Positions 1 to 64,000 of a stretch of 64,000 bases of DNA are shown here, piece by piece; positions within the stretch are counted from its first letter, which is position 1, and each line of letters begins with the position of its first letter. Made by a program: the position numbers and the translations under genes. The notes below the pieces were generated by a model, which searched no databases, was not told where the DNA came from, and saw nothing but the letters and a program-made list of their open reading frames with translations. Source of the stretch: Streptococcus iniae (lineage in GTDB: Bacteria > Bacillota > Bacilli > Lactobacillales > Streptococcaceae); NCBI RefSeq assembly GCF_030732225.1, contig NZ_CP132230.1, positions 1,578,001 through 1,642,000 of the forward strand, given 5' to 3'.

Positions 1-622
1 GGGCCATTGACACCGCCCAGCCATCATTAACTTGACCATCAGTAGCTTGGTAAACACGCTTAATCATTTGATTGTCTGAAGCAATCAAACCTGAAAAAAT
101 CAAAACAGATACAATACTAATCAGATAGCTTACCGTACCACTTGCCATAAAAAGATTAACTAGACTAGCAATGATTATACCAATTAAGGCTGCCATCATA
201 GCTTTACGAAGCCCTGACAAGTCTTTTTTAACTTTAGAGCCAATAACAGCCATTGCAAAGAATACCGCAGCTGAAGATAAAAAGGCTTGAAGCACTGTCG
301 TTTGTGCATAAGCTGCAATGATAAAACTTAAAGTAAATCCATTTAAGGCTGAGAAAGTCAAAAAGAGCGGTAAAGCAGCTGGTGTATTTTTTTGTGCTGC
401 GCTACTAGAGACAAAAACTAAAATCAGCTCTATAATAGTTGCCCCATAATAAACCCAAGGGTGGGCACCAATAATGCTAATTAAATTAGCCCTAAAAGGA
501 TATAACATGAGGTAAGAAACAAAGGCTGATAAGCCAATTCCCATACCTACTAGGCTATATATTTTAGCATAAAATTGATTCAATCCAGAATCCGTTCTGG
601 TGTAAATTGCTTGATTATCCAT
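1..622 (-). CDS. Bax inhibitor-1 family membrane protein (3' end cut by window)
   Basis: Reading on the minus strand from an ATG at 622 with AGGAG-like bases just upstream gives [20 protein letters not shown] followed by a run of about seven hydrophobic segments and no stop before the window edge. The N-terminus and the pattern of short loops fit the BI-1/YccA/YetJ family of integral membrane proteins, whose bacterial members have been described as pH-sensitive calcium leak channels. The exact role in streptococci is not known to me. The C-terminus lies outside the window. It is followed by nothing else visible here; the HD gene upstream at 635 is in the same orientation, only 12 bases away, so co-transcription is likely. 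Confidence 0.85.
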
Positions 623-634
623 AATTTCTCCTTT

Positions 635-1135
635 TTAACGATTGTGACTATTAAGCGTTTTACGTTTAAAGAAGCGTCTTTTTGCCCAACGCTTTCGCAT
701 TGGAGTTACAGCTTCTTTAACAGCCCAATATTTGTCAACCATAGTAACGATATAGCTTTCTTTATACCGTGGAAAGGCAACTGTTGCTCCCCACATGTGT
801 TTTAAAATAATGTCTTCTTCTTTTTTATTCAAATCAGTCAGTTTTCTAGCATTTCTAACAGCAATCCTTGGGTGTATCCAAGCATGGCTTTTATTAAATT
901 TTGTTACCCGCCAATCATAATAGAAAAAATCATGAAGAAGCCCACCACGAGCCGTACTTTTTGCATCCCAACCAAAACGTTTAGCCATTTTATAACTAGT
1001 GTAGGCCACATTTATAGAATGTTCCAAACGCGTGGAGTGGTGATGTTGTACGATGCCATCCAATTTTTGAAAACGCGGGTGATCAATCAAATGCCCCACA
1101 TGTTCCATAAACTCTTGGTCTTGCCTATATTTCAT
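635..1135 (-). CDS. HD-domain protein, predicted phosphohydrolase
   Basis: This 166-residue protein carries the HD signature: an early histidine in LEHSINVAYTSYKMAKRFG, then GGLLHDFFYYDW with the adjacent His-Asp metal ligands, and a later HPRIAVRNA histidine. HD proteins are metal-dependent phosphohydrolases acting on nucleotides or signalling nucleotides; nothing here identifies the substrate. The ATG at 1135 has GAGGTGAT a few bases upstream, a good ribosome site. The C-terminus is very basic (KRWAKRRFFKRKTL), suggesting nucleic-acid or membrane contact. It lies between the BI-1 gene and the TrmH-type methyltransferase, all on one strand. Confidence 0.8.
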   Translation of the reverse strand: MKYRQDQEFMEHVGHLIDHPRFQKLDGIVQHHHSTRLEHSINVAYTSYKMAKRFGWDAKSTARGGLLHDFFYYDWRVTKFNKSHAWIHPRIAVRNARKLTDLNKKEEDIILKHMWGATVAFPRYKESYIVTMVDKYWAVKEAVTPMRKRWAKRRFFKRKTLNSHNR

Positions 1136-1174
1136 ATAGTATCACCTCTCATGGCCATATTATATCATATTTGC

Positions 1175-1912
1175 TTAAATCAAACTGAAAATAAGTATTC
1201 CTGCTGCCACAGCTACATTTAAACTTTCTGCTTGCCCAGGCATGTTAATATGGACTAATTGACTGGACAGCTCTGCCATCTCAGGGCTAATGCCCTGACC
1301 TTCATTGCCCATAACCAAAACAAAAGAATCCGGTTTTTCAATTTTTTGATAGTCTATAGAGTACTCTGATAGAGTCGTTGCCAAAACAGCTATCCCATTT
1401 TCTGTCATTTGCCGGCAATAATCGTAGACATTTGTTCGCCACACAGGTAAGTGAAAATGACTACCTTGCATAGACCTGATGGTTTTTGGATTATAAAGAT
1501 CCGCTGATTTTTCCGATAAAATAACCCCATCAAAACCTGCTGCATCAGCAGTTCTTACCAGGGTTCCCAAATTTCCAGGATCTTGAACATCCTCTAACAA
1601 GAGGTATTTCCCAGGAAAGTTGCAAGGACTACCAAAATCAGGAAAGGCAATCTCAGCAATAATTCCTTGAGGTGTTGGAGAATCAGTCAACTCCTTAAGC
1701 ACTTCAAACGTAACACAAGTAATGGGCAGATGTTCTGGAATTCTTGAGCACATCTCCTCTTCAACAAAGATATTCAAAAACCTTTGCTTGGATTTTAGAG
1801 CTTCTTCAAAAAGGTGCCAACCTTCAATGAGGTAGGAAGTTTTCCGGTTTTTCTTTACTAATAATTTTTTACTTGATTTAATCAAGGGGTTTGCTTTTGA
1901 ACTTATTATCAT
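1175..1912 (-). CDS. TrmH/SpoU-family RNA methyltransferase
   Basis: The 245-residue product has the SPOUT trefoil-knot motifs: [20 protein letters not shown] (motif 1), [14 protein letters not shown] (motif 2) and [15 protein letters not shown] (motif 3), where the N and the SLNVAVA loop form the SAM pocket. The first 80 residues form an L30e-like substrate-binding region typical of 23S rRNA ribose methyltransferases of this type. The target nucleotide cannot be read from sequence. The gene is divergent from acylphosphatase, and start ATG at 1912 is the first in frame. It sits in the same order beside acyP and yidC2 in other streptococci as I recall. Confidence 0.9.
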
Positions 1913-2023
1913 GCTTCTATTATACCATATTCTCTTATCTTAGGATTTCAAAGGCTTAGGATTGGCTGGCTTTTTCTTAATTTTAACTGGGACTGTGTTA
2001 TAATGAAGAAAAAGGAGATAGAG

Positions 2024-2302
2024 ATGAAAAAAGTACGATTAATTGTTTCTGGAAGAGTCCAAGGTGTAGGTTTTCGCTATTCAACTTATGCCCTTGCACT
2101 TGAAATTGGTGATATCTATGGCAGAGTATGGAATAATGATGATGGCACCGTTGAAATTCTTGCTCAATCTGATAAGGCTAGTAAAATAGCTCTCTTTATA
2201 CAGAAAATTCGTAAAGGTCCCTCTAGATGGTCAAAAGTCACTTATTTAGACGTGAAAATGGACAATTTCCCCGATTATAAGGATTTCAAAATGGCCAACT
2301 AA
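2024..2302 (+). CDS. acyP: acylphosphatase
   Basis: Ninety-two residues with the acylphosphatase signature [18 protein letters not shown] near the N-terminus (catalytic Arg in GVGFR) and a downstream [13 protein letters not shown] segment containing the catalytic Asn. The enzyme hydrolyses carboxyl-phosphate bonds. The frame is open from an ATG at 2003, but AAGGAG at 2012-2017 lies a good distance before the ATG at 2024, and that upstream ATG overlaps the -10 box TATAAT at 1999-2004 (extended TG at 1996), so 2024 is the start. The gene is divergent from the methyltransferase and runs toward yidC2. Confidence 0.93.
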
Positions 2303-2321
2303 AATTCCAGCTACAGAACTA

Positions 2322-2350
2322 TTGTTAATTTAACAAAAAAACAGTAGAAT
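2322..2350 (+). promoter_or_regulatory. putative yidC2 promoter
   Basis: TTGTTA at 2322-2327 and TAGAAT at 2345-2350 are separated by 17 bases, a near-consensus sigma-A promoter placed 36 bases before the yidC2 GTG start. It suggests yidC2 has its own promoter besides any readthrough from acyP. Confidence 0.55.
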
Positions 2351-2385
2351 AGATAAGTATACTAAAAATTAAAGGATCAAAAACA

Positions 2386-3315
2386 GTGAAAATTAAATTA
2401 AATCGCATTCTCTTTTCAGGGCTTGCATTATCAATCCTACTAACTCTCTCAGGTTGTGTAGGCCGTGATTCTCACGGAAATCCCCAAGGAATGGTTTGGG
2501 ACTATCTCGGTAAGCCCATGTCTTTCTTCATTGATTATTTCGCTAACAATGCTGCGCTTGGCTACGGAGTTGCCATTATTATCGTAACGATTATTGTTAG
2601 AACAATCATCCTTCCACTTGGTTTATATCAATCTTGGAAAGCTAGTTACCAGTCTGAAAAAATGGCCTACCTAAAACCAGTATTTGAGCCAATCAACCAA
2701 CGTATGAAGAATGCTAGTAGTCCTGAAGAAAAAATGGCAGCCCAACAAGACTTAATGGCTGCTCAACGTGAAAATGGGATTAACATGCTTGGTGGCATGG
2801 GATGCCTACCACTTCTTATTCAAATGCCCTTTTTCTCAGCTATGTATTTTGCAGCACAATATACAAAAGGAGTTGCTACAAGTACCTTCTTAGGAATTGA
2901 CCTTGGAAGTAAAAGTTTATTATTGACTGGTATCATTGCTATTCTTTACCTCTTCCAATCATGGCTCTCTATGCAAGCTGTTTCAGAAGAGCAACGGGCC
3001 CAAATGAAAGCCATGATGTATACAATGCCAATCGTGATGGTTGCCATGACACTAAGTCTTCCTGCTGGTGTTGGTCTCTACTGGCTTGTTGGTGGTTTCT
3101 TTAGTATTATTCAACAGTTGATCACCATGTTTATCATCAAACCAAAACTACGTGATAAAATTGAAGAAGAATTCAAAAATAATCCTCCAAAGGTAAGCCA
3201 ACCTAACAGAGGTCGTAAAGATGTAACTGCTGGCAGTAAACCATCAACTGAACAAGCCATTATAACTCATCAAAAAACAAACCGTAATGCCGGAAAACAA
3301 GGTAAACGCCGTTAA
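2386..3315 (+). CDS. yidC2: YidC/Oxa1-family membrane protein insertase (YidC2 type)
   Basis: A 309-residue lipoprotein insertase. The signal peptide ends in the lipobox LSGC with Cys24, and about five membrane segments follow, including [20 protein letters not shown] with the conserved Arg of the hydrophilic groove and [21 protein letters not shown]. The last 60 residues are strongly basic and end in GKQGKRR, the ribosome-binding tail that in streptococci distinguishes YidC2 from YidC1 (known for S. mutans). The start is GTG at 2386, ten bases after AAAGGA. It inserts and folds membrane proteins with SRP/Sec. A bidirectional hairpin element separates it from convergent greA. Confidence 0.9.
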
Positions 3316-3320
3316 AAGAC

Positions 3321-3462
3321 AAAAAGGGGCTGGGTAAAAAGCCTAATATAAACAAAACCGCATGAAATCTTTCGTTTACAAACGTTGATTTCATGCGGTT
3401 TCTTATTTCGGAAATTTGAAAAAATCAATGAGATTTCGACTTTTTGCCCAGCCCCTTTTTTA
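3321..3462. repeat. dispersed nested-hairpin element, copy 1
   Basis: About 140 bases begin with GGGGCTGGGTAAAAAG and end with CTTTTTGCCCAGCCCC, an outer stem of about 15 pairs. Inside is a second perfect stem, CCGCATGAAATC with GATTTCATGCGG, and a third, CGTTT with AAACG. The same sequence in reverse orientation lies at 27056-27195, more than 95% identical by eye. Both copies lie between convergent genes and end in T or A runs, so they can act as bidirectional terminators. I regard it as a small mobile or MITE-like repeat; no coding sequence is inside. Confidence 0.85.
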
Positions 3463-3497
3463 TTTAAAATAAAAAGCGCTGAAATTCAGCAACCATT

Positions 3498-3980
3498 TTA
3501 TTTTGTTTTTTCAACACTCACAATTTCTACTTCATAAGTAGCAGCCGGTGATTGAATTAAGGCTTTATCGCCAGTTTTCTTACCAATTAAGGCATGAGCA
3601 ATTGGGCTTTCGTTTGAAATTTTACCTGAGAAAATATCTGCTCCAGCAGCACCAACAATATGGTAAGTGTCTTTATCAGTTGTTCCTACTTCTTGAACAA
3701 CTACTGTTTTACCAATTGCAACTTCGTCTTTATCAACTGCATCGCTGTCAATGATTTCAGCATAACGAATTTTTGTTTCTAGGGTTGAAATTTGCCCTTC
3801 AACAAAAGCTTGCTCATCTTTTGCTGCATCATACTCTGAGTTTTCAGAAAGGTCACCATATGATCTTGCAATCTTGATACGCTCAACAACTTCTGGGCGA
3901 CGGACTAATTTTAAATCTTCTAATTCCTGTTCCAATTTAATCTTTTCAGTTAGGGTCATTGGATATGTTTTTTCAGCCAT
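3498..3980 (-). CDS. greA: transcription elongation factor GreA
   Basis: The 160-residue length and layout match GreA: an N-terminal antiparallel coiled coil ([44 protein letters not shown]) holding the acidic tip [11 protein letters not shown], and a C-terminal FKBP-like globular domain ending near [15 protein letters not shown]. GreA enters the RNA polymerase secondary channel and stimulates cleavage of backtracked transcripts. The ATG at 3980 is preceded by AAAGAGAAT. It lies downstream of mltG on the same strand with a 30-bp palindrome in between, and converges with yidC2. Confidence 0.96.
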
Positions 3981-4013
3981 TTTTTATTCTCTTTTCGTTT
4001 AGTTTTTAGAAAT

Positions 4014-4043
4014 ACAAACATGATGCCTAGGCATCATGTTTGT
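4014..4043 (-). terminator. 30-bp perfect palindrome between mltG and greA
   Basis: Two 15-base arms meet at CCTAGG (4026-4031) without a loop, one base after the mltG stop codon. On the minus strand it is followed by only a weak T run (ATTTCT), so it may be an attenuator or 3'-end stabilising stem that sets the mltG/greA ratio rather than a full terminator. Confidence 0.6.
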
Positions 4044-4044
4044 T

Positions 4045-5637
4045 CTACTGGATTTGATCGTTGACGTATTTTTGAACATTTGCAGAATGTTCATCGTAAG
4101 TTCTTGCATAGAAGACCTCACCTGTATGCACATTAGCAACAAAGTACAAATAATCAGTATCTGCAGGTTTAACAGTTGCATCAATCGCCGCAACTCCTGG
4201 ACTGTCAACAGGTCCAGGCATTAAGCCTGTATTAGTATAAATATTATAGGGCGAGTTGATGGTTGTGTCAATAGCAGCATCCTCAGCTAGTGTTGTTTTA
4301 TCGCCAAGTTTCCCCATAGCATATAAAATAGCAATGTTAGACTGAAGTGCCATGCCATTATTCAAACGGTTGTAGAAGACACTTGCAATGTAACGACGAT
4401 CTACATCTGTAGAGCCTTCTTTTTCAACAAGAGATGCTAAAGTAAGAACATCATTGACTGATTTCCCACTAGCAGCAATCCTATCATAGTAAGGAGCAAG
4501 CGTTGCATCTGTAGTTGCTAACATTTCATCAACAATATCTCGCATTGATGTGTTTTTGTAATAACTATAAGTAGCTGGGAAAAGGTAGCCCTCTAGCTGA
4601 TAGACTGCATCTGATTTTTTGGGAATGCTTGCCAAAAGCTTTGGATACTTCCTAACCATTTCTTTAATAAAGGCTTCATCTTGCACAAGATTTAAAAACT
4701 CTTTCGAACTAAAAGGTGTTTTATCTTTGCTTGTTTTGGTATTAACATTATCTTGAATTGCCTTTGCAATTTGTCGAATACTAAACCCTTCAGGAATTAG
4801 TATCTTCCCTAACGCAGGTTTTGTGGGATGATCTGTTCCACCATTTTGTAAGGCTTTTGAAATATCATCCAATGTCATACTCTTTTGCAAATTATAATAG
4901 CCACTTTGGAAATTTGAATAATTCTTAAACTTAGTATAGAAGTTAAAGACGGTAGCACTTCTAATAACACCTTCTTTTTCAAGAACCTGTCCAATGAGTT
5001 TATTACCCGAACCGACCGGAATTTCAACTTGAACATAAGTATTATCATTTTTATCAACTGGATTAACTGCTCTATAAACAAAAATAGTAGCAAATAAGCC
5101 TACCGATAAAATTAAAATTACTATAGTTGTGATGACTATGGTTGAAATCTTTTTAGCCATCTTGTCAGCTTTTTGACGTCTTGCAGAATGGTGTCTCACA
5201 ATTCCTCCTGATTCAGGACTTGAACCCGATTTTTCATCAGCAAAGTTAGTACCCTCTGCAGAATAAAAATCATCTTCTTTATCTGCCATCATCACAGGAG
5301 TATAGGGAATAGTCTTAGAAATGTCAGACTCTTTGGTCTGAGCGACTTCTTGACTTAAATCAATTTGACAGCTTCCTTTTTCCTGGTTATCTTGATGGCT
5401 TGTCCAAGTCTGACTAGTTTCTTTTTGATAGTCATGATAAAGTTGAGCTGTTTTTTGGGCAGCTTCTCGAACTTCTTGCTCTTTTTTACGGAATTCATCT
5501 CCGGCCAAACCTTGCTGAAGAAGTTCTTCCTCTTTTTCTTTTCGAATTTGATTTGCTTTTTCTAATTCAGCTAAAATTTGCTCTTTAAAGCCCATTGTAG
5601 ACTGACGATTTTGCTCATCATCCTTATGATTGGTCAA
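4045..5637 (-). CDS. mltG: endolytic murein transglycosylase MltG (YceG-like)
   Basis: A 530-residue bitopic protein. Residues 1-163 are cytoplasmic, charged and partly coiled coil (ILAELEKANQIRKEKEEELL), longer than in E. coli but usual for streptococci. A membrane segment spans about 164-188, and the extracellular part holds a LysM-like region (about 200-270) and the YceG catalytic domain, with the conserved glutamate at about 405 in LASLVEKEG. MltG cleaves nascent glycan strands and works with the PBP2b elongation machinery. Start ATG 5637 follows AGGAGGACTCATTTTTG. It lies between the GNAT gene and greA, as in other streptococci. Confidence 0.93.
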   Translation of the reverse strand: MTNHKDDEQNRQSTMGFKEQILAELEKANQIRKEKEEELLQQGLAGDEFRKKEQEVREAAQKTAQLYHDYQKETSQTWTSHQDNQEKGSCQIDLSQEVAQTKESDISKTIPYTPVMMADKEDDFYSAEGTNFADEKSGSSPESGGIVRHHSARRQKADKMAKKISTIVITTIVILILSVGLFATIFVYRAVNPVDKNDNTYVQVEIPVGSGNKLIGQVLEKEGVIRSATVFNFYTKFKNYSNFQSGYYNLQKSMTLDDISKALQNGGTDHPTKPALGKILIPEGFSIRQIAKAIQDNVNTKTSKDKTPFSSKEFLNLVQDEAFIKEMVRKYPKLLASIPKKSDAVYQLEGYLFPATYSYYKNTSMRDIVDEMLATTDATLAPYYDRIAASGKSVNDVLTLASLVEKEGSTDVDRRYIASVFYNRLNNGMALQSNIAILYAMGKLGDKTTLAEDAAIDTTINSPYNIYTNTGLMPGPVDSPGVAAIDATVKPADTDYLYFVANVHTGEVFYARTYDEHSANVQKYVNDQIQ

Positions 5638-5746
5638 AAATGAGTCCTCCTAAACATAATCATTCGCAATTATAGCGTAATTGTCCAATAAAAGCAATAA
5701 AATCATATGATTTGTCACTAAGTTTTAACAAAAACACCTATTTGTG

Positions 5747-6238
5747 CTAAAGAGTGGGCACTTTCCATAACATATCATGCCATAAGCCACCACCATGTTT
5801 GGATTCTGAGGGACCTTGATAGGTGAATCCATTCATTTCATAATAAGCTATCAAATAGTCGTGACAAGTTAGTAAAATCCCCTGACGCTCTTGAAAGAGG
5901 ACTAAATCTTTCAATGCCGCTAATAAAGCCGTTCCAATGCCTTGTTTTTGATAAGCGGCTTTTATGGACAGGCTTGTAATGGCAAGATAGCCTCCTTTAA
6001 TTGGATTCTTTTCAACCTTATGAAAAAGATTATCTGTCAAAACGGGATCCTGAACAATGGGACCTTCAATGTAGCCTGCAATGTCATCATTTATTTCTGC
6101 AACTAAGAAGGTATCTGGAATACATTTTATGCGTTCTTGAATGGCTTCTTTACTAATGGCTTCTTCTTTTGAAAAATTAGTGGCCTCTATTTGATGGATT
6201 GCTTGCCAATCACTTTCTTTAACATTTCTTATCAGCAT
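5747..6238 (-). CDS. GNAT-family N-acetyltransferase
   Basis: A 163-residue GNAT fold: the acetyl-CoA binding segment AAYQKQGIGTALLAALKDLV carries the Q-x-x-G-x-G/A signature, and LTCHDYLIAYYEMNGFTYQG is the C-terminal strand-helix typical of the family. The acceptor substrate is unknown. The frame is open 13 codons upstream to 6277, but GGAGGT lies 11 bases before the ATG at 6238, which I take as the start. It is 51 bases downstream of murC on the same strand; the order murC, acetyltransferase, mltG, greA is shared by streptococci as I recall. Confidence 0.85.
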   Translation of the reverse strand: MLIRNVKESDWQAIHQIEATNFSKEEAISKEAIQERIKCIPDTFLVAEINDDIAGYIEGPIVQDPVLTDNLFHKVEKNPIKGGYLAITSLSIKAAYQKQGIGTALLAALKDLVLFQERQGILLTCHDYLIAYYEMNGFTYQGPSESKHGGGLWHDMLWKVPTL

Positions 6239-6289
6239 CTTAATCTTATACCTCCAGCGACTAGAAAACCTGCCCATGGCAGGTTTCTA

Positions 6290-7621
6290 TTATTGATTGT
6301 TTTTAGTCAAGTTAGCCAGCAGTTCTTCAAAAGAACGTTCATACAACTGAATATCTCCTGCTCCCATAAAGACATAAACAGCATTTTCATGATCTAAGAG
6401 GGGTGACACATTTTCAACCGTTACCACTTGTGAGGGTTTGATGATTCTGTCAGCTAAATCTTCAACTTTAACATCACCATGATCCACTTCACGAGCGGAG
6501 CCATAGATTTTTGCAAGGTAAACACTGTCTGCTTCATTTAAAGCTTGAGCAAACTCATCCAGCAAAGCAATGGTGCGTGTAAAGGTATGTGGTTGGAAAA
6601 TTGCTACAATCTCTTTACTTGGGTATTTTTGTCTTGCTGCATCAATTGTTGCAACGATTTCTGTTGGATGATGGGCGAAGTCATCGATGATAATTGTGTC
6701 ATTAATGATTTTTTCAGAGAAACGACGTTTAACTCCTGAGAAAGTTACCATATGCTCAGCAACAAGGGCCATGTCAAAGCCTGCAATGTATAGGTTAGCA
6801 ATAACTGCTGTTGCATTTAAGATATTATGACGTCCATAAGCAGGCACATGGAAGTTACCAATGATGTGACCATTATGTTTCACCTTAAAATCTGATCCAT
6901 TTGTTGTCCGAGTGATATCGCAAGCAATAAAATCATTTTCCTCAGCAAAACCATAATAATAGATTGGAGCATTGGCTGTAATCTTTTTCAATTCTTGGTC
7001 TTCACCATAAACAAAGAGTGCTTTTTGAACTTGTTTAGCATAGTCGTTAAAGGCAGCAAAGACATCTTCAATGCCAGTAAAATAATCTGGGTGGTCAAAG
7101 TCAATATTTGTAATGATTGAGTACTCAGGATGATATGGCATAAAGTGACGCTCATACTCATCTGATTCAAAAACAAAGTATTGGGCATTTGCAGAACCAC
7201 GTCCAGTACCATCACCAATGAGATAAGAGGTATCAGTAATATTTCTTAAAACATGTGACAAGAGGCCTGTTGTAGATGTTTTTCCATGAGCACCAGCTAC
7301 TCCAAGACTGGTAAATTGCTTCATAAAGTCTCCTAAAAACTCATGATAACGTTTAAAAGGGATATTATGTTCAATTGCGTATGCTAGCTCATCATTATTA
7401 TCCTTACGGAATGCATTCCCTGCAATGAGTTCCATATCATCAGTGATATTATCCGGACTAAAAGGTAAAATGGTAATTCCTGCCTTTTCCAATCCTCTTT
7501 GTGTAAAATAATACTTTTCAACATCACTTCCTTGAACCTTGTGACCCATTTGATGCAGCATTAATGCTAATGCGCTCATTCCAGAGCCTTTGATTCCGAT
7601 AAAATGATAGGTTTTTGACAT
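6290..7621 (-). CDS. murC: UDP-N-acetylmuramate--L-alanine ligase
   Basis: The 443-residue protein begins with the nucleotide-sugar binding [19 protein letters not shown], has the ATP P-loop [13 protein letters not shown] at about 107-119, and the Mur ligase motifs [10 protein letters not shown] and [12 protein letters not shown], then a C-terminal domain with [10 protein letters not shown]. It adds L-alanine to UDP-MurNAc in peptidoglycan precursor synthesis. Full length for the family. ATG 7621 has GGAGTTAAC upstream. The gene lies 31 bases downstream of the unknown gene ending at 7653 and leads into the GNAT-mltG-greA series. Confidence 0.97.
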
Positions 7622-7652
7622 GTTAACTCCTTTATTCCTTGAACTTATCTTT

Positions 7653-8321
7653 TTAATTCACATCGTCAAGTCGACTTAAGTTCAGTTCTTGTGCAATGGT
7701 TTTTTCTTTATGGTAACGATTTTCTTGACTGTTATAAATTTGACTTCTTTTTAAAAAATCATAATTATTTTTACTTTTTTGAGGCTGTTCTGTCGGGCTA
7801 GGTTCTGTATATACTTTAGGAATTTCAGCTAAAATATAAGCATCTTGCTGTAATTTCTCAGAATAACCGCTCCATTTATTGTCAGAACGTTTGTATTGTT
7901 CCCTAGTGGTTTCTTTTGTGTTTAGTTGAGCACTAGTGTCCTCTTTTATCAAGTCCTTTTTAGATTCTTGTTTAAGGCTTGAATGTGGTTTAGGATGCAC
8001 TTTAGATTTGGCGTTGAAATTAAAATCCTGAGCTAAATAGGCCTGACGTTTTTGTTTTAAATCGGCCCTAGCTCTTTTTCTTGCTTCTTCTGCGTAGCTT
8101 CGCCCTTCGTCAATAATATGTTGACGTGAGGCAGCATTTGAAGGAGATGACTGTGAAGCATCAACAAAATTAAAATCTCTGGTTACATCATCATAATCTT
8201 TATCTTGATAAAAGCCATGAATATTGGTAATCAAGTCTTCATTTTCATACAAAGACATTTGCTTAGCTGCTTCAATAATTGGCTCTCCATCTGCAACCAG
8301 TGGAAATTGATTTTTTTGCAT
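7653..8321 (-). CDS. streptococcal conserved hypothetical protein next to murC
   Basis: I do not recognise a domain. The 222 residues are hydrophilic, rich in Lys, Gln, Ser and Asp, with no signal peptide or membrane segment. A charged central stretch ([20 protein letters not shown], about residues 74-93) is likely helical, flanked by low-complexity linkers, and the end [17 protein letters not shown] is likely another helix. This suggests a largely disordered cytoplasmic scaffold or adaptor. A similar gene lies between snf and murC in other streptococci as I recall. Here its upstream region is invaded by the IS nest, so its native promoter may lie in the short stretch 8322-8404. Confidence 0.7.
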
Positions 8322-8403
8322 TCTCGTCCCTATCCTTCCTATAGCTTTCCCTATTATAAACTAATTACTTATAATTTTCAAAGTATTCCTATATTTCTCG
8401 TCA

Positions 8404-8417
8404 ATATAATCAGATTT
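8404..8417. repeat. 14-bp direct repeat, left flank of IS nest
   Basis: ATATAATCAGATTT at 8404-8417 recurs in the same orientation at 11705-11718. The two copies flank an inverted repeat (TTCTCAAAGTAAGTTCCAC at 8423-8441 and its complement at 11680-11698), so they look like a target duplication around the whole 3.3-kb insertion. Confidence 0.75.
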
Positions 8418-8422
8418 GTAAT

Positions 8423-8441
8423 TTCTCAAAGTAAGTTCCAC
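8423..8441. repeat. outer inverted repeat, left
   Basis: Nineteen bases, TTCTCAAAGTAAGTTCCAC, are matched exactly by the complement at 11680-11698. Only 5-6 bases separate each arm from the 14-bp direct repeats, and these also partly match (GTAAT against GCTAAA). This marks the ends of an outer insertion element whose interior is now replaced by other IS material. Confidence 0.75.
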
Positions 8442-8516
8442 TTAGGGTTAAAAACCGGAAGTTAGTGTGAGAAGGATTTTTATGGTGGAATTAAGTCTGA
8501 GACGTTTGAGTTAGAA

Positions 8517-9206
8517 ATGAGAATATCTATCTTGACAAAACATAAACACTTAACCCTCTCAGACCGTAACGACGTCCAATCAGGTTTGGATAGAGGAGAA
8601 ACCTTTAAATCCATTGGACTAAAACTCCAGAAAGACCCTACTACAATCGCTAAGGAAGTCAAACGAAATAAGCAATTCAGAGATGGTTCTAAGAACTGTC
8701 TAGATTGTCCCCTCTTGAAAAAAGCTCCCTATGTTTGTAATGGGTGCCCAAAAAGGAGAATCAACTGCGGTTACAAGAAAATCTTCTATTATGCTAAGCA
8801 AGCTCAGAAAAACTACGAACAACTCCTTGTCCAAGCCAGAGAAGGTACTCCACTTAATAAAGAAACCTTTTGGGAGATGGACAAGGTAGTTTCTAAAGGA
8901 GTCAAAAAGGGACAGCGTATCTATCACATCCTCAAAACAAATAAGCTTGATGTCAGTTCTTCAACTGTTTATCGCCATATCAAGAAAGGCTACTTATCTA
9001 TCGCACCTATCGATCTGCCTAGAGCTGTGAAGTTCAAGCAAAGACGTAAAATGACGCTTCCTCCTATTCCCAAAGCCAACAAAGAAGGGAGACGTTACGA
9101 GGACTTCTTAGACTACATGAACCAGACAGAACTCAGCTCCTGGCTTGAGATGGATACAGTCATTGGACGGGTTGGAGGAAAGGTTCTTCTGACTTTCAAT
9201 GTCTGA
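8517..9206 (+). pseudogene. IS30-family transposase, 5' part
   Basis: About 229 residues of an IS30-type transposase: an N-terminal helix-turn-helix region (LTLSDRNDVQSGLDRGETFK, then TTIAKEVKRNKQF), a Cys-rich insert (NCLDCPLLKKAPYVCNGCPK), and the beginning of the DDE domain, LEMDTVIGRVGGKVLLTFNV, with the first catalytic Asp. The frame then runs into the end of the IS3 element at 9204 and stops. The C-terminal fragment of the same type of gene reappears at 11239. It resembles the S. pyogenes IS1239 type from memory. The central coding part, with the second Asp and the Glu, is missing, so it is inactive. Confidence 0.85.
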
Positions 9207-9273
9207 ATAGGTTACACTAAACTAGACAGAAATTATAAAGTGTTCTACACTTAAGAAAAACGGGAGAAAAACC

Positions 9274-9564
9274 ATGTCTAGAAAAGTACGTCGTCACTTC
9301 ACCGATGATTTTAAGCAACAAATTGTGGACCTTTACAATGCTGGTAGAAAGCGTAGCAGCCTCATCAAGGAATACGAGCTAACCCCTTCCACCTTCGATA
9401 AGTGGGTTAGACAAGCCAAAACAACTGGTTCATTCAAGTCTGTTGATAATCTGACAGATGAACAGCGGGAGCTAATTGAACTCAGGAAACACAATAAAGA
9501 ACTCGAAATGCAATTAGATATCCTAAAGCAAGCGGCAGTGATTATGGCACAAAAAGGGAAATAA
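9274..9564 (+). CDS. IS3-family OrfA, copy A
   Basis: A 96-residue helix-turn-helix protein with a C-terminal leucine zipper (ELRKHNKELEMQLDILKQAA), the usual OrfA of IS3-family elements that binds the terminal repeats. GGGAGA lies a few bases before the ATG. OrfB lies in the -1 frame and is open back into orfA, as needed for frameshift production of OrfAB. The protein differs from copy B at several sites (RKRSSLIKEYEL against MKRSELIKEYEL). Confidence 0.85.
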   Translation: MSRKVRRHFTDDFKQQIVDLYNAGRKRSSLIKEYELTPSTFDKWVRQAKTTGSFKSVDNLTDEQRELIELRKHNKELEMQLDILKQAAVIMAQKGK

Positions 9565-9599
9565 TCACTGCTAATAAGGCTAAATACAGCATTTCAAAG

Positions 9600-10274
9600 A
9601 TGTGTCGCTGGCTGAATATGCCACGCTCAAGTTATTACTATCAAGCCGTGGAGTCAGTATCTGAAACGGAGTTTGAAGAAACTATTAAAAGAATTTTCCT
9701 CGAGAGCGAGTCCAGATACGGATCCAGAAAAATCAAAATATGCTTGAATAACGAAGGTATCACACTTTCACGGCGTCGGATTCGACGCATTATGAAGCGA
9801 CTCAATTTGGTTTCTGTTTATCAGAAAGCCACCTTCAAACCACATTCTAGAGGCAAGAATGAAGCCCCTATTCCCAACCACTTAGACAGGCAGTTTAAGC
9901 AAGAAAGACCACTACAAGCCTTAGTCACTGACTTAACCTATGTTCGTGTAGGCAATCGTTGGGCTTATGTTTGCCTCATCATTGACCTATACAACCGTGA
10001 AATCATCGGCCTGTCTCTTGGTTGGCACAAGACCGCTGAACTCGTTAAGCAAGCCATACAAAGCATCCCTTACGCCCTGACCAAAGTCAAGATGTTCCAT
10101 TCAGATCGTGGCAAAGAGTTTGATAATCAGTTAATTGATGAAATATTGGAAGCCTTTGGAATCACACGTTCGCTTAGTCAGGCTGGTTGTCCTTACGACA
10201 ATGCCGTAGCTGAAAGTACGTATCGTGCTTTCAGCTACGGCATTGTCGTAAGGACAACCAGCCTGACTAAGTGA
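9600..10274 (+). pseudogene. IS3-family OrfB, copy A, C-terminus replaced
   Basis: The DDE integrase core is present: TDLTYVRVGN (first Asp), MFHSDRGKEFDN (second Asp) and, 35 residues on, DNAVAES with the Glu. After residue about 209 the reading frame enters the inverted copy and codes for an unrelated tail (SYGIVVRTTSLTK). About 50 residues of the normal C-terminus are absent. The catalytic triad survives but the protein is probably non-functional. Confidence 0.8.
10173..10271. repeat. 44-bp perfect inverted repeat at IS3-IS3 junction
   Basis: The arms 10173-10216 and 10228-10271 are exact reverse complements, separated by 11 bases (TACGTATCGTG). Both encode the GCPYDNAVAES region of OrfB, one on each strand, so the two transposase genes collide and overlap here. 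The flanking halves are less similar than the arms, so the arms appear homogenised or are the site of the joining event. Confidence 0.95.
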
Positions 10275-10844
10275 GCGTTTGATATCAAAGGCTGTAAGCA
10301 CATCATCTATCAAGGCATTGTCGAACTCTTTTCCTCTGTCCGAATGGAATATCTTGACCTTGGTCAGAGCGTAAGGAATACTCTGAATCGCTTGTTTCAC
10401 CAGCTCTGCTGTCTTGTGCCAACCAACCGATAAGCCAATGATTTCACGGTTGTAGAGGTCCATAATGAAACAAACATAAGCCCAGCCATTACCGACACGA
10501 ACGTAGGTTAAGTCTGTCACTAAAGCTTTTAGAGGCTTTTCTTGATGAAATTGTCTGGCTAAGTGATTAGGAATAGCTACCTCATTCTTACCTTTTGAAT
10601 GTGGCTTGAAGACTGCTTTCTGATAAACAGATACTAAGTTGAGTCTGTGCATGATGCGACGAATCCGACGACGAGACCGCTGGATACCTTCATTTTCCAA
10701 ACATTTCTTGATTTTCCTAGCACCGTATCTGGCCTTACTTTCGAGAAAAATAGCTTTGATATTTTCTTCAAGTTCCGCTTCAGAGACTGGTTTAACAGTC
10801 TTGTAGTAATAGCTAGAACGAGGAATGTTCAACCAACGACACAT
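10225..10844 (-). pseudogene. IS3-family OrfB, copy B, C-terminus replaced
   Basis: Mirror of copy A: it begins MCRWLNIPRSSYYYKTVKPV, carries TDLTYVRVGNGWAYVC and IFHSDRGKEFDNALIDD and reaches DNAVAEST at the palindrome. The frame then continues into copy A's DNA to 10131 but with a foreign sequence. Differences from copy A (NALIDDVLTAFDIKRSL against NQLIDEILEAFGITRSL) show long separate histories. Confidence 0.8.
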
Positions 10845-10879
10845 AGCTGAAATGCTATATTTATCCTTATTAGCAGTGA

Positions 10880-11170
10880 TTACTTCTCTTTTCGTGCCAT
10901 AATCACTGCCGCTTGCTTTAGGATATCTAGCTGCATTTCGAGTTCTTTATTGCGTTTTCGGAGTTCAATCAGTTCACGCTGTTCATCTGTCAGATTATCA
11001 ATCGTTTTAAATGACCCAGTTGTTTTTGCCTGACGAACCCACTTATCGAAGGTTGATGGGGTTAACTCATATTCTTTGATAAGCTCACTTCGTTTCATCC
11101 CTGCATGGTGAAGGTCAACGATTTGTTGCTTAAAGTCATCAGTGAAGTGGCGACGTATTTTTCTAGACAT
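10880..11170 (-). CDS. IS3-family OrfA, copy B
   Basis: A 96-residue OrfA aligned with copy A throughout (SRKIRRHFTDDFKQQIVDLH, leucine zipper ELRKRNKELEMQLDILKQAA). AGGAG stands six bases before the ATG at 11170; the ATG one codon upstream is too close to it. Intact, but its partner OrfB is truncated. Confidence 0.85.
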   Translation of the reverse strand: MSRKIRRHFTDDFKQQIVDLHHAGMKRSELIKEYELTPSTFDKWVRQAKTTGSFKTIDNLTDEQRELIELRKRNKELEMQLDILKQAAVIMARKEK

Positions 11171-11238
11171 CATATTCTCCTATTTTCTTTAGTGTAGAAC
11201 ACTTTATAAATTCTGTCTAGTTTAGTGTAACCGATTCA

Positions 11239-11448
11239 GGAACATCATTTGATACGCTAACTCAAGAAGATATCAATCTAACCCTATCGCATATCAACAG
11301 CGTGAAAAGGCAGTCTCTAAACGGAAAGTCTGCTTATGAACTATTCTGCTTTACATATGGAGAAAATGTCGCCAGTCTACTTGGCATTACTAAAATTCCG
11401 GCAGCGAAAGTCTGCCAATCTCCGATACTCTTGAAAGACAAAATCTAA
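11239..11448 (+). pseudogene. IS30-family transposase, 3' fragment
   Basis: In frame from 11239 it reads GTSFDTLTQEDINLTLSHIN and, after SVKRQSLNGKSAYELFCFTY, ends in ILLKDKI before TAA at 11446. The segment 'DINLTLSHINSVKRQSLNGK' is the typical IS30 C-terminal helix (compare 'YLNNRPRKSLGYKTP' in others). It is the counterpart of the fragment at 8517-9206; the intervening third of the gene was lost when the IS3 pair became inserted. Confidence 0.8.
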
Positions 11449-11679
11449 TATAAAAATATAAATCTAATTCCCTCAAACGTCTCACACTAACTTCCACCAT
11501 AGCGGAACTTAATCTGAAACGCTTTCAGATGAGGAGGTTTTCTTGTACCCTTTTTTTGCGATTTTTAACTCTGAAAACCTATGAAATCAAGCATTATAAA
11601 AACCAACGGAAGAAGTCTGAGACGGATTTTCGTTGGTTTTTATTGGTTTTTATCAGACTAAATTCCATTTCTACTAGAG
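11449..11679. other. non-coding IS end remnants
   Basis: This stretch has no credible gene. It contains an IS30-like right end (CTCACACTAACTTCCACC near 11483, related to the inner sequence GGAAGTTAGTGTGAGA at 8458-8473) and a terminator-like hairpin, AAAAACCAACG at 11598-11608 with CGTTGGTTTTT at 11631-11641. Repeated GGAACTTA and GTCTGAGAC words suggest several overlaid IS30-type ends. The short reading frame over 11529-11789 has no protein-like features. Confidence 0.5.
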
Positions 11680-11718
11680 GTGGAACTTACTTTGAGAATT
11701 TAGCATATAATCAGATTT
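11680..11718. repeat. outer inverted repeat and direct repeat, right flank
   Basis: GTGGAACTTACTTTGAGAA at 11680-11698 is the complement of 8423-8441, and ATATAATCAGATTT at 11705-11718 repeats 8404-8417. Together they define the right limit of the inserted material, about 30 bases before the cold-shock gene terminator. Confidence 0.75.
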
Positions 11719-11746
11719 TGATAAAGAAGGATTTTCTGAAGCCAAC

Positions 11747-11770
11747 AAAAAAAGACACCCTAAGGTGTCC
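11747..11770 (-). terminator. terminator of cold-shock gene
   Basis: On the minus strand GACACC and GGTGTC (11754-11769, loop TTAG) form a six-pair stem followed by seven T residues. It directly follows the cspA-like gene. Confidence 0.85.
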
Positions 11771-11775
11771 AATAA

Positions 11776-11976
11776 TTACGCTTTTGTAATGTTAACCGCT
11801 TGAGGACCACGTTGGCCATCTTCGATATCAAACATAACTTTTTGTCCTTCGTCTAATGATTTGAAACCATCAGATTGGATTGCTGAGAAGTGAGCAAACA
11901 CATCTGGACCATTTTCTTGTGAAATAAAGCCAAAGCCTTTTTCTGCGTTAAACCATTTTACTGTACCTTGAGTCAT
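11776..11976 (-). CDS. cold-shock protein (CspA family)
   Basis: A 66-residue OB-fold protein with both RNA-binding motifs, KGFGFISQ (RNP1) and DVFAHF (RNP2), and full family length. Csp proteins melt RNA secondary structure at low temperature. The leader from the mapped-looking promoter (12076-12104) to the ATG is about 90 bases, consistent with the structured 5' leaders through which csp genes are regulated. GAGGTACATAAA precedes the start. It is monocistronic by the look of its own promoter and terminator. Confidence 0.95.
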
Positions 11977-12075
11977 TTTATGTACCTCTTTTATATTATT
12001 TGCAAAAAAACTTCTGAGAGATAAAACATAGATGAATCTGATACTTTTACTCGGAAAAACTTATTTACATTACCT

Positions 12076-12104
12076 ACTATAACAGTAATAATGACATCTG
12101 TCAA
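12076..12104 (-). promoter_or_regulatory. promoter of cold-shock gene
   Basis: On the minus strand TTGACA (12099-12104) and TATAGT (12076-12081) are 17 bases apart, close to the sigma-A consensus. Transcription would start near 12069, leaving a leader of about 90 bases before the ATG at 11976. The promoter lies just before the end of the helicase gene (12114). Confidence 0.8.
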
Positions 12105-12113
12105 TGAAAAGTC

Positions 12114-15100
12114 TTAATTTATTCCTAAAATTTCTTTCATTTCTTCCACACTCATGCTTGCACGACTTTCATTACCATCAAGAACAGTGGTTACAAGGTT
12201 TCGCTTGTTTTCTTGGAGTTCTAGGATTTTTTCTTCTATCGTCCCTCTTGTAATGAGACGGTAGACTTCAACATTATCTTTTTGACCAATTCGGTGGGCA
12301 CGGCTAATGGCTTGCATTTCAACAGCAGGATTCCACCATAAATCAATAAGCACAACGGTATCAGCACCGGTTAAATTGAGTCCAACGCCACCAGCCTTTA
12401 AAGAAATAAGAAAGGCATCTTTTGATCCCGTGTTAAAGGCACGTGTCATTTCTTGCCGTTCATCAGCTGGCGTTGACCCTGTAATTTTGTAGCTGCTTAA
12501 ACCAAGTTTTAACATCTCTTTCTCAGCAATATCAAGCATTCCTCTGAATTGAGAAAATATCAAAGCCCTGTGACCATTTTCTTTGATTTGAACAAGTAAG
12601 GTTTGTAAACTGTCTAATTTTCCACTATCCCCTTTGTAGTCCATAAATAATGCTGGCGTATCACAAATTTGCCGCAAACGTGTAATGCCTGATAAAATTT
12701 CGATTTTTTGTCGATTGATTTGCGCATCCGATGAAAAACGTATCCGCTCTTGCATCTGACGTAATTGTGCTAAATAAATTGCTTTTTGACTTTCAGACAT
12801 TTCATTAGAATAGGTCATTTCAATCAAATCAGGCAATTCAGGAAGAACTTCTTCTTTTTTTCGACGTAAAACAAAGGGCTTGATATAGCGGGCAACCTCT
12901 TTGGCTTCCATTTTCATAAAATCTTTTTTGGCAGGTAATAAACCTGGTAAGACAATTTGGAAAATGGACCAAATTTCAAGCAATTTATTCTCAATTGGTG
13001 TTCCAGATAAGGCAAAGCAATTTTTTGCGCTAAATGCTCGTAAATTCTGAGCAATCTTGGTCTGAGCATTTTTAATCACTTGAGCTTCATCAAGAATCAA
13101 GTAGTCATAATGATGTTCTTGATAGGACTCAAAATCTTGTCTAAAAGAGGCATAACTGCTAATCGTTACTTGATGGCCTTGACTAATCAATTGATCTCTA
13201 ACTGTTTTTAAGCCGTAAGAAACAACGACATCAAGGCTTGGGGCAAATTTTTCAAACTCATCCGCCCAATTGTAGAGCAAACTTGACGGGCATAAGATTA
13301 AAATTTTAGAGTCTTTTGTTAATTTACTGCTTAAAAATGCTATGGTTTGAAGGGTTTTCCCCAAACCCATATCGTCAGCTAAAACTCCTCCAAATCCATA
13401 TTTATCCAATGATGATAACCATTTTATGCCATAGTACTGATAATCTCTAATGTTGGCAGCTATGTCAAGTTGTGGTAAGTCATAATTTTCTGGATGATTA
13501 AGGTTATCAACAAGCGCCTGTAGTTCTTCTGAAAAATGCACATTAGACATTTCTGAAAACAGTTGAGACATCTGCATAGCAGCAATCCCATCAAGTTGTA
13601 AATGACCATTGTGTAATTGTTTAGCCCTTAATTCCTGTAATGACTTACTGATTCGCAAGGTTTCATCATCAAAAACAACCAATTGGCCTTTTTTACTTAC
13701 AAAATAAGGATTGTTGGCAAAAAGAGCATCTAAAGCATCATCAATATCATTTTCAAAGACTTCTGAAAAATCAAATGAAATATCTAGTAAACTCCCTTTT
13801 TGGCTAATCTTAATTTGAGGAGCTTCAGAATAACGCATTTGCAGCAATTGTTCAGACAGATGAACAGACCCTATCTTTTCAAAATAAGGAATAGCTTTTG
13901 TAAAAAAATAATAAAGTTCATCTGAGTAATTAAGCTCTTTATAACTGTTAAAAACACCCTTAAAGCCATAATAAGCTAAAGCACGGTATATTTTCTCTTC
14001 TTTTTTGTAATGACTTGCAAAAGGCAAATGATCCAAACTTTGTTTGTCTTTAACGACAGTATCTCCATAATTAAAAACAAGTTGTGCCACGAGTTGTTTG
14101 TGATCTTTGATATCAAAATAAAAATCAGCCTCAAAATCTCGGATGGCAAAACTTTTAGGGGCACTAACCTTACCAACCTCACGAAAATCCAGCAAACTTG
14201 CTGCTAATTTTGCTTGATCATCTAAATCAAAATGAATGTGTTTAGCTAAATCAGATTCAATTGGAAGATTTCGAATAGCCCCTACAATTTTTCGCTGTTT
14301 CAAATTCAAATGGTAAAAAGTATCTTGAAACAAAAGGTATTCATTATCAAATAAAAATTGCACATTTTTTTCAGTGATAACAAGTTCAATGAATTTACGA
14401 TGAACGTGAACATCAAAAGAGAATAGTCCGGATTCCTCTGCTAAAGGTTTTACAAAAAGATGATGGTATTGTTGATTAACACCTTCAAAGGTGAAATCAT
14501 AGAGATCTGATAAAAGGTAAACCCCTTCTTCAAAAAAGCCTCCGGGTAAGTATAAATGTCTGGCATGATTTGGAAAAATAAAACTCTGATCTATCTTTTC
14601 ACCATCTGGTGAAATGCGCCATAAAAATTGGATTAAATCTTGACTGGCTTGGTCAAACCTTAGAAGAGATAGAACTTCATAATAATTTTTTCCAATTTGG
14701 TAATAACCTTCTTTTTTAACTTGATTTAAAAACCCCTTTATATCCCGAATGATATAAGACCGGTCATCTGGCAAGCGATTGATTTTCAAACTCCACCAAT
14801 AATCTCCAGAATAAGGACTTTTAGAGCCACTTGCTGAAATCCTGTATGAAACAGTATCATCTTCATTCATTTTTAAACCATCCAAAAAAAGGCTTCCAAA
14901 TGAGGTCATTTTTTCTGTTTCTGCCTTGTTCTCTGTTTGGCTGGCTAATTGTTGAGAAATAACTTTTCCTTCGTTGTTATTCTTTAAAAAATACTCCAAA
15001 GCGGCAATATGTTGACAGTATTTTTTACGGCCATAAAATTCACATTGACAAGAAATCGCACTATCGTCAATCCCATAAGAAAGTTTATGACCATCTACTT

Positions 15101-15203
15101 CAGCCTCAATGAGACCATCTTTTTCAGCTTCAATTACTACTAGACCTTGATTGTAAAGGTCTATTCCTTGATTTCTAACCCAACCTGGAATTAATCTCGC
15201 CAT
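12114..15203 (-). CDS. snf: SNF2-family DEAD/H helicase with SWIM zinc finger
   Basis: A 1029-residue protein. Residues 50-70 hold a SWIM finger with Cys52, Cys54, Cys63 and His65 (CQCEF...KKYCQHIA), followed by the bacterial SNF2-associated region, then a RecA-like core: motif I LADDMGLGKTLQTIAFL, motif II YLILDEAQVIKNAQ, motif III SGTPIENKLLEIWS, motif V LKAGGVGLNLTGADTV and motif VI QAISRAHRIGQ. This is an ATP-driven DNA translocase of the RapA/HepA-like group; its role in streptococci is unclear. ATG 15203 is followed by terminator 15301-15347 of der upstream, so it likely has its own promoter. Confidence 0.93.
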   Translation of the reverse strand: MARLIPGWVRNQGIDLYNQGLVVIEAEKDGLIEAEVDGHKLSYGIDDSAISCQCEFYGRKKYCQHIAALEYFLKNNNEGKVISQQLASQTENKAETEKMTSFGSLFLDGLKMNEDDTVSYRISASGSKSPYSGDYWWSLKINRLPDDRSYIIRDIKGFLNQVKKEGYYQIGKNYYEVLSLLRFDQASQDLIQFLWRISPDGEKIDQSFIFPNHARHLYLPGGFFEEGVYLLSDLYDFTFEGVNQQYHHLFVKPLAEESGLFSFDVHVHRKFIELVITEKNVQFLFDNEYLLFQDTFYHLNLKQRKIVGAIRNLPIESDLAKHIHFDLDDQAKLAASLLDFREVGKVSAPKSFAIRDFEADFYFDIKDHKQLVAQLVFNYGDTVVKDKQSLDHLPFASHYKKEEKIYRALAYYGFKGVFNSYKELNYSDELYYFFTKAIPYFEKIGSVHLSEQLLQMRYSEAPQIKISQKGSLLDISFDFSEVFENDIDDALDALFANNPYFVSKKGQLVVFDDETLRISKSLQELRAKQLHNGHLQLDGIAAMQMSQLFSEMSNVHFSEELQALVDNLNHPENYDLPQLDIAANIRDYQYYGIKWLSSLDKYGFGGVLADDMGLGKTLQTIAFLSSKLTKDSKILILCPSSLLYNWADEFEKFAPSLDVVVSYGLKTVRDQLISQGHQVTISSYASFRQDFESYQEHHYDYLILDEAQVIKNAQTKIAQNLRAFSAKNCFALSGTPIENKLLEIWSIFQIVLPGLLPAKKDFMKMEAKEVARYIKPFVLRRKKEEVLPELPDLIEMTYSNEMSESQKAIYLAQLRQMQERIRFSSDAQINRQKIEILSGITRLRQICDTPALFMDYKGDSGKLDSLQTLLVQIKENGHRALIFSQFRGMLDIAEKEMLKLGLSSYKITGSTPADERQEMTRAFNTGSKDAFLISLKAGGVGLNLTGADTVVLIDLWWNPAVEMQAISRAHRIGQKDNVEVYRLITRGTIEEKILELQENKRNLVTTVLDGNESRASMSVEEMKEILGIN

Positions 15204-15300
15204 ATTTCCCCCACCTTTTTGCTTATCTCTTAATTATAACAAAATTCAAATGAGAATACTCCTAAAAATCTAATGTCAAAACTAATTTTTTACTTAACAC

Positions 15301-15347
15301 AAAAAAAGCATGAAAAGCACTTTAGCTTTCCACACTCCCTTAATGCT
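15301..15347 (-). terminator. terminator after der
   Basis: On the minus strand AGCAT (15343-15347) and an inner stem GAAAGC with GCTTTTC are closed by ATGCT (15307-15311) and followed by seven T residues. It closes the nrdR-dnaB-dnaI-der transcript. Confidence 0.7.
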
Positions 15348-15360
15348 ATTTCTGCACAGA

Positions 15361-16671
15361 TTATTTCCGTTTGCGCGCAATAAGATGTATTGGTGTTCCT
15401 TCAAAGGTGAAGGCTGCTCTAATTTGGTTTTCTAAGAAACGTAAGTAAGAAAAATGCATTAATTCTTCTTCATTAACGAAGACAACAAAAGTTGGCGGTT
15501 TTACAGAAACTTGCGTTGCATAGAAAATTTTAAGACGCTTGCCTTTATCTGTCGGTGTTGGATTAATAGCAATGGCATCCATGATAACATCATTAAGGAC
15601 AGCAGATGGAATGCGTCTGTTTTGACTATCACTAATGCGTTTAATCATCTCAGGAAGCTTGTTCAAGCGTTGCTTGGTTACAGCTGATACAAAGATAATT
15701 GGAGCATATGCTAAGAACTGGAATTGATCACGGATATCTGCTTCCCAATTTGAAACAGTATGATTATCTTTTTCAAGAGTATCCCATTTATTAACGACAA
15801 TAATCATCCCCTTACCAGCTTCATGCGCAAAGCCAGCAATACGCTTATCGTATTCTCGAATCCCCTCTTCAGCGTTGATAACAAGTAAAACAACATCTGA
15901 GCGATCAATGGCACGCATGGCACGCATAACAGAATATTTCTCAGTATTTTCATAGACTTTCCCTGATTTACGCATACCTGCTGTATCAATCATGGTGTAT
16001 TCTTGCCCATCAGCATCTGTAAAATTAGTATCAATGGCATCACGAGTTGTACCAGCAACTGGACTGGCAATAACGCGGTCTTCACCTAAAATAGCATTGA
16101 TTAAACTAGATTTTCCAACATTAGGTCGTCCAATCAAACTAAATCGAATAATATCATCATTTTCTTCTGCTACTTCAACAGGTAAGTTTTCAACAATAGC
16201 ATCCAAAACATCCCCTGTACCAATACCATGAACAGATGATACCGGGAAAGGCTCACCCAAACCAAGTGAGTAAAAATCATAAATGTCATTACGCATCTCT
16301 GGGTTGTCGACTTTATTAACGGCTAGAATGACCGGCTTATTGGTACGGTATAAAATCCTTGAAACATACTCATCAGCATCTGTAATCCCTTCTTTACCAG
16401 AAACAACAAATACAATAACATCTGCTTCTTCCATTGCGATTTGTGCTTGGTGCTTAATTTGCTCCATAAATGGGGCATCAACATCATCAATACCACCAGT
16501 ATCAATCAATGAAAATTTACGATTGAGCCATTCTCCAGTTGTATAAATACGGTCACGGGTTACCCCTTCGACATCTTCAACAATGGAAATACGCTCCCCT
16601 GCAATTCGGTTAAATAGTGTGGACTTGCCAACATTAGGACGTCCAACAATGGCAACTGTAGGTAAAACCAT
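15361..16671 (-). CDS. der: ribosome-assembly GTPase Der (EngA)
   Basis: A 436-residue protein with two tandem GTPase domains: [12 protein letters not shown] near residue 10 with DTGGID and NKVD, and [12 protein letters not shown] near 183 with [10 protein letters not shown] and NKWD, then a KH-like C-terminal domain ending IHLIARKRK. Der is essential for 50S subunit maturation. Full length for the family. It is the last gene of the set after nrdR, dnaB and dnaI, 50 bases from dnaI. Confidence 0.97.
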
Positions 16672-16721
16672 GATTCTCCTTTTACTTATCTTATCTCTTG
16701 ATAACTTGCTTTATCTTTAAA

Positions 16722-17624
16722 TTAACGGCGATTTGCGCCTTCTAAATGAAATTCACGCGCTAGATAACGCACACGTTCCATAACACGTTTGGCTTGCCAA
16801 GTTTCATCAGAACCTTTAATGTTTGCCCATTTTCTCTCTAAATCATCAAAACTATAGTTAGAGGTGAAGAAAGTCGGCAATTCTTCAAGCATGCGATATT
16901 GCAAAATAACTTGCAAAACTTCATCACGAACCCATGATGTTGCTTGTTCTGCACCAATATCATCTAAAATTAAGACAGGAACAGTTTTAACAGCATCAAT
17001 TTCTTCTTTAACTGAACCAGATGAAATGGCATTTTTAACATCAATTGTGAAACTTGGGAAATGTAATAGTGTTGTCGACACTCCCTTTTTCTCAGATAAC
17101 TCTCTTGCCATAGCAGCCATGAGGTATGATTTCCCAATTCCCATATCCCCGTATAAATAGAGGCCTTTTTGTTCTAGTGACGGATAAGCTTCAACAAAAT
17201 CAATGATTTCTGATAGCACAGCCATACGGCTTTGATTGGTAATGTCAAAGTCTGACATTTTGATATGACGGTATGATTTAGGAAGATTGACCAAATTAAT
17301 CCGATCTGAAATTTCTGCCTTTTTCTTGGCCTCGATTAACTCCCGTGTTTCACGGTAAGACACATCAGCATACCCTTCATTCATCACTAAAATCGGAGCA
17401 TAGCCCTTAGCAATATAAGATGGATCTGAATTGTTATACTTCTGACGCTCTAACAAAAACTGATTGAACTTCGATAAACTCAAATTAATGGTCTCTTGAG
17501 ACAAATCATGTGATTGAATAAAGGCAGCAATCTCAGAATCTGAAAGGATTGTTTGAATCAAAGCTTCAGAATTCACATGCCTTTGCTGGTTCAGTTTAGA
17601 TATGGTTTCACCAATTTTTTCCAT
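16722..17624 (-). CDS. dnaI: primosomal protein / helicase loader DnaI
   Basis: Three hundred residues: an N-terminal DnaB-type helicase-binding region, then an AAA+ ATPase domain with Walker A LYGDMGIGKSYLMAAMARE, Walker B VLILDDIGAEQ, sensor 1 PTFFTSNY and an Arg-rich end (RVMERVRYLAREF). It loads the replicative helicase with DnaB and DnaD. It begins one base after the dnaB stop codon, so the two are translationally coupled. Complete. Confidence 0.95.
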   Translation of the reverse strand: MEKIGETISKLNQQRHVNSEALIQTILSDSEIAAFIQSHDLSQETINLSLSKFNQFLLERQKYNNSDPSYIAKGYAPILVMNEGYADVSYRETRELIEAKKKAEISDRINLVNLPKSYRHIKMSDFDITNQSRMAVLSEIIDFVEAYPSLEQKGLYLYGDMGIGKSYLMAAMARELSEKKGVSTTLLHFPSFTIDVKNAISSGSVKEEIDAVKTVPVLILDDIGAEQATSWVRDEVLQVILQYRMLEELPTFFTSNYSFDDLERKWANIKGSDETWQAKRVMERVRYLAREFHLEGANRR

Positions 17625-18812
17625 CTATTCACCACCTTTTTTAAGTTTATTTAAGCGTTCCAAAGCTTCTTTTTTGAAATGGTCCATTCTAGCTTGGTCC
17701 TCAGCACTAGTTTCTTCCTGATAATTAGGATTACTCCACGTTGGGACATTTGAAGCTTTACTTTTAGCTTTGGTTGTCTTTGATTCCTGACGATCAGCAA
17801 AAGCACGCATTTTCAAAATAGCATCTTCAGCATAGTTAACCCCTTGATAAGCAAAATCATTTGCAATTTTTGTAATATAAGTCTTTTGCAAATTTGCCGT
17901 GTTGGTCTTACTAAAAGTATACATGACCATCACATTAATGACTTCATCAAGAAAATCCATCTGAGCCAGACGAGTTAAAATATCTCTTTCATCTTTTGTG
18001 ACCCTTGCACGTCTTGCTTGTTTTATTTTTTCTAAAAATTGCAGAGCTGTCGAGCTTTTAGCTTCCTTAATGAGGGCTTGTTCTGGTGCAGTAAATTCTG
18101 ACTGAGCTGCGCTAGTAGAATCAGCTTGCTTCTTTAACAAAATACGTTTCGGAGCAATTTTACCATTAATAGCCGTTTCCTTTGCAAGACGATAAGTATC
18201 AAACCATGTCATGTCAAACTGTTCTGACAAACTATAAAGAGAAATCACATCTTCTTGCTCATTTTGAAATTGTAAACCATCACGGTTCATCAAATTTCGG
18301 AAACTGTCCAAATCAAATTGAACCCCTTGCTTTTTCCCTTGACTGACCTGGCTTGGTTGTTTATCTATAACCGTACCATAGACATCTGAGAAACGTTTTG
18401 AAATATTTCTTGCTTCTTTAGGAATGCTGACAAGCAATTGAGAAATTGCAAGATCACCAATTTTTTGCTCTAAAAGGCGATAATAGACGGGATTAGCCAA
18501 AAACACATCATTGTCAAGGGTTGGTTGCAACTTAATCAAATAAAAATCTGGCAATTGGTAAAAAACCAGCAATTCCATCGCAGTCAATTGAACCAAAGCC
18601 TCTTCAAGTCTAGGCATCCCAATCTGCAAGTGATTTAAAATCTCACTAAATTTATGGCCTCTTCTGCCATCATCAAAAAAACTAGTCAAATATTGATAAA
18701 CCGACACAGCATCACTTCCGATGATTGGAAGATAGAGTTGAATTAAATTATTGGAATTGCAGATGATTTTATTATGCTGAACATAATAAAACTCATTAAT
18801 GGGTTTCATCAT
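17625..18812 (-). CDS. dnaB: replication initiation / membrane attachment protein DnaB
   Basis: A 395-residue DnaB of the Firmicutes type (not the helicase). The N-terminal winged-helix DDBH1 region ([22 protein letters not shown]) and a DDBH2 domain around 290-330 ([22 protein letters not shown]) match the family; the end is charged and disordered ([14 protein letters not shown]). It takes part in helicase loading at oriC and restart. The start ATG at 18812 overlaps the end of nrdR by 17 bases; a second ATG directly follows. Confidence 0.92.
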
Positions 18813-19290
18813 TCACACTACTCTTCTTTTTTGCTCTAACGCGTGTTGTGATTTGTTGGAGTAATTCCTCAATCTCATCAACATCTTTAAAACTCTTATA
18901 GACACTTGCAAAGCGAACATACGTGATTTCATCAAGCTCAGCTAGACCTTCCATAACGAGATTTCCAATTGCAGTGCTAGGTACTTCATTTTCATAATCC
19001 GCCCTGACCTTTTGTTCAATGCGCGAAATAAGCGTTTCAATATCAGTACTTGACACAGGTCTTTTTTGTGCACTTTGAACAACACCATTAAGAATTTTAT
19101 CTCTTGAAAATTGTTCACGCGTACCATCTTTTTTGATAACTAATAATGGGAGTTCTTCTAAGCGTTCAAAGGTTGTAAAACGTGTATGACACTCTTCACA
19201 TTCTCGTCGACGTCTGATAGTATTTCCATCTTCTGCCTGTCGACTATCAACAACACTTGATTTATTATTATTACATTTCGGACAACGCAC
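18796..19290 (-). CDS. nrdR: transcriptional repressor NrdR
   Basis: A 164-residue NrdR: a zinc ribbon with Cys3, Cys6, Cys31 and Cys34 (RCPKC and CEECHTRF), then an ATP-cone domain starting [20 protein letters not shown]. It senses ATP/dATP and represses ribonucleotide reductase genes. The length is that of the family. It begins the nrdR-dnaB-dnaI-der operon and lies downstream of covS, from which a terminator at 19401-19428 separates it. Confidence 0.96.
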
Positions 19291-19400
19291 GCAAACACCC
19301 CAATTCTATCAAAATAATCTAGTACTCTATTTTATCATATTATCAGCTATAACAAAAGGATATTCCTTTTAGATTCCTTATTATATTTTTGTAACGAAAA

Positions 19401-19428
19401 AACCCAGTCAATTGGAATTGACCAGGTT
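19401..19428 (-). terminator. terminator of covRS
   Basis: On the minus strand a 13-pair stem (AACCTGGTCAATT with AATTGACTGGGTT, one mismatch pair, loop CC) is followed by TTTTTTC. It lies eight bases after the covS stop. Confidence 0.85.
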
Positions 19429-19435
19429 ACACTTT

Positions 19436-20926
19436 TTATTCATCAAGTGGCAAATGCAAAATAAATATGGACCCTTGATTTAGAACACTCTTAACCTCCA
19501 TGGAAAGGTGATAGCCCTCCACAATTTGTTCTAAAATTGAAAGGCCAATCCCCAAACCAGCTTGTGTGCTGGTTCGATTGCGAGATTTATCCGAGCGGTA
19601 AAACCGTTCAAAAATATGTTTAATATCCTCTTCAGAAATCCCTTCACCTCTATCACGAACAGTAACTAATGCTTCGTCCTCTTCGATTTTTAAGCCAATA
19701 CTGATACGTTTTTCTGAACGCGAGTATTTAATAGCATTATCAATCAAAATAAGCAAAGCTTGCTCAAAATGATTTTTGTAAATTTTTACAGCTGTCTTAG
19801 TCTCTCGAGGTTCCCATTCAAAAACAAAGTCTTCTCTGAGAACCTTGAAGTTCCCAATGACGGTTTCTATTGAACTTTCAACAGTTGTTATGTCATTTTC
19901 ATGCCCCTCAAAACTCCCTTGAACCCTAATCATATCTAGCATATCATTAATCATAATGGCCATACGATCAGCTTCATGAGCTGTAGCATTCAGACTTTCT
20001 TCTAAAATCTCACTATCATTTTTTCCCCCGCGTTGTAAAAGTCCAATATGACCTTTAATGATAGCAACAGGTGTTCTTAACTCATGACTAACATCACTAA
20101 TAAAGCGAGATTGAAGGGTTGTGTATTTCTCAACCTTATCCAGCATCGTATCAAAGATAACTGACAGCTCCTCAATTTCATCACCGGACTTGATATGTGA
20201 ACGCAAGGTTAGGTTGTTAGGATTCTCTGAAATATCACTCATAATCCCATGCAAATTATGTAATGGTTCTAAGAAACGTTTCGTTGATAATAAAATAATC
20301 ACATAAGCTAAGCATGAACCAAAAAGTTCAACAAAGAGTAACCAAAAAAGAAGCCTTGCACGAATCATAAAATAATCTTCTAAATCCTGATAAATCTGTA
20401 CGTAGCCAATTAATTTACCTGAGTTTTTAGAATACACTTTTTTAATAATTGAAAAACCTCGGTATTCCCCTTCAATACGGTCATCAAAAACCTCATCAAT
20501 CGGACCTTTTAGTTTATACCTAACCTCTTCTTCATCAGTGGTAAAAATCATGTTCTTATGCAGATTATAGATGTAAACCTCTTGTTCAGCATCTAAAATA
20601 TTCGTAATATCACGTTTACTCCTGATAATTTGACCATCACCATGCTCGTCAACTTTTAAATTTTCTTTATCGTTGATATAAAGAACTTCTGCTAAATTGT
20701 CAAACGAAAAATTAGAGTTCACCTCTGACAGACGAACCCTAACCATATTTAAAGTTTGATAGACTGATTGTTTTTCTTTCTTCAACAAAAAATAATTAGT
20801 TGAATAGTAAGCAATCAGAGTAAACGCAGAAAAAATGCAGAAGAAGAGTACAAAGAAGAGACTTGATAGTCGCTTGGGCAATGATCTTTTATACTTTTTT
20901 TGTCTTTTACATTTTATTTGCATCAT
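19436..20926 (-). CDS. covS: sensor histidine kinase CovS (CsrS)
   Basis: A 496-residue membrane kinase. TM1 is about 22-42, an extracellular sensor runs to about 190, TM2 about 191-214 is followed by a HAMP domain, then the dimerisation domain with the phospho-acceptor His281 in FISDVSHELRTPVAIIKGH, and the ATPase with N-box ILIDNAIKYS, DRGEGIS and GLGIGLSILEQIV. It controls the phosphorylation of CovR in response to stress, Mg2+ and LL-37 in S. pyogenes. Start ATG 20926 overlaps the covR stop (TAATG); a second ATG directly follows. Nothing looks truncated. Confidence 0.95.
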   Translation of the reverse strand: MMQIKCKRQKKYKRSLPKRLSSLFFVLFFCIFSAFTLIAYYSTNYFLLKKEKQSVYQTLNMVRVRLSEVNSNFSFDNLAEVLYINDKENLKVDEHGDGQIIRSKRDITNILDAEQEVYIYNLHKNMIFTTDEEEVRYKLKGPIDEVFDDRIEGEYRGFSIIKKVYSKNSGKLIGYVQIYQDLEDYFMIRARLLFWLLFVELFGSCLAYVIILLSTKRFLEPLHNLHGIMSDISENPNNLTLRSHIKSGDEIEELSVIFDTMLDKVEKYTTLQSRFISDVSHELRTPVAIIKGHIGLLQRGGKNDSEILEESLNATAHEADRMAIMINDMLDMIRVQGSFEGHENDITTVESSIETVIGNFKVLREDFVFEWEPRETKTAVKIYKNHFEQALLILIDNAIKYSRSEKRISIGLKIEEDEALVTVRDRGEGISEEDIKHIFERFYRSDKSRNRTSTQAGLGIGLSILEQIVEGYHLSMEVKSVLNQGSIFILHLPLDE

Positions 20927-21612
20927 TATTTCTCACGAATAACATATCCCATTCCACGAACAGTTTGAATATAGGACTCACGTCCTTGCATATCGATTTT
21001 TCCACGTAGGTAACGAATATACACGTCAACAACGTTTGTTTCAACAGCTTCATCGTATTTCCAAACATTTGACAGCAACTCTTCACGCGTCATGACACGA
21101 TTCATATTGCTCATTAAAATGTTTAACAAATCATATTCGCGTTTTGTCAATGAAATTTCTTCATCTCCACGGTTTACAGAACGGTTTTGTGGATTTAAGA
21201 CTAAATCACGGTAAATACCTTGATTAGGAGATTTTTTCTCAGTTTCAATATCTTGACGACGGAAAATTGCACGAATACGTGCCAATAATTCTTCAATAGC
21301 AAATGGCTTAACAATATAATCATCTGCACCACGATCCAAACCAGCAACCACGTCCATGATAGAATCGCGTGCTGTCATCATCATAATGTAGGTTGTTTTT
21401 TCAGTTTGAAGACGACGGGTCACTTCAAAACCATCCATTTCAGGTAACATCAAATCAAGCAAGATTAAATCAAAATCTTTTTCAAGCGCTGTGTCAAGTC
21501 CTTCACGACCATTCACTTCTACAGTTACTTCGTAACCTTCGTGTTGCAATTCTAATGAAACAAACCTTGCAAGATTTTTTTCATCTTCAACAATTAGAAT
21601 TTTTTTTGTCAT
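20926..21612 (-). CDS. covR: response regulator CovR (CsrR)
   Basis: A 228-residue OmpR-family regulator. Asp53 in LILLDLMLPEMDGFEVTRRL is the phosphorylated site, and Thr65, the residue targeted by the Stk kinase in group A and B streptococci, is conserved. The winged helix ends SYIQTVRGMGYVIREK. CovR mainly represses capsule and virulence genes in pyogenic streptococci. It is the first gene of the covRS operon. A near-consensus promoter lies 167 bases upstream. Both Asp53 and Thr65 being present means cross-regulation by the StkP at 60767 is possible. Confidence 0.97.
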   Translation of the reverse strand: MTKKILIVEDEKNLARFVSLELQHEGYEVTVEVNGREGLDTALEKDFDLILLDLMLPEMDGFEVTRRLQTEKTTYIMMMTARDSIMDVVAGLDRGADDYIVKPFAIEELLARIRAIFRRQDIETEKKSPNQGIYRDLVLNPQNRSVNRGDEEISLTKREYDLLNILMSNMNRVMTREELLSNVWKYDEAVETNVVDVYIRYLRGKIDMQGRESYIQTVRGMGYVIREK

Positions 21613-21778
21613 ATTCTATTACCCTTTTCCTTTTTTAAGAAGTTTTAAAAACTTCATAATAGTTATTGTATTTAGCCGCTACTCGACTAATTATTATCTC
21701 TCAGTCAAATCATATTTTTTATTCATCTCCATTTACCTTTATCAGTAGGGAGTTTTTTACTGAACAGATACTGTATAG

Positions 21779-21807
21779 AGTATACCAAAGTCATGTGCAG
21801 AATTCAA
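21779..21807 (-). promoter_or_regulatory. covR promoter candidate
   Basis: On the minus strand TTGAAT (21802-21807) and TATACT (21779-21784) are 17 bases apart. It predicts a leader of about 160 bases before the covR ATG at 21612. The leader is AT-rich and contains ATTAG-like words near 21690, which would suit CovR autoregulation, but I cannot show binding. Confidence 0.6.
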
Positions 21808-21840
21808 CAAAAAAATTACAATTTTCTTAAAGATTCAGTT

Positions 21841-22374
21841 TTATTCATCAAATAAGCCTTGAAGGGCTGAAAATGGACTGGCTTCTTCCTTTTTATCTGC
21901 TTTCATTGCCTGATACTGTTCTTCCGTCATAACCGCCCAATCATTACCTGTAGGAAGAGAATCTGACATTTTTTCGTCATCTGTCAATACCTGTAATGGA
22001 ATTGACAGAAGGATATTATCAATCGCACTTTCCTCGAGATCTATTGCATCACCTGTCAAAATAAGGAGAAGATTATCATCAACCAATTCTTTTTTTTCTG
22101 AAACAGATCCTTCTTCAATAAATATTTCTTGCACAAATTGACTTTCTTCAAGATCCACTGCTTTCATAGAACGGCTTGAGGGAAGCGTTAGGGTGTATGT
22201 TAAGTGATAGTCAAGAAGAAACAGCCCAGAATCATATGAGGCCGTTCCAACAGCTTTGACATGTTTAATGTCAATAATTTCGCTATTACGTGCCAATAAT
22301 GTTTCTTTAATGTCTAAATCTTGGTCAAAATGAAGAACTTCTTTTCTTTTCTTGAGTTCTGAAACGAGTATCAT
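21841..22374 (-). CDS. DUF177 (YceD) family protein
   Basis: A 177-residue acidic protein of the YceD/DUF177 family, which in many bacteria lies next to rpmF and is linked to 23S rRNA or lipid metabolism. The central VKAVGTASYDSGLFLLDYHL and TLTLPSSRSMKAVDLEES segments are the conserved strands, and the end QGLFDE is typical. The usual neighbour rpmF is absent; here it lies between covR and htpX. TTGACA (22425-22430) with TAAAAA 17 bases on is a likely promoter, and AGGAGAAAAT precedes the ATG. Confidence 0.8.
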   Translation of the reverse strand: MILVSELKKRKEVLHFDQDLDIKETLLARNSEIIDIKHVKAVGTASYDSGLFLLDYHLTYTLTLPSSRSMKAVDLEESQFVQEIFIEEGSVSEKKELVDDNLLLILTGDAIDLEESAIDNILLSIPLQVLTDDEKMSDSLPTGNDWAVMTEEQYQAMKADKKEEASPFSALQGLFDE

Positions 22375-22561
22375 ATTTTCTCCTAATAAATCTCTAATTT
22401 ATTTTTACTATTATTTTTAGATTTTGTCAACTATAATCAACAACTATTCTCTACCTTTATCTTAAACCCTAATAAAATAAAGGGTTATCGAGATTTTTTA
22501 AAAAATGATAATGTTTTGTCAATAGAAAAAGTCACTTATCATCATTAAAAAGTAGCACTCT

Positions 22562-23458
22562 TTACATCATTCGTAATCTTTCAATTCGCTCTGCAATCGG
22601 TGGATGTGTTGAAAATAAAGCAGAAATATCAGCTTTCTTCCGAGGTTCATTAATGTATAGAGCTGCACTAGCATCATCAACTGCTTGCTCCATTGGTTTG
22701 GAGTTTTCTAATTTTTCTAAAGCACGAATCATCCCTTCTGGATTTCGTGTTAAAGCAACCGAACTGGCATCTGCTAAAAATTCACGTTGGCGAGATATCG
22801 CTAATTGAACCAAAGACGCAACCAAGGGAGCTAAGATAATAGATAGAAGGGATAAAACTAGAAAAATAATCTCTAAGCCACCACTATCGCGATTGTTATC
22901 ACTTCGGCGTCTTCCCCCACCATACCACATCATGCGACCACCAATACTTGAAATCATTGTTATTGCACTAGCTAAAGCAACTGCTATTGTTGACAGTCTA
23001 ATGTCATAATTTCTAATGTGACTGACTTCGTGACCAATAACACCCTCTAATTCTTCTCTATTCATCAGATTTAACAAGCCAGTCGTTGCTGCAACAGCAG
23101 CCTTTTCTGGACTTGATCCTGTAGCAAATGCATTGAGTGATGAATCTTCAATAATATAGACTTTTGGCATCGGGATTTGGGCAACCATAGCCATATCTTC
23201 AACAATATGAAAATATTCTGGAGCATCATCAACACTAATTTCTCTGGCATTGTTCATTCTCATTACAACTTGAGTTGACTGAAAAATCATACTAAACGCA
23301 TAGATGGCACCAATAATCAATGCCATAGCAATGCCTAATTGATAGCTATTAACCAACAAATAGCCTGATGCAGCTCCAATAACAGCTAATAAGACAAAAA
23401 AAGCAATTAGTAAAACAAGTGTTCTGCGCTTGTTTCGTGCAATTTGTTCAAAAAGCAT
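22562..23458 (-). CDS. htpX: membrane metalloprotease HtpX
   Basis: A 298-residue M48 protease. Two N-terminal membrane segments (about 14-35 and 40-62) precede the zinc motif HEVSH at 143-147, with further hydrophobic segments at about 155-180 and 195-220, and the third ligand region is [18 protein letters not shown]. It degrades misfolded membrane proteins. It lies 38 bases after lemA on the same strand, the usual lemA-htpX pair. ATG 23458 follows AATGGAGG. Confidence 0.95.
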
Positions 23459-23496
23459 TGGGCCTCCATTCTAGGTTAAATACAGATAGAATTATC

Positions 23497-24054
23497 TTAA
23501 AAATTAAATTCCACTTTAGGAACTGCTTTTTCTTCCTCAGGTGTTTGTAAAAATTCACTAGCCTTAAAACCAAATAGTTTACCAACAATATTACCTGGGA
23601 ACATTTCCAATTTAGCATTATAATTAGCAGTTGTGGTATTGAATAGTTGGCGAGAATACGAAATTTTATTTTCAGTATTCGTCAATTCATCTTGCAATTT
23701 CAAGAAATTTTGATTGGCTTTTAATTCCGGATAATTTTCAGCGACAGCAATAATACTAGCCACTTGCTTGCTTAATTCATTTGACGCTTCCATTGTTGCT
23801 GCCGGTGTTGTTGCACGAGCAACTTGTGAGCGTAATTCTGCAATCTTCTCAAATGTTTTTTCTTCGTAACTGGCATAACCTTTTACCGTTTCAATCAGGT
23901 TAGGAATAAGGTCATTACGACGTTTTAGTTGCACATCAATTTGACTCCAAGCTTCCTTGGTATGCATACGGCTTTTGACAAAACCATTATAAGTTGCAAT
24001 CAACCAGACTACTACAAGTCCAATAACAATAAGTAAAATTAAAAATGTTGGCAT
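23497..24054 (-). CDS. lemA: LemA family protein
   Basis: A 185-residue protein with an N-terminal membrane anchor ([20 protein letters not shown]) and the LemA core [40 protein letters not shown] and [11 protein letters not shown]. The function is unknown to me; in streptococci LemA pairs with HtpX. GGAGAAATCAT precedes the ATG. The gene is divergent from rsmG. Confidence 0.92.
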
Positions 24055-24198
24055 ATGATTTCTCCTTTATTTCTTATGCCTTCATTATAACAAGTTTTAG
24101 TGCAATTAGAAAGTTCAAACACCTTTACAGAGGATTTGCCGTTTTGTTCTCACTACAATTATGATAAAATAGATAAAAATCAAAGATTGAGGAATGCA

Positions 24199-24915
24199 AT
24201 GACACCCCAAGAATTTTATCACACTTTAGAAGAAGCTGGTTTCCCGTTATCTCCTAAGCAAAAAGAACAATTTAAGACTTATTTTCATTTTTTAGTGGAA
24301 TGGAACGAGAAAGTCAACCTAACAGCAATCACCGAAGAAAATGATGTTTACCTCAAACATTTTTATGACTCTATTGCGCCCATTTTACAAGGTTATATCC
24401 CAAATGATAAGGTCAAACTGCTTGATATTGGTGCTGGTGCTGGTTTTCCTAGCATTCCAATGAAAATTATTTTCCCAGAACTCAATATCACCATCATTGA
24501 TTCCTTAAATAAACGCATTCACTTCTTAAATCAGTTAGCCCAAAAGCTAGAGCTAACAGATGTTCATTTCTATCATGGCAGAGCTGAAGATTTTGGTCAG
24601 GATAAAACTTTTCGTTCACAATTTGACTTTGTTACTGCCAGAGCTGTCGCCCGGATGCAAGTTTTATCTGAACTTACTATTCCTTTCTTAAGAATTGGCG
24701 GCAAACTACTTGCTCTTAAAGCACAAGCTGTAGATCAAGAATTAACAGATGCCAAAAAGGCATTAGCTATCCTTTTCTCACAGGTCATTGAAAATCAACA
24801 CTATTGTCTTCCAAATGGTGATTCTCGCTATATCACCATTGTTGAAAAGAAAAAAGAAACCCCTAATAAATACCCGCGCAAAGCTGGTTTACCAAATAAA
24901 AAACCCTTATCATAA
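24199..24915 (+). CDS. rsmG: 16S rRNA m7G527 methyltransferase RsmG
   Basis: The 238-residue protein has the SAM motif [17 protein letters not shown], then [18 protein letters not shown] and [13 protein letters not shown], and a basic end ([16 protein letters not shown]). The enzyme methylates G527 of 16S rRNA. The frame is open 33 codons further upstream, but the ATG at 24199 follows TTGAGGAA and gives the family start [12 protein letters not shown] Rho-independent terminator follows at 24922-24947, and then ktrB. Confidence 0.95.
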
Positions 24916-24921
24916 ATCCCT

Positions 24922-24947
24922 AAAAAGCCCCACTTGTTTGGCTTTTT
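24922..24947 (+). terminator. terminator after rsmG
   Basis: AAAAAGCC and GGCTTTTT form an eight-pair stem with a ten-base loop followed by a long T run to 24959. The next gene's -10 box starts only 20 bases further on. Confidence 0.75.
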
Positions 24948-24966
24948 TAGTTTTTTTTTGATAGTA

Positions 24967-24972
24967 TATAAT
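24967..24972 (+). promoter_or_regulatory. -10 box of ktrB and start decision
   Basis: TATAAT at 24967-24972 overlaps the in-frame ATG at 24971, so that ATG cannot be translated from this promoter. It supports ktrB starting at 25007, some 30 bases downstream. The -35 region lies in the T run and is weak. Confidence 0.55.
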
Positions 24973-25006
24973 GGAATATGAGATTAGATTGGATGGGAAT
25001 TTCCTT

Positions 25007-26368
25007 ATGAGAACTTGGTCAGTAACGCAACGACTGACACTCAGCTTTGCACTTGTCATTTTTATTGGTAGTATTTTACTCTCACTACCCTTTTCACAGT
25101 ATCCAAATGGTCCTGACTCCACTTTCCTTGATCACCTTTTTAACGTGGTTTCAATGGTTTGTGTGACTGGATTGTCTGTTCTTCCTATTTCTGAAGCCTA
25201 TAACGGCTTTGGTCAAAGCATCTCCATTATCTTGATGCAAATCGGTGGACTGGGCTTAATCACTTTAATTGCAATCAGCACCTTTGCTCTAAAACGAAAA
25301 ATGGATTTTGCTGGTCATACCCTATTACAGTCCGCTTTAAATAAAGAAGATAGCAAGGGCTTAAAAGATTATCTTTTTTTCGCTTATAAAGTGACCTTTT
25401 GTATTGAATTTATTGGCTTTGTACTCATTGCCACTGATTTTGTCCCTCGTTTCGGATGGAAAAATGGTCTATTTAATAGTTTATTTCTAACCGTTTCAGG
25501 ATTTTGTAATGCTGGTTTTGATAATTTCGGCTCATCAAGTCTCAAGGACTTTGTTCTTAATCCAACCATCAATTTTGTTATTATTGCCCTAATCATTTCT
25601 GGTGGTATTGGTTTTGCTGTCTGGAGCGATATTGCTGATAATGTCAAACGTGTTGCTATTGAAAAACCTCGTTGGCATGGCAACTTTTACCGTAAACTTT
25701 CCAATCAGACCAAACTGGTTTTACAAACAACAGCCGTTATTTTAGTAATTGGGACCTTAATTTCTTGGTTTTTAGAAAAAGATAATCCTAAAACGATTGC
25801 CAACTATTCTCTTTTCCAGCAACTGATGGTTAGTTTTTTCCAAACCGTTACCATGCGTACTGCTGGATTTGCCACAATTTCTTACAATGATTCGCTAGCG
25901 CCAACAAACCTCTTGTATATGATTCAAATGATTATTGGAGGAGCGCCTGGTGGTACCGCAGGTGGTGTGAAAGTAACAACGGTTGCTATTCTCTTTTTAC
26001 TCTTTAAATCCGAATTATCTGGTCAAACGGAAGTTACCTTCAGAAATCGTATTATTGCAAGTAAAACCATCAAACAAACCATGACTGTTCTGATTTTCTT
26101 CTTTTCTATTTTGATTTCAGGTTACATTTTATTATTAAGTTTTGAACCTCATTTAGATCCTGTTGCACTACTCTTTGAAGCTATTTCAGCTATTGACACA
26201 GTAGGTGTTAGCATGGATATTACCCCACAATTATCAACTGCTGGACGTATTGTTATCATGTTTCTGATGTTTATTGGACGAGTTGGTCCAATTACTGTTT
26301 TAATCAGTCTCATCCAACGTAAAGAAAAAACAGTCCACTATGCAACAACAAATATTTTAGTAGGTTAA
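25007..26368 (+). CDS. ktrB: Trk/Ktr-type potassium transporter membrane subunit
   Basis: A 453-residue protein of four repeats each with a pore loop, including FNVVSMVCVTGLSVLP, SGFCNAGFDNFG, VTMRTAGFATIS and SAIDTVGVSMD with the conserved filter glycines. It is the K+ (Na+ coupled) pore subunit KtrB. The frame extends to 24971, but the promoter argument and the start MRTWSVTQRLTL indicate 25007. It is followed ten bases on by ktrA, its regulatory partner, so the pair is an operon. A dispersed hairpin element at 27056 ends the transcript. Confidence 0.93.
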   Translation: MRTWSVTQRLTLSFALVIFIGSILLSLPFSQYPNGPDSTFLDHLFNVVSMVCVTGLSVLPISEAYNGFGQSISIILMQIGGLGLITLIAISTFALKRKMDFAGHTLLQSALNKEDSKGLKDYLFFAYKVTFCIEFIGFVLIATDFVPRFGWKNGLFNSLFLTVSGFCNAGFDNFGSSSLKDFVLNPTINFVIIALIISGGIGFAVWSDIADNVKRVAIEKPRWHGNFYRKLSNQTKLVLQTTAVILVIGTLISWFLEKDNPKTIANYSLFQQLMVSFFQTVTMRTAGFATISYNDSLAPTNLLYMIQMIIGGAPGGTAGGVKVTTVAILFLLFKSELSGQTEVTFRNRIIASKTIKQTMTVLIFFFSILISGYILLLSFEPHLDPVALLFEAISAIDTVGVSMDITPQLSTAGRIVIMFLMFIGRVGPITVLISLIQRKEKTVHYATTNILVG

Positions 26369-26377
26369 GGAGTATAC

Positions 26378-27052
26378 ATGTTAAAACGTAAAACAATTGG
26401 AGTCCTTGGATTAGGAATTTTTGGTCGAACAGTGGCTCGCCAATTAAGTCAGTTTGATCAAGATGTTATTGCCATTGACACCAGAGAAAGCCATGTTAAT
26501 GAAGTTGCAGACTTGGTAACGAAGGCTGCTGTTGGTGATATGACCGATCGTGATTTCTTGTTAGCTGTGGGTATCGAACAATGCGATACCGTTGTTATTG
26601 CAACAGGTAACAATTTAGAAGCTTCCGTTCTTGCCATCATGCATTGTAAGAAATTAGGTGTCCCAGCTATTGTAGCCAAGGCTAAAAATAAAATTCATGA
26701 AGAAGTATTATATGGTATTGGAGCAACCAACGTGATCACACCCGAGCGAGATTCTGGAAAACGAGTTGCTTCAAATATCCTTAAACACCACATTGAAAGT
26801 ATCATCTATCTAGAACACGGCATTTCAATGATCAACTTTAAAATCCCAACCACTTGGATCGGGAAAACCTTGTCTGAATTAGATGTGCGTCAAAAATACG
26901 AGTTAAACGTTATTGGAACACGTCCAGAAAAAGAATCAACATTAGTACCAAATGTTAATCCTTTTGAACCCCTAAAAAGCGAAACAATTATTGTTGCCAT
27001 TTGCAATAACCACACCTTTGAAAAATTTGATTACTTAGGTTATCTTAAATAA
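26378..27052 (+). CDS. ktrA: potassium uptake regulatory subunit KtrA (RCK protein)
   Basis: A 224-residue RCK protein: Rossmann motif GVLGLGIFGRTVARQL with a typical dinucleotide site, ATGNNLEASV, and a C-terminal TrkA_C domain (residues 140-224). It gates KtrB on binding ATP/ADP and, in related species, c-di-AMP. AGGAGTATAC lies immediately before the ATG. It ends just before the second nested-hairpin element. Confidence 0.94.
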   Translation: MLKRKTIGVLGLGIFGRTVARQLSQFDQDVIAIDTRESHVNEVADLVTKAAVGDMTDRDFLLAVGIEQCDTVVIATGNNLEASVLAIMHCKKLGVPAIVAKAKNKIHEEVLYGIGATNVITPERDSGKRVASNILKHHIESIIYLEHGISMINFKIPTTWIGKTLSELDVRQKYELNVIGTRPEKESTLVPNVNPFEPLKSETIIVAICNNHTFEKFDYLGYLK

Positions 27053-27055
27053 AAA

Positions 27056-27195
27056 ATGAGGCTGGGCAAAAAGTCGAAATCTCATTGTTTTTTTCAAATT
27101 TCCGAAATAAGAAACCGCATGAAATCAACGTTTGTAAACGAAAGATTTCATGCGGTTTTGTTTATATTAGGCTTTTTGCCCAGCCCCGTTTTTTT
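27056..27195. repeat. dispersed nested-hairpin element, copy 2
   Basis: This is copy 1 (3321-3462) in reverse orientation, matched almost base for base including the inner stem CCGCATGAAATC and the CGTTTGTAAACG core. It sits between convergent ktrA and sstT and ends on a run of about 20 T residues, serving as terminator for both. Two near-identical copies in 24 kb imply recent movement or gene conversion. Confidence 0.85.
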
Positions 27196-27240
27196 TTTTT
27201 TTTTTTAAATAGTTACTTCTCAAAACCAGTGAGACAACCT

Positions 27241-28449
27241 TTATTTTTTCTTCCAAAATGCATTTTCAGCAACAGCCGTTAGGTAGACATCTGTTGATGA
27301 GTTCAAAGCAGTCTCACAAGAATCTTGGACAACACCAATGATAAAACCAACCCCAACCACTTGCATGGCTAAATCATTTGGAATACCAAATAAACTACAA
27401 GCCACAGGAATTAAAAGTAATGACCCGCCAGCAACACCAGATGCCCCACAGGCAGAAAGTGAAGCAATAATAGAAAGTAAAATGGTTGATAAAAAACTAA
27501 CTTTAACATCAAAGGTATTAGCTGCAGCTAATGTTAAAATATTGATAGTAATTGCTGCTCCTGCCATATTAATAGTTGCTCCAAGTGGAATAGATACCGA
27601 ATAAGTATCTTTATCTAAACCAAGTTTTTCACACAATTGCATATTTACTGGAATATTGGCAGCTGAAGAGCGAGTGAAAAAAGCAGTCATACCAGATTCA
27701 CGCAAGCAAGTAAGAACTAACGGATATGGGTTTTTATGCATAACAAGAAGTCCTATAAGAGGATTGACAACAAGCGCAACAGTTAGCATACTTGTCACTA
27801 ATACTAAGATTAAAATAGCATAATCTGACAACACACCCAATCCATTCTCTGCAATAGTTGCAAAGACAAGTCCCATAATACCAAATGGAGCACAATTGAT
27901 TACCCAAACCACAGCCTGCGAAGTGGCATCTGATGCCGCTTTGATAACTTTTTTGATTTCAGGTGAAGAGGCTTGAAGGGCTAAGCCAAAAACCATAGCC
28001 CAAAATAAAATTCCCAAATAATTGGCATTCACCAGGGCGTTAATTGGATTATCAACCAAATTTAACAATAAATTTTGGAAAATTTCTGACAAGCCTCCTG
28101 GAGGTGCGATCCCGTCACCACCTGTATCTTGTAACTTGAGCGTCAAAGGTTTAACATAACTTGCTAAAACTGCTACTAAAGCAGCCGAAAAAGTTCCCAT
28201 GAGATAGAGCACCAAAATTAATTTCATATTGGTTTCACGGCCCTTTTTATGATGGGAAATAGCTTGCACAACCAAGGTTAAAACAAGTAAAGGGGCAATA
28301 GCTTTTAATGCACCAACAAAGAGCTTTCCTAAAAGACTAATTGCTTTTAGTTGTGGGAAAAATAGAGCCAATAATATACCTGTAATAATACCAATGATAA
28401 TCCTCTTAATCAGGCTCATCTTTTTCCAACTTAATATGACATTTTTCAT
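27241..28449 (-). CDS. sstT: serine/threonine:sodium symporter SstT
   Basis: A 402-residue dicarboxylate/amino-acid:cation symporter with nine or so membrane segments. The signature [21 protein letters not shown] and the hairpin-loop motifs ALAAANTFD and [20 protein letters not shown] match SstT. It imports serine and threonine with Na+. GGAAGTTACT precedes the ATG. It converges with ktrA across the hairpin element, and is divergent from brnQ. Confidence 0.93.
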
Positions 28450-28477
28450 AGTAACTTCCTTTTTTAAAATAGTTTAT

Positions 28478-28546
28478 CTATTTAGCATAATATATTTTAA
28501 ATTTTCCGTCAAACGCTTTGGTAATCGTTTTCTCTTTTTTTAGCAT
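28478..28546 (-). CDS. possible 22-residue leader ORF upstream of sstT
   Basis: An ATG at 28546 has a perfect AAAGGAGGTCAAC ribosome site and starts a 22-codon basic frame (begins MLKKEKTITK, ends IYYAK) closed by TAG at 28478, 28 bases before the sstT ATG. It contains two Thr codons. It could be a leader peptide. Against it, the same bases GTTGACCTCC on the plus strand hold a -35 box for brnQ, so the ribosome site may be a coincidence. I recognise no homologue. Confidence 0.3.
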   Translation of the reverse strand: MLKKEKTITKAFDGKFKIYYAK

Positions 28547-28547
28547 G

Positions 28548-28620
28548 TTGACCTCCTTTAAAAACTTAGATATAATAGCAGAAGTCTTGAATTGACTAGG
28601 GATTTAGATTGAATTATCTA
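28548..28620 (+). promoter_or_regulatory. two candidate brnQ promoters
   Basis: TTGACC (28548-28553) and TATAAT (28571-28576) have a 17-base spacer. TTGACT (28592-28597) and TATCTA (28615-28620) also have a 17-base spacer. Both point to brnQ and give leaders of about 75 and 32 bases. Two start sites may allow separate control by amino acid state. Confidence 0.6.
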
Positions 28621-28658
28621 AAAATTAAATTTTTAAAAAAGGGAATATTTTTTTATTT

Positions 28659-30026
28659 ATGAAAGAAAAAAACAGATATATCGTCATTGGCTTTATGCTT
28701 TTTGCACTTTTTTTTGGTGCCGCAAATCTCATTTATCCTGCATTTTTAGGATTGTACTCTGGAAAAAACCTTCTTTGGTCTATTCTTGGTTTTTGTTTGA
28801 CAGGTGTTTCACTTCCCCTTCTAGGTGTTATTGCTATTTCAACATCTGGAGCAGAAGATGTTAATGAATTGGCTAGACCTATCTCTAAAGGTTATGCCTT
28901 AGCTTATTCAGCTGTACTTTATTTATCAATTGGACCTTTTTTTGCTATCCCAAGAACAGGAGCTACTTCTTATGCTGTAGGAATTGCCCCGATTTTAGGG
29001 AACCATTTTGAAATTAAAGCTCTTTATGCCATTTTATTTTTTGGACTTTCTTATTTTCTTGCCATTCGTCCAAGTAAATTAGCTGAAAATATTGGAAAAT
29101 TTTTAACACCGACCTTACTTTTAGTTATTGGTCTTCTCATTATTGTATCTTATATTCATCCCGCTGGAGACCTTGGTAGTGCATATAATTCAGGAGAAGG
29201 TATTAACAACGCTTTTAAAGATTTTCCATTTATGGCTGGTCTGATACAGGGTTATGGAACCATGGATGCCCTTGGTTCACTGGTCTTTTCAATTCTTGTT
29301 ATAGAAGCCACAAAGCAATTTGGTGCCACTACTAAAAAAGAAATCAACAAGACAACCTTGATTTCTGGACTCATTGCAATTCTCTTACTTGCTTTTGTTT
29401 ACATCTTTATTGGTCGTATTGGAGCAACGTCGCAAAGCCTCTTTACCTTTTCTAATGGACTATTCACATGGAATAATGATCCTGTTAACGGTGGGCAATT
29501 GCTTAGTCACGCTTCTTATTTCTATCTTGGCCGACTTGGCCAAACCTGCTTAGCTATCGTTATCTTTTTAGCTTGCCTCACAACCTCTACTGGTTTAATT
29601 ACTGCCAGTGCTGACTTTTTCCACAAACTCATACCAAAAGTATCCCATATTATGTGGGCTAGTATGTTTACATTAGTTTCTGCATTTTTCTACTTTGGCG
29701 GACTTGATGTTATCATCAAATGGTCAGCACCAGTACTTTTTCTTCTTTACCCTCTAACGATTGCACTTATTGCACTTGTTTTAGGACAAAAATGCTACAA
29801 CAATCATCACTCCGTTTATAAATCAACTATTATCTTAACTGCCATCCCAGCAGTTTATGATGCTTTATCAACCTTATCAATGATGACCAAATTATTTGTT
29901 CTACCACATTTCCTTGACCATTTCTTTAAAGATTTGGTTCCTCTAGGGCAGTTTTCACTAGGCTGGATTAGCTTCGCTATCATGGGATTTCTGATAGGAC
30001 TCATACGTCTTAAACTAAAAAAATAA
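28659..30026 (+). CDS. brnQ: branched-chain amino acid:cation symporter BrnQ
   Basis: A 455-residue LIVCS-family carrier with about 12 membrane segments: the start FMLFALFFGAANLIYPAFLG, the conserved GPFFAIPRTGATSYAVG loop, and QGYGTMDALGSLVFSILV. It imports Leu, Ile and Val with Na+ or H+. AAAAAAGGGAATA precedes the ATG, a weak ribosome site. It is divergent from sstT. A terminator hairpin follows at 30075-30113. Confidence 0.93.
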   Translation: MKEKNRYIVIGFMLFALFFGAANLIYPAFLGLYSGKNLLWSILGFCLTGVSLPLLGVIAISTSGAEDVNELARPISKGYALAYSAVLYLSIGPFFAIPRTGATSYAVGIAPILGNHFEIKALYAILFFGLSYFLAIRPSKLAENIGKFLTPTLLLVIGLLIIVSYIHPAGDLGSAYNSGEGINNAFKDFPFMAGLIQGYGTMDALGSLVFSILVIEATKQFGATTKKEINKTTLISGLIAILLLAFVYIFIGRIGATSQSLFTFSNGLFTWNNDPVNGGQLLSHASYFYLGRLGQTCLAIVIFLACLTTSTGLITASADFFHKLIPKVSHIMWASMFTLVSAFFYFGGLDVIIKWSAPVLFLLYPLTIALIALVLGQKCYNNHHSVYKSTIILTAIPAVYDALSTLSMMTKLFVLPHFLDHFFKDLVPLGQFSLGWISFAIMGFLIGLIRLKLKK

Positions 30027-30074
30027 GCTAAGTAGCTGCTGATTTTTAAAATTGGTCACAAGAAAAAACTTATG

Positions 30075-30113
30075 AAACCAATTTCCTAAATAGAATAGAA
30101 GATTGGTTTTTTT
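30075..30113 (+). terminator. terminator after brnQ
   Basis: AAACCAAT (30075-30082) and ATTGGTTT (30102-30109) form an eight-pair stem with a 19-base loop and a run of T residues to 30113. Confidence 0.7.
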
Positions 30114-30146
30114 ATGTCATTGAAGTCTTGTGCCCGTCAAAAATAT

Positions 30147-30230
30147 CATGTCATTTTTGACAATAGATTAGACTCTCTTTTACCTTACTTAAGATAAAGA
30201 AGAGGCTTGAAACCATTTAATACAGGCTAA
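30147..30230 (-). pseudogene. relic of an IS3-family transposase 3' part
   Basis: Two short blocks match the IS3 orfB at 50183-51025: TCATTTTTGACAATA resembles TCATTTTTAACAATA near 50265, and TGAAACCATTTAATACAGGC resembles TGAAACCATTCAATACAGGC near 50348 (coding for ACIEWFH). The order and spacing agree apart from a deletion of about 30 bases. No frame remains. The rest of the 30114-30265 interval shows nothing else. Confidence 0.55.
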
Positions 30231-30265
30231 GCTTATTTCCAATGCTTAAGCTTTTTGATCATCAT

Positions 30266-30315
30266 AAAACACTGCTGAAGAATGCTAGTTAACTAGCATT
30301 CTTCAGCAGTGTTTT
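30266..30315. terminator. 50-bp perfect palindrome downstream of metP
   Basis: Two 25-base arms (30266-30290 and 30291-30315) are exact reverse complements meeting at GTTAAC. Both edges carry TTTT or AAAA, so it can terminate transcription from metP on the minus strand and from the plus side. A perfect stem this long without a loop is unusual for a plain terminator. Confidence 0.75.
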
Positions 30316-30358
30316 TCTACTCTTTCATTTGTGGACTATGGTGTCATTAGCTTATTTT

Positions 30359-31048
30359 TTATTTGTGACTGAACTTAAGTGTCAACCTATCTCCTAAAAA
30401 CTGAATGGCAAAGATTAATAGCAGAATTAATAATGTTGCTACCCACGTCACATCGTTATTAAAACGATTATAGCCGTAAGAAATTGCAACGTTTCCTAAA
30501 CCTCCTGCCCCAATAGCTCCTGCCATTGCTGTTTCCCCAACCAAAGAAATCAAAGTAACTGTAGACACACGAATTAAATCTGGTAAGCCTTCACTCAAGT
30601 AAACCTTAACAATATCCATAAAAGTTGCTCCTGAAGCTTGGGCAGCTTCGATGACCCCTTTATCTAATTCTGAGAAAACCACTTGTACTTGACGTGCAAA
30701 AAATGGAAACGTCGCAAAGGTCAAAGGGACTAAAGCAGCAGTTGCCCCTAGTGTTGTTCCCATAATCAGGAAGGTAAAACTTGCTAAAATCGCAATTAAA
30801 ATAACAAAAGGTATCGCGCGGAAAATTGATGTTACTTTATCTAAAACCCAAGATACCTGTTTATTCTCAATGACACCTCCTGGTCCCATTAAAACCAACA
30901 TCAGTCCTAAAAACAAGCCGATTGCCCCACCAATAATAAAAGGCAAAATAGTCATATAGATAGTATTCCAGATAGCTAATCCCCAACCAGCATCTCCAGA
31001 CCAACCCAATTCATAAACGTTTGGTAAATATTTTTGTATCACTTCCAC
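30359..31048 (-). CDS. metP: methionine ABC transporter permease
   Basis: A 229-residue MetI-type permease with five membrane segments and the EAA loop EAAQASGATFMDIVKVYLSEGLPD that contacts the ATPase. It forms the D/L-methionine importer with MetN and MetQ. It begins four bases after metN and ends the operon at the 50-bp palindrome. Complete for the family. Confidence 0.93.
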   Translation of the reverse strand: MEVIQKYLPNVYELGWSGDAGWGLAIWNTIYMTILPFIIGGAIGLFLGLMLVLMGPGGVIENKQVSWVLDKVTSIFRAIPFVILIAILASFTFLIMGTTLGATAALVPLTFATFPFFARQVQVVFSELDKGVIEAAQASGATFMDIVKVYLSEGLPDLIRVSTVTLISLVGETAMAGAIGAGGLGNVAISYGYNRFNNDVTWVATLLILLLIFAIQFLGDRLTLKFSHK

Positions 31049-31051
31049 TTT

Positions 31052-32116
31052 CTATTCTCCCTTCTTTAAAATCGCCACATGGACGCCTGCTTGTTCTAAA
31101 CTCACTTGCGCTGCTTCAACATTATTTGCTTGTCCTTCAAGGACAACAACCATTTCACCGACCGGTGTATCTTCTAAGATTTCAATATTACCATAGAGAA
31201 TATTTGCAGTTACATCAAATTGACTATAGATATGATTAATCATAGGTTCATCTGTTGAAGCTCCCGCATATTTTAAGAGAGCTAAGACAGCATTTTGGGG
31301 GAGATTGATAACAACTTCTTGTTGATTAATTTTTTCCATAGCTTCATCAATTCCGGTAGCTGTGGAAATAAATTCTTGTGTTAAAGCCTCTTTAGGGTTT
31401 GTAAAAATACTCAGAACAGACCCTTCCTCAATTAATTGGCCATTTTGCATGACTGCAACACGATTACAAATATCTTTTACAATCTGCATTTCATGGGTTA
31501 TCATAACAATTGTTAGTCCTAATTTACGATTTAAATCTTGTAATAAAGCTAAAATTTGTTTGGTTGTTTTAGGATCCAGAGCCGATGTTGCTTCATCTGA
31601 AATTAAAATTTTCGGGTCATTAGCAAGTGCACGCGCAATAGCAACCCGCTGTTTTTGCCCCCCTGATAATTGCGATGGGTAATTGTCTGCTCGATCAGAT
31701 AAACCAACTAAATCTAGTAAATCAGCAACTTTTTGAGCAATAGCATCTTTGGATAAGGTTGAATGCCTCAAGGCAAAGGCCACATTTTCACGTGCCGTCT
31801 TTTGAGACATCAAATTGAAATGTTGAAAAATCATGCCAATGTCATGTCTTTTATGTCGCAACTCTTTAGCTGACAATTGTGTTCTTCTATCCGCAAAGGT
31901 GACATCACCGTCAATAGTAATCTTACCAGCCGTTGGCACTTGTAACAAATTTATAACTCTGACTAAGGTTGACTTTCCTGCACCAGAATAACCAACGATA
32001 CCATAGATATCTCCTTGATTAATGTGGACAGTCACATCACGCACAGCCTGAATCTCTTTCTTTTTTTGTTGAAAAGTGATATCAATGTGATCTAATTGAA
32101 TAATGGCTCTACTCAT
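31052..32116 (-). CDS. metN: methionine ABC transporter ATP-binding protein
   Basis: A 354-residue ATPase with Walker [43 protein letters not shown], Walker [13 protein letters not shown] and H-loop MITHEMQIV. The last 80 residues (about 270-354) form the NIL regulatory domain, which in MetN senses methionine and inhibits transport. It overlaps the upstream peptidase gene by eight bases. Confidence 0.95.
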
Positions 32117-33485
32117 AACTTTTAATTAACTCCTCTATCAAGTGTATATGTGTGCAATAATCATCAATTGACACATTCTCATCGCCTGCATGATCGCGAC
32201 TATCGTTATTGCCTAAACCAAAGGAAACCATTGGAACTTCTAAAGCCTGAAAAACCGTGTGCATTGGACCTGTCCCTGCTGAGGTTGGTAACAAACTTAA
32301 TCCCTTATCATAATGCTTTTTTAACACTGCAATCAAATGCTCTATTTCCGATGAAGTAAGGTCACTACGATAGCTCTCTTCTCCCAAGGTGTAAGTGATT
32401 TTTAAAGCATTAAAGCCCTGTTGATATAAATACTCTTTAACAGCTTCAAAGACCTCTTTAGGTTTTAAACCTGGAACCAATCTTATTTCCATTTTTGCTG
32501 ATGCCTTACTGGGAATAATTGTCTTGACACCTTGTCCCAAATACCCTGATTGAAGCCCCTGAATGGTTAGTGACGGTTCAAAATAGTACCTTTTCAAAAA
32601 GGATTTCCTGTCTGATTGTAACATAGGCAGCTGTAAGCCGTAAAGCTTTTCTAAGAGCACTTCATTTTCTAAAGCATAGCTTTCAATCAACTCTAACTCC
32701 CTTTGATTGGGTTGAACACAGTGATCATATAGGGCTTTTATAGCAATTGAGCCATCTTTTTCTCGAAGGCTACTTAAAGCCTCTATTAAATACCAAGTAG
32801 CAGATTCAATAACACCGCCATACTTTGAATGAATATCACTAGTTGCACTATCAACTTCAATGTCAAAGGTGACTATTCCTTTATTGCCCCCAGTTAATTC
32901 CAGTTGATTTTTTTCGTTGCGAATCCCTTGTTCCCAAATCAAAAGATCTGCCTTATCTAATTTGTCTTTGTAGCTTTCTAAGTAATGCTCTAAGTCAACA
33001 GAAGCAGATTCTTCTGCTCCTTCCATGATAAAAATAATATTAACCGGTAACTCTCCATAAGTAGCCAAATAGTTTTCGACAGCACTTAATCTTGCAATAA
33101 TATGACCTTTATCATCATCAACACCACGCGCATACATAAAATCGTCTCTAATAGTTAATGAAAAAGGGTCACTAGTCCATAGCTGATCACTGTCTGCTGG
33201 AACTGTATCATAATGATTGTAAAAAATAATTGTTTTGGCCGATGCCTTATGACTATTAAAACTAGCAAGTAAAAAGGGAGCCTTGTAAGTCTCATCAAGA
33301 ATAACTTGCGCACCTGCTGCTTCAAAAATACTTTTTAAATAGGTTGCTGCTTCTTTCAAGCCAATGTCTTGTGCAAAAATAGAAGGTTGTGCAATTAATT
33401 CCTGTAATTTTCGAAGATTAGATTGAACAATACTATTATTCCAATAGCTATCCAGCAGCAGTCTATTATTACTTTCTTTGGTCAT
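32109..33485 (-). CDS. M20-family peptidase/dipeptidase in methionine operon
   Basis: A 458-residue zinc peptidase of the M20 (ArgE/DapE/CPG2) fold: [15 protein letters not shown] and [10 protein letters not shown] provide metal ligands and the catalytic base appears as [11 protein letters not shown] dimerisation domain lies at about 200-340. The linkage metQ-M20-metN-metP is conserved in streptococci as I recall, suggesting cleavage of methionine-containing or acylated substrates after import; the substrate is inference. Start ATG 33485 follows AAGGAGAGAG. Confidence 0.88.
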
Positions 33486-33545
33486 TTCGCTCTCTCCTTA
33501 ATGAGAAATGACGTGCTTGATTAACACGTCACCTCTTATTTCACA

Positions 33546-34391
33546 TTACCAAACAGCAATATCAATTCCGTTAGATGTTTTATCAACTACTTTTTTAACA
33601 TCATCTGTATGATAAACCTTAACTAACTTGTTAATTGCATCTGCTTTATCTGATTTTTTCCAATCTTTCTTACCTGCAATAACATTAATCCATTGGTTTG
33701 TATTTTTATCAACAGCTTCTTTGTAAAGTGATGTTTTGTAATCAATTTTTGCTGGAACCGCAAAACTATTATTAACAATTGCAGCATCTGCTGATGTCAG
33801 TGAACGTGCTGTTTGACTAGCATCTAATTCTTTAATGTCTAAGTCTTTTTTATTCTCCGTCACGTTAGCAATTGTTGCTAATTTTTCACCTGAAACATTC
33901 AATTTAATTAAACCAACTGCTTCAAGTAGGTAAAGGGCTCTACTTTCATTTGTTGCATCGTTTGGAACTGCAATTTGTGCACCTTTAGGAAGATCCTCGA
34001 CTGTTTTGTATTTTGCCTTACCTTTTTGATCAGTACCAGAGAAGAGATGAATTGGACTGATATAAGTGTCAGCAATTGCAACCAAATTTTCTTTATTTTC
34101 TTTATTCCAGTTATTTAGGAAGTTATAATGTTGGAAAGCATTAATATCAACCTCACCATTTGCAACTGCCTTATTAGGTTGAGAGTAGTCTGTGAATTCT
34201 TTGTACTTAAGTGTAATATTTTCTTTTTTCAGTAACTCTTCAATTTTATCCCAACGGGCTTGATCAGAATCTGTCTTTGTAATAACCCCTACTGTAAGTG
34301 TATTTTTATCATCTTGTTTTCCTGAGCAGGCCACAAGTAAGGTTGACACTGCTACAAGTCCTAATAGGCTAAATAATTTATTGACTTTCAT
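33546..34391 (-). CDS. metQ: methionine-binding lipoprotein
   Basis: A 281-residue NlpA-family binding protein. The signal peptide ends in the lipobox LVAC at Cys22, followed by GVITKTDSDQARWDKIEELL and YSQPNKAVANGEVDINAFQHYNFL, the conserved methionine pocket regions. The protein delivers methionine to MetNP on the outer membrane face. It leads the operon, and a promoter (-10 TAGAAT at 34423-34428, -35 TTGATA at 34446-34451, 17 apart) and a MET-box lie upstream. Confidence 0.94.
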   Translation of the reverse strand: MKVNKLFSLLGLVAVSTLLVACSGKQDDKNTLTVGVITKTDSDQARWDKIEELLKKENITLKYKEFTDYSQPNKAVANGEVDINAFQHYNFLNNWNKENKENLVAIADTYISPIHLFSGTDQKGKAKYKTVEDLPKGAQIAVPNDATNESRALYLLEAVGLIKLNVSGEKLATIANVTENKKDLDIKELDASQTARSLTSADAAIVNNSFAVPAKIDYKTSLYKEAVDKNTNQWINVIAGKKDWKKSDKADAINKLVKVYHTDDVKKVVDKTSNGIDIAVW

Positions 34392-34422
34392 TTGTTTTCC
34401 TCTTTTCCTTTAACATGTTATT

Positions 34423-34451
34423 ATTCTATCTCATTTAGGTATAGTTATCAA
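34423..34451 (-). promoter_or_regulatory. metQ promoter
   Basis: On the minus strand TTGATA (34446-34451) and TAGAAT (34423-34428) have a 17-base spacer, 31 bases before the metQ ATG. The MET-box lies 22 bases upstream of the -35. Confidence 0.75.
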
Positions 34452-34472
34452 ATTGGAAAAAACTAGGTTTTT

Positions 34473-34491
34473 ATATAGTTTTAAACTATAT
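34473..34491. promoter_or_regulatory. MET-box (MtaR/MetR-type LysR operator)
   Basis: A 19-base palindrome, ATATAGTTTTAAACTATAT, contains the exact streptococcal MET-box TATAGTTTnAAACTATA described for the LysR-type methionine regulator (MtaR/MetR). Its place about 60 bases before the metQ start site suits activation of the methionine operon when methionine is low. The regulator itself is not in this window. Confidence 0.85.
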
Positions 34492-34501
34492 CTAGTGAGG
34501 C

Positions 34502-34529
34502 AAAAATTTCCTTAGCATGACTAAGGAAA
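34502..34529 (-). terminator. terminator after amino-acid binding protein gene
   Basis: On the minus strand TTTCCTTAG and CTAAGGAAA (34507-34529, loop TCATG) form a nine-pair stem followed by TTTTTG. It separates the binding-protein gene from metQ. Confidence 0.85.
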
Positions 34530-34539
34530 TGAATTGTAC

Positions 34540-35373
34540 TTATTTTGCTTCTGGAAGCTTCAAATCATTTGCTTTTGGAACATAATCACCGCCAAGATAT
34601 TCCTTAGCAATCTTGCTTAATGTCCCATCTTTAGCTAAAACTTTCAGACGTTTGTTAACAAAAGTTTGCAAGTCTTTTTGATCTTGACCAAAGATAAAGT
34701 AAATAAATGGTTGCTCTTTTGACTCTAATGGAATGGTTTTAAGGTTATTTAACCCCTGATTTTCAATGATCGCATTTACTGTTGGCGCATCAAAGATTTT
34801 AAAGTCTGCTTTGCCTTGACTGAGATTTGAAAGCATTTGGGTAATATTTTCATTGGTAAATTTTAATTCAACAGGGTTATTTGCATTTTGCTTGTTAAAG
34901 TCAGCTAATTGTAGTGCTGTTGTCGTTCCTTGAACAACTTGTGTTGAATGCCCTTTAATATCATTATAAGTCTTAATATCACTGTCTTTTGGAACAACTA
35001 AAACAGATGGTGTTGACCCTGTTGGGTAGGAATAAAGGTATTTTACAGAACGTTCTTTATTAAAGCTAATGTTATTACCTGCCATCTGAAATTTACTTGA
35101 ATCTAAGCCCGTAAAAATAGAAGACCATTCTGTTTTCTTGAAGTCAACTTTATAATCCTCAGACCCTTTAAAAACAGCCTTAGCCACTTCTATGTCATAC
35201 CCACTCAACTGACCTTCTTTTTCAAATGAAAATGGCGCTGTTGTTCCTACTGTTGCAAAATGAACCACTTCTTTATCGGATTTCGTTGTTGATTTATCTG
35301 CCCCACAAGCTACTAACAAGCCTACTGTTGCAAAGGCAAGCAAAACTGTGGAATATTTTTTAAGTGTCATCAT
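34540..35373 (-). CDS. polar amino-acid ABC transporter substrate-binding lipoprotein
   Basis: The 277-residue protein has a lipobox LVAC (Cys at 23), then a periplasmic-binding fold of the polar amino acid (family 3) type with GQLSGYDIEVAKAVFKG and KTEWSSIFTGLDSSKFQMAGNNIS. The frame extends 43 codons further upstream, but AAGGAG lies six bases before the ATG at 35373. The homologous gene before metQ in pneumococcus was linked to cystine or other amino acid uptake; the ligand is unproven. No permease or ATPase lies beside it, so it may share others. Confidence 0.85.
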   Translation of the reverse strand: MMTLKKYSTVLLAFATVGLLVACGADKSTTKSDKEVVHFATVGTTAPFSFEKEGQLSGYDIEVAKAVFKGSEDYKVDFKKTEWSSIFTGLDSSKFQMAGNNISFNKERSVKYLYSYPTGSTPSVLVVPKDSDIKTYNDIKGHSTQVVQGTTTALQLADFNKQNANNPVELKFTNENITQMLSNLSQGKADFKIFDAPTVNAIIENQGLNNLKTIPLESKEQPFIYFIFGQDQKDLQTFVNKRLKVLAKDGTLSKIAKEYLGGDYVPKANDLKLPEAK

Positions 35374-35400
35374 ATGTCTCTCCTTACTTATATTAAAACT

Positions 35401-35454
35401 ATTATAACATCTCATTATTCCTTTGACCAATACTAAACTAATATCACAGTGATA
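35401..35454 (-). promoter_or_regulatory. promoter with 13-bp dyad for amino-acid binding lipoprotein
   Basis: On the minus strand TTGGTC (35425-35430) and TATAAT (35401-35406) have an 18-base spacer. Twelve bases upstream of the -35 is the perfect dyad TATCACAGTGATA at 35442-35454, a possible regulator site I cannot assign. Confidence 0.6.
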
Positions 35455-35512
35455 ATCAAATAATATCAAAAAAAGACATTCAAAGGCTTGAAATGTCTTC
35501 ATTTGTTAATGA

Positions 35513-36229
35513 TTAAAAATCAGCAACGTTATGGTATACCTTTTGAACATCATCGTCTGATTCCAAAGCATCAATTAATTTTTCAAAAGTTTCTAAATCA
35601 TCACCATCTAAAGTTACTTCTGATTGTGGAATCATTTCAAGTTCCGTTACTTGGAACTCAGCAATACCTGAATCACGAAGAGCTTTAATCCCTTTATGCA
35701 GATCAGTTGGTGCCGTATAAACTGTAATAGAGCCTTCTTCAGCTTCAACATCATCTACTTCTACATCTGCTTCAAGCAATAATTCAAAAATGGCATCAGC
35801 ATCATCGCCAGCAAAAACAATAACCCCTTTTTTGTCAAAAAGGTAAGATACAGAACCTGATGCACCCATATTCCCACCATTTTTACCATAAGCAGTACGA
35901 ACATTGGCTGCTGTACGGTTAACATTTGACGTCAAAGTATCAACAATAATCATTGAGCCATTTGGTCCAAAACCTTCGTAACGTCCTTCAACAAAGGTTT
36001 CATCAGTATTTCCCTTAGCTTTGTCAATAGCTTTATCAATAACATGCTTTGGTACTTGAGCTTGTTTCGCACGATCAATAACGAATTTAAGTGATGAATT
36101 TGTTTCTGGATCTGGATCACCCTGCTTAGCTGCTACATAAATTTCTACACCAAATTTAGCATAAACCTTTGAAGTTGCACCATCTTTAGCAGTTTTTTTA
36201 GCAACAATATTTGCCCATTTACGTCCCAT
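35513..36229 (-). CDS. YebC/PmpR-family transcriptional regulator
   Basis: A 238-residue protein of the YebC type, start [20 protein letters not shown] with the conserved N-terminal basic segment, [20 protein letters not shown], and [20 protein letters not shown]. YebC proteins affect DNA-binding or, as shown more recently, translation of proline-rich motifs; function here is uncertain. GGAGATTCC precedes the ATG. It is transcribed toward the amino-acid transporter gene and appears monocistronic. Confidence 0.9.
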
Positions 36230-36367
36230 TGGAATCTCCTCTAAATTATCTTTTTATGATTAAGCTCTTAAATTAATAGAGCTAAACTTATCTTTAACTC
36301 TATTATTATAGCACTTTGAAAAGCTTTGGTAAAATGGAAATTTAAATTCTTATTTGGCATTTAAACA

Positions 36368-36453
36368 GCAAATAAATTTTGTGTTGAGCTCTTATTTAAG
36401 TAATAACTGAGCAAATAAATTTTGTGTTGAGCTCTTATTTAAGTAATAACTGA
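36368..36453. repeat. 43-bp tandem duplication over a gene end
   Basis: The unit from GCAAATAAATTTTGTGTTGA to AATAACTGA occurs at 36368-36410 and again at 36411-36453, followed by the start of a third (GCAA). The second copy contains the stop codon of the PH-domain gene at 36435, so the first copy duplicates its last codons and early 3' end. Confidence 0.95.
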
Positions 36454-36800
36454 GCAATTAAATGGTCAAATTGACGTACATTAATATCACGTTTAAGGTT
36501 GATTTTGATGTGTCCTGCGCGTGTCCAAAGTTCAACCTCTGAATTTAAATCAAATGTCCCAGCATTCTCTGTTGACCACATATTAATGGAAGAATAGGGT
36601 AATGAATATATTTCACTTTTTTTACCTGTTAAACCCTGAACATCCTTTACAATTAGCCGGCGATCAGTGAAAACTGCAGTATCACGAATTGTTTTATAGG
36701 CAGCAATAGCTTTTTCACCATCGACCAAAATCTCCTGAATATCATTTGGAATTGGTGTTTCAGAAATAAACGTCCATTGTAATAACCCTAGATCTGCCAT
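36435..36800 (-). CDS. bacterial PH-domain protein
   Basis: A 121-residue protein resembling the bPH domain (YokE/DUF1696-type) from its alternating strands: EILVDGEKAIAAYKTIRDTA, VFTDRRLIVKDVQGLTGKK and SEIYSLPYSSINMWSTEN, and a C-terminal helix. Such domains are oligomeric and of unknown ligand. GGAGGTTTTCAT precedes the ATG. Its last codons lie in a 43-bp tandem duplication (36368-36453). It may follow the MerR-type gene in one transcript. Confidence 0.75.
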   Translation of the reverse strand: MADLGLLQWTFISETPIPNDIQEILVDGEKAIAAYKTIRDTAVFTDRRLIVKDVQGLTGKKSEIYSLPYSSINMWSTENAGTFDLNSEVELWTRAGHIKINLKRDINVRQFDHLIAQLLLK

Positions 36801-36845
36801 ATGAAAACCTCCTTTTATATTTATTAGTTATCATATCATGCACTC

Positions 36846-37562
36846 TTATTTTTGACAATAACTTGCAATAGCTTGACCAACAAAAGCTGCAGTTCCACGA
36901 CCTCCCATATGATCAATCCTTGTTTGAAACCTTTTATCCATTGTATACATGATGCCTAGATTTGATAATATATCATTATTACAATTATAGAAATGATCAC
37001 TAATATAGTTTTGTAAGGTACCAACCTGTTCTTGAACAAGTAGATTTGATGGACTAAGATGTTGAAGAGAACCAAATTTTTTAAATATTTGATTCATATC
37101 AATAGTAATCTGCTTCTCATCTAACTGTTCTGCAAGTATCTCATATTCCTTAAAATATGAACCTTCACCCCAACGTTCCTTAGCCTCTTTTTGATAGGCT
37201 TCTAATTCTGATTTATCATATGCTTTAAATGTCATTTCACTTTCTCCTTCTTGTAACTTTTTAACGTGTTGAATAAGTTGAGTCAATTGTTTTTGTCGTA
37301 ATTCTAATAAACAAATGTGATCTTCTAGTGCTTTATAGCGGCTATAACTAGGGTTATCAAGAATTTCCTTAATTGTTTTCAAAGGAAATTCAAGTTCTTT
37401 AAAAAGAAGAATCTCTTGTAAGCGACAATAAACATCCTTATCATAATAGCGGTAACCATTTTCTCCAATCAAACTTGGTTTTAACAAGCCAATCTGGTCA
37501 TAGTAATGTAAAGCTCTGATACTAACACCTGCTATTTGGCTAACCTCTTTAACGGTTTTCAT
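36846..37562 (-). CDS. MerR-family regulator with TipAS domain
   Basis: A 238-residue protein. Residues 1-70 form a MerR winged helix (VKEVSQIAGVSIRALHYYDQ, EILLFKELEFPLKTIKEILD), a linker coiled coil follows, and residues 115-238 form a TipAS domain (YQKEAKERWGEGSYFKEY, RIDHMGGRGTAAFVGQAIAS), which in TipAL binds thiopeptide-type antibiotics. It should autoregulate from its 19-base-spacer promoter at 37588-37618. GGAGGAAAT lies just before the ATG. The ligand is not known here; downstream PH-domain gene may be a target. Confidence 0.88.
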   Translation of the reverse strand: MKTVKEVSQIAGVSIRALHYYDQIGLLKPSLIGENGYRYYDKDVYCRLQEILLFKELEFPLKTIKEILDNPSYSRYKALEDHICLLELRQKQLTQLIQHVKKLQEGESEMTFKAYDKSELEAYQKEAKERWGEGSYFKEYEILAEQLDEKQITIDMNQIFKKFGSLQHLSPSNLLVQEQVGTLQNYISDHFYNCNNDILSNLGIMYTMDKRFQTRIDHMGGRGTAAFVGQAIASYCQK

Positions 37563-37587
37563 TATATTTCCTCCTTGAGTTAACTTA

Positions 37588-37618
37588 AGTATAAACTATC
37601 ACGTAATGTTAGAGTCAA
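37588..37618 (-). promoter_or_regulatory. MerR-type promoter with 19-base spacer
   Basis: On the minus strand TTGACT (37613-37618) and TATACT (37588-37593) are 19 bases apart, the over-long spacer that MerR proteins untwist. The spacer has the imperfect dyad CTAACATTACGTGATAG. It lies 25 bases before the start of the regulator gene. Confidence 0.75.
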
Positions 37619-37643
37619 GCCTAAAATAAAAATCCAATTAATT

Positions 37644-38750
37644 TTAATTGGACTTCTCTTTTTTTATGATAATAGGCATCCTTCCAAAACTTTGTTCCGG
37701 GATATCCTGATGACCAAGTTGATAGATACTATCAGCTTTTTGTGTCATCTCATCCCAAGTTTCTGCCCCAATTCTTGTAATTAGAGTTCTACTTTTTTTC
37801 AATGTTTTTAAATGCTTTTGTCCCTTTGAGGTAAACCCTAAAATATGAATCCCCTTAGGTAAAGAAGATTCCTTAGCATTAACCAAGATATAAGTTAAAA
37901 GACGTCGGACACGGGCTTTTGTACAGCGTTTTGTAGCAACACTGTCAACAAGATCATCAATGCTCTGACTGGATTTTATAGCCCTTTTAATACGACTTGC
38001 CAATTCATCATTGACCTGAAAAATACTGGTTAAATCAGAATGGCTCAGAATTTGATATTTTAAGAAAGAAAAATAATGGTTCCATGAAACATTTGGATTG
38101 ACCTTCAGCAAGTCTGCATTGGGTACTGAATGACTTATAAAATCCCAATCATTCAAGTGCTGTCTAATTGCACTTGCAGAAGCTAACGGATTGTTTTTAG
38201 CTTTCGAATGGTATGCAGCCCCTTGACGCTTGATTGGACGTAGTTTTATATTCTTTCCAGCGCTAGCCTTTGCGTAACTTAAACCTAAAATATGATTTGG
38301 AGTTTGCCCTGAAAATTCAACTCCTGCAAAGCTTTCCCACATTTTTTGTGTTTTTTGGGGATAACTGAGAGCATCATCAAGCGTAGATAAATAAGCAGTC
38401 ATCTGCTCCGATTTTTCCTCATAAACCCTAACAATTTTCTGGTAATCAATTAAATCCTCTGTGCCAAAAGTTAATTGCTGAATTCCTAATTGATAAAGAA
38501 TATCAACAGCTCCTTGGGCAAAATAGTCTGCCGATTGAACTGAAACGAAAAAAGGCAACTCCACAACGATATCTGCACCATTTTTAAGGGCCATCTCTGC
38601 TCGAATCCATTTATCGACAAGAGCTGGTTCTCCCCTTTGCATAAAATTTCCCGACATAGCAACAATTTTCAGTCCTTCTGCTGATTCTAGCAAATACTTA
38701 TGCCCATTATGAAAAGGATTGAACTCGGCTATAATTCCAGTAATAGTCAT
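37644..38750 (-). CDS. tmcAL: tRNA(Met) cytidine acetate ligase TmcAL (YlbM-like)
   Basis: A 368-residue protein starting [20 protein letters not shown], the nucleotidyltransferase-like motif of the TmcAL/YlbM family, followed by [20 protein letters not shown] and [16 protein letters not shown]. In B. subtilis it acetylates C34 of elongator tRNA-Met using acetate and ATP. It overlaps the DJ-1-like gene by four bases, so the two are coupled. Confidence 0.9.
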
Positions 38751-39385
38751 AGAATCTCCTTAAATTGTAGTGGATAATCTTTTTTTATTGCTAATAAAAG
38801 TGAATCAAATTCTTGATTACAAAGTGTAAATGAGATTTTTTCTTGAGATAACTCAGGTAAACTTGGTAAAAACCCTAAAATATAAAGTACTGAATTGGTA
38901 AACTCCTCAACACCTCTTTTTGTCCCTAATGCCGTAATCAGTTTACCATCGACGACACAATGCTTATCCATAAACTTATCCTCATTTAGCCAGGAAAAAT
39001 AAGATAAGAGATTGGTATAGATGCCACCTGTAAAAGTACGGTCTTTTATTAATCCAGCTTTAGCCAGAATCAAGGGTGAGGATGACATTGCAGCAATTAC
39101 TGTTGTTTCTGAGTTAATTAAAGCTAAATTTTCAATCATAGTTGCATTCAAAACAGTTTCAAAAGGTTTCATTGTACCTGTAAAGAAAAGGGCATCATAA
39201 TCAGTCCACTTCACCTGACTAAAAGCAAACTCAGGCATCACTTGAAAGCCATCCTCACTGACATAACATTTCTTTTCTTCAGCAATAATATCTACTTGTT
39301 GATGATAGTTTAGAGCCAACTGAGCTGTTAGAGGCGTTATTTCATATAACGAAAATTCTGGATAAATAATTAAACCAATTTTCAC
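38747..39385 (-). CDS. DJ-1/PfpI-family protein lacking the catalytic cysteine
   Basis: A 212-residue class I glutaminase-like fold: [20 protein letters not shown], then [14 protein letters not shown] and the nucleophile-elbow region [16 protein letters not shown] where a Cys usually stands but a Ser/Met is seen. This suggests a non-catalytic or divergent member. The open frame starts with GTG at 39394, but AAAGAAG sits directly before that, so I choose the GTG at 39385. It lies between the methyltransferase and tmcAL. Confidence 0.7.
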
Positions 39386-39403
39386 TAAAAACACTTCTTT
39401 CTT

Positions 39404-40144
39404 TTACTTTTGTGCTACAAAAAACCATCTCCTGCTAGTTTCGGTTACTTCTTTGTCTTCAAAATCTGCAAAAAGTTTAAATGACTTAAAACCTGCCTGT
39501 TCTAGCAAAATATCATATGTTAGGACATCGTAAGTTCTTTCTTCATGAATCTCATCATGACGCGTAAATCGACCATCCTCTTCTTGAATAAAGAAGGTTA
39601 ACTCATGCACAACTGAATGTGGTGCTTCATCTTCAAACGTATCCCAAACCATAGCAAAATCATCTGCATTTTCGTGATAAGAAAAACCTGGAAAAAGATG
39701 ATCCGTTTGATAAGTAGAATGAACATCAAAAATAAAAACACCACCATCATTTAATACGGAATAAACTTCTTTAAAAACATCACCGACTTCGACTTCATCT
39801 TGCATATAGCAAATTGAATCCGAATAACACGTCACAAAATCATATTTTCCTACTTGGGATAAATCTAGCATATTGCCTTGATAAAAATCAATTTTCTTCT
39901 TAGCAGACTCAGCCCTCTTTTTAGCAATGTCTAACATGTCTTGACTTAAATCTAATCCAGTCACATCGAAACCAGCTTGTGCAAAACGCACCGACTGAAT
40001 GCCTGTTCCACAGGCTAATTCCAACAACTGTTTTTTAGTTTTTGTCTTAGGTAAATGACGAAGCGAAAAATCAGTCCACTTGTCATAAAGTGTATCATCC
40101 ATAACAGCATCATAGACAGATGCAAAAGTTTCATATGGTGTCAT
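39404..40144 (-). CDS. class I SAM-dependent methyltransferase
   Basis: A 246-residue enzyme with motif I LLELACGTGIQSVRFAQAG and post-I VTGLDLSQDMLDIAK, then DFVTCYSDSICYM. The substrate is unknown to me. In streptococci this gene typically lies between rsfS and the tmcAL gene, as here, suggesting a link with translation or tRNA, but that is inference. Confidence 0.85.
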   Translation of the reverse strand: MTPYETFASVYDAVMDDTLYDKWTDFSLRHLPKTKTKKQLLELACGTGIQSVRFAQAGFDVTGLDLSQDMLDIAKKRAESAKKKIDFYQGNMLDLSQVGKYDFVTCYSDSICYMQDEVEVGDVFKEVYSVLNDGGVFIFDVHSTYQTDHLFPGFSYHENADDFAMVWDTFEDEAPHSVVHELTFFIQEEDGRFTRHDEIHEERTYDVLTYDILLEQAGFKSFKLFADFEDKEVTETSRRWFFVAQK

Positions 40145-40204
40145 TGTTTTTTATCCTTTATTTTGAAAAAACAGCCTATTAGACTGTTTAAAAATGGCAT
40201 ATTG

Positions 40205-40558
40205 TTAAGCTAAATCAAGATTTAAAGCAACTTCTGGGGCATCATGCCAAAGTTTTTCAAGATTATAATGGTAACGCTCATCTTCAGAGAAAAGATGCAC
40301 CACCACATCATTTAAATCAAGCAAAATCCAACCAGTCACACTATCACCTTCAACATGACTCGCATCACCGCCTGCTTCTTTAACTTTTTCTCTAATATTT
40401 TCAGCAATTGCTTCTAATTGGCGAGTATTGCCTGCTGTTGCAATCACAAAATAGTCTGTTAAACTTGTTAAACCTTCTAAATTAAGTGCAATAATGTCCT
40501 CAGCACGTTTTTCATCAGCTGCTTTAACAACAATGTCCAGTAATTCTTCTTTTTTCAT
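40205..40558 (-). CDS. rsfS: ribosome silencing factor RsfS
   Basis: A 117-residue protein with the RsfS core [40 protein letters not shown] and [20 protein letters not shown]. It binds ribosomal protein L14 and blocks subunit joining under starvation. It lies eight bases after yqeK. Confidence 0.94.
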
Positions 40559-40565
40559 AAATAAT

Positions 40566-41159
40566 TTAGTCTTCCTTTAAATAGTGACAAAAAGCATTAT
40601 ATGTCTCAATTGTCTGTGGGTAAATTGGTAATGATTGTGATGCTAAAAATGCAACCGTGTTAGCCGTTGAAAAAGCAACAGCCTTATCTAAACTTTCCTG
40701 AGCAATTCGTCTTGCCTTTTCAACAATTGGAAATGTTCTACCAGGCTCGATATAATCTGCGACGTACAAAATTTTGTCTAATTGACTCATCTTTGCAGCC
40801 CCAACAGTATGAACTTCAATGGCATGTAAAATTTCTTCATCTTTAAGTTCAAACTCATCAGAAATAATATACCTACCTACCATTCCATGCCAAATGTTAT
40901 TATTCCAATTCTTCAACTCTTGATTTAACTGATAATGATTAATTACGTTCAAGAAAACAGAGTCTGATAATTCTTTGGCATAGTCATGTAGTAAAGCGGC
41001 GAGTCCCGCTTTATCTCTATTGTGATCATAAAGCTCAGCTAATGCAATTGCAGACTGTTCAACTCCAAGAATATGTTCAAAACGCTTCTTACTGACCCGC
41101 AAAGCGATTTTTTCCAAAAGTTCTTGTCTTGTATAAGGGACATAATCTGAATAACTCAT
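40566..41159 (-). CDS. yqeK: YqeK HD-domain Ap4A hydrolase
   Basis: A 197-residue HD-domain enzyme: [34 protein letters not shown] and [20 protein letters not shown] with [12 protein letters not shown]. YqeK-type proteins symmetrically hydrolyse diadenosine tetraphosphate. It overlaps nadD by four bases, so the two are coupled. Confidence 0.92.
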
Positions 41160-41788
41160 TGATACAAACCTTCTTCATTAATATAGTCAAGAACGTTTTT
41201 AGGGAGAAGATAATTAGGTTGACGGCCTTTTTTGATAAACTCTCGAATCATACTTGAAGAAATATCCATTAAGGGAACATCAACCCAAATCACAGGATAG
41301 GATGTACCAGTCTTATATTTAGGTCTTTGCACGCCAACAAATTGAACCATCTCAACTAACTCATCAATGCGATGCCATTTAGGAAGATAATCAACCATAT
41401 CTGCACCGATAATAAAGTAGTAGTCAACATCAGGATTTTTTTCTTTGAGCAAGGTCATTGTATCAAAAGTGTAAGAAATCCCTTTTCTTTCAATTTCAAT
41501 TGTTTCAATTGTCAAACCATCATAGCCTTGAGTTGCAAGATTTAACATGTTTAAACGGTGTTTTTCAGAAATTGTCTCTTTTGTATCAACATGGGGTGGT
41601 TTGAATTCAGGCATTAACAAGACTTCATCCAAACCTAATTGTTGTCGAACTTGATCGGCAACCACTAAATGCGCATGGTGAACAGGGTTAAAATTGCCCC
41701 CCATAATACCAACTTGTTTGCGATTACTGTTTTTTTCTTCTAATTTAATATCAACTTTTGTAAATGGTGTCAATAACTCTAAAGCCAT
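41156..41788 (-). CDS. nadD: nicotinate-nucleotide adenylyltransferase
   Basis: A 210-residue enzyme with [20 protein letters not shown] (nucleotidyl motif), [19 protein letters not shown] and [15 protein letters not shown] (ISSTxIR motif). It makes NaAD in NAD synthesis. The frame starts with ATG 41788; the first 20 residues are an extension seen in streptococcal NadD. Next to yqeK and yhbY. Confidence 0.95.
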
Positions 41789-41844
41789 ATTTTCTCCGAA
41801 TTCTCCAAGTGAAATTTATTTTTAAAAGCCTTATAAAGTGATGA

Positions 41845-42153
41845 TTATATTGCTTTTACTTTTGGGGATAATTTTCTGTTTTCTTTCTTTGCCGAAACTT
41901 TGTATAAAATCAATACACGTCCAATTTTCAAGACTGTATCACATCCAATTTCTTCTTCTAACGTTTCAGCAACATCATTAATGTCTTCATCGGTGTTTTG
42001 TAACAGTGTAATCTTAATTAATTCTCTTGCATCAAGTGCATTTCTAACACTTGTTTTAATTTCATTATTCAAACCATTTTTCCCAATTTGAATAATTGGT
42101 TTTAAGCTATGTGCCTCTGATTTCAAAAAGGTTCTTTGTTTACTTGTTAACAT
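41845..42153 (-). CDS. yhbY: YhbY/CRS1-YhbY RNA-binding protein
   Basis: A 102-residue CRM-domain protein: LTSKQRTFLKSEAHSLKPII, QIGKNGLNNEIKTSVRNALD and a GCDTVLKIGRVLILYK strand. It binds pre-50S ribosomes in other bacteria. Part of the yqeG-yqeH-yhbY-nadD order. Confidence 0.92.
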   Translation of the reverse strand: MLTSKQRTFLKSEAHSLKPIIQIGKNGLNNEIKTSVRNALDARELIKITLLQNTDEDINDVAETLEEEIGCDTVLKIGRVLILYKVSAKKENRKLSPKVKAI

Positions 42154-42218
42154 TTTAATTCCTTATTTCTAGTAATTCAAATAGTTTTCAACAATTAAGT
42201 CTACTAATTAATTTCTGA

Positions 42219-43337
42219 TTAAATAATTGCTTTACGAATGACTACCGAAACACCATTCGGTGCCCAGCCAGCAACTTTAACAACATTATCTTTTGAACCA
42301 TTAATTTTTATCCAACCTAGACCAGAAAAAACTAAATCTATTTTGTCTTTAACAACAAATTCATATGGTACCAGTGCTGGAAATTTATTTTTTTGTTCCA
42401 TATTTGGTGGTGTCAATAAGCCACCCAAGTGTTTCAAATAAAACTCATCGGCTTTTTCAAGTTTTGTTCTATGCAAGTCGAGGTTATTGTCAAAATAAGC
42501 CGTAATTCCTTGTCTTTGACCACTAATAAAATCAAACCTGCCCAAACCACCAAAAAAGAGGGTTTGCTCTGGATTCAGCTGATAAGTCTTTGGCTTAATT
42601 TCTTTACTTGGACTAACAATTTTTAAATCCTTATCAGTTAAATAATGTGCCATTTGATGACGATGAATAATTCCCGGAGTATCAAAAATAAATGTTCCAT
42701 CATCTAAAGGAATTTCAATTTTATCTAAGGTTGTTCCCGGAAAGCGAGAAGTTGTTATGACTTCTTTATCACCTGATACTTCTTGAATAATAGCGTTTAT
42801 TAAAGTTGATTTACCAACGTTAGTAACACCAACAACATAAACATCCCTTCCTTTACGCAGCTGGTTAATTTTTTCAATTAACTCTTTGATTGCGTATTTA
42901 TTTTGAGCACTTGTAAGAATTACATCTACAGGACGTAACCCCTCTTCATGTGCACGCTCAATCAACCACTGACTAACTTTCCCATCTTTTACAGATTTTG
43001 GTAATATATCCTTTTTATTTCCAACAAGTAAAACATCATTACCAGAAACAAAGCGAGACAAACCTGGTATCACTGAACCATTGAAGTCAAAAATATCAAT
43101 TACATTTACAACCAATGCATCACTATCACCAACTTCATGTAAAAGTTTCAAAAACTCATCATCACTAATATGAACATCAGTAATTTCATTGTAATGCCGT
43201 AATCTAAAACAGCGTTGGCAATATAATTCTCCAGCAGCTAAACCCTTATCAATTGCTGCAGTAGGGGTATAACCCATTTTTTCTTTATTATCAGATTGTA
43301 TTTCAACACCACAACCAATACAAAATAACTCTTCCAT
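42219..43337 (-). CDS. yqeH: ribosome biogenesis GTPase YqeH
   Basis: A 372-residue circularly permuted GTPase. A zinc finger (CIGCGVEIQ, CQRCFRLRHY) precedes the domain; the G4 motif LLVGNKKDILP comes before G1 GVTNVGKSTLINAI and G3 DTPGIIHR. It assists 30S assembly. It overlaps yqeG by one base (ATGA-type junction). Confidence 0.95.
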   Translation of the reverse strand: MEELFCIGCGVEIQSDNKEKMGYTPTAAIDKGLAAGELYCQRCFRLRHYNEITDVHISDDEFLKLLHEVGDSDALVVNVIDIFDFNGSVIPGLSRFVSGNDVLLVGNKKDILPKSVKDGKVSQWLIERAHEEGLRPVDVILTSAQNKYAIKELIEKINQLRKGRDVYVVGVTNVGKSTLINAIIQEVSGDKEVITTSRFPGTTLDKIEIPLDDGTFIFDTPGIIHRHQMAHYLTDKDLKIVSPSKEIKPKTYQLNPEQTLFFGGLGRFDFISGQRQGITAYFDNNLDLHRTKLEKADEFYLKHLGGLLTPPNMEQKNKFPALVPYEFVVKDKIDLVFSGLGWIKINGSKDNVVKVAGWAPNGVSVVIRKAII

Positions 43338-43864
43338 TAAATTCCTTTTTGATAGTCTAATTGACCATATTTCTTTTCTAATTTTGCAATGACACGTTTT
43401 TCACGTAGTCTATTAAACTTTGTATTCCATGCATCAGATGTTACAAGAGGCTTAACTAAGACAGATTTTATTCCTGCTCTGTGACTTGCTCGAATATCAG
43501 TCATCAGTTGATCTCCAACCATGATAATTTCATCTCGATCAAATCCATACCTCTTTATAGCTATGTTAATTCCCCTAGAAAATGGTTTCATTGCTCTACT
43601 AATAAAGTCAACACCAAAATGAGAAACCGCACGCTCAACTCTTTTAAAGTTGTTGTTTGAAACAACAACTACAGTAATATCAGCAATCGTCATTTCGTCC
43701 AACCAAGCCCGTACCTCTGGTGTTCCATCAGGATTATTCCATGCAATTAACGTATTATCTAAATCAACAAGAACAGCGGTTATTCCATTTCTTAATAAAT
43801 CATCTGCTCGTAAATCATAAACTGCTTCGACCATATAGGTCGGCCTATAATCATCTATGCCCAT
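43337..43864 (-). CDS. yqeG: YqeG-family HAD IIIA phosphatase
   Basis: A 175-residue HAD phosphatase with motif I AVLVDLDNTLIAWNN, motif II VVSNNNFKR, and motif IV IMVGDQLMTDIRASHRAG. Its substrate is unknown; linkage to yqeH is widespread in Firmicutes. AGAAAAAATG-type start at 43864 with GGAGAAAA upstream. Confidence 0.93.
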   Translation of the reverse strand: MGIDDYRPTYMVEAVYDLRADDLLRNGITAVLVDLDNTLIAWNNPDGTPEVRAWLDEMTIADITVVVVSNNNFKRVERAVSHFGVDFISRAMKPFSRGINIAIKRYGFDRDEIIMVGDQLMTDIRASHRAGIKSVLVKPLVTSDAWNTKFNRLREKRVIAKLEKKYGQLDYQKGI

Positions 43865-43969
43865 TTTTTCTCCAAATTAGTTAGTACTTCTTATTATACC
43901 ATATTGCCGATGAAAAGTAAGTAAAACTAAATGTTTAAGACTTGTAAGTTTGTAGTGATAACATAACAT

Positions 43970-44446
43970 TTATTCTTTAAAATCAATAAAATATGGCTTA
44001 ATTTTTCTAAGAAGTGCTTTTCTTCCAGAAAACCTTTCTCCTCTCACCAAAGCATAGAATTGTTCTAATTCCGTCCCATTCAAAATACATTTCAATTCTT
44101 CAACAATAGCTTGATAGGCAATATAATCATCAAGAACTAATCCTTTTGAAGCAACTTTATGTGATACTTCACCGATTTCTTCATATGGCATTTTATTAAA
44201 CTTTCTTTTGTAACTTTCTTGATGTCTTAAGACATCTTTAATATATGATGAAAATTTTGTCTTAAAGTATGTATAAAGCCTTTTATCATTTTCTGTCAAA
44301 TCAGGAAATTCTGTAAGTAAAGCATGCAATACAACTCTACCTTCTTGTAACCAGTCTTCTTTATCCCAAAGTTGTATATAATAACGTTTTTGAAATTTTA
44401 AAATAATTGGTTTAACTGAATTAAATAGTGATTCAACTTTTTCCAT
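43970..44446 (-). CDS. sigX: competence sigma factor SigX (ComX)
   Basis: A 158-residue alternative sigma factor. The start MEKVESLFNSVKPIILKFQK, then IQLWDKEDWLQEGRVVLHAL (region 2 helix), and YTYFKTKFSSYIKDVLRHQE with SYKRKFNKMPYEEIGEV are very close to S. pyogenes SigX as I remember it. It directs RNA polymerase to CIN boxes of late competence genes. The frame opens at 44470, but GGAG lies seven bases before the ATG at 44446, which is thus the start. A ComR-type palindrome and TATAAT lie upstream. Its neighbour is tRNA-Arg of an rRNA operon. Confidence 0.95.
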   Translation of the reverse strand: MEKVESLFNSVKPIILKFQKRYYIQLWDKEDWLQEGRVVLHALLTEFPDLTENDKRLYTYFKTKFSSYIKDVLRHQESYKRKFNKMPYEEIGEVSHKVASKGLVLDDYIAYQAIVEELKCILNGTELEQFYALVRGERFSGRKALLRKIKPYFIDFKE

Positions 44447-44481
44447 GATAAACTCCATTTCTTTCCACATATAATATAGAC

Positions 44482-44487
44482 ATTATA
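44482..44487 (-). promoter_or_regulatory. -10 box of sigX
   Basis: On the minus strand TATAAT lies 18 bases below the ComR-type palindrome, after a T-rich stretch (TTCTTTTTCTTTGCC), with no good -35. This is the activator-dependent layout of ComR promoters. Confidence 0.75.
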
Positions 44488-44505
44488 AAAGAAGGCAAAG
44501 AAAAA

Positions 44506-44529
44506 GAACATGACATAAATGTCATGTTC
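44506..44529. promoter_or_regulatory. ComR-box palindrome, also terminator-shaped
   Basis: A perfect dyad of two 11-base arms, GAACATGACAT and ATGTCATGTTC, around AA. The core ACATnnATGT with flanking G/C matches ComR boxes known from pyogenic and mutans streptococci (ComR binds the XIP peptide and activates sigX). On the minus strand it follows tRNA-Arg and is followed directly by TTTTTCTTT, so it can also be the intrinsic terminator of that tRNA gene. Confidence 0.8.
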
Positions 44530-44545
44530 AAAAAGTAAAAATAAT

Positions 44546-44618
44546 GCACCCTAGAGGAGTCGAACCTCTAACCGCCTGATTCGTAGTCAGGTACTCTATC
44601 CAGTTGAGCTAAGGGTGC
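44546..44618 (-). tRNA. tRNA-Arg (ACG)
   Basis: The minus strand folds into a standard 73-base tRNA: acceptor GCACCCT with AGGGTGC, anticodon stem CCTGA/TCAGG around the loop CTACGAA (anticodon ACG), and T loop GGTTCGACTCC. It has its own predicted promoter (44636-44664) after the terminator of the rRNA operon. Confidence 0.96.
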
Positions 44619-44635
44619 TTACTAACTTTAAAACT

Positions 44636-44664
44636 ATCATATCATCTTATCACTAAAAATGCAA
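44636..44664 (-). promoter_or_regulatory. promoter of tRNA-Arg
   Basis: On the minus strand TTGCAT (44659-44664) and TATGAT (44636-44641) have a 17-base spacer. The -35 overlaps the T run of the terminator that follows tRNA-Asn. Confidence 0.6.
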
Positions 44665-44686
44665 AAAAAGATAGGCTATCCTATCT
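44663..44686 (-). terminator. terminator of rRNA operon after tRNA-Asn
   Basis: GATAGG and CCTATC (44670-44686, loop of about 5) form a stem followed on the minus strand by seven T residues. Confidence 0.75.
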
Positions 44687-44694
44687 CCTCTTAC

Positions 44695-44767
44695 TCCGCC
44701 AGTAGGACTCGAACCTACGACATCATGATTAACAGTCATGCGCTACTACCAACTGAGCTATGGCGGA
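44695..44767 (-). tRNA. tRNA-Asn (GTT)
   Basis: The minus strand folds to a 73-base tRNA with acceptor TCCGCCA/TGGCGGA, anticodon loop CTGTTAA and T loop GGTTCGAGTCC. It is 11 bases downstream of 5S rRNA in the same transcript. Confidence 0.96.
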
Positions 44768-44778
44768 TGGTAAACTAA

Positions 44779-44894
44779 GCTAAGCGACTTCCGTATCTAA
44801 CAGGGGGCAACCCCCAACTACTTCAGGCGTTCTAGGGCTTAACTACTGTGTTCGGCATGGGTACAGGTGTATCTCCTAGGCTATCGTCACTTAA
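44779..44894 (-). rRNA. rrf: 5S ribosomal RNA
   Basis: On the minus strand a 116-base 5S rRNA runs from TTAAGTGACGATAGCCTAGG to GGAAGTCGCTTAGC, with the conserved ACCTGTACCCATGCCGAACA in loop B-C. It lies between 23S and tRNA-Asn. Confidence 0.95.
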
Positions 44895-44965
44895 CTTGAG
44901 TCCACTCAAAATTGAATATCTATATTGTATCAAGTTATATCCCTTATTGTCAATAAACTCTTTTT

Positions 44966-47867
<2,902 letters not shown>

Positions 47868-48035
47868 TTATTTCCAGTCTTTCGACCTTCTTTATTTTTT
47901 TTAATATGTTCGCGTTTATCTTTTTTTCGGTTTATTTCTTGTTACTTTTTCTACAATCATTTTCATGATCGTGGAATTTGATATAGATATTCAATTTTCA
48001 ATGGACTTCACGTATTTTAGAGACTTCCTTGTCTA

Positions 48036-48108
48036 TGGAGCCTAGCGGGATCGAACCGCTGACCTCCTGCGTGCAAAGCAGGCGCTCTCCCAGCTGAGCT
48101 AAGGCCCC
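48036..48108 (-). tRNA. tRNA-Ala (TGC) in 16S-23S spacer
   Basis: A 73-base tRNA with acceptor GGGGCCT/AGGCTCC, anticodon loop TTTGCAC (TGC) and T loop GGTTCGATCCC lies in the spacer between 23S and 16S, as usual for streptococci. It occurs once. Confidence 0.96.
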
Positions 48109-48320
48109 ACAGTTAATATGTTAACGTTTCTTATCTTGTTACTCATACTATATTATGGATCTAAATTGTATTCGAACTAAAATCTTAGTGAAAATGATAA
48201 ACTTCCTTGTGTCTTTTGACACTGCGTCTCTTTCCTATTTTCATACAGATTTCTTAACGTTCTCTTTACTTTTTTAAGACCTCTCAAAACTAAATAAGAC
48301 TTCCAAACGTACTTCCTTAT

Positions 48321-49877
<1,557 letters not shown>

Positions 49878-50033
49878 TTTGAGTTCTTTACTCATTGTTT
49901 CTGTCGCTGACAGATTTATTTCGTTGTTTCTTTATTGACAGGTAATATGCGTTAACATATCACCCTGCACGTTTGGTTTTTTGTCTTATTCAGTTCTCAA
50001 AGGTCTTTGTATCTCTTACGAGACAACTACTAT

Positions 50034-50062
50034 ATTCTATCAGCTATGACTTTTTGTGTCAA
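50034..50062 (-). promoter_or_regulatory. rRNA operon promoter
   Basis: On the minus strand TTGACA (50057-50062) and TAGAAT (50034-50039) have a 17-base spacer, about 155 bases before 16S. The bases upstream are T/A-rich, suiting an UP element. An IS3 element ends only 86 bases upstream. Confidence 0.8.
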
Positions 50063-50182
50063 CACTTTTTGTAAACTTTTTTTAAATTATTTTTTTCGCA
50101 TCTTTCTAAAGTCTTACTATAACAAGAAAACAGCCACGCAATCGGCGCTGCACCCCAATAGTGGGACAGAAGAAAAACACTT

Positions 50183-51025
50183 TCACGCGATCAGTTTCCT
50201 GTACTGTACAGGAGACTGGTCTTTTACTTTCTGTTGAATTCTAGTTTCATTATAAAATGTAATGTCATTTTTAACAATATTTGTTATACTATCCTTGTTG
50301 TATTTTCTCCTATCATGGAGATAAAAGGTTTCAGTCTTTAGGACGGAGTGAAACCATTCAATACAGGCATTATCTGCTGGTGTTCCCTTACGGGACATAG
50401 AGCGGGTGATGCCTTTTTCCGTGCAAGCCTGATAGTAAGCCTTAGAAGTGTAGACTGAGCCCTGATCGCTGTGTAAGAGTGCTCCATTGGGTAATTTTAA
50501 CTGATTAAGGGTGTCTAGTACAAAATCTGTGTCCTGACAATCTGAGATAGTATAAGCTATAATCTCTCGGTTATAGAGGTCCATAATTGAAGAGAGATAC
50601 AATTTACAGTTGCCGAAATATAGGTAGGTAATATCCGTTACAAGTTTTTCCAATGGCTTATCGGCATGGAAATCCCGACTCAATTTGTTATCTGTTAAAT
50701 AATAAGTTTTACCAAGATTGGGCGATTTCTTTGGACGTGTCCGACAAAGCCAGCCATTGTCTTTCATGATACGATAGACTTTCTTTGCATTAATAGTCAA
50801 TCCATAGGTCTTCTTGAGCAATCGTGTAATGGTACAATAACCATAAATAAAGTGATTCTCCATGCAGAGTAGCTCAATGGTTTCAACTATGACATCTCTT
50901 TTCTGTGGCGTCTCCCTTTTCTTTTTCCAACGGTAAAAGGTAGACCGTCTGACACCAAAACAATTTAGAATAACGGAAACGGGGTAGATATTCTTATAGT
51001 CTTCCACAAGCTTGATAAGGGTCAC
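50183..51025 (-). CDS. IS3-family transposase OrfB (DDE)
   Basis: A 280-residue OrfB with the HTH-like start and DDE core: VTDITYLYFGNC (Asp), LLHSDQGSVYTSKAYYQACT (Asp) and PADNACIEWFHSVLKTE (Glu). Complete to QSPVQYRKLIA. The initiator is GTG. A slippery A AAA AAG heptamer lies in orfA (51055-51061), and a -1 shift there joins the two frames to OrfAB, so the active transposase is probably the fusion. Confidence 0.9.
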   Translation of the reverse strand: MTLIKLVEDYKNIYPVSVILNCFGVRRSTFYRWKKKRETPQKRDVIVETIELLCMENHFIYGYCTITRLLKKTYGLTINAKKVYRIMKDNGWLCRTRPKKSPNLGKTYYLTDNKLSRDFHADKPLEKLVTDITYLYFGNCKLYLSSIMDLYNREIIAYTISDCQDTDFVLDTLNQLKLPNGALLHSDQGSVYTSKAYYQACTEKGITRSMSRKGTPADNACIEWFHSVLKTETFYLHDRRKYNKDSITNIVKNDITFYNETRIQQKVKDQSPVQYRKLIA

Positions 51026-51312
51026 TTTGTCGATTTTCTTATCAAGCTTCGATACTTTTTTAAGAGATCCACCTGAAGTCGTAACTGTTCTATTTCAGAG
51101 AGTTGTTCCATACCTTGTCCGTAAGTATATTGTTTACCTACAGGTTGGTGGAAACGGTGCAATTCATCCTTTTCATACCATTTCATCCAAGTATAGATTT
51201 GACTATCATTTTTGATACCTAAGGTCTCCATAATGACCTTGTTTGACTTGCCTGCATTCTTCATCTCGATGCAAGATAACTTCGTTTCTAATGAATAAGC
51301 TTTTTTGACCAT
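51022..51312 (-). CDS. IS3-family OrfA
   Basis: A 96-residue helix-turn-helix protein (VKKAYSLETKLSCIEMKNAG, KSNKVIMETLGIKNDSQIYT) ending in a leucine zipper and LLKKYRSLIRKSTK. It overlaps orfB by four bases. Within LLKKY, codons TTA AAA AAG contain the frameshift heptamer. Confidence 0.9.
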   Translation of the reverse strand: MVKKAYSLETKLSCIEMKNAGKSNKVIMETLGIKNDSQIYTWMKWYEKDELHRFHQPVGKQYTYGQGMEQLSEIEQLRLQVDLLKKYRSLIRKSTK

Positions 51313-51420
51313 AATAAAACACTCCTGTTTCTAGTTTACTAGATTTCTTCAGGAGTGTTTTTCTTCTGTCTCATTTGATGGGGGCAGTGCCATCGTAGCT
51401 GTTTTCTATTTTTGAGTATT

Positions 51421-51969
51421 TTATTTTGCTTCAATTAGCCCTAAATCACCATCTTCACGACGATATAGAATATTTGTTGCACCATTGTCTGAATCTGTAT
51501 AGATAAAGAAGTCATGTCCAAGAAGTTCCATTTGAAGACGAGCCTCTTCAACATCCATCGGTTTCAGAGTAACATTCTTAGTACGAACAATCTTGATTTC
51601 TGGAGCTACTTCATCTTCCTCAGCTTCAAATTCACTGGTGAAAACTTGACCGGTTGGTAATTTTTCACGATGTTTTTTTGCAATTTTTGTCTTATTTTTT
51701 CGAATTTGACGTTCAATTTTATCAACAACCAAATCGATTGAACCATACATATCTTGTGAAACATCTTCTGCTCTTAAGGTCATATTTCCCAATAAAATGG
51801 TCACTTCAACTTTCGCTGTTTTTTCACGATAGACTTTTAAATTGACACGAGTATCTATTTCATTTTCTTCTACAAAATATTTTTCAATTTTGGCAAGCTT
51901 TGATTCAACATAGTCGCGAATAGCTTCGGTTACTTCGATGTTTTCTCCACGGATACTGAATTTAATCAT
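51421..51969 (-). CDS. hpf: ribosome hibernation promoting factor, long form
   Basis: A 182-residue HPF: N-terminal domain IKFSIRGENIEVTEAIRDYV and AEDVSQDMYGSIDLVVDKIE, linker, and C-terminal dimerisation domain KPMDVEEARLQMELLGHDFF and ILYRREDGDLGLIE. It forms 100S ribosomes in stationary phase. The promoter (52013-52040) overlaps the end of comFC. An IS3 element lies in its downstream terminator region. Confidence 0.95.
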   Translation of the reverse strand: MIKFSIRGENIEVTEAIRDYVESKLAKIEKYFVEENEIDTRVNLKVYREKTAKVEVTILLGNMTLRAEDVSQDMYGSIDLVVDKIERQIRKNKTKIAKKHREKLPTGQVFTSEFEAEEDEVAPEIKIVRTKNVTLKPMDVEEARLQMELLGHDFFIYTDSDNGATNILYRREDGDLGLIEAK

Positions 51970-52012
51970 AAGATACCTCTTTTCTCGCGCTCGAAGCGCT
52001 TTCTATACTTAT

Positions 52013-52040
52013 ATTATACCGTTTTCATGAAAATTTGCAA
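52013..52040 (-). promoter_or_regulatory. hpf promoter
   Basis: On the minus strand TTGCAA (52035-52040) and TATAAT (52013-52018) have a 16-base spacer, and the leader contains the small palindrome GCGCTTCGAGCGC near 51985-51997. Confidence 0.7.
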
Positions 52041-52043
52041 GTT

Positions 52044-52712
52044 TCAGCGTGCTATGCTGATACTTTTAATTTTCTTAGCTCCCTTAACTTTACATATATC
52101 TTGAATTTGAAAAATTGTTGTTCCCGTTGTATAGATATCATCGACTATTAACACTTTGTCCGGCAGAACAATTCCTTTTTTTAAAACAAATGGATTTACG
52201 CTATTTTCTCTTTCTTTTTTATTTCTTTTTGACTGACTTTCAACATCTTGTTTTAAAATAAGGTCACTATAGTCTAAGTTTCCTGCTTCAATAATTCCAA
52301 TAACCTGATTAAATCCCCTTTCTTTTTGCCTTTCTAAAGAAAGGAGGACTGGGATAACAAGGTAATCTGAGTATTCTTTTCTCACAGTCTGTCTCAACTC
52401 CTCTGCAAAAACCTTACACAACTGATAATCTCCATGAAATTTATATTCTGAAAAATAATCTTTCATTTTAGAATTGTAGACAAAGAGACTCTTGTGATTG
52501 ACATGATACCCCTTTTTTTCCCAATTCATACAATCCCTACAAACATTCTCGTTTTTCTTACAACATCTTGGGCATACTAATCTTGGCGTAACTTCAAAGG
52601 CATTTTGACAATTCTCACACAAACATTGAGTAGATTTCCTCATAAACACAAGATCTAAAAAACATAACTCAATTTGATAAGGTTTTCGACATAGTAAGCA
52701 GATATTAGCCAT
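52044..52712 (-). CDS. comFC: ComFC, phosphoribosyltransferase-like DNA uptake protein
   Basis: A 222-residue protein: two CxxC pairs for zinc near the start (ICLLCRKP, CENCQNAF) and LVCPRCCKKNENVCRDCMNW, then a PRPP-binding loop KVLIVDDIYTTGTTIFQIQD. It works with ComFA in import of single-stranded DNA. The frame begins at TTG 52718 but the ATG at 52712, overlapping comFA, is more likely. It forms an operon with comFA. Confidence 0.92.
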   Translation of the reverse strand: MANICLLCRKPYQIELCFLDLVFMRKSTQCLCENCQNAFEVTPRLVCPRCCKKNENVCRDCMNWEKKGYHVNHKSLFVYNSKMKDYFSEYKFHGDYQLCKVFAEELRQTVRKEYSDYLVIPVLLSLERQKERGFNQVIGIIEAGNLDYSDLILKQDVESQSKRNKKERENSVNPFVLKKGIVLPDKVLIVDDIYTTGTTIFQIQDICKVKGAKKIKSISIAR

Positions 52713-54003
52713 AAGCAATCTTATTCATCTTTATTATTTCACTTTTGGCTTTTATCATAGCTACGCTTATCCCTTCATGAAAAAAGAGTAATTTTCCTTC
52801 AGGTCTTTCTATCGAACGGCCAACTCGCCCTGCTATCTGAATAAGCGAAGAAGCATTATACAACCTATGGTTGGCTAGAATAACAAAAACATCTACACCT
52901 GGAAATGTAACACCCCTTTCTAATATGGTTGTTGAAATTAAAATGGATATTTCCTTATTTCTAAAAGATTCAATAAGCTCAGCTCTTTCTTCAGATTCAC
53001 TGGAAACAAATGCAATCTGTTCATCTGGAAAATGGGTTGTTAATAGGTCTTGAAATAATTGGCCATCCTCAATAATAGGGAAGAAAATGAGTAAGGGATG
53101 TTTACTTAGCCGTTGTTGTTTAAGCTGTTTTTTTATATTCCTTGGTAACTTATGTCTTTTCAATTTCTCAGATAACGATAAAACTAATTGAAATTCTGGT
53201 AGAACCAATGGATTATTGTGGAATCTCCTTGCTAATGTAATCCCTTGACATCTTCCATTTTTAACATCTTTATCTAGTTTTTTAGTTGAGGTTGCTGTTA
53301 AGTAAACTATTTTCCCACTTGGAGCTAAAGCATTTTCAAGGGCTTGGTTAAGCATTTTATTATTAACGAATGGAAAGGCATCAACTTCATCAATAATAAT
53401 TAAATCAAAAGCCCGGTAAAACTTTAACAATTGATGTGTTGTGGCAATAATGATTGGATTTCTCTGATAACTTTCTGAATGTGCATGCATTAAGGTTACT
53501 GAACAAGAAAAATCGCGTGAAATTCTCTTTTCAAGTTCTATACATACATCAACTCTTGGACATGCCAAACAAAGCCATCCTCCTTTTTCAAGAACATATG
53601 CTATTAATTGATAAATCATTTCGGTTTTTCCTGCCCCAGTGACAGCGTGTACTAAACTTCGCTGATTATTTTTAAAATGTTTAAGGAGCTGTTGAGAGAC
53701 TGCTTCTTGGTATTGTGTCAGTTGCCCTTGCCACTTAAGGTAAGTTCCAGCTTCAAATGGTAAACTGTCAAAAAAATAAAGAAAATCATCACTTTCGTTA
53801 CGGCCAAAAATAAGACACTCTCTACAGTAATATTTTCCAGAAGGAAGTTTATTATTTAAATCAATCTTCATTCTGCACCGCTGGCAATACCAGTGGCGTC
53901 CTATCTTAAACATACTATCTATTTTTTCAGCCTTGACTTTTTCTACTTCAGATAATTGTTTACTGGTAAAAATTCTTCCATAATATAATTCTAAACTTTC
54001 CAT
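52705..54003 (-). CDS. comFA: ComFA, DNA-uptake helicase
   Basis: A 432-residue DEAD-like ATPase. A zinc finger of four Cys (YCQRCRMKI and YYCRECLIF) precedes Walker A VHAVTGAGKTEMIYQLIAYV, Walker B LIIIDEVDAFPFV, LTATSTKKL and ISTTILERGVTFPGVDVFV with AGRVGRS. It powers entry of transforming DNA. Start MESLELYYGRIFTSKQ aligns with pneumococcal ComFA as I recall. A SigX CIN box ends just seven bases upstream, leaving virtually no leader. Confidence 0.94.
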   Translation of the reverse strand: MESLELYYGRIFTSKQLSEVEKVKAEKIDSMFKIGRHWYCQRCRMKIDLNNKLPSGKYYCRECLIFGRNESDDFLYFFDSLPFEAGTYLKWQGQLTQYQEAVSQQLLKHFKNNQRSLVHAVTGAGKTEMIYQLIAYVLEKGGWLCLACPRVDVCIELEKRISRDFSCSVTLMHAHSESYQRNPIIIATTHQLLKFYRAFDLIIIDEVDAFPFVNNKMLNQALENALAPSGKIVYLTATSTKKLDKDVKNGRCQGITLARRFHNNPLVLPEFQLVLSLSEKLKRHKLPRNIKKQLKQQRLSKHPLLIFFPIIEDGQLFQDLLTTHFPDEQIAFVSSESEERAELIESFRNKEISILISTTILERGVTFPGVDVFVILANHRLYNASSLIQIAGRVGRSIERPEGKLLFFHEGISVAMIKAKSEIIKMNKIAYG

Positions 54004-54010
54004 ACTTTAT

Positions 54011-54018
54011 TATTCGAC
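54011..54018 (-). promoter_or_regulatory. CIN box (SigX promoter) of comFA-comFC
   Basis: On the minus strand GTCGAATA matches six of eight bases of the streptococcal combox TACGAATA, including the CGAATA core. It ends seven bases before the comFA ATG, predicting a near-leaderless mRNA. Confidence 0.7.
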
Positions 54019-54058
54019 TTTTTTTGCCAAAAAAATAAAAATACTGTAAAATTTTGAT

Positions 54059-54697
54059 ATGGAAAGCTATAAAACAATACGAATTGACAATGATTATGAA
54101 GAAGTCATCAAAAAATCTCGCTTTATTTGTTCTCTTTTCCGAATTGAAAATGAGCAAGAGGGCAAAACAATACTTGCAGAACTCAAAAAACAACATTATA
54201 AAGCAAATCATTCTTGCTCAGCAATGATTATTGGAGATAAGGCCGAAATAAAGCGTTCTAGTGATGACGGAGAACCTTCGGGAACTGCCGGTATTCCCAT
54301 CTTATCTGTTTTGGAAAAGCAAGAACTAACTAATATTTTAGCTGTCGTCACTCGGTATTTTGGAGGTATCAAACTTGGCACTGGAGGTCTTATCCGTGCC
54401 TATTCAAGCGTAACTTCAGCTGCTATAAAACAAGCTGACATTGTGGAAGTCAAAGAACAATCTTGTTTAGAAATTACTTTAAATTACTCACAATATCAGA
54501 CTTTCCCAATCTTTTTGGAGAAATTTTGTCTTATTGAACAAGAAACAGAGTTTTTAGATTATATTAAAACAAGAGTTTATTTTGACCCTGATTTAGAAGA
54601 AATGCTATCAAAAGACTTAATCCAATTTTTCAACGGCAAAGTCACCTTCGAAAATAGAGATTCTAAAATTATTGAAGTGCCTTTTAGTGATAGATAG
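54059..54697 (+). CDS. YigZ/IMPACT family protein
   Basis: A 212-residue protein with the IMPACT signature GDKAEIKRSSDDGEPSGTAG and IPILSVLEKQELTNILAVVT with RYFGGIKLGTGGLIRAYSS, and a C-terminal alpha/beta domain. The cellular role is unknown to me; it has been linked to translation control in eukaryotes. Divergent from comFA, sharing 55 bases of intergenic DNA. ATG at 54059. Confidence 0.9.
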   Translation: MESYKTIRIDNDYEEVIKKSRFICSLFRIENEQEGKTILAELKKQHYKANHSCSAMIIGDKAEIKRSSDDGEPSGTAGIPILSVLEKQELTNILAVVTRYFGGIKLGTGGLIRAYSSVTSAAIKQADIVEVKEQSCLEITLNYSQYQTFPIFLEKFCLIEQETEFLDYIKTRVYFDPDLEEMLSKDLIQFFNGKVTFENRDSKIIEVPFSDR

Positions 54698-54793
54698 AAC
54701 TTATCACGGCCATCAACTATTTCTATTTTACATTTTCGCCCCAACTATCTATACTTTCTTTACAGACTATTTTTGAAAAGGTAAAGTATAAAA

Positions 54794-55720
54794 ATGACAA
54801 AAATTTATAAAACTATCACAGAACTTATTGGAAAAACCCCTATTATTTCACTAAATCATTTGGTAACTGATCAAATGGCAGATGTTTATGTGAAGATGGA
54901 ATCCTTTAATCCTGGTTCTTCTGTTAAAGATCGTATCGCTTTAGCCATGATTGAAAAAGCCGAAGCAGATGGCATCCTGTAAAGGGGAGATACCATTGTT
55001 GAGCCAACTAGTGGTAATACAGGAATTGGATTAGCCTGGGTTGGTGCTGCAAAAGGCTATAAGGTACTCATTGTAATGCCTGAGACAATGAGTATCGAAC
55101 GTCGACAACTTATTCAAGCTTATGGTGCTCAATTGGTACTAACCCCAGGTGATCAAGGAATGAAAGGTGCTATTGAAAAAGCAAATCAACTCGCTAAAGA
55201 GTTAAATGCCTTTTTACCAATGCAATTTGAAAACCCTTCTAATCCCGCTATTCACGAAACAACTACGGGGCCTGAAATCATTCAAGCCTTTGAAGAAATC
55301 GGTTTAGATGCATTCGTTGCAGGGGTAGGAACTGGCGGAACAATTTCTGGTGTTTCCCATGTATTAAAAAATAAATTTCCTAACCTTGAAGTATATGCTG
55401 TTGAAGCAAATGAATCAGCTATTTTATCAGGGGAGCAACCTGGACCACATAAAATCCAAGGGATCTCTGCTGGCTTTATCCCAAAAACATTGGATACCAA
55501 ATCATACGATCATATTGTTCGCGTCACCTCTGAAAATGCTCTAGAAACTGGACGGCTTGTGGGAGCAAAAGAAGGATTCTTAGTTGGCATTTCTGCTGGT
55601 GCAGCTATTGACGCTGCCTTGCAAGTTGCAAAAAAACTGGGGGAAGGAAAAAAAGTCCTTGCGATATTGCCAGATACTGGCGAGCGTTACCTATCAACTG
55701 AGTTATTTCAGAACAAGTAA
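54794..55720 (+). pseudogene. cysK: cysteine synthase, interrupted by an in-frame TAA
   Basis: Reading one frame gives an O-acetylserine thiol-lyase of 308 codons, but the 63rd codon is TAA (54980-54982), where the family has Lys in LKPGDTIVE. Before it are the start [20 protein letters not shown] and PLP lysine at 45 in [10 protein letters not shown]; after it [33 protein letters not shown] and the end [16 protein letters not shown]. The adjacent residue also reads RGD, not PGD. The frame is otherwise uninterrupted, so this looks like a recent mutation or a sequencing error. A terminator follows. Confidence 0.9.
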
Positions 55721-55752
55721 AAAGACAGATACTACTTCATATCTGCCTTAAT

Positions 55753-55777
55753 GCCAGGATTACTCCTGGCTTTTTTT
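55753..55777 (+). terminator. terminator after cysK
   Basis: GCCAGGA (55753-55759) and TCCTGGC (55764-55770) form a seven-pair stem with four-base loop and seven T residues. Confidence 0.9.
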
Positions 55778-55796
55778 ATTATGTGACTTTTAGTCC

Positions 55797-56530
55797 GTTT
55801 CACTCCGAAGGTGTGAAACAAAAAACCACCCGCTATGCGGGTGTGCATCAAAGGTTATACCCAAAAGACTCCTAACGCGGTACAATATAGGTGTTCAAGC
55901 CAATTGTAAAGCGAAAGGAGTCAAAATATGGCACAGAAGGCACATAGCTTATCACACACAAAGTGGATGTGTAAATATCACATTGTGTTCACCCCTAAGT
56001 ATAGACGAAAAATAATCTATAATCAATACAGAAGTAGTCTCGGTGAGATTTTTCAGAGACTGTGTAGTTATAAAGGTGTAGAAATAATTGAAGGTCATTT
56101 GATGCCAGACCATGTCCACATGTTGTTAAGTATTCCCCCAAGAATTAGTGTTTCAAGTTTTATGGGATATTTAAAAGGAAAAAGCGCACTCATGATGTTT
56201 GATAAACACGCCAATCTCAAATATAAGTTTGGTAATCGACATTTTTGGGCTGAAGGTTATTATGTAAGTACAGTTGGATTGAATGAAGCCACAATAAAAA
56301 AATACATACAAGATTAAGAGAAACATGATATAGCAGTGGATAAATTAAGTGTAAAAGAATATGAAGATCCCTTTAGGGATAGTGGCAAGTAATACAAAGG
56401 CCTCTTTGAGAGGCAAGTGACGAGTCAAGAGCAATAAGGCTTGAACAAAGTGAAAGCCAGCGCCTTTAGACGCTGGCTTGTATTCTGGGCTTATAGCCCT
56501 TGTTCAAACCACCCGTTAGACGGGTGGTTA
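55797..56530 (+). mobile_element. IS200/IS605-type element
   Basis: A Y1 transposase gene (55928) lies between subterminal hairpins: GTTTCAC/GTGAAAC at 55797-55819 and CACCCGC/GCGGGTG at 55827-55843 on the left, and GCCAGCG/CGCTGGC at 56456-56477 and AACCACCCGT/ACGGGTGGTT at 56507-56529 on the right. No terminal repeats or target duplication, as expected for this family. Exact ends are uncertain. The right hairpin touches the stop codon of the S1-domain gene. Confidence 0.75.
55928..56392 (+). pseudogene. tnpA: IS200-type transposase TnpA with an in-frame TAA
   Basis: The frame encodes a Y1 transposase: HUH motif in IIEGHLMPDHVHMLLSIP and catalytic Tyr in AEGYYVSTVGLNEA. It stops at a TAA at 56315-56317 after KKYIQD, but the same frame continues EKHDIAVDKLSVKEYEDPFR to a TAA at 56390, giving the normal 154 codons if the first stop were CAA (Gln). 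The break leaves the catalytic core, removing about 25 C-terminal residues. Confidence 0.85.
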
Positions 56531-56884
56531 TGATTTTCGAAAATGCGCCATTCCTTCTTCTACCCATTGGGGAAGTTGATCTTCAATTGGTTTAAAACCA
56601 AAATTTAATTTACTATTGGAAAAACGATGGCGATGTGTGATGTGATGCTTTTCTTCTTCCAATGTGCGCATAGACAAACTTGCTTTATGGTTAAATTCAT
56701 CATAATCAACCACTTGTACCAAAACTTCTTGACCAAGGGATAACATTTCGCTGATGTTATCAATAAATCCTGTTTTGATTTCTGAAATATGGATGAGACC
56801 TGTTGTCCCATTTTTTAGGGCAACAAAGGCACCATACGGTTTAATACCAGTAATTGTCCCATGTAATTTGTCGCCGATTTTCAT
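56528..56884 (-). CDS. S1 RNA-binding domain protein (CvfD-like)
   Basis: A 118-residue protein with one S1 domain: GDKLHGTITGIKPYGAFVAL and TTGLIHISEIKTGFIDNISE, VLVQVVDYDEFNHKASLSMR. It resembles pneumococcal CvfD/YugI-type proteins implicated in post-transcriptional regulation. ATG at 56884 overlaps the HAD-cyclophilin stop by one base. The IS200 right-end hairpin includes bases of its TAA stop. Confidence 0.85.
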   Translation of the reverse strand: MKIGDKLHGTITGIKPYGAFVALKNGTTGLIHISEIKTGFIDNISEMLSLGQEVLVQVVDYDEFNHKASLSMRTLEEEKHHITHRHRFSNSKLNFGFKPIEDQLPQWVEEGMAHFRKS

Positions 56885-58284
56885 TAATCAATTACCTCGA
56901 TGGTTTCAATAATAACATCTTCTTTAGGTTTGTCTTGAGGTCCTGTCTCAACAGCTGCAATTTTATCTAATACTTGGTAAGACACTTCATCACTTAATTG
57001 CCCAAAGACAGTATGACGTCTATCTAAATGAGGAGTCCCACCATTTTCAGCATAACTTGCTGCTATTGGTGTTGGCCATCCACCACGTTCCAATTCTTTT
57101 TTAGCATAAGGAATTTTTGCATTCTGAACAATAAAGAATTGACTTCCATTTGTGTTTGGACCAGCGTTAGCCATCGATAGAGCCCCACGGAGATTATAAA
57201 CTTCCTCAGAAAACTCATCTTCAAAACTCTCTCCATAAATAGATTGTCCACCCATGCCAGTACCTGTTGGGTCACCACCTTGAATCATAAACTCTGGAAT
57301 AATACGGTGAAAAATAATCCCGTCGTAATAGCCTTCTTTGGCTAATCCAATAAAGTTAGCTACTGTTTTTGGTGCTTGTTCTGGGAAAAGTTGTAAACTC
57401 AAGTCTCCATGATTTGTTTTAATAATCGCCTTTGGTCCTTCACATGACTGTAAGTCTAATTGTGGAAAGTGTAATTCTTTTTCAATCAATCCTAATTCCT
57501 CCAAGGCATATTGTATGCCATTTTCTTCTACTTTTTTTGTGACAAAATCAGCTTTTTCTTGTAATAACGGGTGTGAAATTCCCATTGCAATACTGATTCC
57601 TGCATAATCAAATAACTCAAGGTCGTTAAGTTCATCCCCAAAAACCAAGATATTTTCAGGTTTCAAGCCCAAATGTTCAACAATTTTTGATACCCCTAAA
57701 GCTTTGGAAGTGTTTTTCAAAACAACATCCGATGAGTTGTCATGCCAACGCACTAGACGTAGGTCTTTTGCCAAGTCCTCTGGTAGGTGCAAGTCATCGC
57801 CTTGATCTTCAAAAGTCCACATTTGATAAACATCATGTTTTTCATTGAAATCTGGGCAAACTTCTAAACCAGCATAGACATGATCAATTGTGTTATTAAC
57901 CAAGTCATTTCTAACTGATAAAACAGCTTGATGACGTCCCGCCATTCCATAGTGAATACCTACTGCATCCGCCCACTCTTTGTAGCGAATAACAGTCTCA
58001 CTTGGAATAGGTGCTTGAAAAATAATATTTTTCTTATCATCTTTTGCATAGGCTCCATTAAGTTTTACACAATAGTCAGCATGTAAACGTTGAACCTCTT
58101 CTGGAACACCATAGCGAGCTCTTCCTGATGCTATTCCAGTTAGGATACCTTTTTCCTTTAGTTTTTTGAAAATTACTGGAATTGACTCAGGCATATAACC
58201 TGTATCTTTAACCCGTAAGGTATCATCAATGTCAAAGAATACCATTTTGATTTTTTTTGCTTTATATCTTAATTTAGCGTCCAT
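56884..58284 (-). CDS. HAD phosphatase-cyclophilin fusion protein
   Basis: A 466-residue fusion. Residues 12-260 are a Cof-type HAD (motif [32 protein letters not shown]); residues about 275-466 are a cyclophilin PPIase ([50 protein letters not shown]). The arrangement is known from streptococci. The open frame begins with GTG at 58296, but GGAGG then ends seven bases before the ATG at 58284. Coupled to the S1 gene. Confidence 0.92.
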
Positions 58285-58316
58285 TATTTCCTCCACTAAT
58301 AGATACCATTATAACA

Positions 58317-58961
58317 TTAATTATCGTCTTGTGGCACTAAGTGATGTCGAAAGGCATAAACGACAGCTTGTGTCCTGTCATCAACATCTAATTTAGCTAG
58401 GATATTTGAAACGTGCGTTTTGACTGTTTTTAGTGAAATAAAGAGCTCATCTGCAATGGTCTGATTATCATAACCTTTAGCTAACAAAAATAAGATGTCA
58501 TATTCACGCGCTGTTAAATCATCGTGTAAATCCGGATGCTTATCATGAGCTTTTATTTTTTTATCAACTTCCGTTTCAATGGCTAACTGACCTTTGGATA
58601 CTTTTTTGATCGCATTTAAAATCTCTGCAGCACTTGAGGTTTTTAGCATATAGCCTTTAGCACCTGCATCAATAACGGGGTATATTTTCTCATTATCTAA
58701 ATAAGATGTAAGCACTAATATTTTAGCCTCAGGCCATTCTTTTAAAATGGCTAAAGTTGCCTCAACACCACCAAGCTCTGGCATCACTAAATCCATAACA
58801 ACAACATCTGGTTTTAATTCTAAAGCTTTTTCAATACCTTCTCGTCCGTTTGAGGCTTCTGATATTACTTGGATATCGGCTTGCATATTTAAAAAACTTT
58901 TCAAGCCTAAACGAACCATTTCATGGTCATCTACTAACATGACACTTATCTTTTTAGTCAT
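58317..58961 (-). CDS. liaR: response regulator LiaR
   Basis: A 214-residue NarL-type regulator: receiver with VVVMDLVMPELGG (phospho-Asp) and a LuxR HTH (LTAREYDILFLLAKGYDNQT, ELFISLKTVKTHVSNIL). With LiaS and LiaF it responds to cell-envelope antibiotics. It overlaps liaS by eight bases. Confidence 0.93.
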   Translation of the reverse strand: MTKKISVMLVDDHEMVRLGLKSFLNMQADIQVISEASNGREGIEKALELKPDVVVMDLVMPELGGVEATLAILKEWPEAKILVLTSYLDNEKIYPVIDAGAKGYMLKTSSAAEILNAIKKVSKGQLAIETEVDKKIKAHDKHPDLHDDLTAREYDILFLLAKGYDNQTIADELFISLKTVKTHVSNILAKLDVDDRTQAVVYAFRHHLVPQDDN

Positions 58962-59958
58962 CCATTTCCTCTCTAACTAATGGTAGCCTAATATCCATTG
59001 AAACCCCTTTGCCTTTTTGGCTAATGAGTTTAATAGATCCTGCTAAATCATCCACACGGTCCTCAATATTTTTTAAACCGTAGCTAAGTTCTCTAACTTC
59101 ATCCATATCAAAACCAACACCATTATCAACCATTTTAAGTTGCACTTCATTTTCACTTTGGTTCATATAAACTTCTAAACGACTAGCTTTGGCATGTTTC
59201 AAGGTGTTGCTAATAAATTCTTGAGCGATTCTAAAAAGATTATCTTCCATGTATTTAGGTAAGTCTTTAATGTTTTTCAGATAAACCACTTGGATATCAC
59301 TCTTATCTGTCAATTCTTTTAAAATCATCTCAAAACCTTCGGTTAAGGTCCTATTTGCCAATTCCGTAGGTCTTAAATGAAGTAATAAAACCCTTAAATC
59401 TTTTTGAGCATTTTGTAGCATTGATTCAACTGTCAACAGTTGTTCTTTTAACTTGTCCTTATCAAGGCTATCAATAGCCATGGACACTCCTGATAAAATC
59501 ATAGATGAGGCAAACAATTCCTGACTGACAGTATCATGAAGGTCTCTGGCAATTCGTTTACGCTCCCCTTGAACAATCTTTTGACTATCTAAAATATAGG
59601 CACTCTCTTTTTTTTGCAAGCTGTTTGTCATGTGAGCCATACGTTTTGACAGACGATCTAGATTAATTCCCATTTCAGAAGTCTCATCTAACTTAAGGGG
59701 TTGGTTATTGAGAATACGTCTTAAGTTATGATTAATATTACGTTTACTAATATCATCTAATACAATCCATAAAAACATCAAAATCAGTGTTACAGATACA
59801 ATTAACAACACTATTGAAAAGAGTAGTTTTTCTAATCGCCAAATATTAGCTCTTAGATAGGTAAAGTCAATGCCTAAATTTTCCATGAGAACAAAGACAA
59901 TCGACAGTATTGTAACTGTTGCATAAAGCCATATGAGAACATAGTAGCGTTTTTTCAT
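58954..59958 (-). CDS. liaS: sensor histidine kinase LiaS
   Basis: A 334-residue kinase with two membrane segments (about 8-24 and 44-68) separated by a short loop, HisKA_3 dimerisation with His141 in RKRIARDLHDTVSQELFAS, and the ATPase DNGVGFDMDE. Intramembrane-sensing type. It begins within four bases of liaF. Confidence 0.93.
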   Translation of the reverse strand: MKKRYYVLIWLYATVTILSIVFVLMENLGIDFTYLRANIWRLEKLLFSIVLLIVSVTLILMFLWIVLDDISKRNINHNLRRILNNQPLKLDETSEMGINLDRLSKRMAHMTNSLQKKESAYILDSQKIVQGERKRIARDLHDTVSQELFASSMILSGVSMAIDSLDKDKLKEQLLTVESMLQNAQKDLRVLLLHLRPTELANRTLTEGFEMILKELTDKSDIQVVYLKNIKDLPKYMEDNLFRIAQEFISNTLKHAKASRLEVYMNQSENEVQLKMVDNGVGFDMDEVRELSYGLKNIEDRVDDLAGSIKLISQKGKGVSMDIRLPLVREEMDD

Positions 59959-60650
59959 CGTCTTTCCACCTTAACATCTCCTGCTATAGTATTAACTATG
60001 ATTTTTACTTTTTTCAAACTGTTATCATTTTCTTCATAACCTAGTTTGATGGATTCGTTGCGTAAATCATATTCCTGACACGCTAAAAAACTGACACTTG
60101 CATACACAGAACTAACATCAAGATTAACAGCTACATCAATAGGAACAAGAATTCTGGTTGGTCCAAAAATTTTGCGGATAATGATGACATTGTCTTTTCC
60201 TGAAACAATAACATTTGATAAATCAATTGTATCACTACCACTAAGTCTGATGATGTTAATGTCATCAAAAGCGTAGTAGTCACTATCATAAGTTGCAGAG
60301 CCAAGCCATTGATGTCTCGTTTGTTTAACGTCAATTCCTTCCTGACCAAACAAGCCCAAGGCGTAGCGATTTTTCTTTTTAACTTGTGAAAAGTGATTGA
60401 TAACCATGTAGACAATGCCAAACAAAACACTCAAAATAATATAGGGATTCAGCATGAAGATCAAAAAGAGAAGTAATAAACTAACCGTTAGTAAAAAGTT
60501 ATTACGACTGTCTTGATTGTAAAAGCGTAGGGCTAATAAAATAATAACTAAGATAAAAATAAAACTCGTTATATCATCAGCTAAAATGGTCATAATCCCC
60601 ATTGCTAGTAAGACACATTCAACTAGCAGAAAAAATTGAAATTTCTTCAT
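59955..60650 (-). CDS. liaF: LiaF membrane inhibitor of LiaS
   Basis: A 231-residue protein with about four N-terminal membrane segments (residues 5-85) and a C-terminal beta-helix domain (DINIIRLSGSDTIDLSNVIV, IIIRKIFGPTRILVPIDVAV). LiaF inhibits LiaS in unstressed cells. GGAGAATAATG forms its start. It is first of liaFSR and 116 bases after stkP. Confidence 0.92.
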   Translation of the reverse strand: MKKFQFFLLVECVLLAMGIMTILADDITSFIFILVIILLALRFYNQDSRNNFLLTVSLLLLFLIFMLNPYIILSVLFGIVYMVINHFSQVKKKNRYALGLFGQEGIDVKQTRHQWLGSATYDSDYYAFDDINIIRLSGSDTIDLSNVIVSGKDNVIIIRKIFGPTRILVPIDVAVNLDVSSVYASVSFLACQEYDLRNESIKLGYEENDNSLKKVKIIVNTIAGDVKVERR

Positions 60651-60727
60651 TATTCTCCTTCCATTACCTTGTCATTTTATCAAAAATTGACATTTTTTTC
60701 ATCCTACTTGTGACTGATATGTAAGAA

Positions 60728-60759
60728 AACCACTGTTCGTCTGATACTGAACAGTGGTT
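60728..60759 (-). terminator. terminator after stkP
   Basis: On the minus strand AACCACTGTTC and GAACAGTGGTT form an 11-pair stem with ten-base loop and TTTTCTT. Readthrough to liaFSR is possible. Confidence 0.8.
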
Positions 60760-60766
60760 AATCACT

Positions 60767-62671
60767 TTAGTTTTGAGGTGATACATTGGCATCGGTGTTT
60801 GTTTCGGTACCTGCGTTAGGGTTAGAGGATGAGCTGCTTGTGGCATGACTCTCACTACTTGATGCTGTACTTCGACTGTTTGATGATGTTGTTGTATCAG
60901 AACTATTGGCTGTTGGTTCTTCAGCATAAAGGTAAATGCTAATCTCGCTAGTAGCAGATAAGGAAATCTCTACACCTGCATATGGATCTTGTGCGCTGAT
61001 AATCATTGTTGATTTTGGATTAGGCATCTTGCTAAAGCCAGTAGCAGAGTTAACATCAGGATAATAAGCTTTGACACGCTTACTGTCAATTCCTAAAGCT
61101 TTTAGTGCTGCAAGGGCATCCTGATAAGTATAGTTAACAATAGTTGGCATTAAAACTGTGTCATTACTAGCCACACTGAGGACAATCTTCGATTTTCCTT
61201 TGGGATTAAATTTCTCACCTGGACTAGGTGACTGGGCAATAACCATATCCTTACGATAGTCGGATGTTACCACTCTTTCAATTTTAATTTTCGACCTTGG
61301 AACATTGTAGGTGTTAACAAGGTTTTCAACGGCATCTTCGTAAAGTTGATTTTTATAATCTTCCATCACAAAACTCTGATTACCTATTGAAACATAAATA
61401 TCAACCTTAGAGCCTTCGCGTTTTGAAGTTCCAGCTTCTGGATCTGTTTTAACAACATTACCTTCTGCAACGGTTGCACTCTCAATTTCTTTTACTTTTC
61501 CAATCTTAAACCCTAAAGATTTTAACTCTGATTCAGCAACCGCTAGACTACTTCCATTAACATTTGGAACTTTTACGGTAGATGGCTTGGTCAAGACAAG
61601 AAAGGCAAAAAACGCAACACCGATAACAAATAGTGCAAAAATAATCTTTAATAAAGTTCCAAAGAAACGCCCACTCTTTTTTTTCTTAACAGGCACATCA
61701 GCAATGGCTTCTTGTTTTTGTTTAGTGGTATTACTTGGACTTACCGGAGCTACCGTTGGTTTTGGTGCTGGGGTCGGGGTTACTTTTGGTAAGGGTTTTG
61801 TGCTTTCAACATCCAAAAAGACTAACTTGCGTTCACGGCTTCGATTATAACTTAGTGCAGTCATTAGGTCGCGACTCATTTCAAATGTCGAATTGTAACG
61901 ATCACTTAACTTTTTAGCAGTTGCCTTAATAACAACATTTTCTAAAGCCTGTGGAACTTGCGGGTTCTCGTCAATAATTGAAGGAAGGGGTTTTTGGAAA
62001 TGCTGCAATGCAATTGTAACAGCACTATCACCATCATATGGGATATGACCTGTTAACATTTCAAAGAGCATAATTCCCATGGCATAAATATCACTTTGAA
62101 TGGTGGCTTTTGAACCACGGGCTTGTTCTGGTGATAAATAATGCACACTTCCTAACATGGAATTTGTCTGCGTTAAACTAGTTTCAGCAAAAGCTACAGC
62201 AATACCAAAGTCTGTAACTTTGACAACACCTGACTTTGTTAATAGAATATTTTGAGGTTTCAAGTCTCTATGAACAATCCCTTTTTGGTGGGCTAATGTC
62301 ATAGCAGATAAAACTTCTTCCATGATTCTAACAACTTGGGTGTTAGACAAAGGAGCGTTATCTTGAATAAATTTCTTAAGGTCAGCGCCCTGGATATATT
62401 CCATTACTAAGAACTGCTGTCCGTCTTCTTCACCTATATCTCGAATAGCGACAATGTTGGGATGATTTAATTCTGCCATCGCTCGCGCTTCTCTTTGGAA
62501 ACGCGCTACTGCAACTTGATCTGTTTGATAATTGGTTCGCAAAACTTTAATTGCAACTTCTTCATTATCTAAGATTAAGTCATTGGCTAAGTAAACATCC
62601 GCCATACCACCGCGGCCAATTGATTTTAAGATGCGATAACGACCAGCAAATAATTTGCCAATCTGTATCAT
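60767..62671 (-). CDS. stkP: Ser/Thr protein kinase with PASTA domains
   Basis: A 634-residue membrane kinase. The kinase domain (about 12-275) has G-loop GRGGMADVY, Lys42, catalytic Asp136 in HRDLKPQN and DFG 154-156. A Pro-rich juxtamembrane segment, a membrane helix at about 339-360 and three PASTA domains (from about 365) follow. After them comes an unusual tail, residues about 587-634, made mostly of Ser and Thr. The kinase senses cell-wall muropeptides and controls division; CovR Thr65 is a known target in related species. It overlaps pppL by four bases. Confidence 0.95.
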
Positions 62672-63408
62672 TCCATACCCTCACTTTCGTAATGTACCAA
62701 AGCGATAGTGATGTTATCCAAACCTCCACGAAGATTTGCGAGATTAATTAACTCTTGATTTTTTTCATCCAAGGATAAATCACGTGATACAATTTCTGCA
62801 ATTTCTGCATTAGAAACCATATTCGTTAATCCATCTGAATTAATCACTAGATAATCATCATTTTCAAGCACCTTGATGCCTAAATCAGGTTCAACAGGAG
62901 ATGATTGCCCGATAGATTGCGTGATAATGTTTTTTTGAGGGTGACTGCTAGCTTCATCTTCTGTAATTTGACCAGCTTTAACAAGTTCATTAACAAGAGA
63001 ATGATCACTTGTCAGTAATTTATATTCCCCATCTTTTACTAATCCGATACGAGAATCACCAACATGTGCATAGATAGCATTGTTATCAATTAATACAACT
63101 GCCTCAACTGTCGTTCCCATACCTTTGTAATCTTCTGTCTGACCCATTTGATAGACTCTTTTATTTTCAGTTTCAATTGTCTCCAAAAGCCAATCTCTGA
63201 TTTGACTTAATTCTGTCAGCTCAGTTTGAACCCACTCTTTTCCAAGATCGGTAACTGTCATTTCGCTAGCAATATTGCCAGCACGATGGCCTCCCATACC
63301 GTCGGCTAAAACGATAAGAGTAATACCTTTTTTATTATCAAATTTATTGATAAAATCTTGATTATTTGAGCGTTTTTGCCCAATATCTGTTATTAATGAA
63401 ATTTTCAT
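62668..63408 (-). CDS. pppL: PP2C-family protein phosphatase
   Basis: A 246-residue metal-dependent phosphatase with [30 protein letters not shown] (Asp36), [10 protein letters not shown] and [10 protein letters not shown]. It opposes StkP. GGAGGAGACT lies before the start. The gene order sun-pppL-stkP is standard. Confidence 0.95.
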
Positions 63409-63445
63409 ATATGTGTCTCTGACTAAGTCAGTCTCCTCCTAAATA

Positions 63446-64000
63446 CTACAAGACCCTTCTAAACTGGCTAATAAAGAAACCGTCTGTTTGGTACTGTTCC
63501 GGCGTAATGTACAAACATCCATCCTTAACAATATCTTCTTGTGTATGATTAAGTTTTACTTGTTCAAAATTAGAATGACTTTGTAAAAATTTTTCAACGA
63601 CTTGAAAATTCTCTTCATCAAAAATAGTGCAAGTGCTATAGGTTATTATACCACCTTTTCGCACCGTTTGACAAACGCTAGCCAGTATCTCTAACTGCAA
63701 GCCCTGCAATTGTTCAAAGTCTTGAATCTCTTTATTGTATTTAATATCTGGTTTACGTCTCATTAAACCAATACCAGAACAAGGTGCATCAACTAATATT
63801 TTGTCAAAACTATCCGCAGGAAAAGTCTGATTTACCTTTCTTGCATCTAATTGTCTCGTTTCAATTTTATCTGTTAAGCCTAATCGTTTTGCATTCTCCT
63901 TAACAAGATCAAGTTTGTGTTGGTAGATATCTAAGGCTGTAACACGACCGCTACTCAAATATGAAGCCATGTGAAGGGTTTTCCCACCTGGTGCGCTACA
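63446..64000 (-). CDS. rsmB: 16S rRNA m5C methyltransferase RsmB (N-terminus outside window)
   Basis: The frame is open to the right edge and reads CSAPGGKTLHMASYL (SAM motif I), VDAPCSGIGLMRRKPDIKYN with the PCSG motif, and TYSTCTIFDEENFQV with the catalytic Cys. It methylates C967 of 16S rRNA. 185 codons visible including the stop, the 3' part of the gene. The ATG at 63970 is internal. Confidence 0.93.
   Translation of the reverse strand, partial: CSAPGGKTLHMASYLSSGRVTALDIYQHKLDLVKENAKRLGLTDKIETRQLDARKVNQTFPADSFDKILVDAPCSGIGLMRRKPDIKYNKEIQDFEQLQGLQLEILASVCQTVRKGGIITYSTCTIFDEENFQVVEKFLQSHSNFEQVKLNHTQEDIVKDGCLYITPEQYQTDGFFISQFRRVL

Follow-up and report, generated by a model that had tools for sequence, protein, structure and literature searches.

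What does a perfect palindrome do when it lies between a tRNA-Arg gene and sigX, the gene of the competence sigma factor, with both genes read in the same direction? The question arises in a 64,000-nucleotide stretch of Streptococcus iniae DNA (the window), for which an earlier note, made from the letters alone, had proposed that one element is both the terminator of tRNA-Arg and the ComR box of sigX. Here we set out the anatomy of the locus, the ComR system of the same genome and the state of the site in related genomes, and weigh the dual role against its alternatives.

Organization of the locus

Read on the minus strand, the locus runs from the end of an rRNA operon through tRNA-Asn, a hairpin, a promoter-like site, tRNA-Arg, the palindrome and a T-rich run to TATAAT and sigX (Table 1). 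The terminator-like hairpin past tRNA-Asn would make tRNA-Arg a separate unit, and the gene does look like a short transcription unit of its own behind a terminator. The promoter-like site in front of it is no better than chance (the scan found 11 such sites, against 7.8 +/- 2.9 in shuffles); a TTGCAT stands at its place in six of nine loci compared, as judged by eye. The 158-residue frame downstream is SigX/ComX, its relatives at 54-63% identity being named competence-specific sigma factor ComX or competence protein ComX; a Pfam search of the frame gave no match, and its only NCBIfam match was the general sigma-70 ECF model, under that model's cut-off. Elsewhere in the window, two frames at 50183-51312 resemble an IS3-type transposase pair, and beside them, at 51421-51969, is a ribosome-hibernation-factor-like gene (both named by eye from their translations).

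Table 1. Features of the tRNA-Arg/sigX locus and of the comR locus in the same genome (positions are those of the window unless a locus is named)
Feature	Position	Strand	Basis or remark
tRNA-Asn(GTT)	44694..44767	-	
Terminator-like hairpin past tRNA-Asn, end of rRNA operon	44661..44694	-	scan; -18.2 kcal/mol
Promoter-like site of tRNA-Arg, TTTGCA-18-TATGAT	44636..44665	-	scan, 9-of-12 match
tRNA-Arg(ACG)	44545..44618	-	probably own transcription unit
Perfect 11+2+11 palindrome; as RNA a 10-bp hairpin with loop 4, the putative tRNA-Arg terminator	44506..44529	-	sequence, scan, fold
ComR box AACATGACA-TTTA-TGTCATGTT, core GACA-N4-TGTC	44507..44528	-	exact full box; definition in accessible text of PMC5131891 and PMC4072589
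T/U-rich run TTTTTCTTTG past the stem; also T-rich spacer typical of ComR promoters	44496..44505	-	sequence, scan; accessible text of PMC6703854
sigX -10 element TATAAT, 36 nt from start of GACA	44482..44487	-	sequence; offset common to relatives
sigX/comX, 158 aa from ATG	43970..44446	-	GGAG at 44456-44453; longer frame starts 44470
comR	L074 1465-2379		between purB-like and ruvB-like sequence (neighbours by eye)
comS, 31 codons, ends SEWWWL	L074 2453-2548

The palindrome as a candidate terminator

On the minus strand, positions 44529-44506 read GAACATGACATTTATGTCATGTTC and are followed by TTTTTCTTTG, so that the perfect 11+2+11 dyad described in the earlier note, with a U-rich run behind it, is borne out. 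As RNA it folds into a 10-bp stem with four G-C pairs and a 4-nt loop (-13.2 kcal/mol, z -7.8), a stability that none of 200 shuffles matched; the palindrome exceeds chance expectation. It starts 15 nt past tRNA-Arg and ends 18 bp ahead of the sigX TATAAT, and between the tRNA gene and sigX the scan returned nothing else terminator-like on the minus strand, which leaves the palindrome as the only candidate terminator of the tRNA gene. The two parts of an intrinsic terminator, a stable stem-loop and a U-run, are thus present, and they lie where a transcription unit closes, ahead of the next gene and with no further terminator in between. Since the palindrome is one of five sites that the scan marked in 3.5 kb, against 2.1 +/- 1.5 in shuffles, the scan is by itself weak evidence.

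The palindrome as a ComR box

By every feature that can be tested in sequence, the palindrome is a ComR box. Positions 44507-44528 carry GACA-N4-TGTC within a 20-bp pseudo-palindrome, as the box is defined in the accessible text of PMC5131891. The match to a ComR box claimed in the earlier note stands, but its core, given there as ACATnnATGT, is described better by GACA-N4-TGTC, the full 22-bp box running from 44528 to 44507. This exact full box, AACANGACANNNNTGTCNTGTT, occurs without mismatch at two places in the 2.18-Mb genome, where a reversed control pattern occurs at none, and is present in 67 of 284 genomes across the genus. A third candidate in the genome (L003), with one mismatch, falls inside a nuclease-like reading frame (named by eye) and was rejected.

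The promoter has the corresponding layout. TATAAT was indeed found 18 bases past the dyad with no good -35, as had been noted before: the hexamer at the -35 position, 17 bp upstream of TATAAT, reads TGTTCT, and the promoter is on that ground taken to lack a -35. Counted from the start of GACA, the best -10 is at offset 36 in 47 of 48 distinct sigX boxes and in 42 of 46 comS-region boxes (ties resolved toward 36; at least one comS-region box, in G048, has no nearby -10 and may not be a comS promoter). A -10 at fixed distance, no -35 and a T-rich spacer, which the accessible text of PMC6703854 describes as part of ComR promoters, are therefore all found ahead of sigX. For S. mutans, the sigX start is reported to map to its ComR box (PMC5069739, accessible text).

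The genome also holds the regulator and its pheromone gene, comR together with comS. The closest solved relative of its ComR is ComR 5fd4 (E 3.7e-56); it also aligns to the S. thermophilus ComR of PDB 5JUB, and the R-x-x-x-R pair of the recognition helix (two arginines in the accessible text of PMC5131891) is aligned in it. The ComS peptide ends in the WW type, which the accessible text of PMC5131902 describes as type II. Its promoter has GACA-AATA-TGTCATGTT, and TAGAAT at a -10 distance identical to that of the sigX box. An Rgg_C protein (L059), which we take to be Rgg2, and a second one (L060) were rejected as candidates for ComR. The former matches solved regulators such as 4yv6, with no ComR listed for it.

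Sample of related loci

We examined 93 sigX loci and found a GACA-N4-TGTC core in 65, counting cores up to about 160 nt from the start; the 28 coreless loci were left unclassed, 17 of them with no tRNA seen (one of these cut short at 85 bases) and 11 after tRNA-Glu. Loci L230, which covers a wrong region, and L252 do not enter the evidence. With five named loci (L036-L040) omitted from the genome table and second copies averaged, 49 genomes were retained; ten coreless genomes bring those looked at to 59, out of 247 that had a sigX match, namely those with loci returned by the sigX search and hand-picked places, mostly from the upper part of the list. The comR loci examined numbered 47, two of which had no core near comR; two more class-B genomes were left out, giving 45 for the paired comparison.

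Three classes were formed: (i) class A, with the box at most 30 nt from a tRNA and no further terminator-like hairpin in the interval (11 genomes, the tRNA being tRNA-Arg in ten and tRNA-Asn in one); (ii) class B, with the box 31-120 nt from a tRNA (19 genomes, 15 of which have a separate terminator-like hairpin in the gap); and (iii) class C, with the box farther away or no tRNA seen (19 genomes). Three named loci, two of S. equinus and one of S. vicugnae, which we take to belong to the bovis group, carry a hairpin behind tRNA-Asn that is separate from the box, and the distal arm of their box is poor (-3.9 kcal/mol).

Proposed mechanism and possible coupling

One 24-bp palindrome very probably serves, on the same strand, as the intrinsic terminator of tRNA-Arg when read as RNA and as the ComR box that replaces the sigX -35 when read as DNA. 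The dual role put forward in the earlier note is, to the extent that sequence can speak, well supported by the anatomy of the locus and by its relatives. What we infer for the window species in the way of ComR binding, termination and start sites is as follows: (i) transcription from the tRNA-Arg promoter would end in the U-run past the hairpin, at about 44496-44505; (ii) ComR with its WW-type pheromone (XIP) would bind the GACA/TGTC half-sites and recruit RNA polymerase, the palindrome standing in for the -35 and the -10 lying at 44487-44482; (iii) the sigX transcript would start near 44475, about 30 nt past the stem and outside the hairpin; and (iv) when there is no pheromone, the terminator would insulate sigX from the upstream tRNA promoter. 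Such a fused element would save space and keep sigX quiet beside a constantly active tRNA gene. Because the tRNA-Arg and sigX RNAs would not overlap, the hairpin would be absent from the sigX transcript.

The two roles are probably an economical packing that protects sigX from leak, rather than a regulated coupling. Coupling, which the earlier note proposed, would mean that tRNA-Arg readthrough is altered when ComR-XIP occupies the palindrome or when termination changes, so that tRNA transcription and competence control one another, for example with bound ComR acting as a roadblock or with readthrough giving a basal level of sigX; we regard this as quite unlikely. Both sites are the same DNA, transcription runs from the tRNA toward sigX and the window stem is only moderately strong, all of which would suit coupling. 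A further point comes from S. salivarius YS18, in which, in the accessible text of PMC13101493, tRNA genes lie upstream of comX as they do in the window, and a tRNA-upstream rearrangement brings far-upstream, constitutive comX transcription with a start 288 nt upstream; that case differs from the window in the rearrangement itself, in the constitutive expression and in a promoter region described there as having no ComR consensus. On the other hand, the system does not need coupling, since in 15 of the 19 class-B genomes an ordinary ComR box is parted from the tRNA by a distinct terminator-like hairpin, and the predicted sigX RNA is without the hairpin, which speaks against attenuation of sigX's own transcript. 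Simple insulation is favoured over regulated coupling, and leaky readthrough into sigX would be possible. It is doubtful that the palindrome is a regulatory node, at which ComR-XIP shifts tRNA-Arg termination and the leak past this fairly weak terminator sets basal sigX and so decides which cells become competent; if it were, the competence switch would read tRNA synthesis (growth rate) directly.

Stem strength and pairing in relatives

The earlier note had named the site in related genomes as a check, and the comparison argues for a terminator role through stem strength, pairing, and solo and split copies. Median stem energies in classes A, B and C are -17.9, -8.8 and -9.2 kcal/mol (A against B and C together, Mann-Whitney 2.9e-5, relatedness ignored). 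All ten pairs, at positions 3 to 12, are formed in 11 of 11 distinct class-A boxes, compared with 9 of 34 other sigX boxes and 13 of 37 comS boxes. Within genomes, the stem of the sigX box is stronger than that of the comS box in 11 of 11 class-A cases (Wilcoxon 0.001, relatedness ignored), against 10 of 34 in classes B and C.

Position 12, which lies outside the 20-bp ComR box, is paired in all 13 distinct boxes that are tRNA-adjacent or solo, as G-C in seven and as C-G in six; it is paired in 16 of 34 other sigX boxes and 19 of 37 comS boxes (Fisher 0.0006 and 0.0016, relatedness ignored). Position 7 likewise pairs in all 13 of these boxes, with T-A and G-C exchanged for each other, but ComR symmetry can explain that too. 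Compensatory change, as would be looked for in a terminator stem, is accordingly found at positions 12 and 7, in counts that carry no correction for relatedness; on the SigX tree, class A needs six changes on the best tree, with only two independent pairs on supported branches, too few to relate tRNA adjacency to stem strength.

Stem strength varies around this trend. The window stem is the weakest of the 11 class-A stems and weaker than the adjacent tRNA-Asn hairpin (-13.2 against -18.2 kcal/mol); strong stems also occur at some boxes that adjoin no tRNA (e.g., -22.3 in G042), and some comS boxes are strong-stemmed as well, up to -18.6. Four class-B genomes are reversed, with sigX boxes at -3.7 to -3.9 and comS boxes at -15.4 to -18.6. 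In these (L221, L238, L098 and L217) the comS box, which lies past comR, has a T-run behind its strong stem, and it may end comR.

The T-run was rejected as proof of termination: ComR promoters generally carry one, and it is seen with poor stems too, so that by itself it is not evidence of termination. Since the right half of the box (TGTC-A/C-TGTT) and the T-run recur at many ComR boxes regardless of the upstream neighbour, it is mainly the distal arm and position 12 that speak for termination.

These data bear on the reading in which the palindrome is a ComR box only, the hairpin is a by-product of its dyad symmetry and tRNA-Arg ends elsewhere, for instance by exonuclease trimming or at a Rho-dependent stop. 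Dyad symmetry is inherent in ComR boxes, and their promoters include a T-rich spacer, which would suit it. Against it stand pairing that goes past the 20-bp box and shows a G-C/C-G swap, seen in all 13 boxes that are tRNA-adjacent or solo but in about half of the rest, the weaker comS stems in 11 of 11 class-A genomes and the solo copies without sigX, and we hold this reading improbable.

Solo and split copies

The dual role is approached from another side by copies of the palindrome that stand without sigX. The second copy in the window genome (G000:C1:416518-416539) follows another rRNA operon, tRNA-Asn and tRNA-Arg; it has the loop TAAA for TTTA, is identical to the window copy for 25 nt past the box, through TATAAT, and then diverges into a region with a convergent lysC and no sigX. 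Three relatives (L183, L184 and L185) have tRNA-Arg, the palindrome and the T-run at the lysC locus, again without sigX, and in them the -10 is absent from its proper place, as judged by eye. With the window genome, this makes four in which the palindrome is kept behind tRNA-Arg at a lysC locus that has no sigX. A tblastn search with 34 SigX queries over 855 to 1500 bases downstream of these four solo copies (more for G000, in L005) gave a best E of 0.016, and the genome-wide sigX search gave a single match per genome in all four. Other genomes have sigX at the lysC locus, and two (G036 and G038) have it at both the lysC and yqeG loci. The simplest history, as read from these arrangements, would be that sigX was lost from one of two loci and the tRNA terminator was kept; recombination between rRNA operons, rather than selection, could also keep the solo palindromes.

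The reverse separation is seen in G162 and G173, where tRNA-Arg is followed by a hairpin of its own, GAACATGG...CCATGTTCTTTTT, which resembles the outer box arms and has no GACA/TGTC, and a separate, weaker-armed ComR box (-9.2 and -9.6) lies 209 and 295 nt on; as these sequences read, the two jobs sit on separate elements. In G163, GAACATGGGCC follows tRNA-Arg and then gives way to unrelated sequence. That the palindrome is only a tRNA terminator, with sigX driven by another promoter, would agree with the solo copies, three of the four without a -10 in place (by eye), but is scarcely credible against the full ComR-box match, the -10 offset shared by 47 of 48 distinct sigX boxes and a comR/comS pair with a matching box in the same genome.

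At the second copy in the window genome (L001 1501-1560, from G000:C1:416518 on), TATAAT stands at ComR spacing and faces the convergent lysC, and under ComR-XIP this copy could make RNA antisense to lysC. Its loop differs from that of the window copy as if the hairpin loop had been flipped.

Relation to known systems and significance

The overlap itself is in print, and the core idea of the earlier note is for that reason not new: Zaccaria et al. 2014 (PMC4072589) state, in the accessible text, that in pyogenic and bovis species an upstream tRNA gene's terminator stem includes the distal arm of the ComR box, and the comX/sigX promoters treated there share with the window the box, the promoter and the statement of terminator overlap. 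That text gives the overlap in one sentence and a figure legend, without a test. The statement fits the pyogenic type better, because the S. equinus and S. vicugnae loci have a separate hairpin and a poor distal arm. The S. thermophilus ComR-XIP-DNA complex (PDB 5JUB; PMC5131891) has GACA half-sites and a 20-bp pseudo-palindrome as in the window, and its accessible text treats the box as DNA only, with no terminator role; the WW-type end of the window genome's ComS is a further difference. No other report that treats or tests the overlap, or solo or split copies, was found in a mostly non-subscription literature, in part of its text, and a narrowly worded search found no precedents of terminator/operator overlap at tRNA genes. 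The layout is already known; the comparative evidence given here was not found in print.

The locus is a compact case of one sequence read as RNA, for termination, and as DNA, for activation, and it offers a concrete reason for the silence of sigX beside very active rRNA and tRNA genes. The genomes present natural experiments in the fused, split and terminator-only states, and since these states make the question testable, we consider the site of moderate interest. Basal, leak-driven competence becomes testable through one changed stem arm, and anyone editing this promoter should expect that arm changes may shift tRNA-Arg ends and sigX leak together. In a milder form of the doubtful regulatory-node reading, ComR-controlled sigX would have arisen or spread by taking over tRNA/rRNA-operon terminators, which, if true, would explain why sigX stands beside rRNA operons and moves between them.

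Further ComR boxes

Two more arrangements were seen during the comparison. At L194 (735-1028; the same box flank occurs in L188 and L196), tRNA-Asn is followed by a ComR box and then by a short frame that looks, by eye, like the beginning of a SigX; a Pfam search of the frame gave no hit, and it is apparently a decayed sigX copy beside an rRNA operon. At L193 (691-955, in G060; box and flank are identical in L195 and L197), a gene for paratox, a ComR inhibitor (Pfam PF24313, E 1.2e-16; PDB Prx 6cka, E 1.3e-6), is preceded by a full ComR box whose -10-like TAGACT, placed by eye, lies at offset 36, and is followed by a piece that resembles ComGC by eye; this paratox is possibly a ComR-driven feedback inhibitor.
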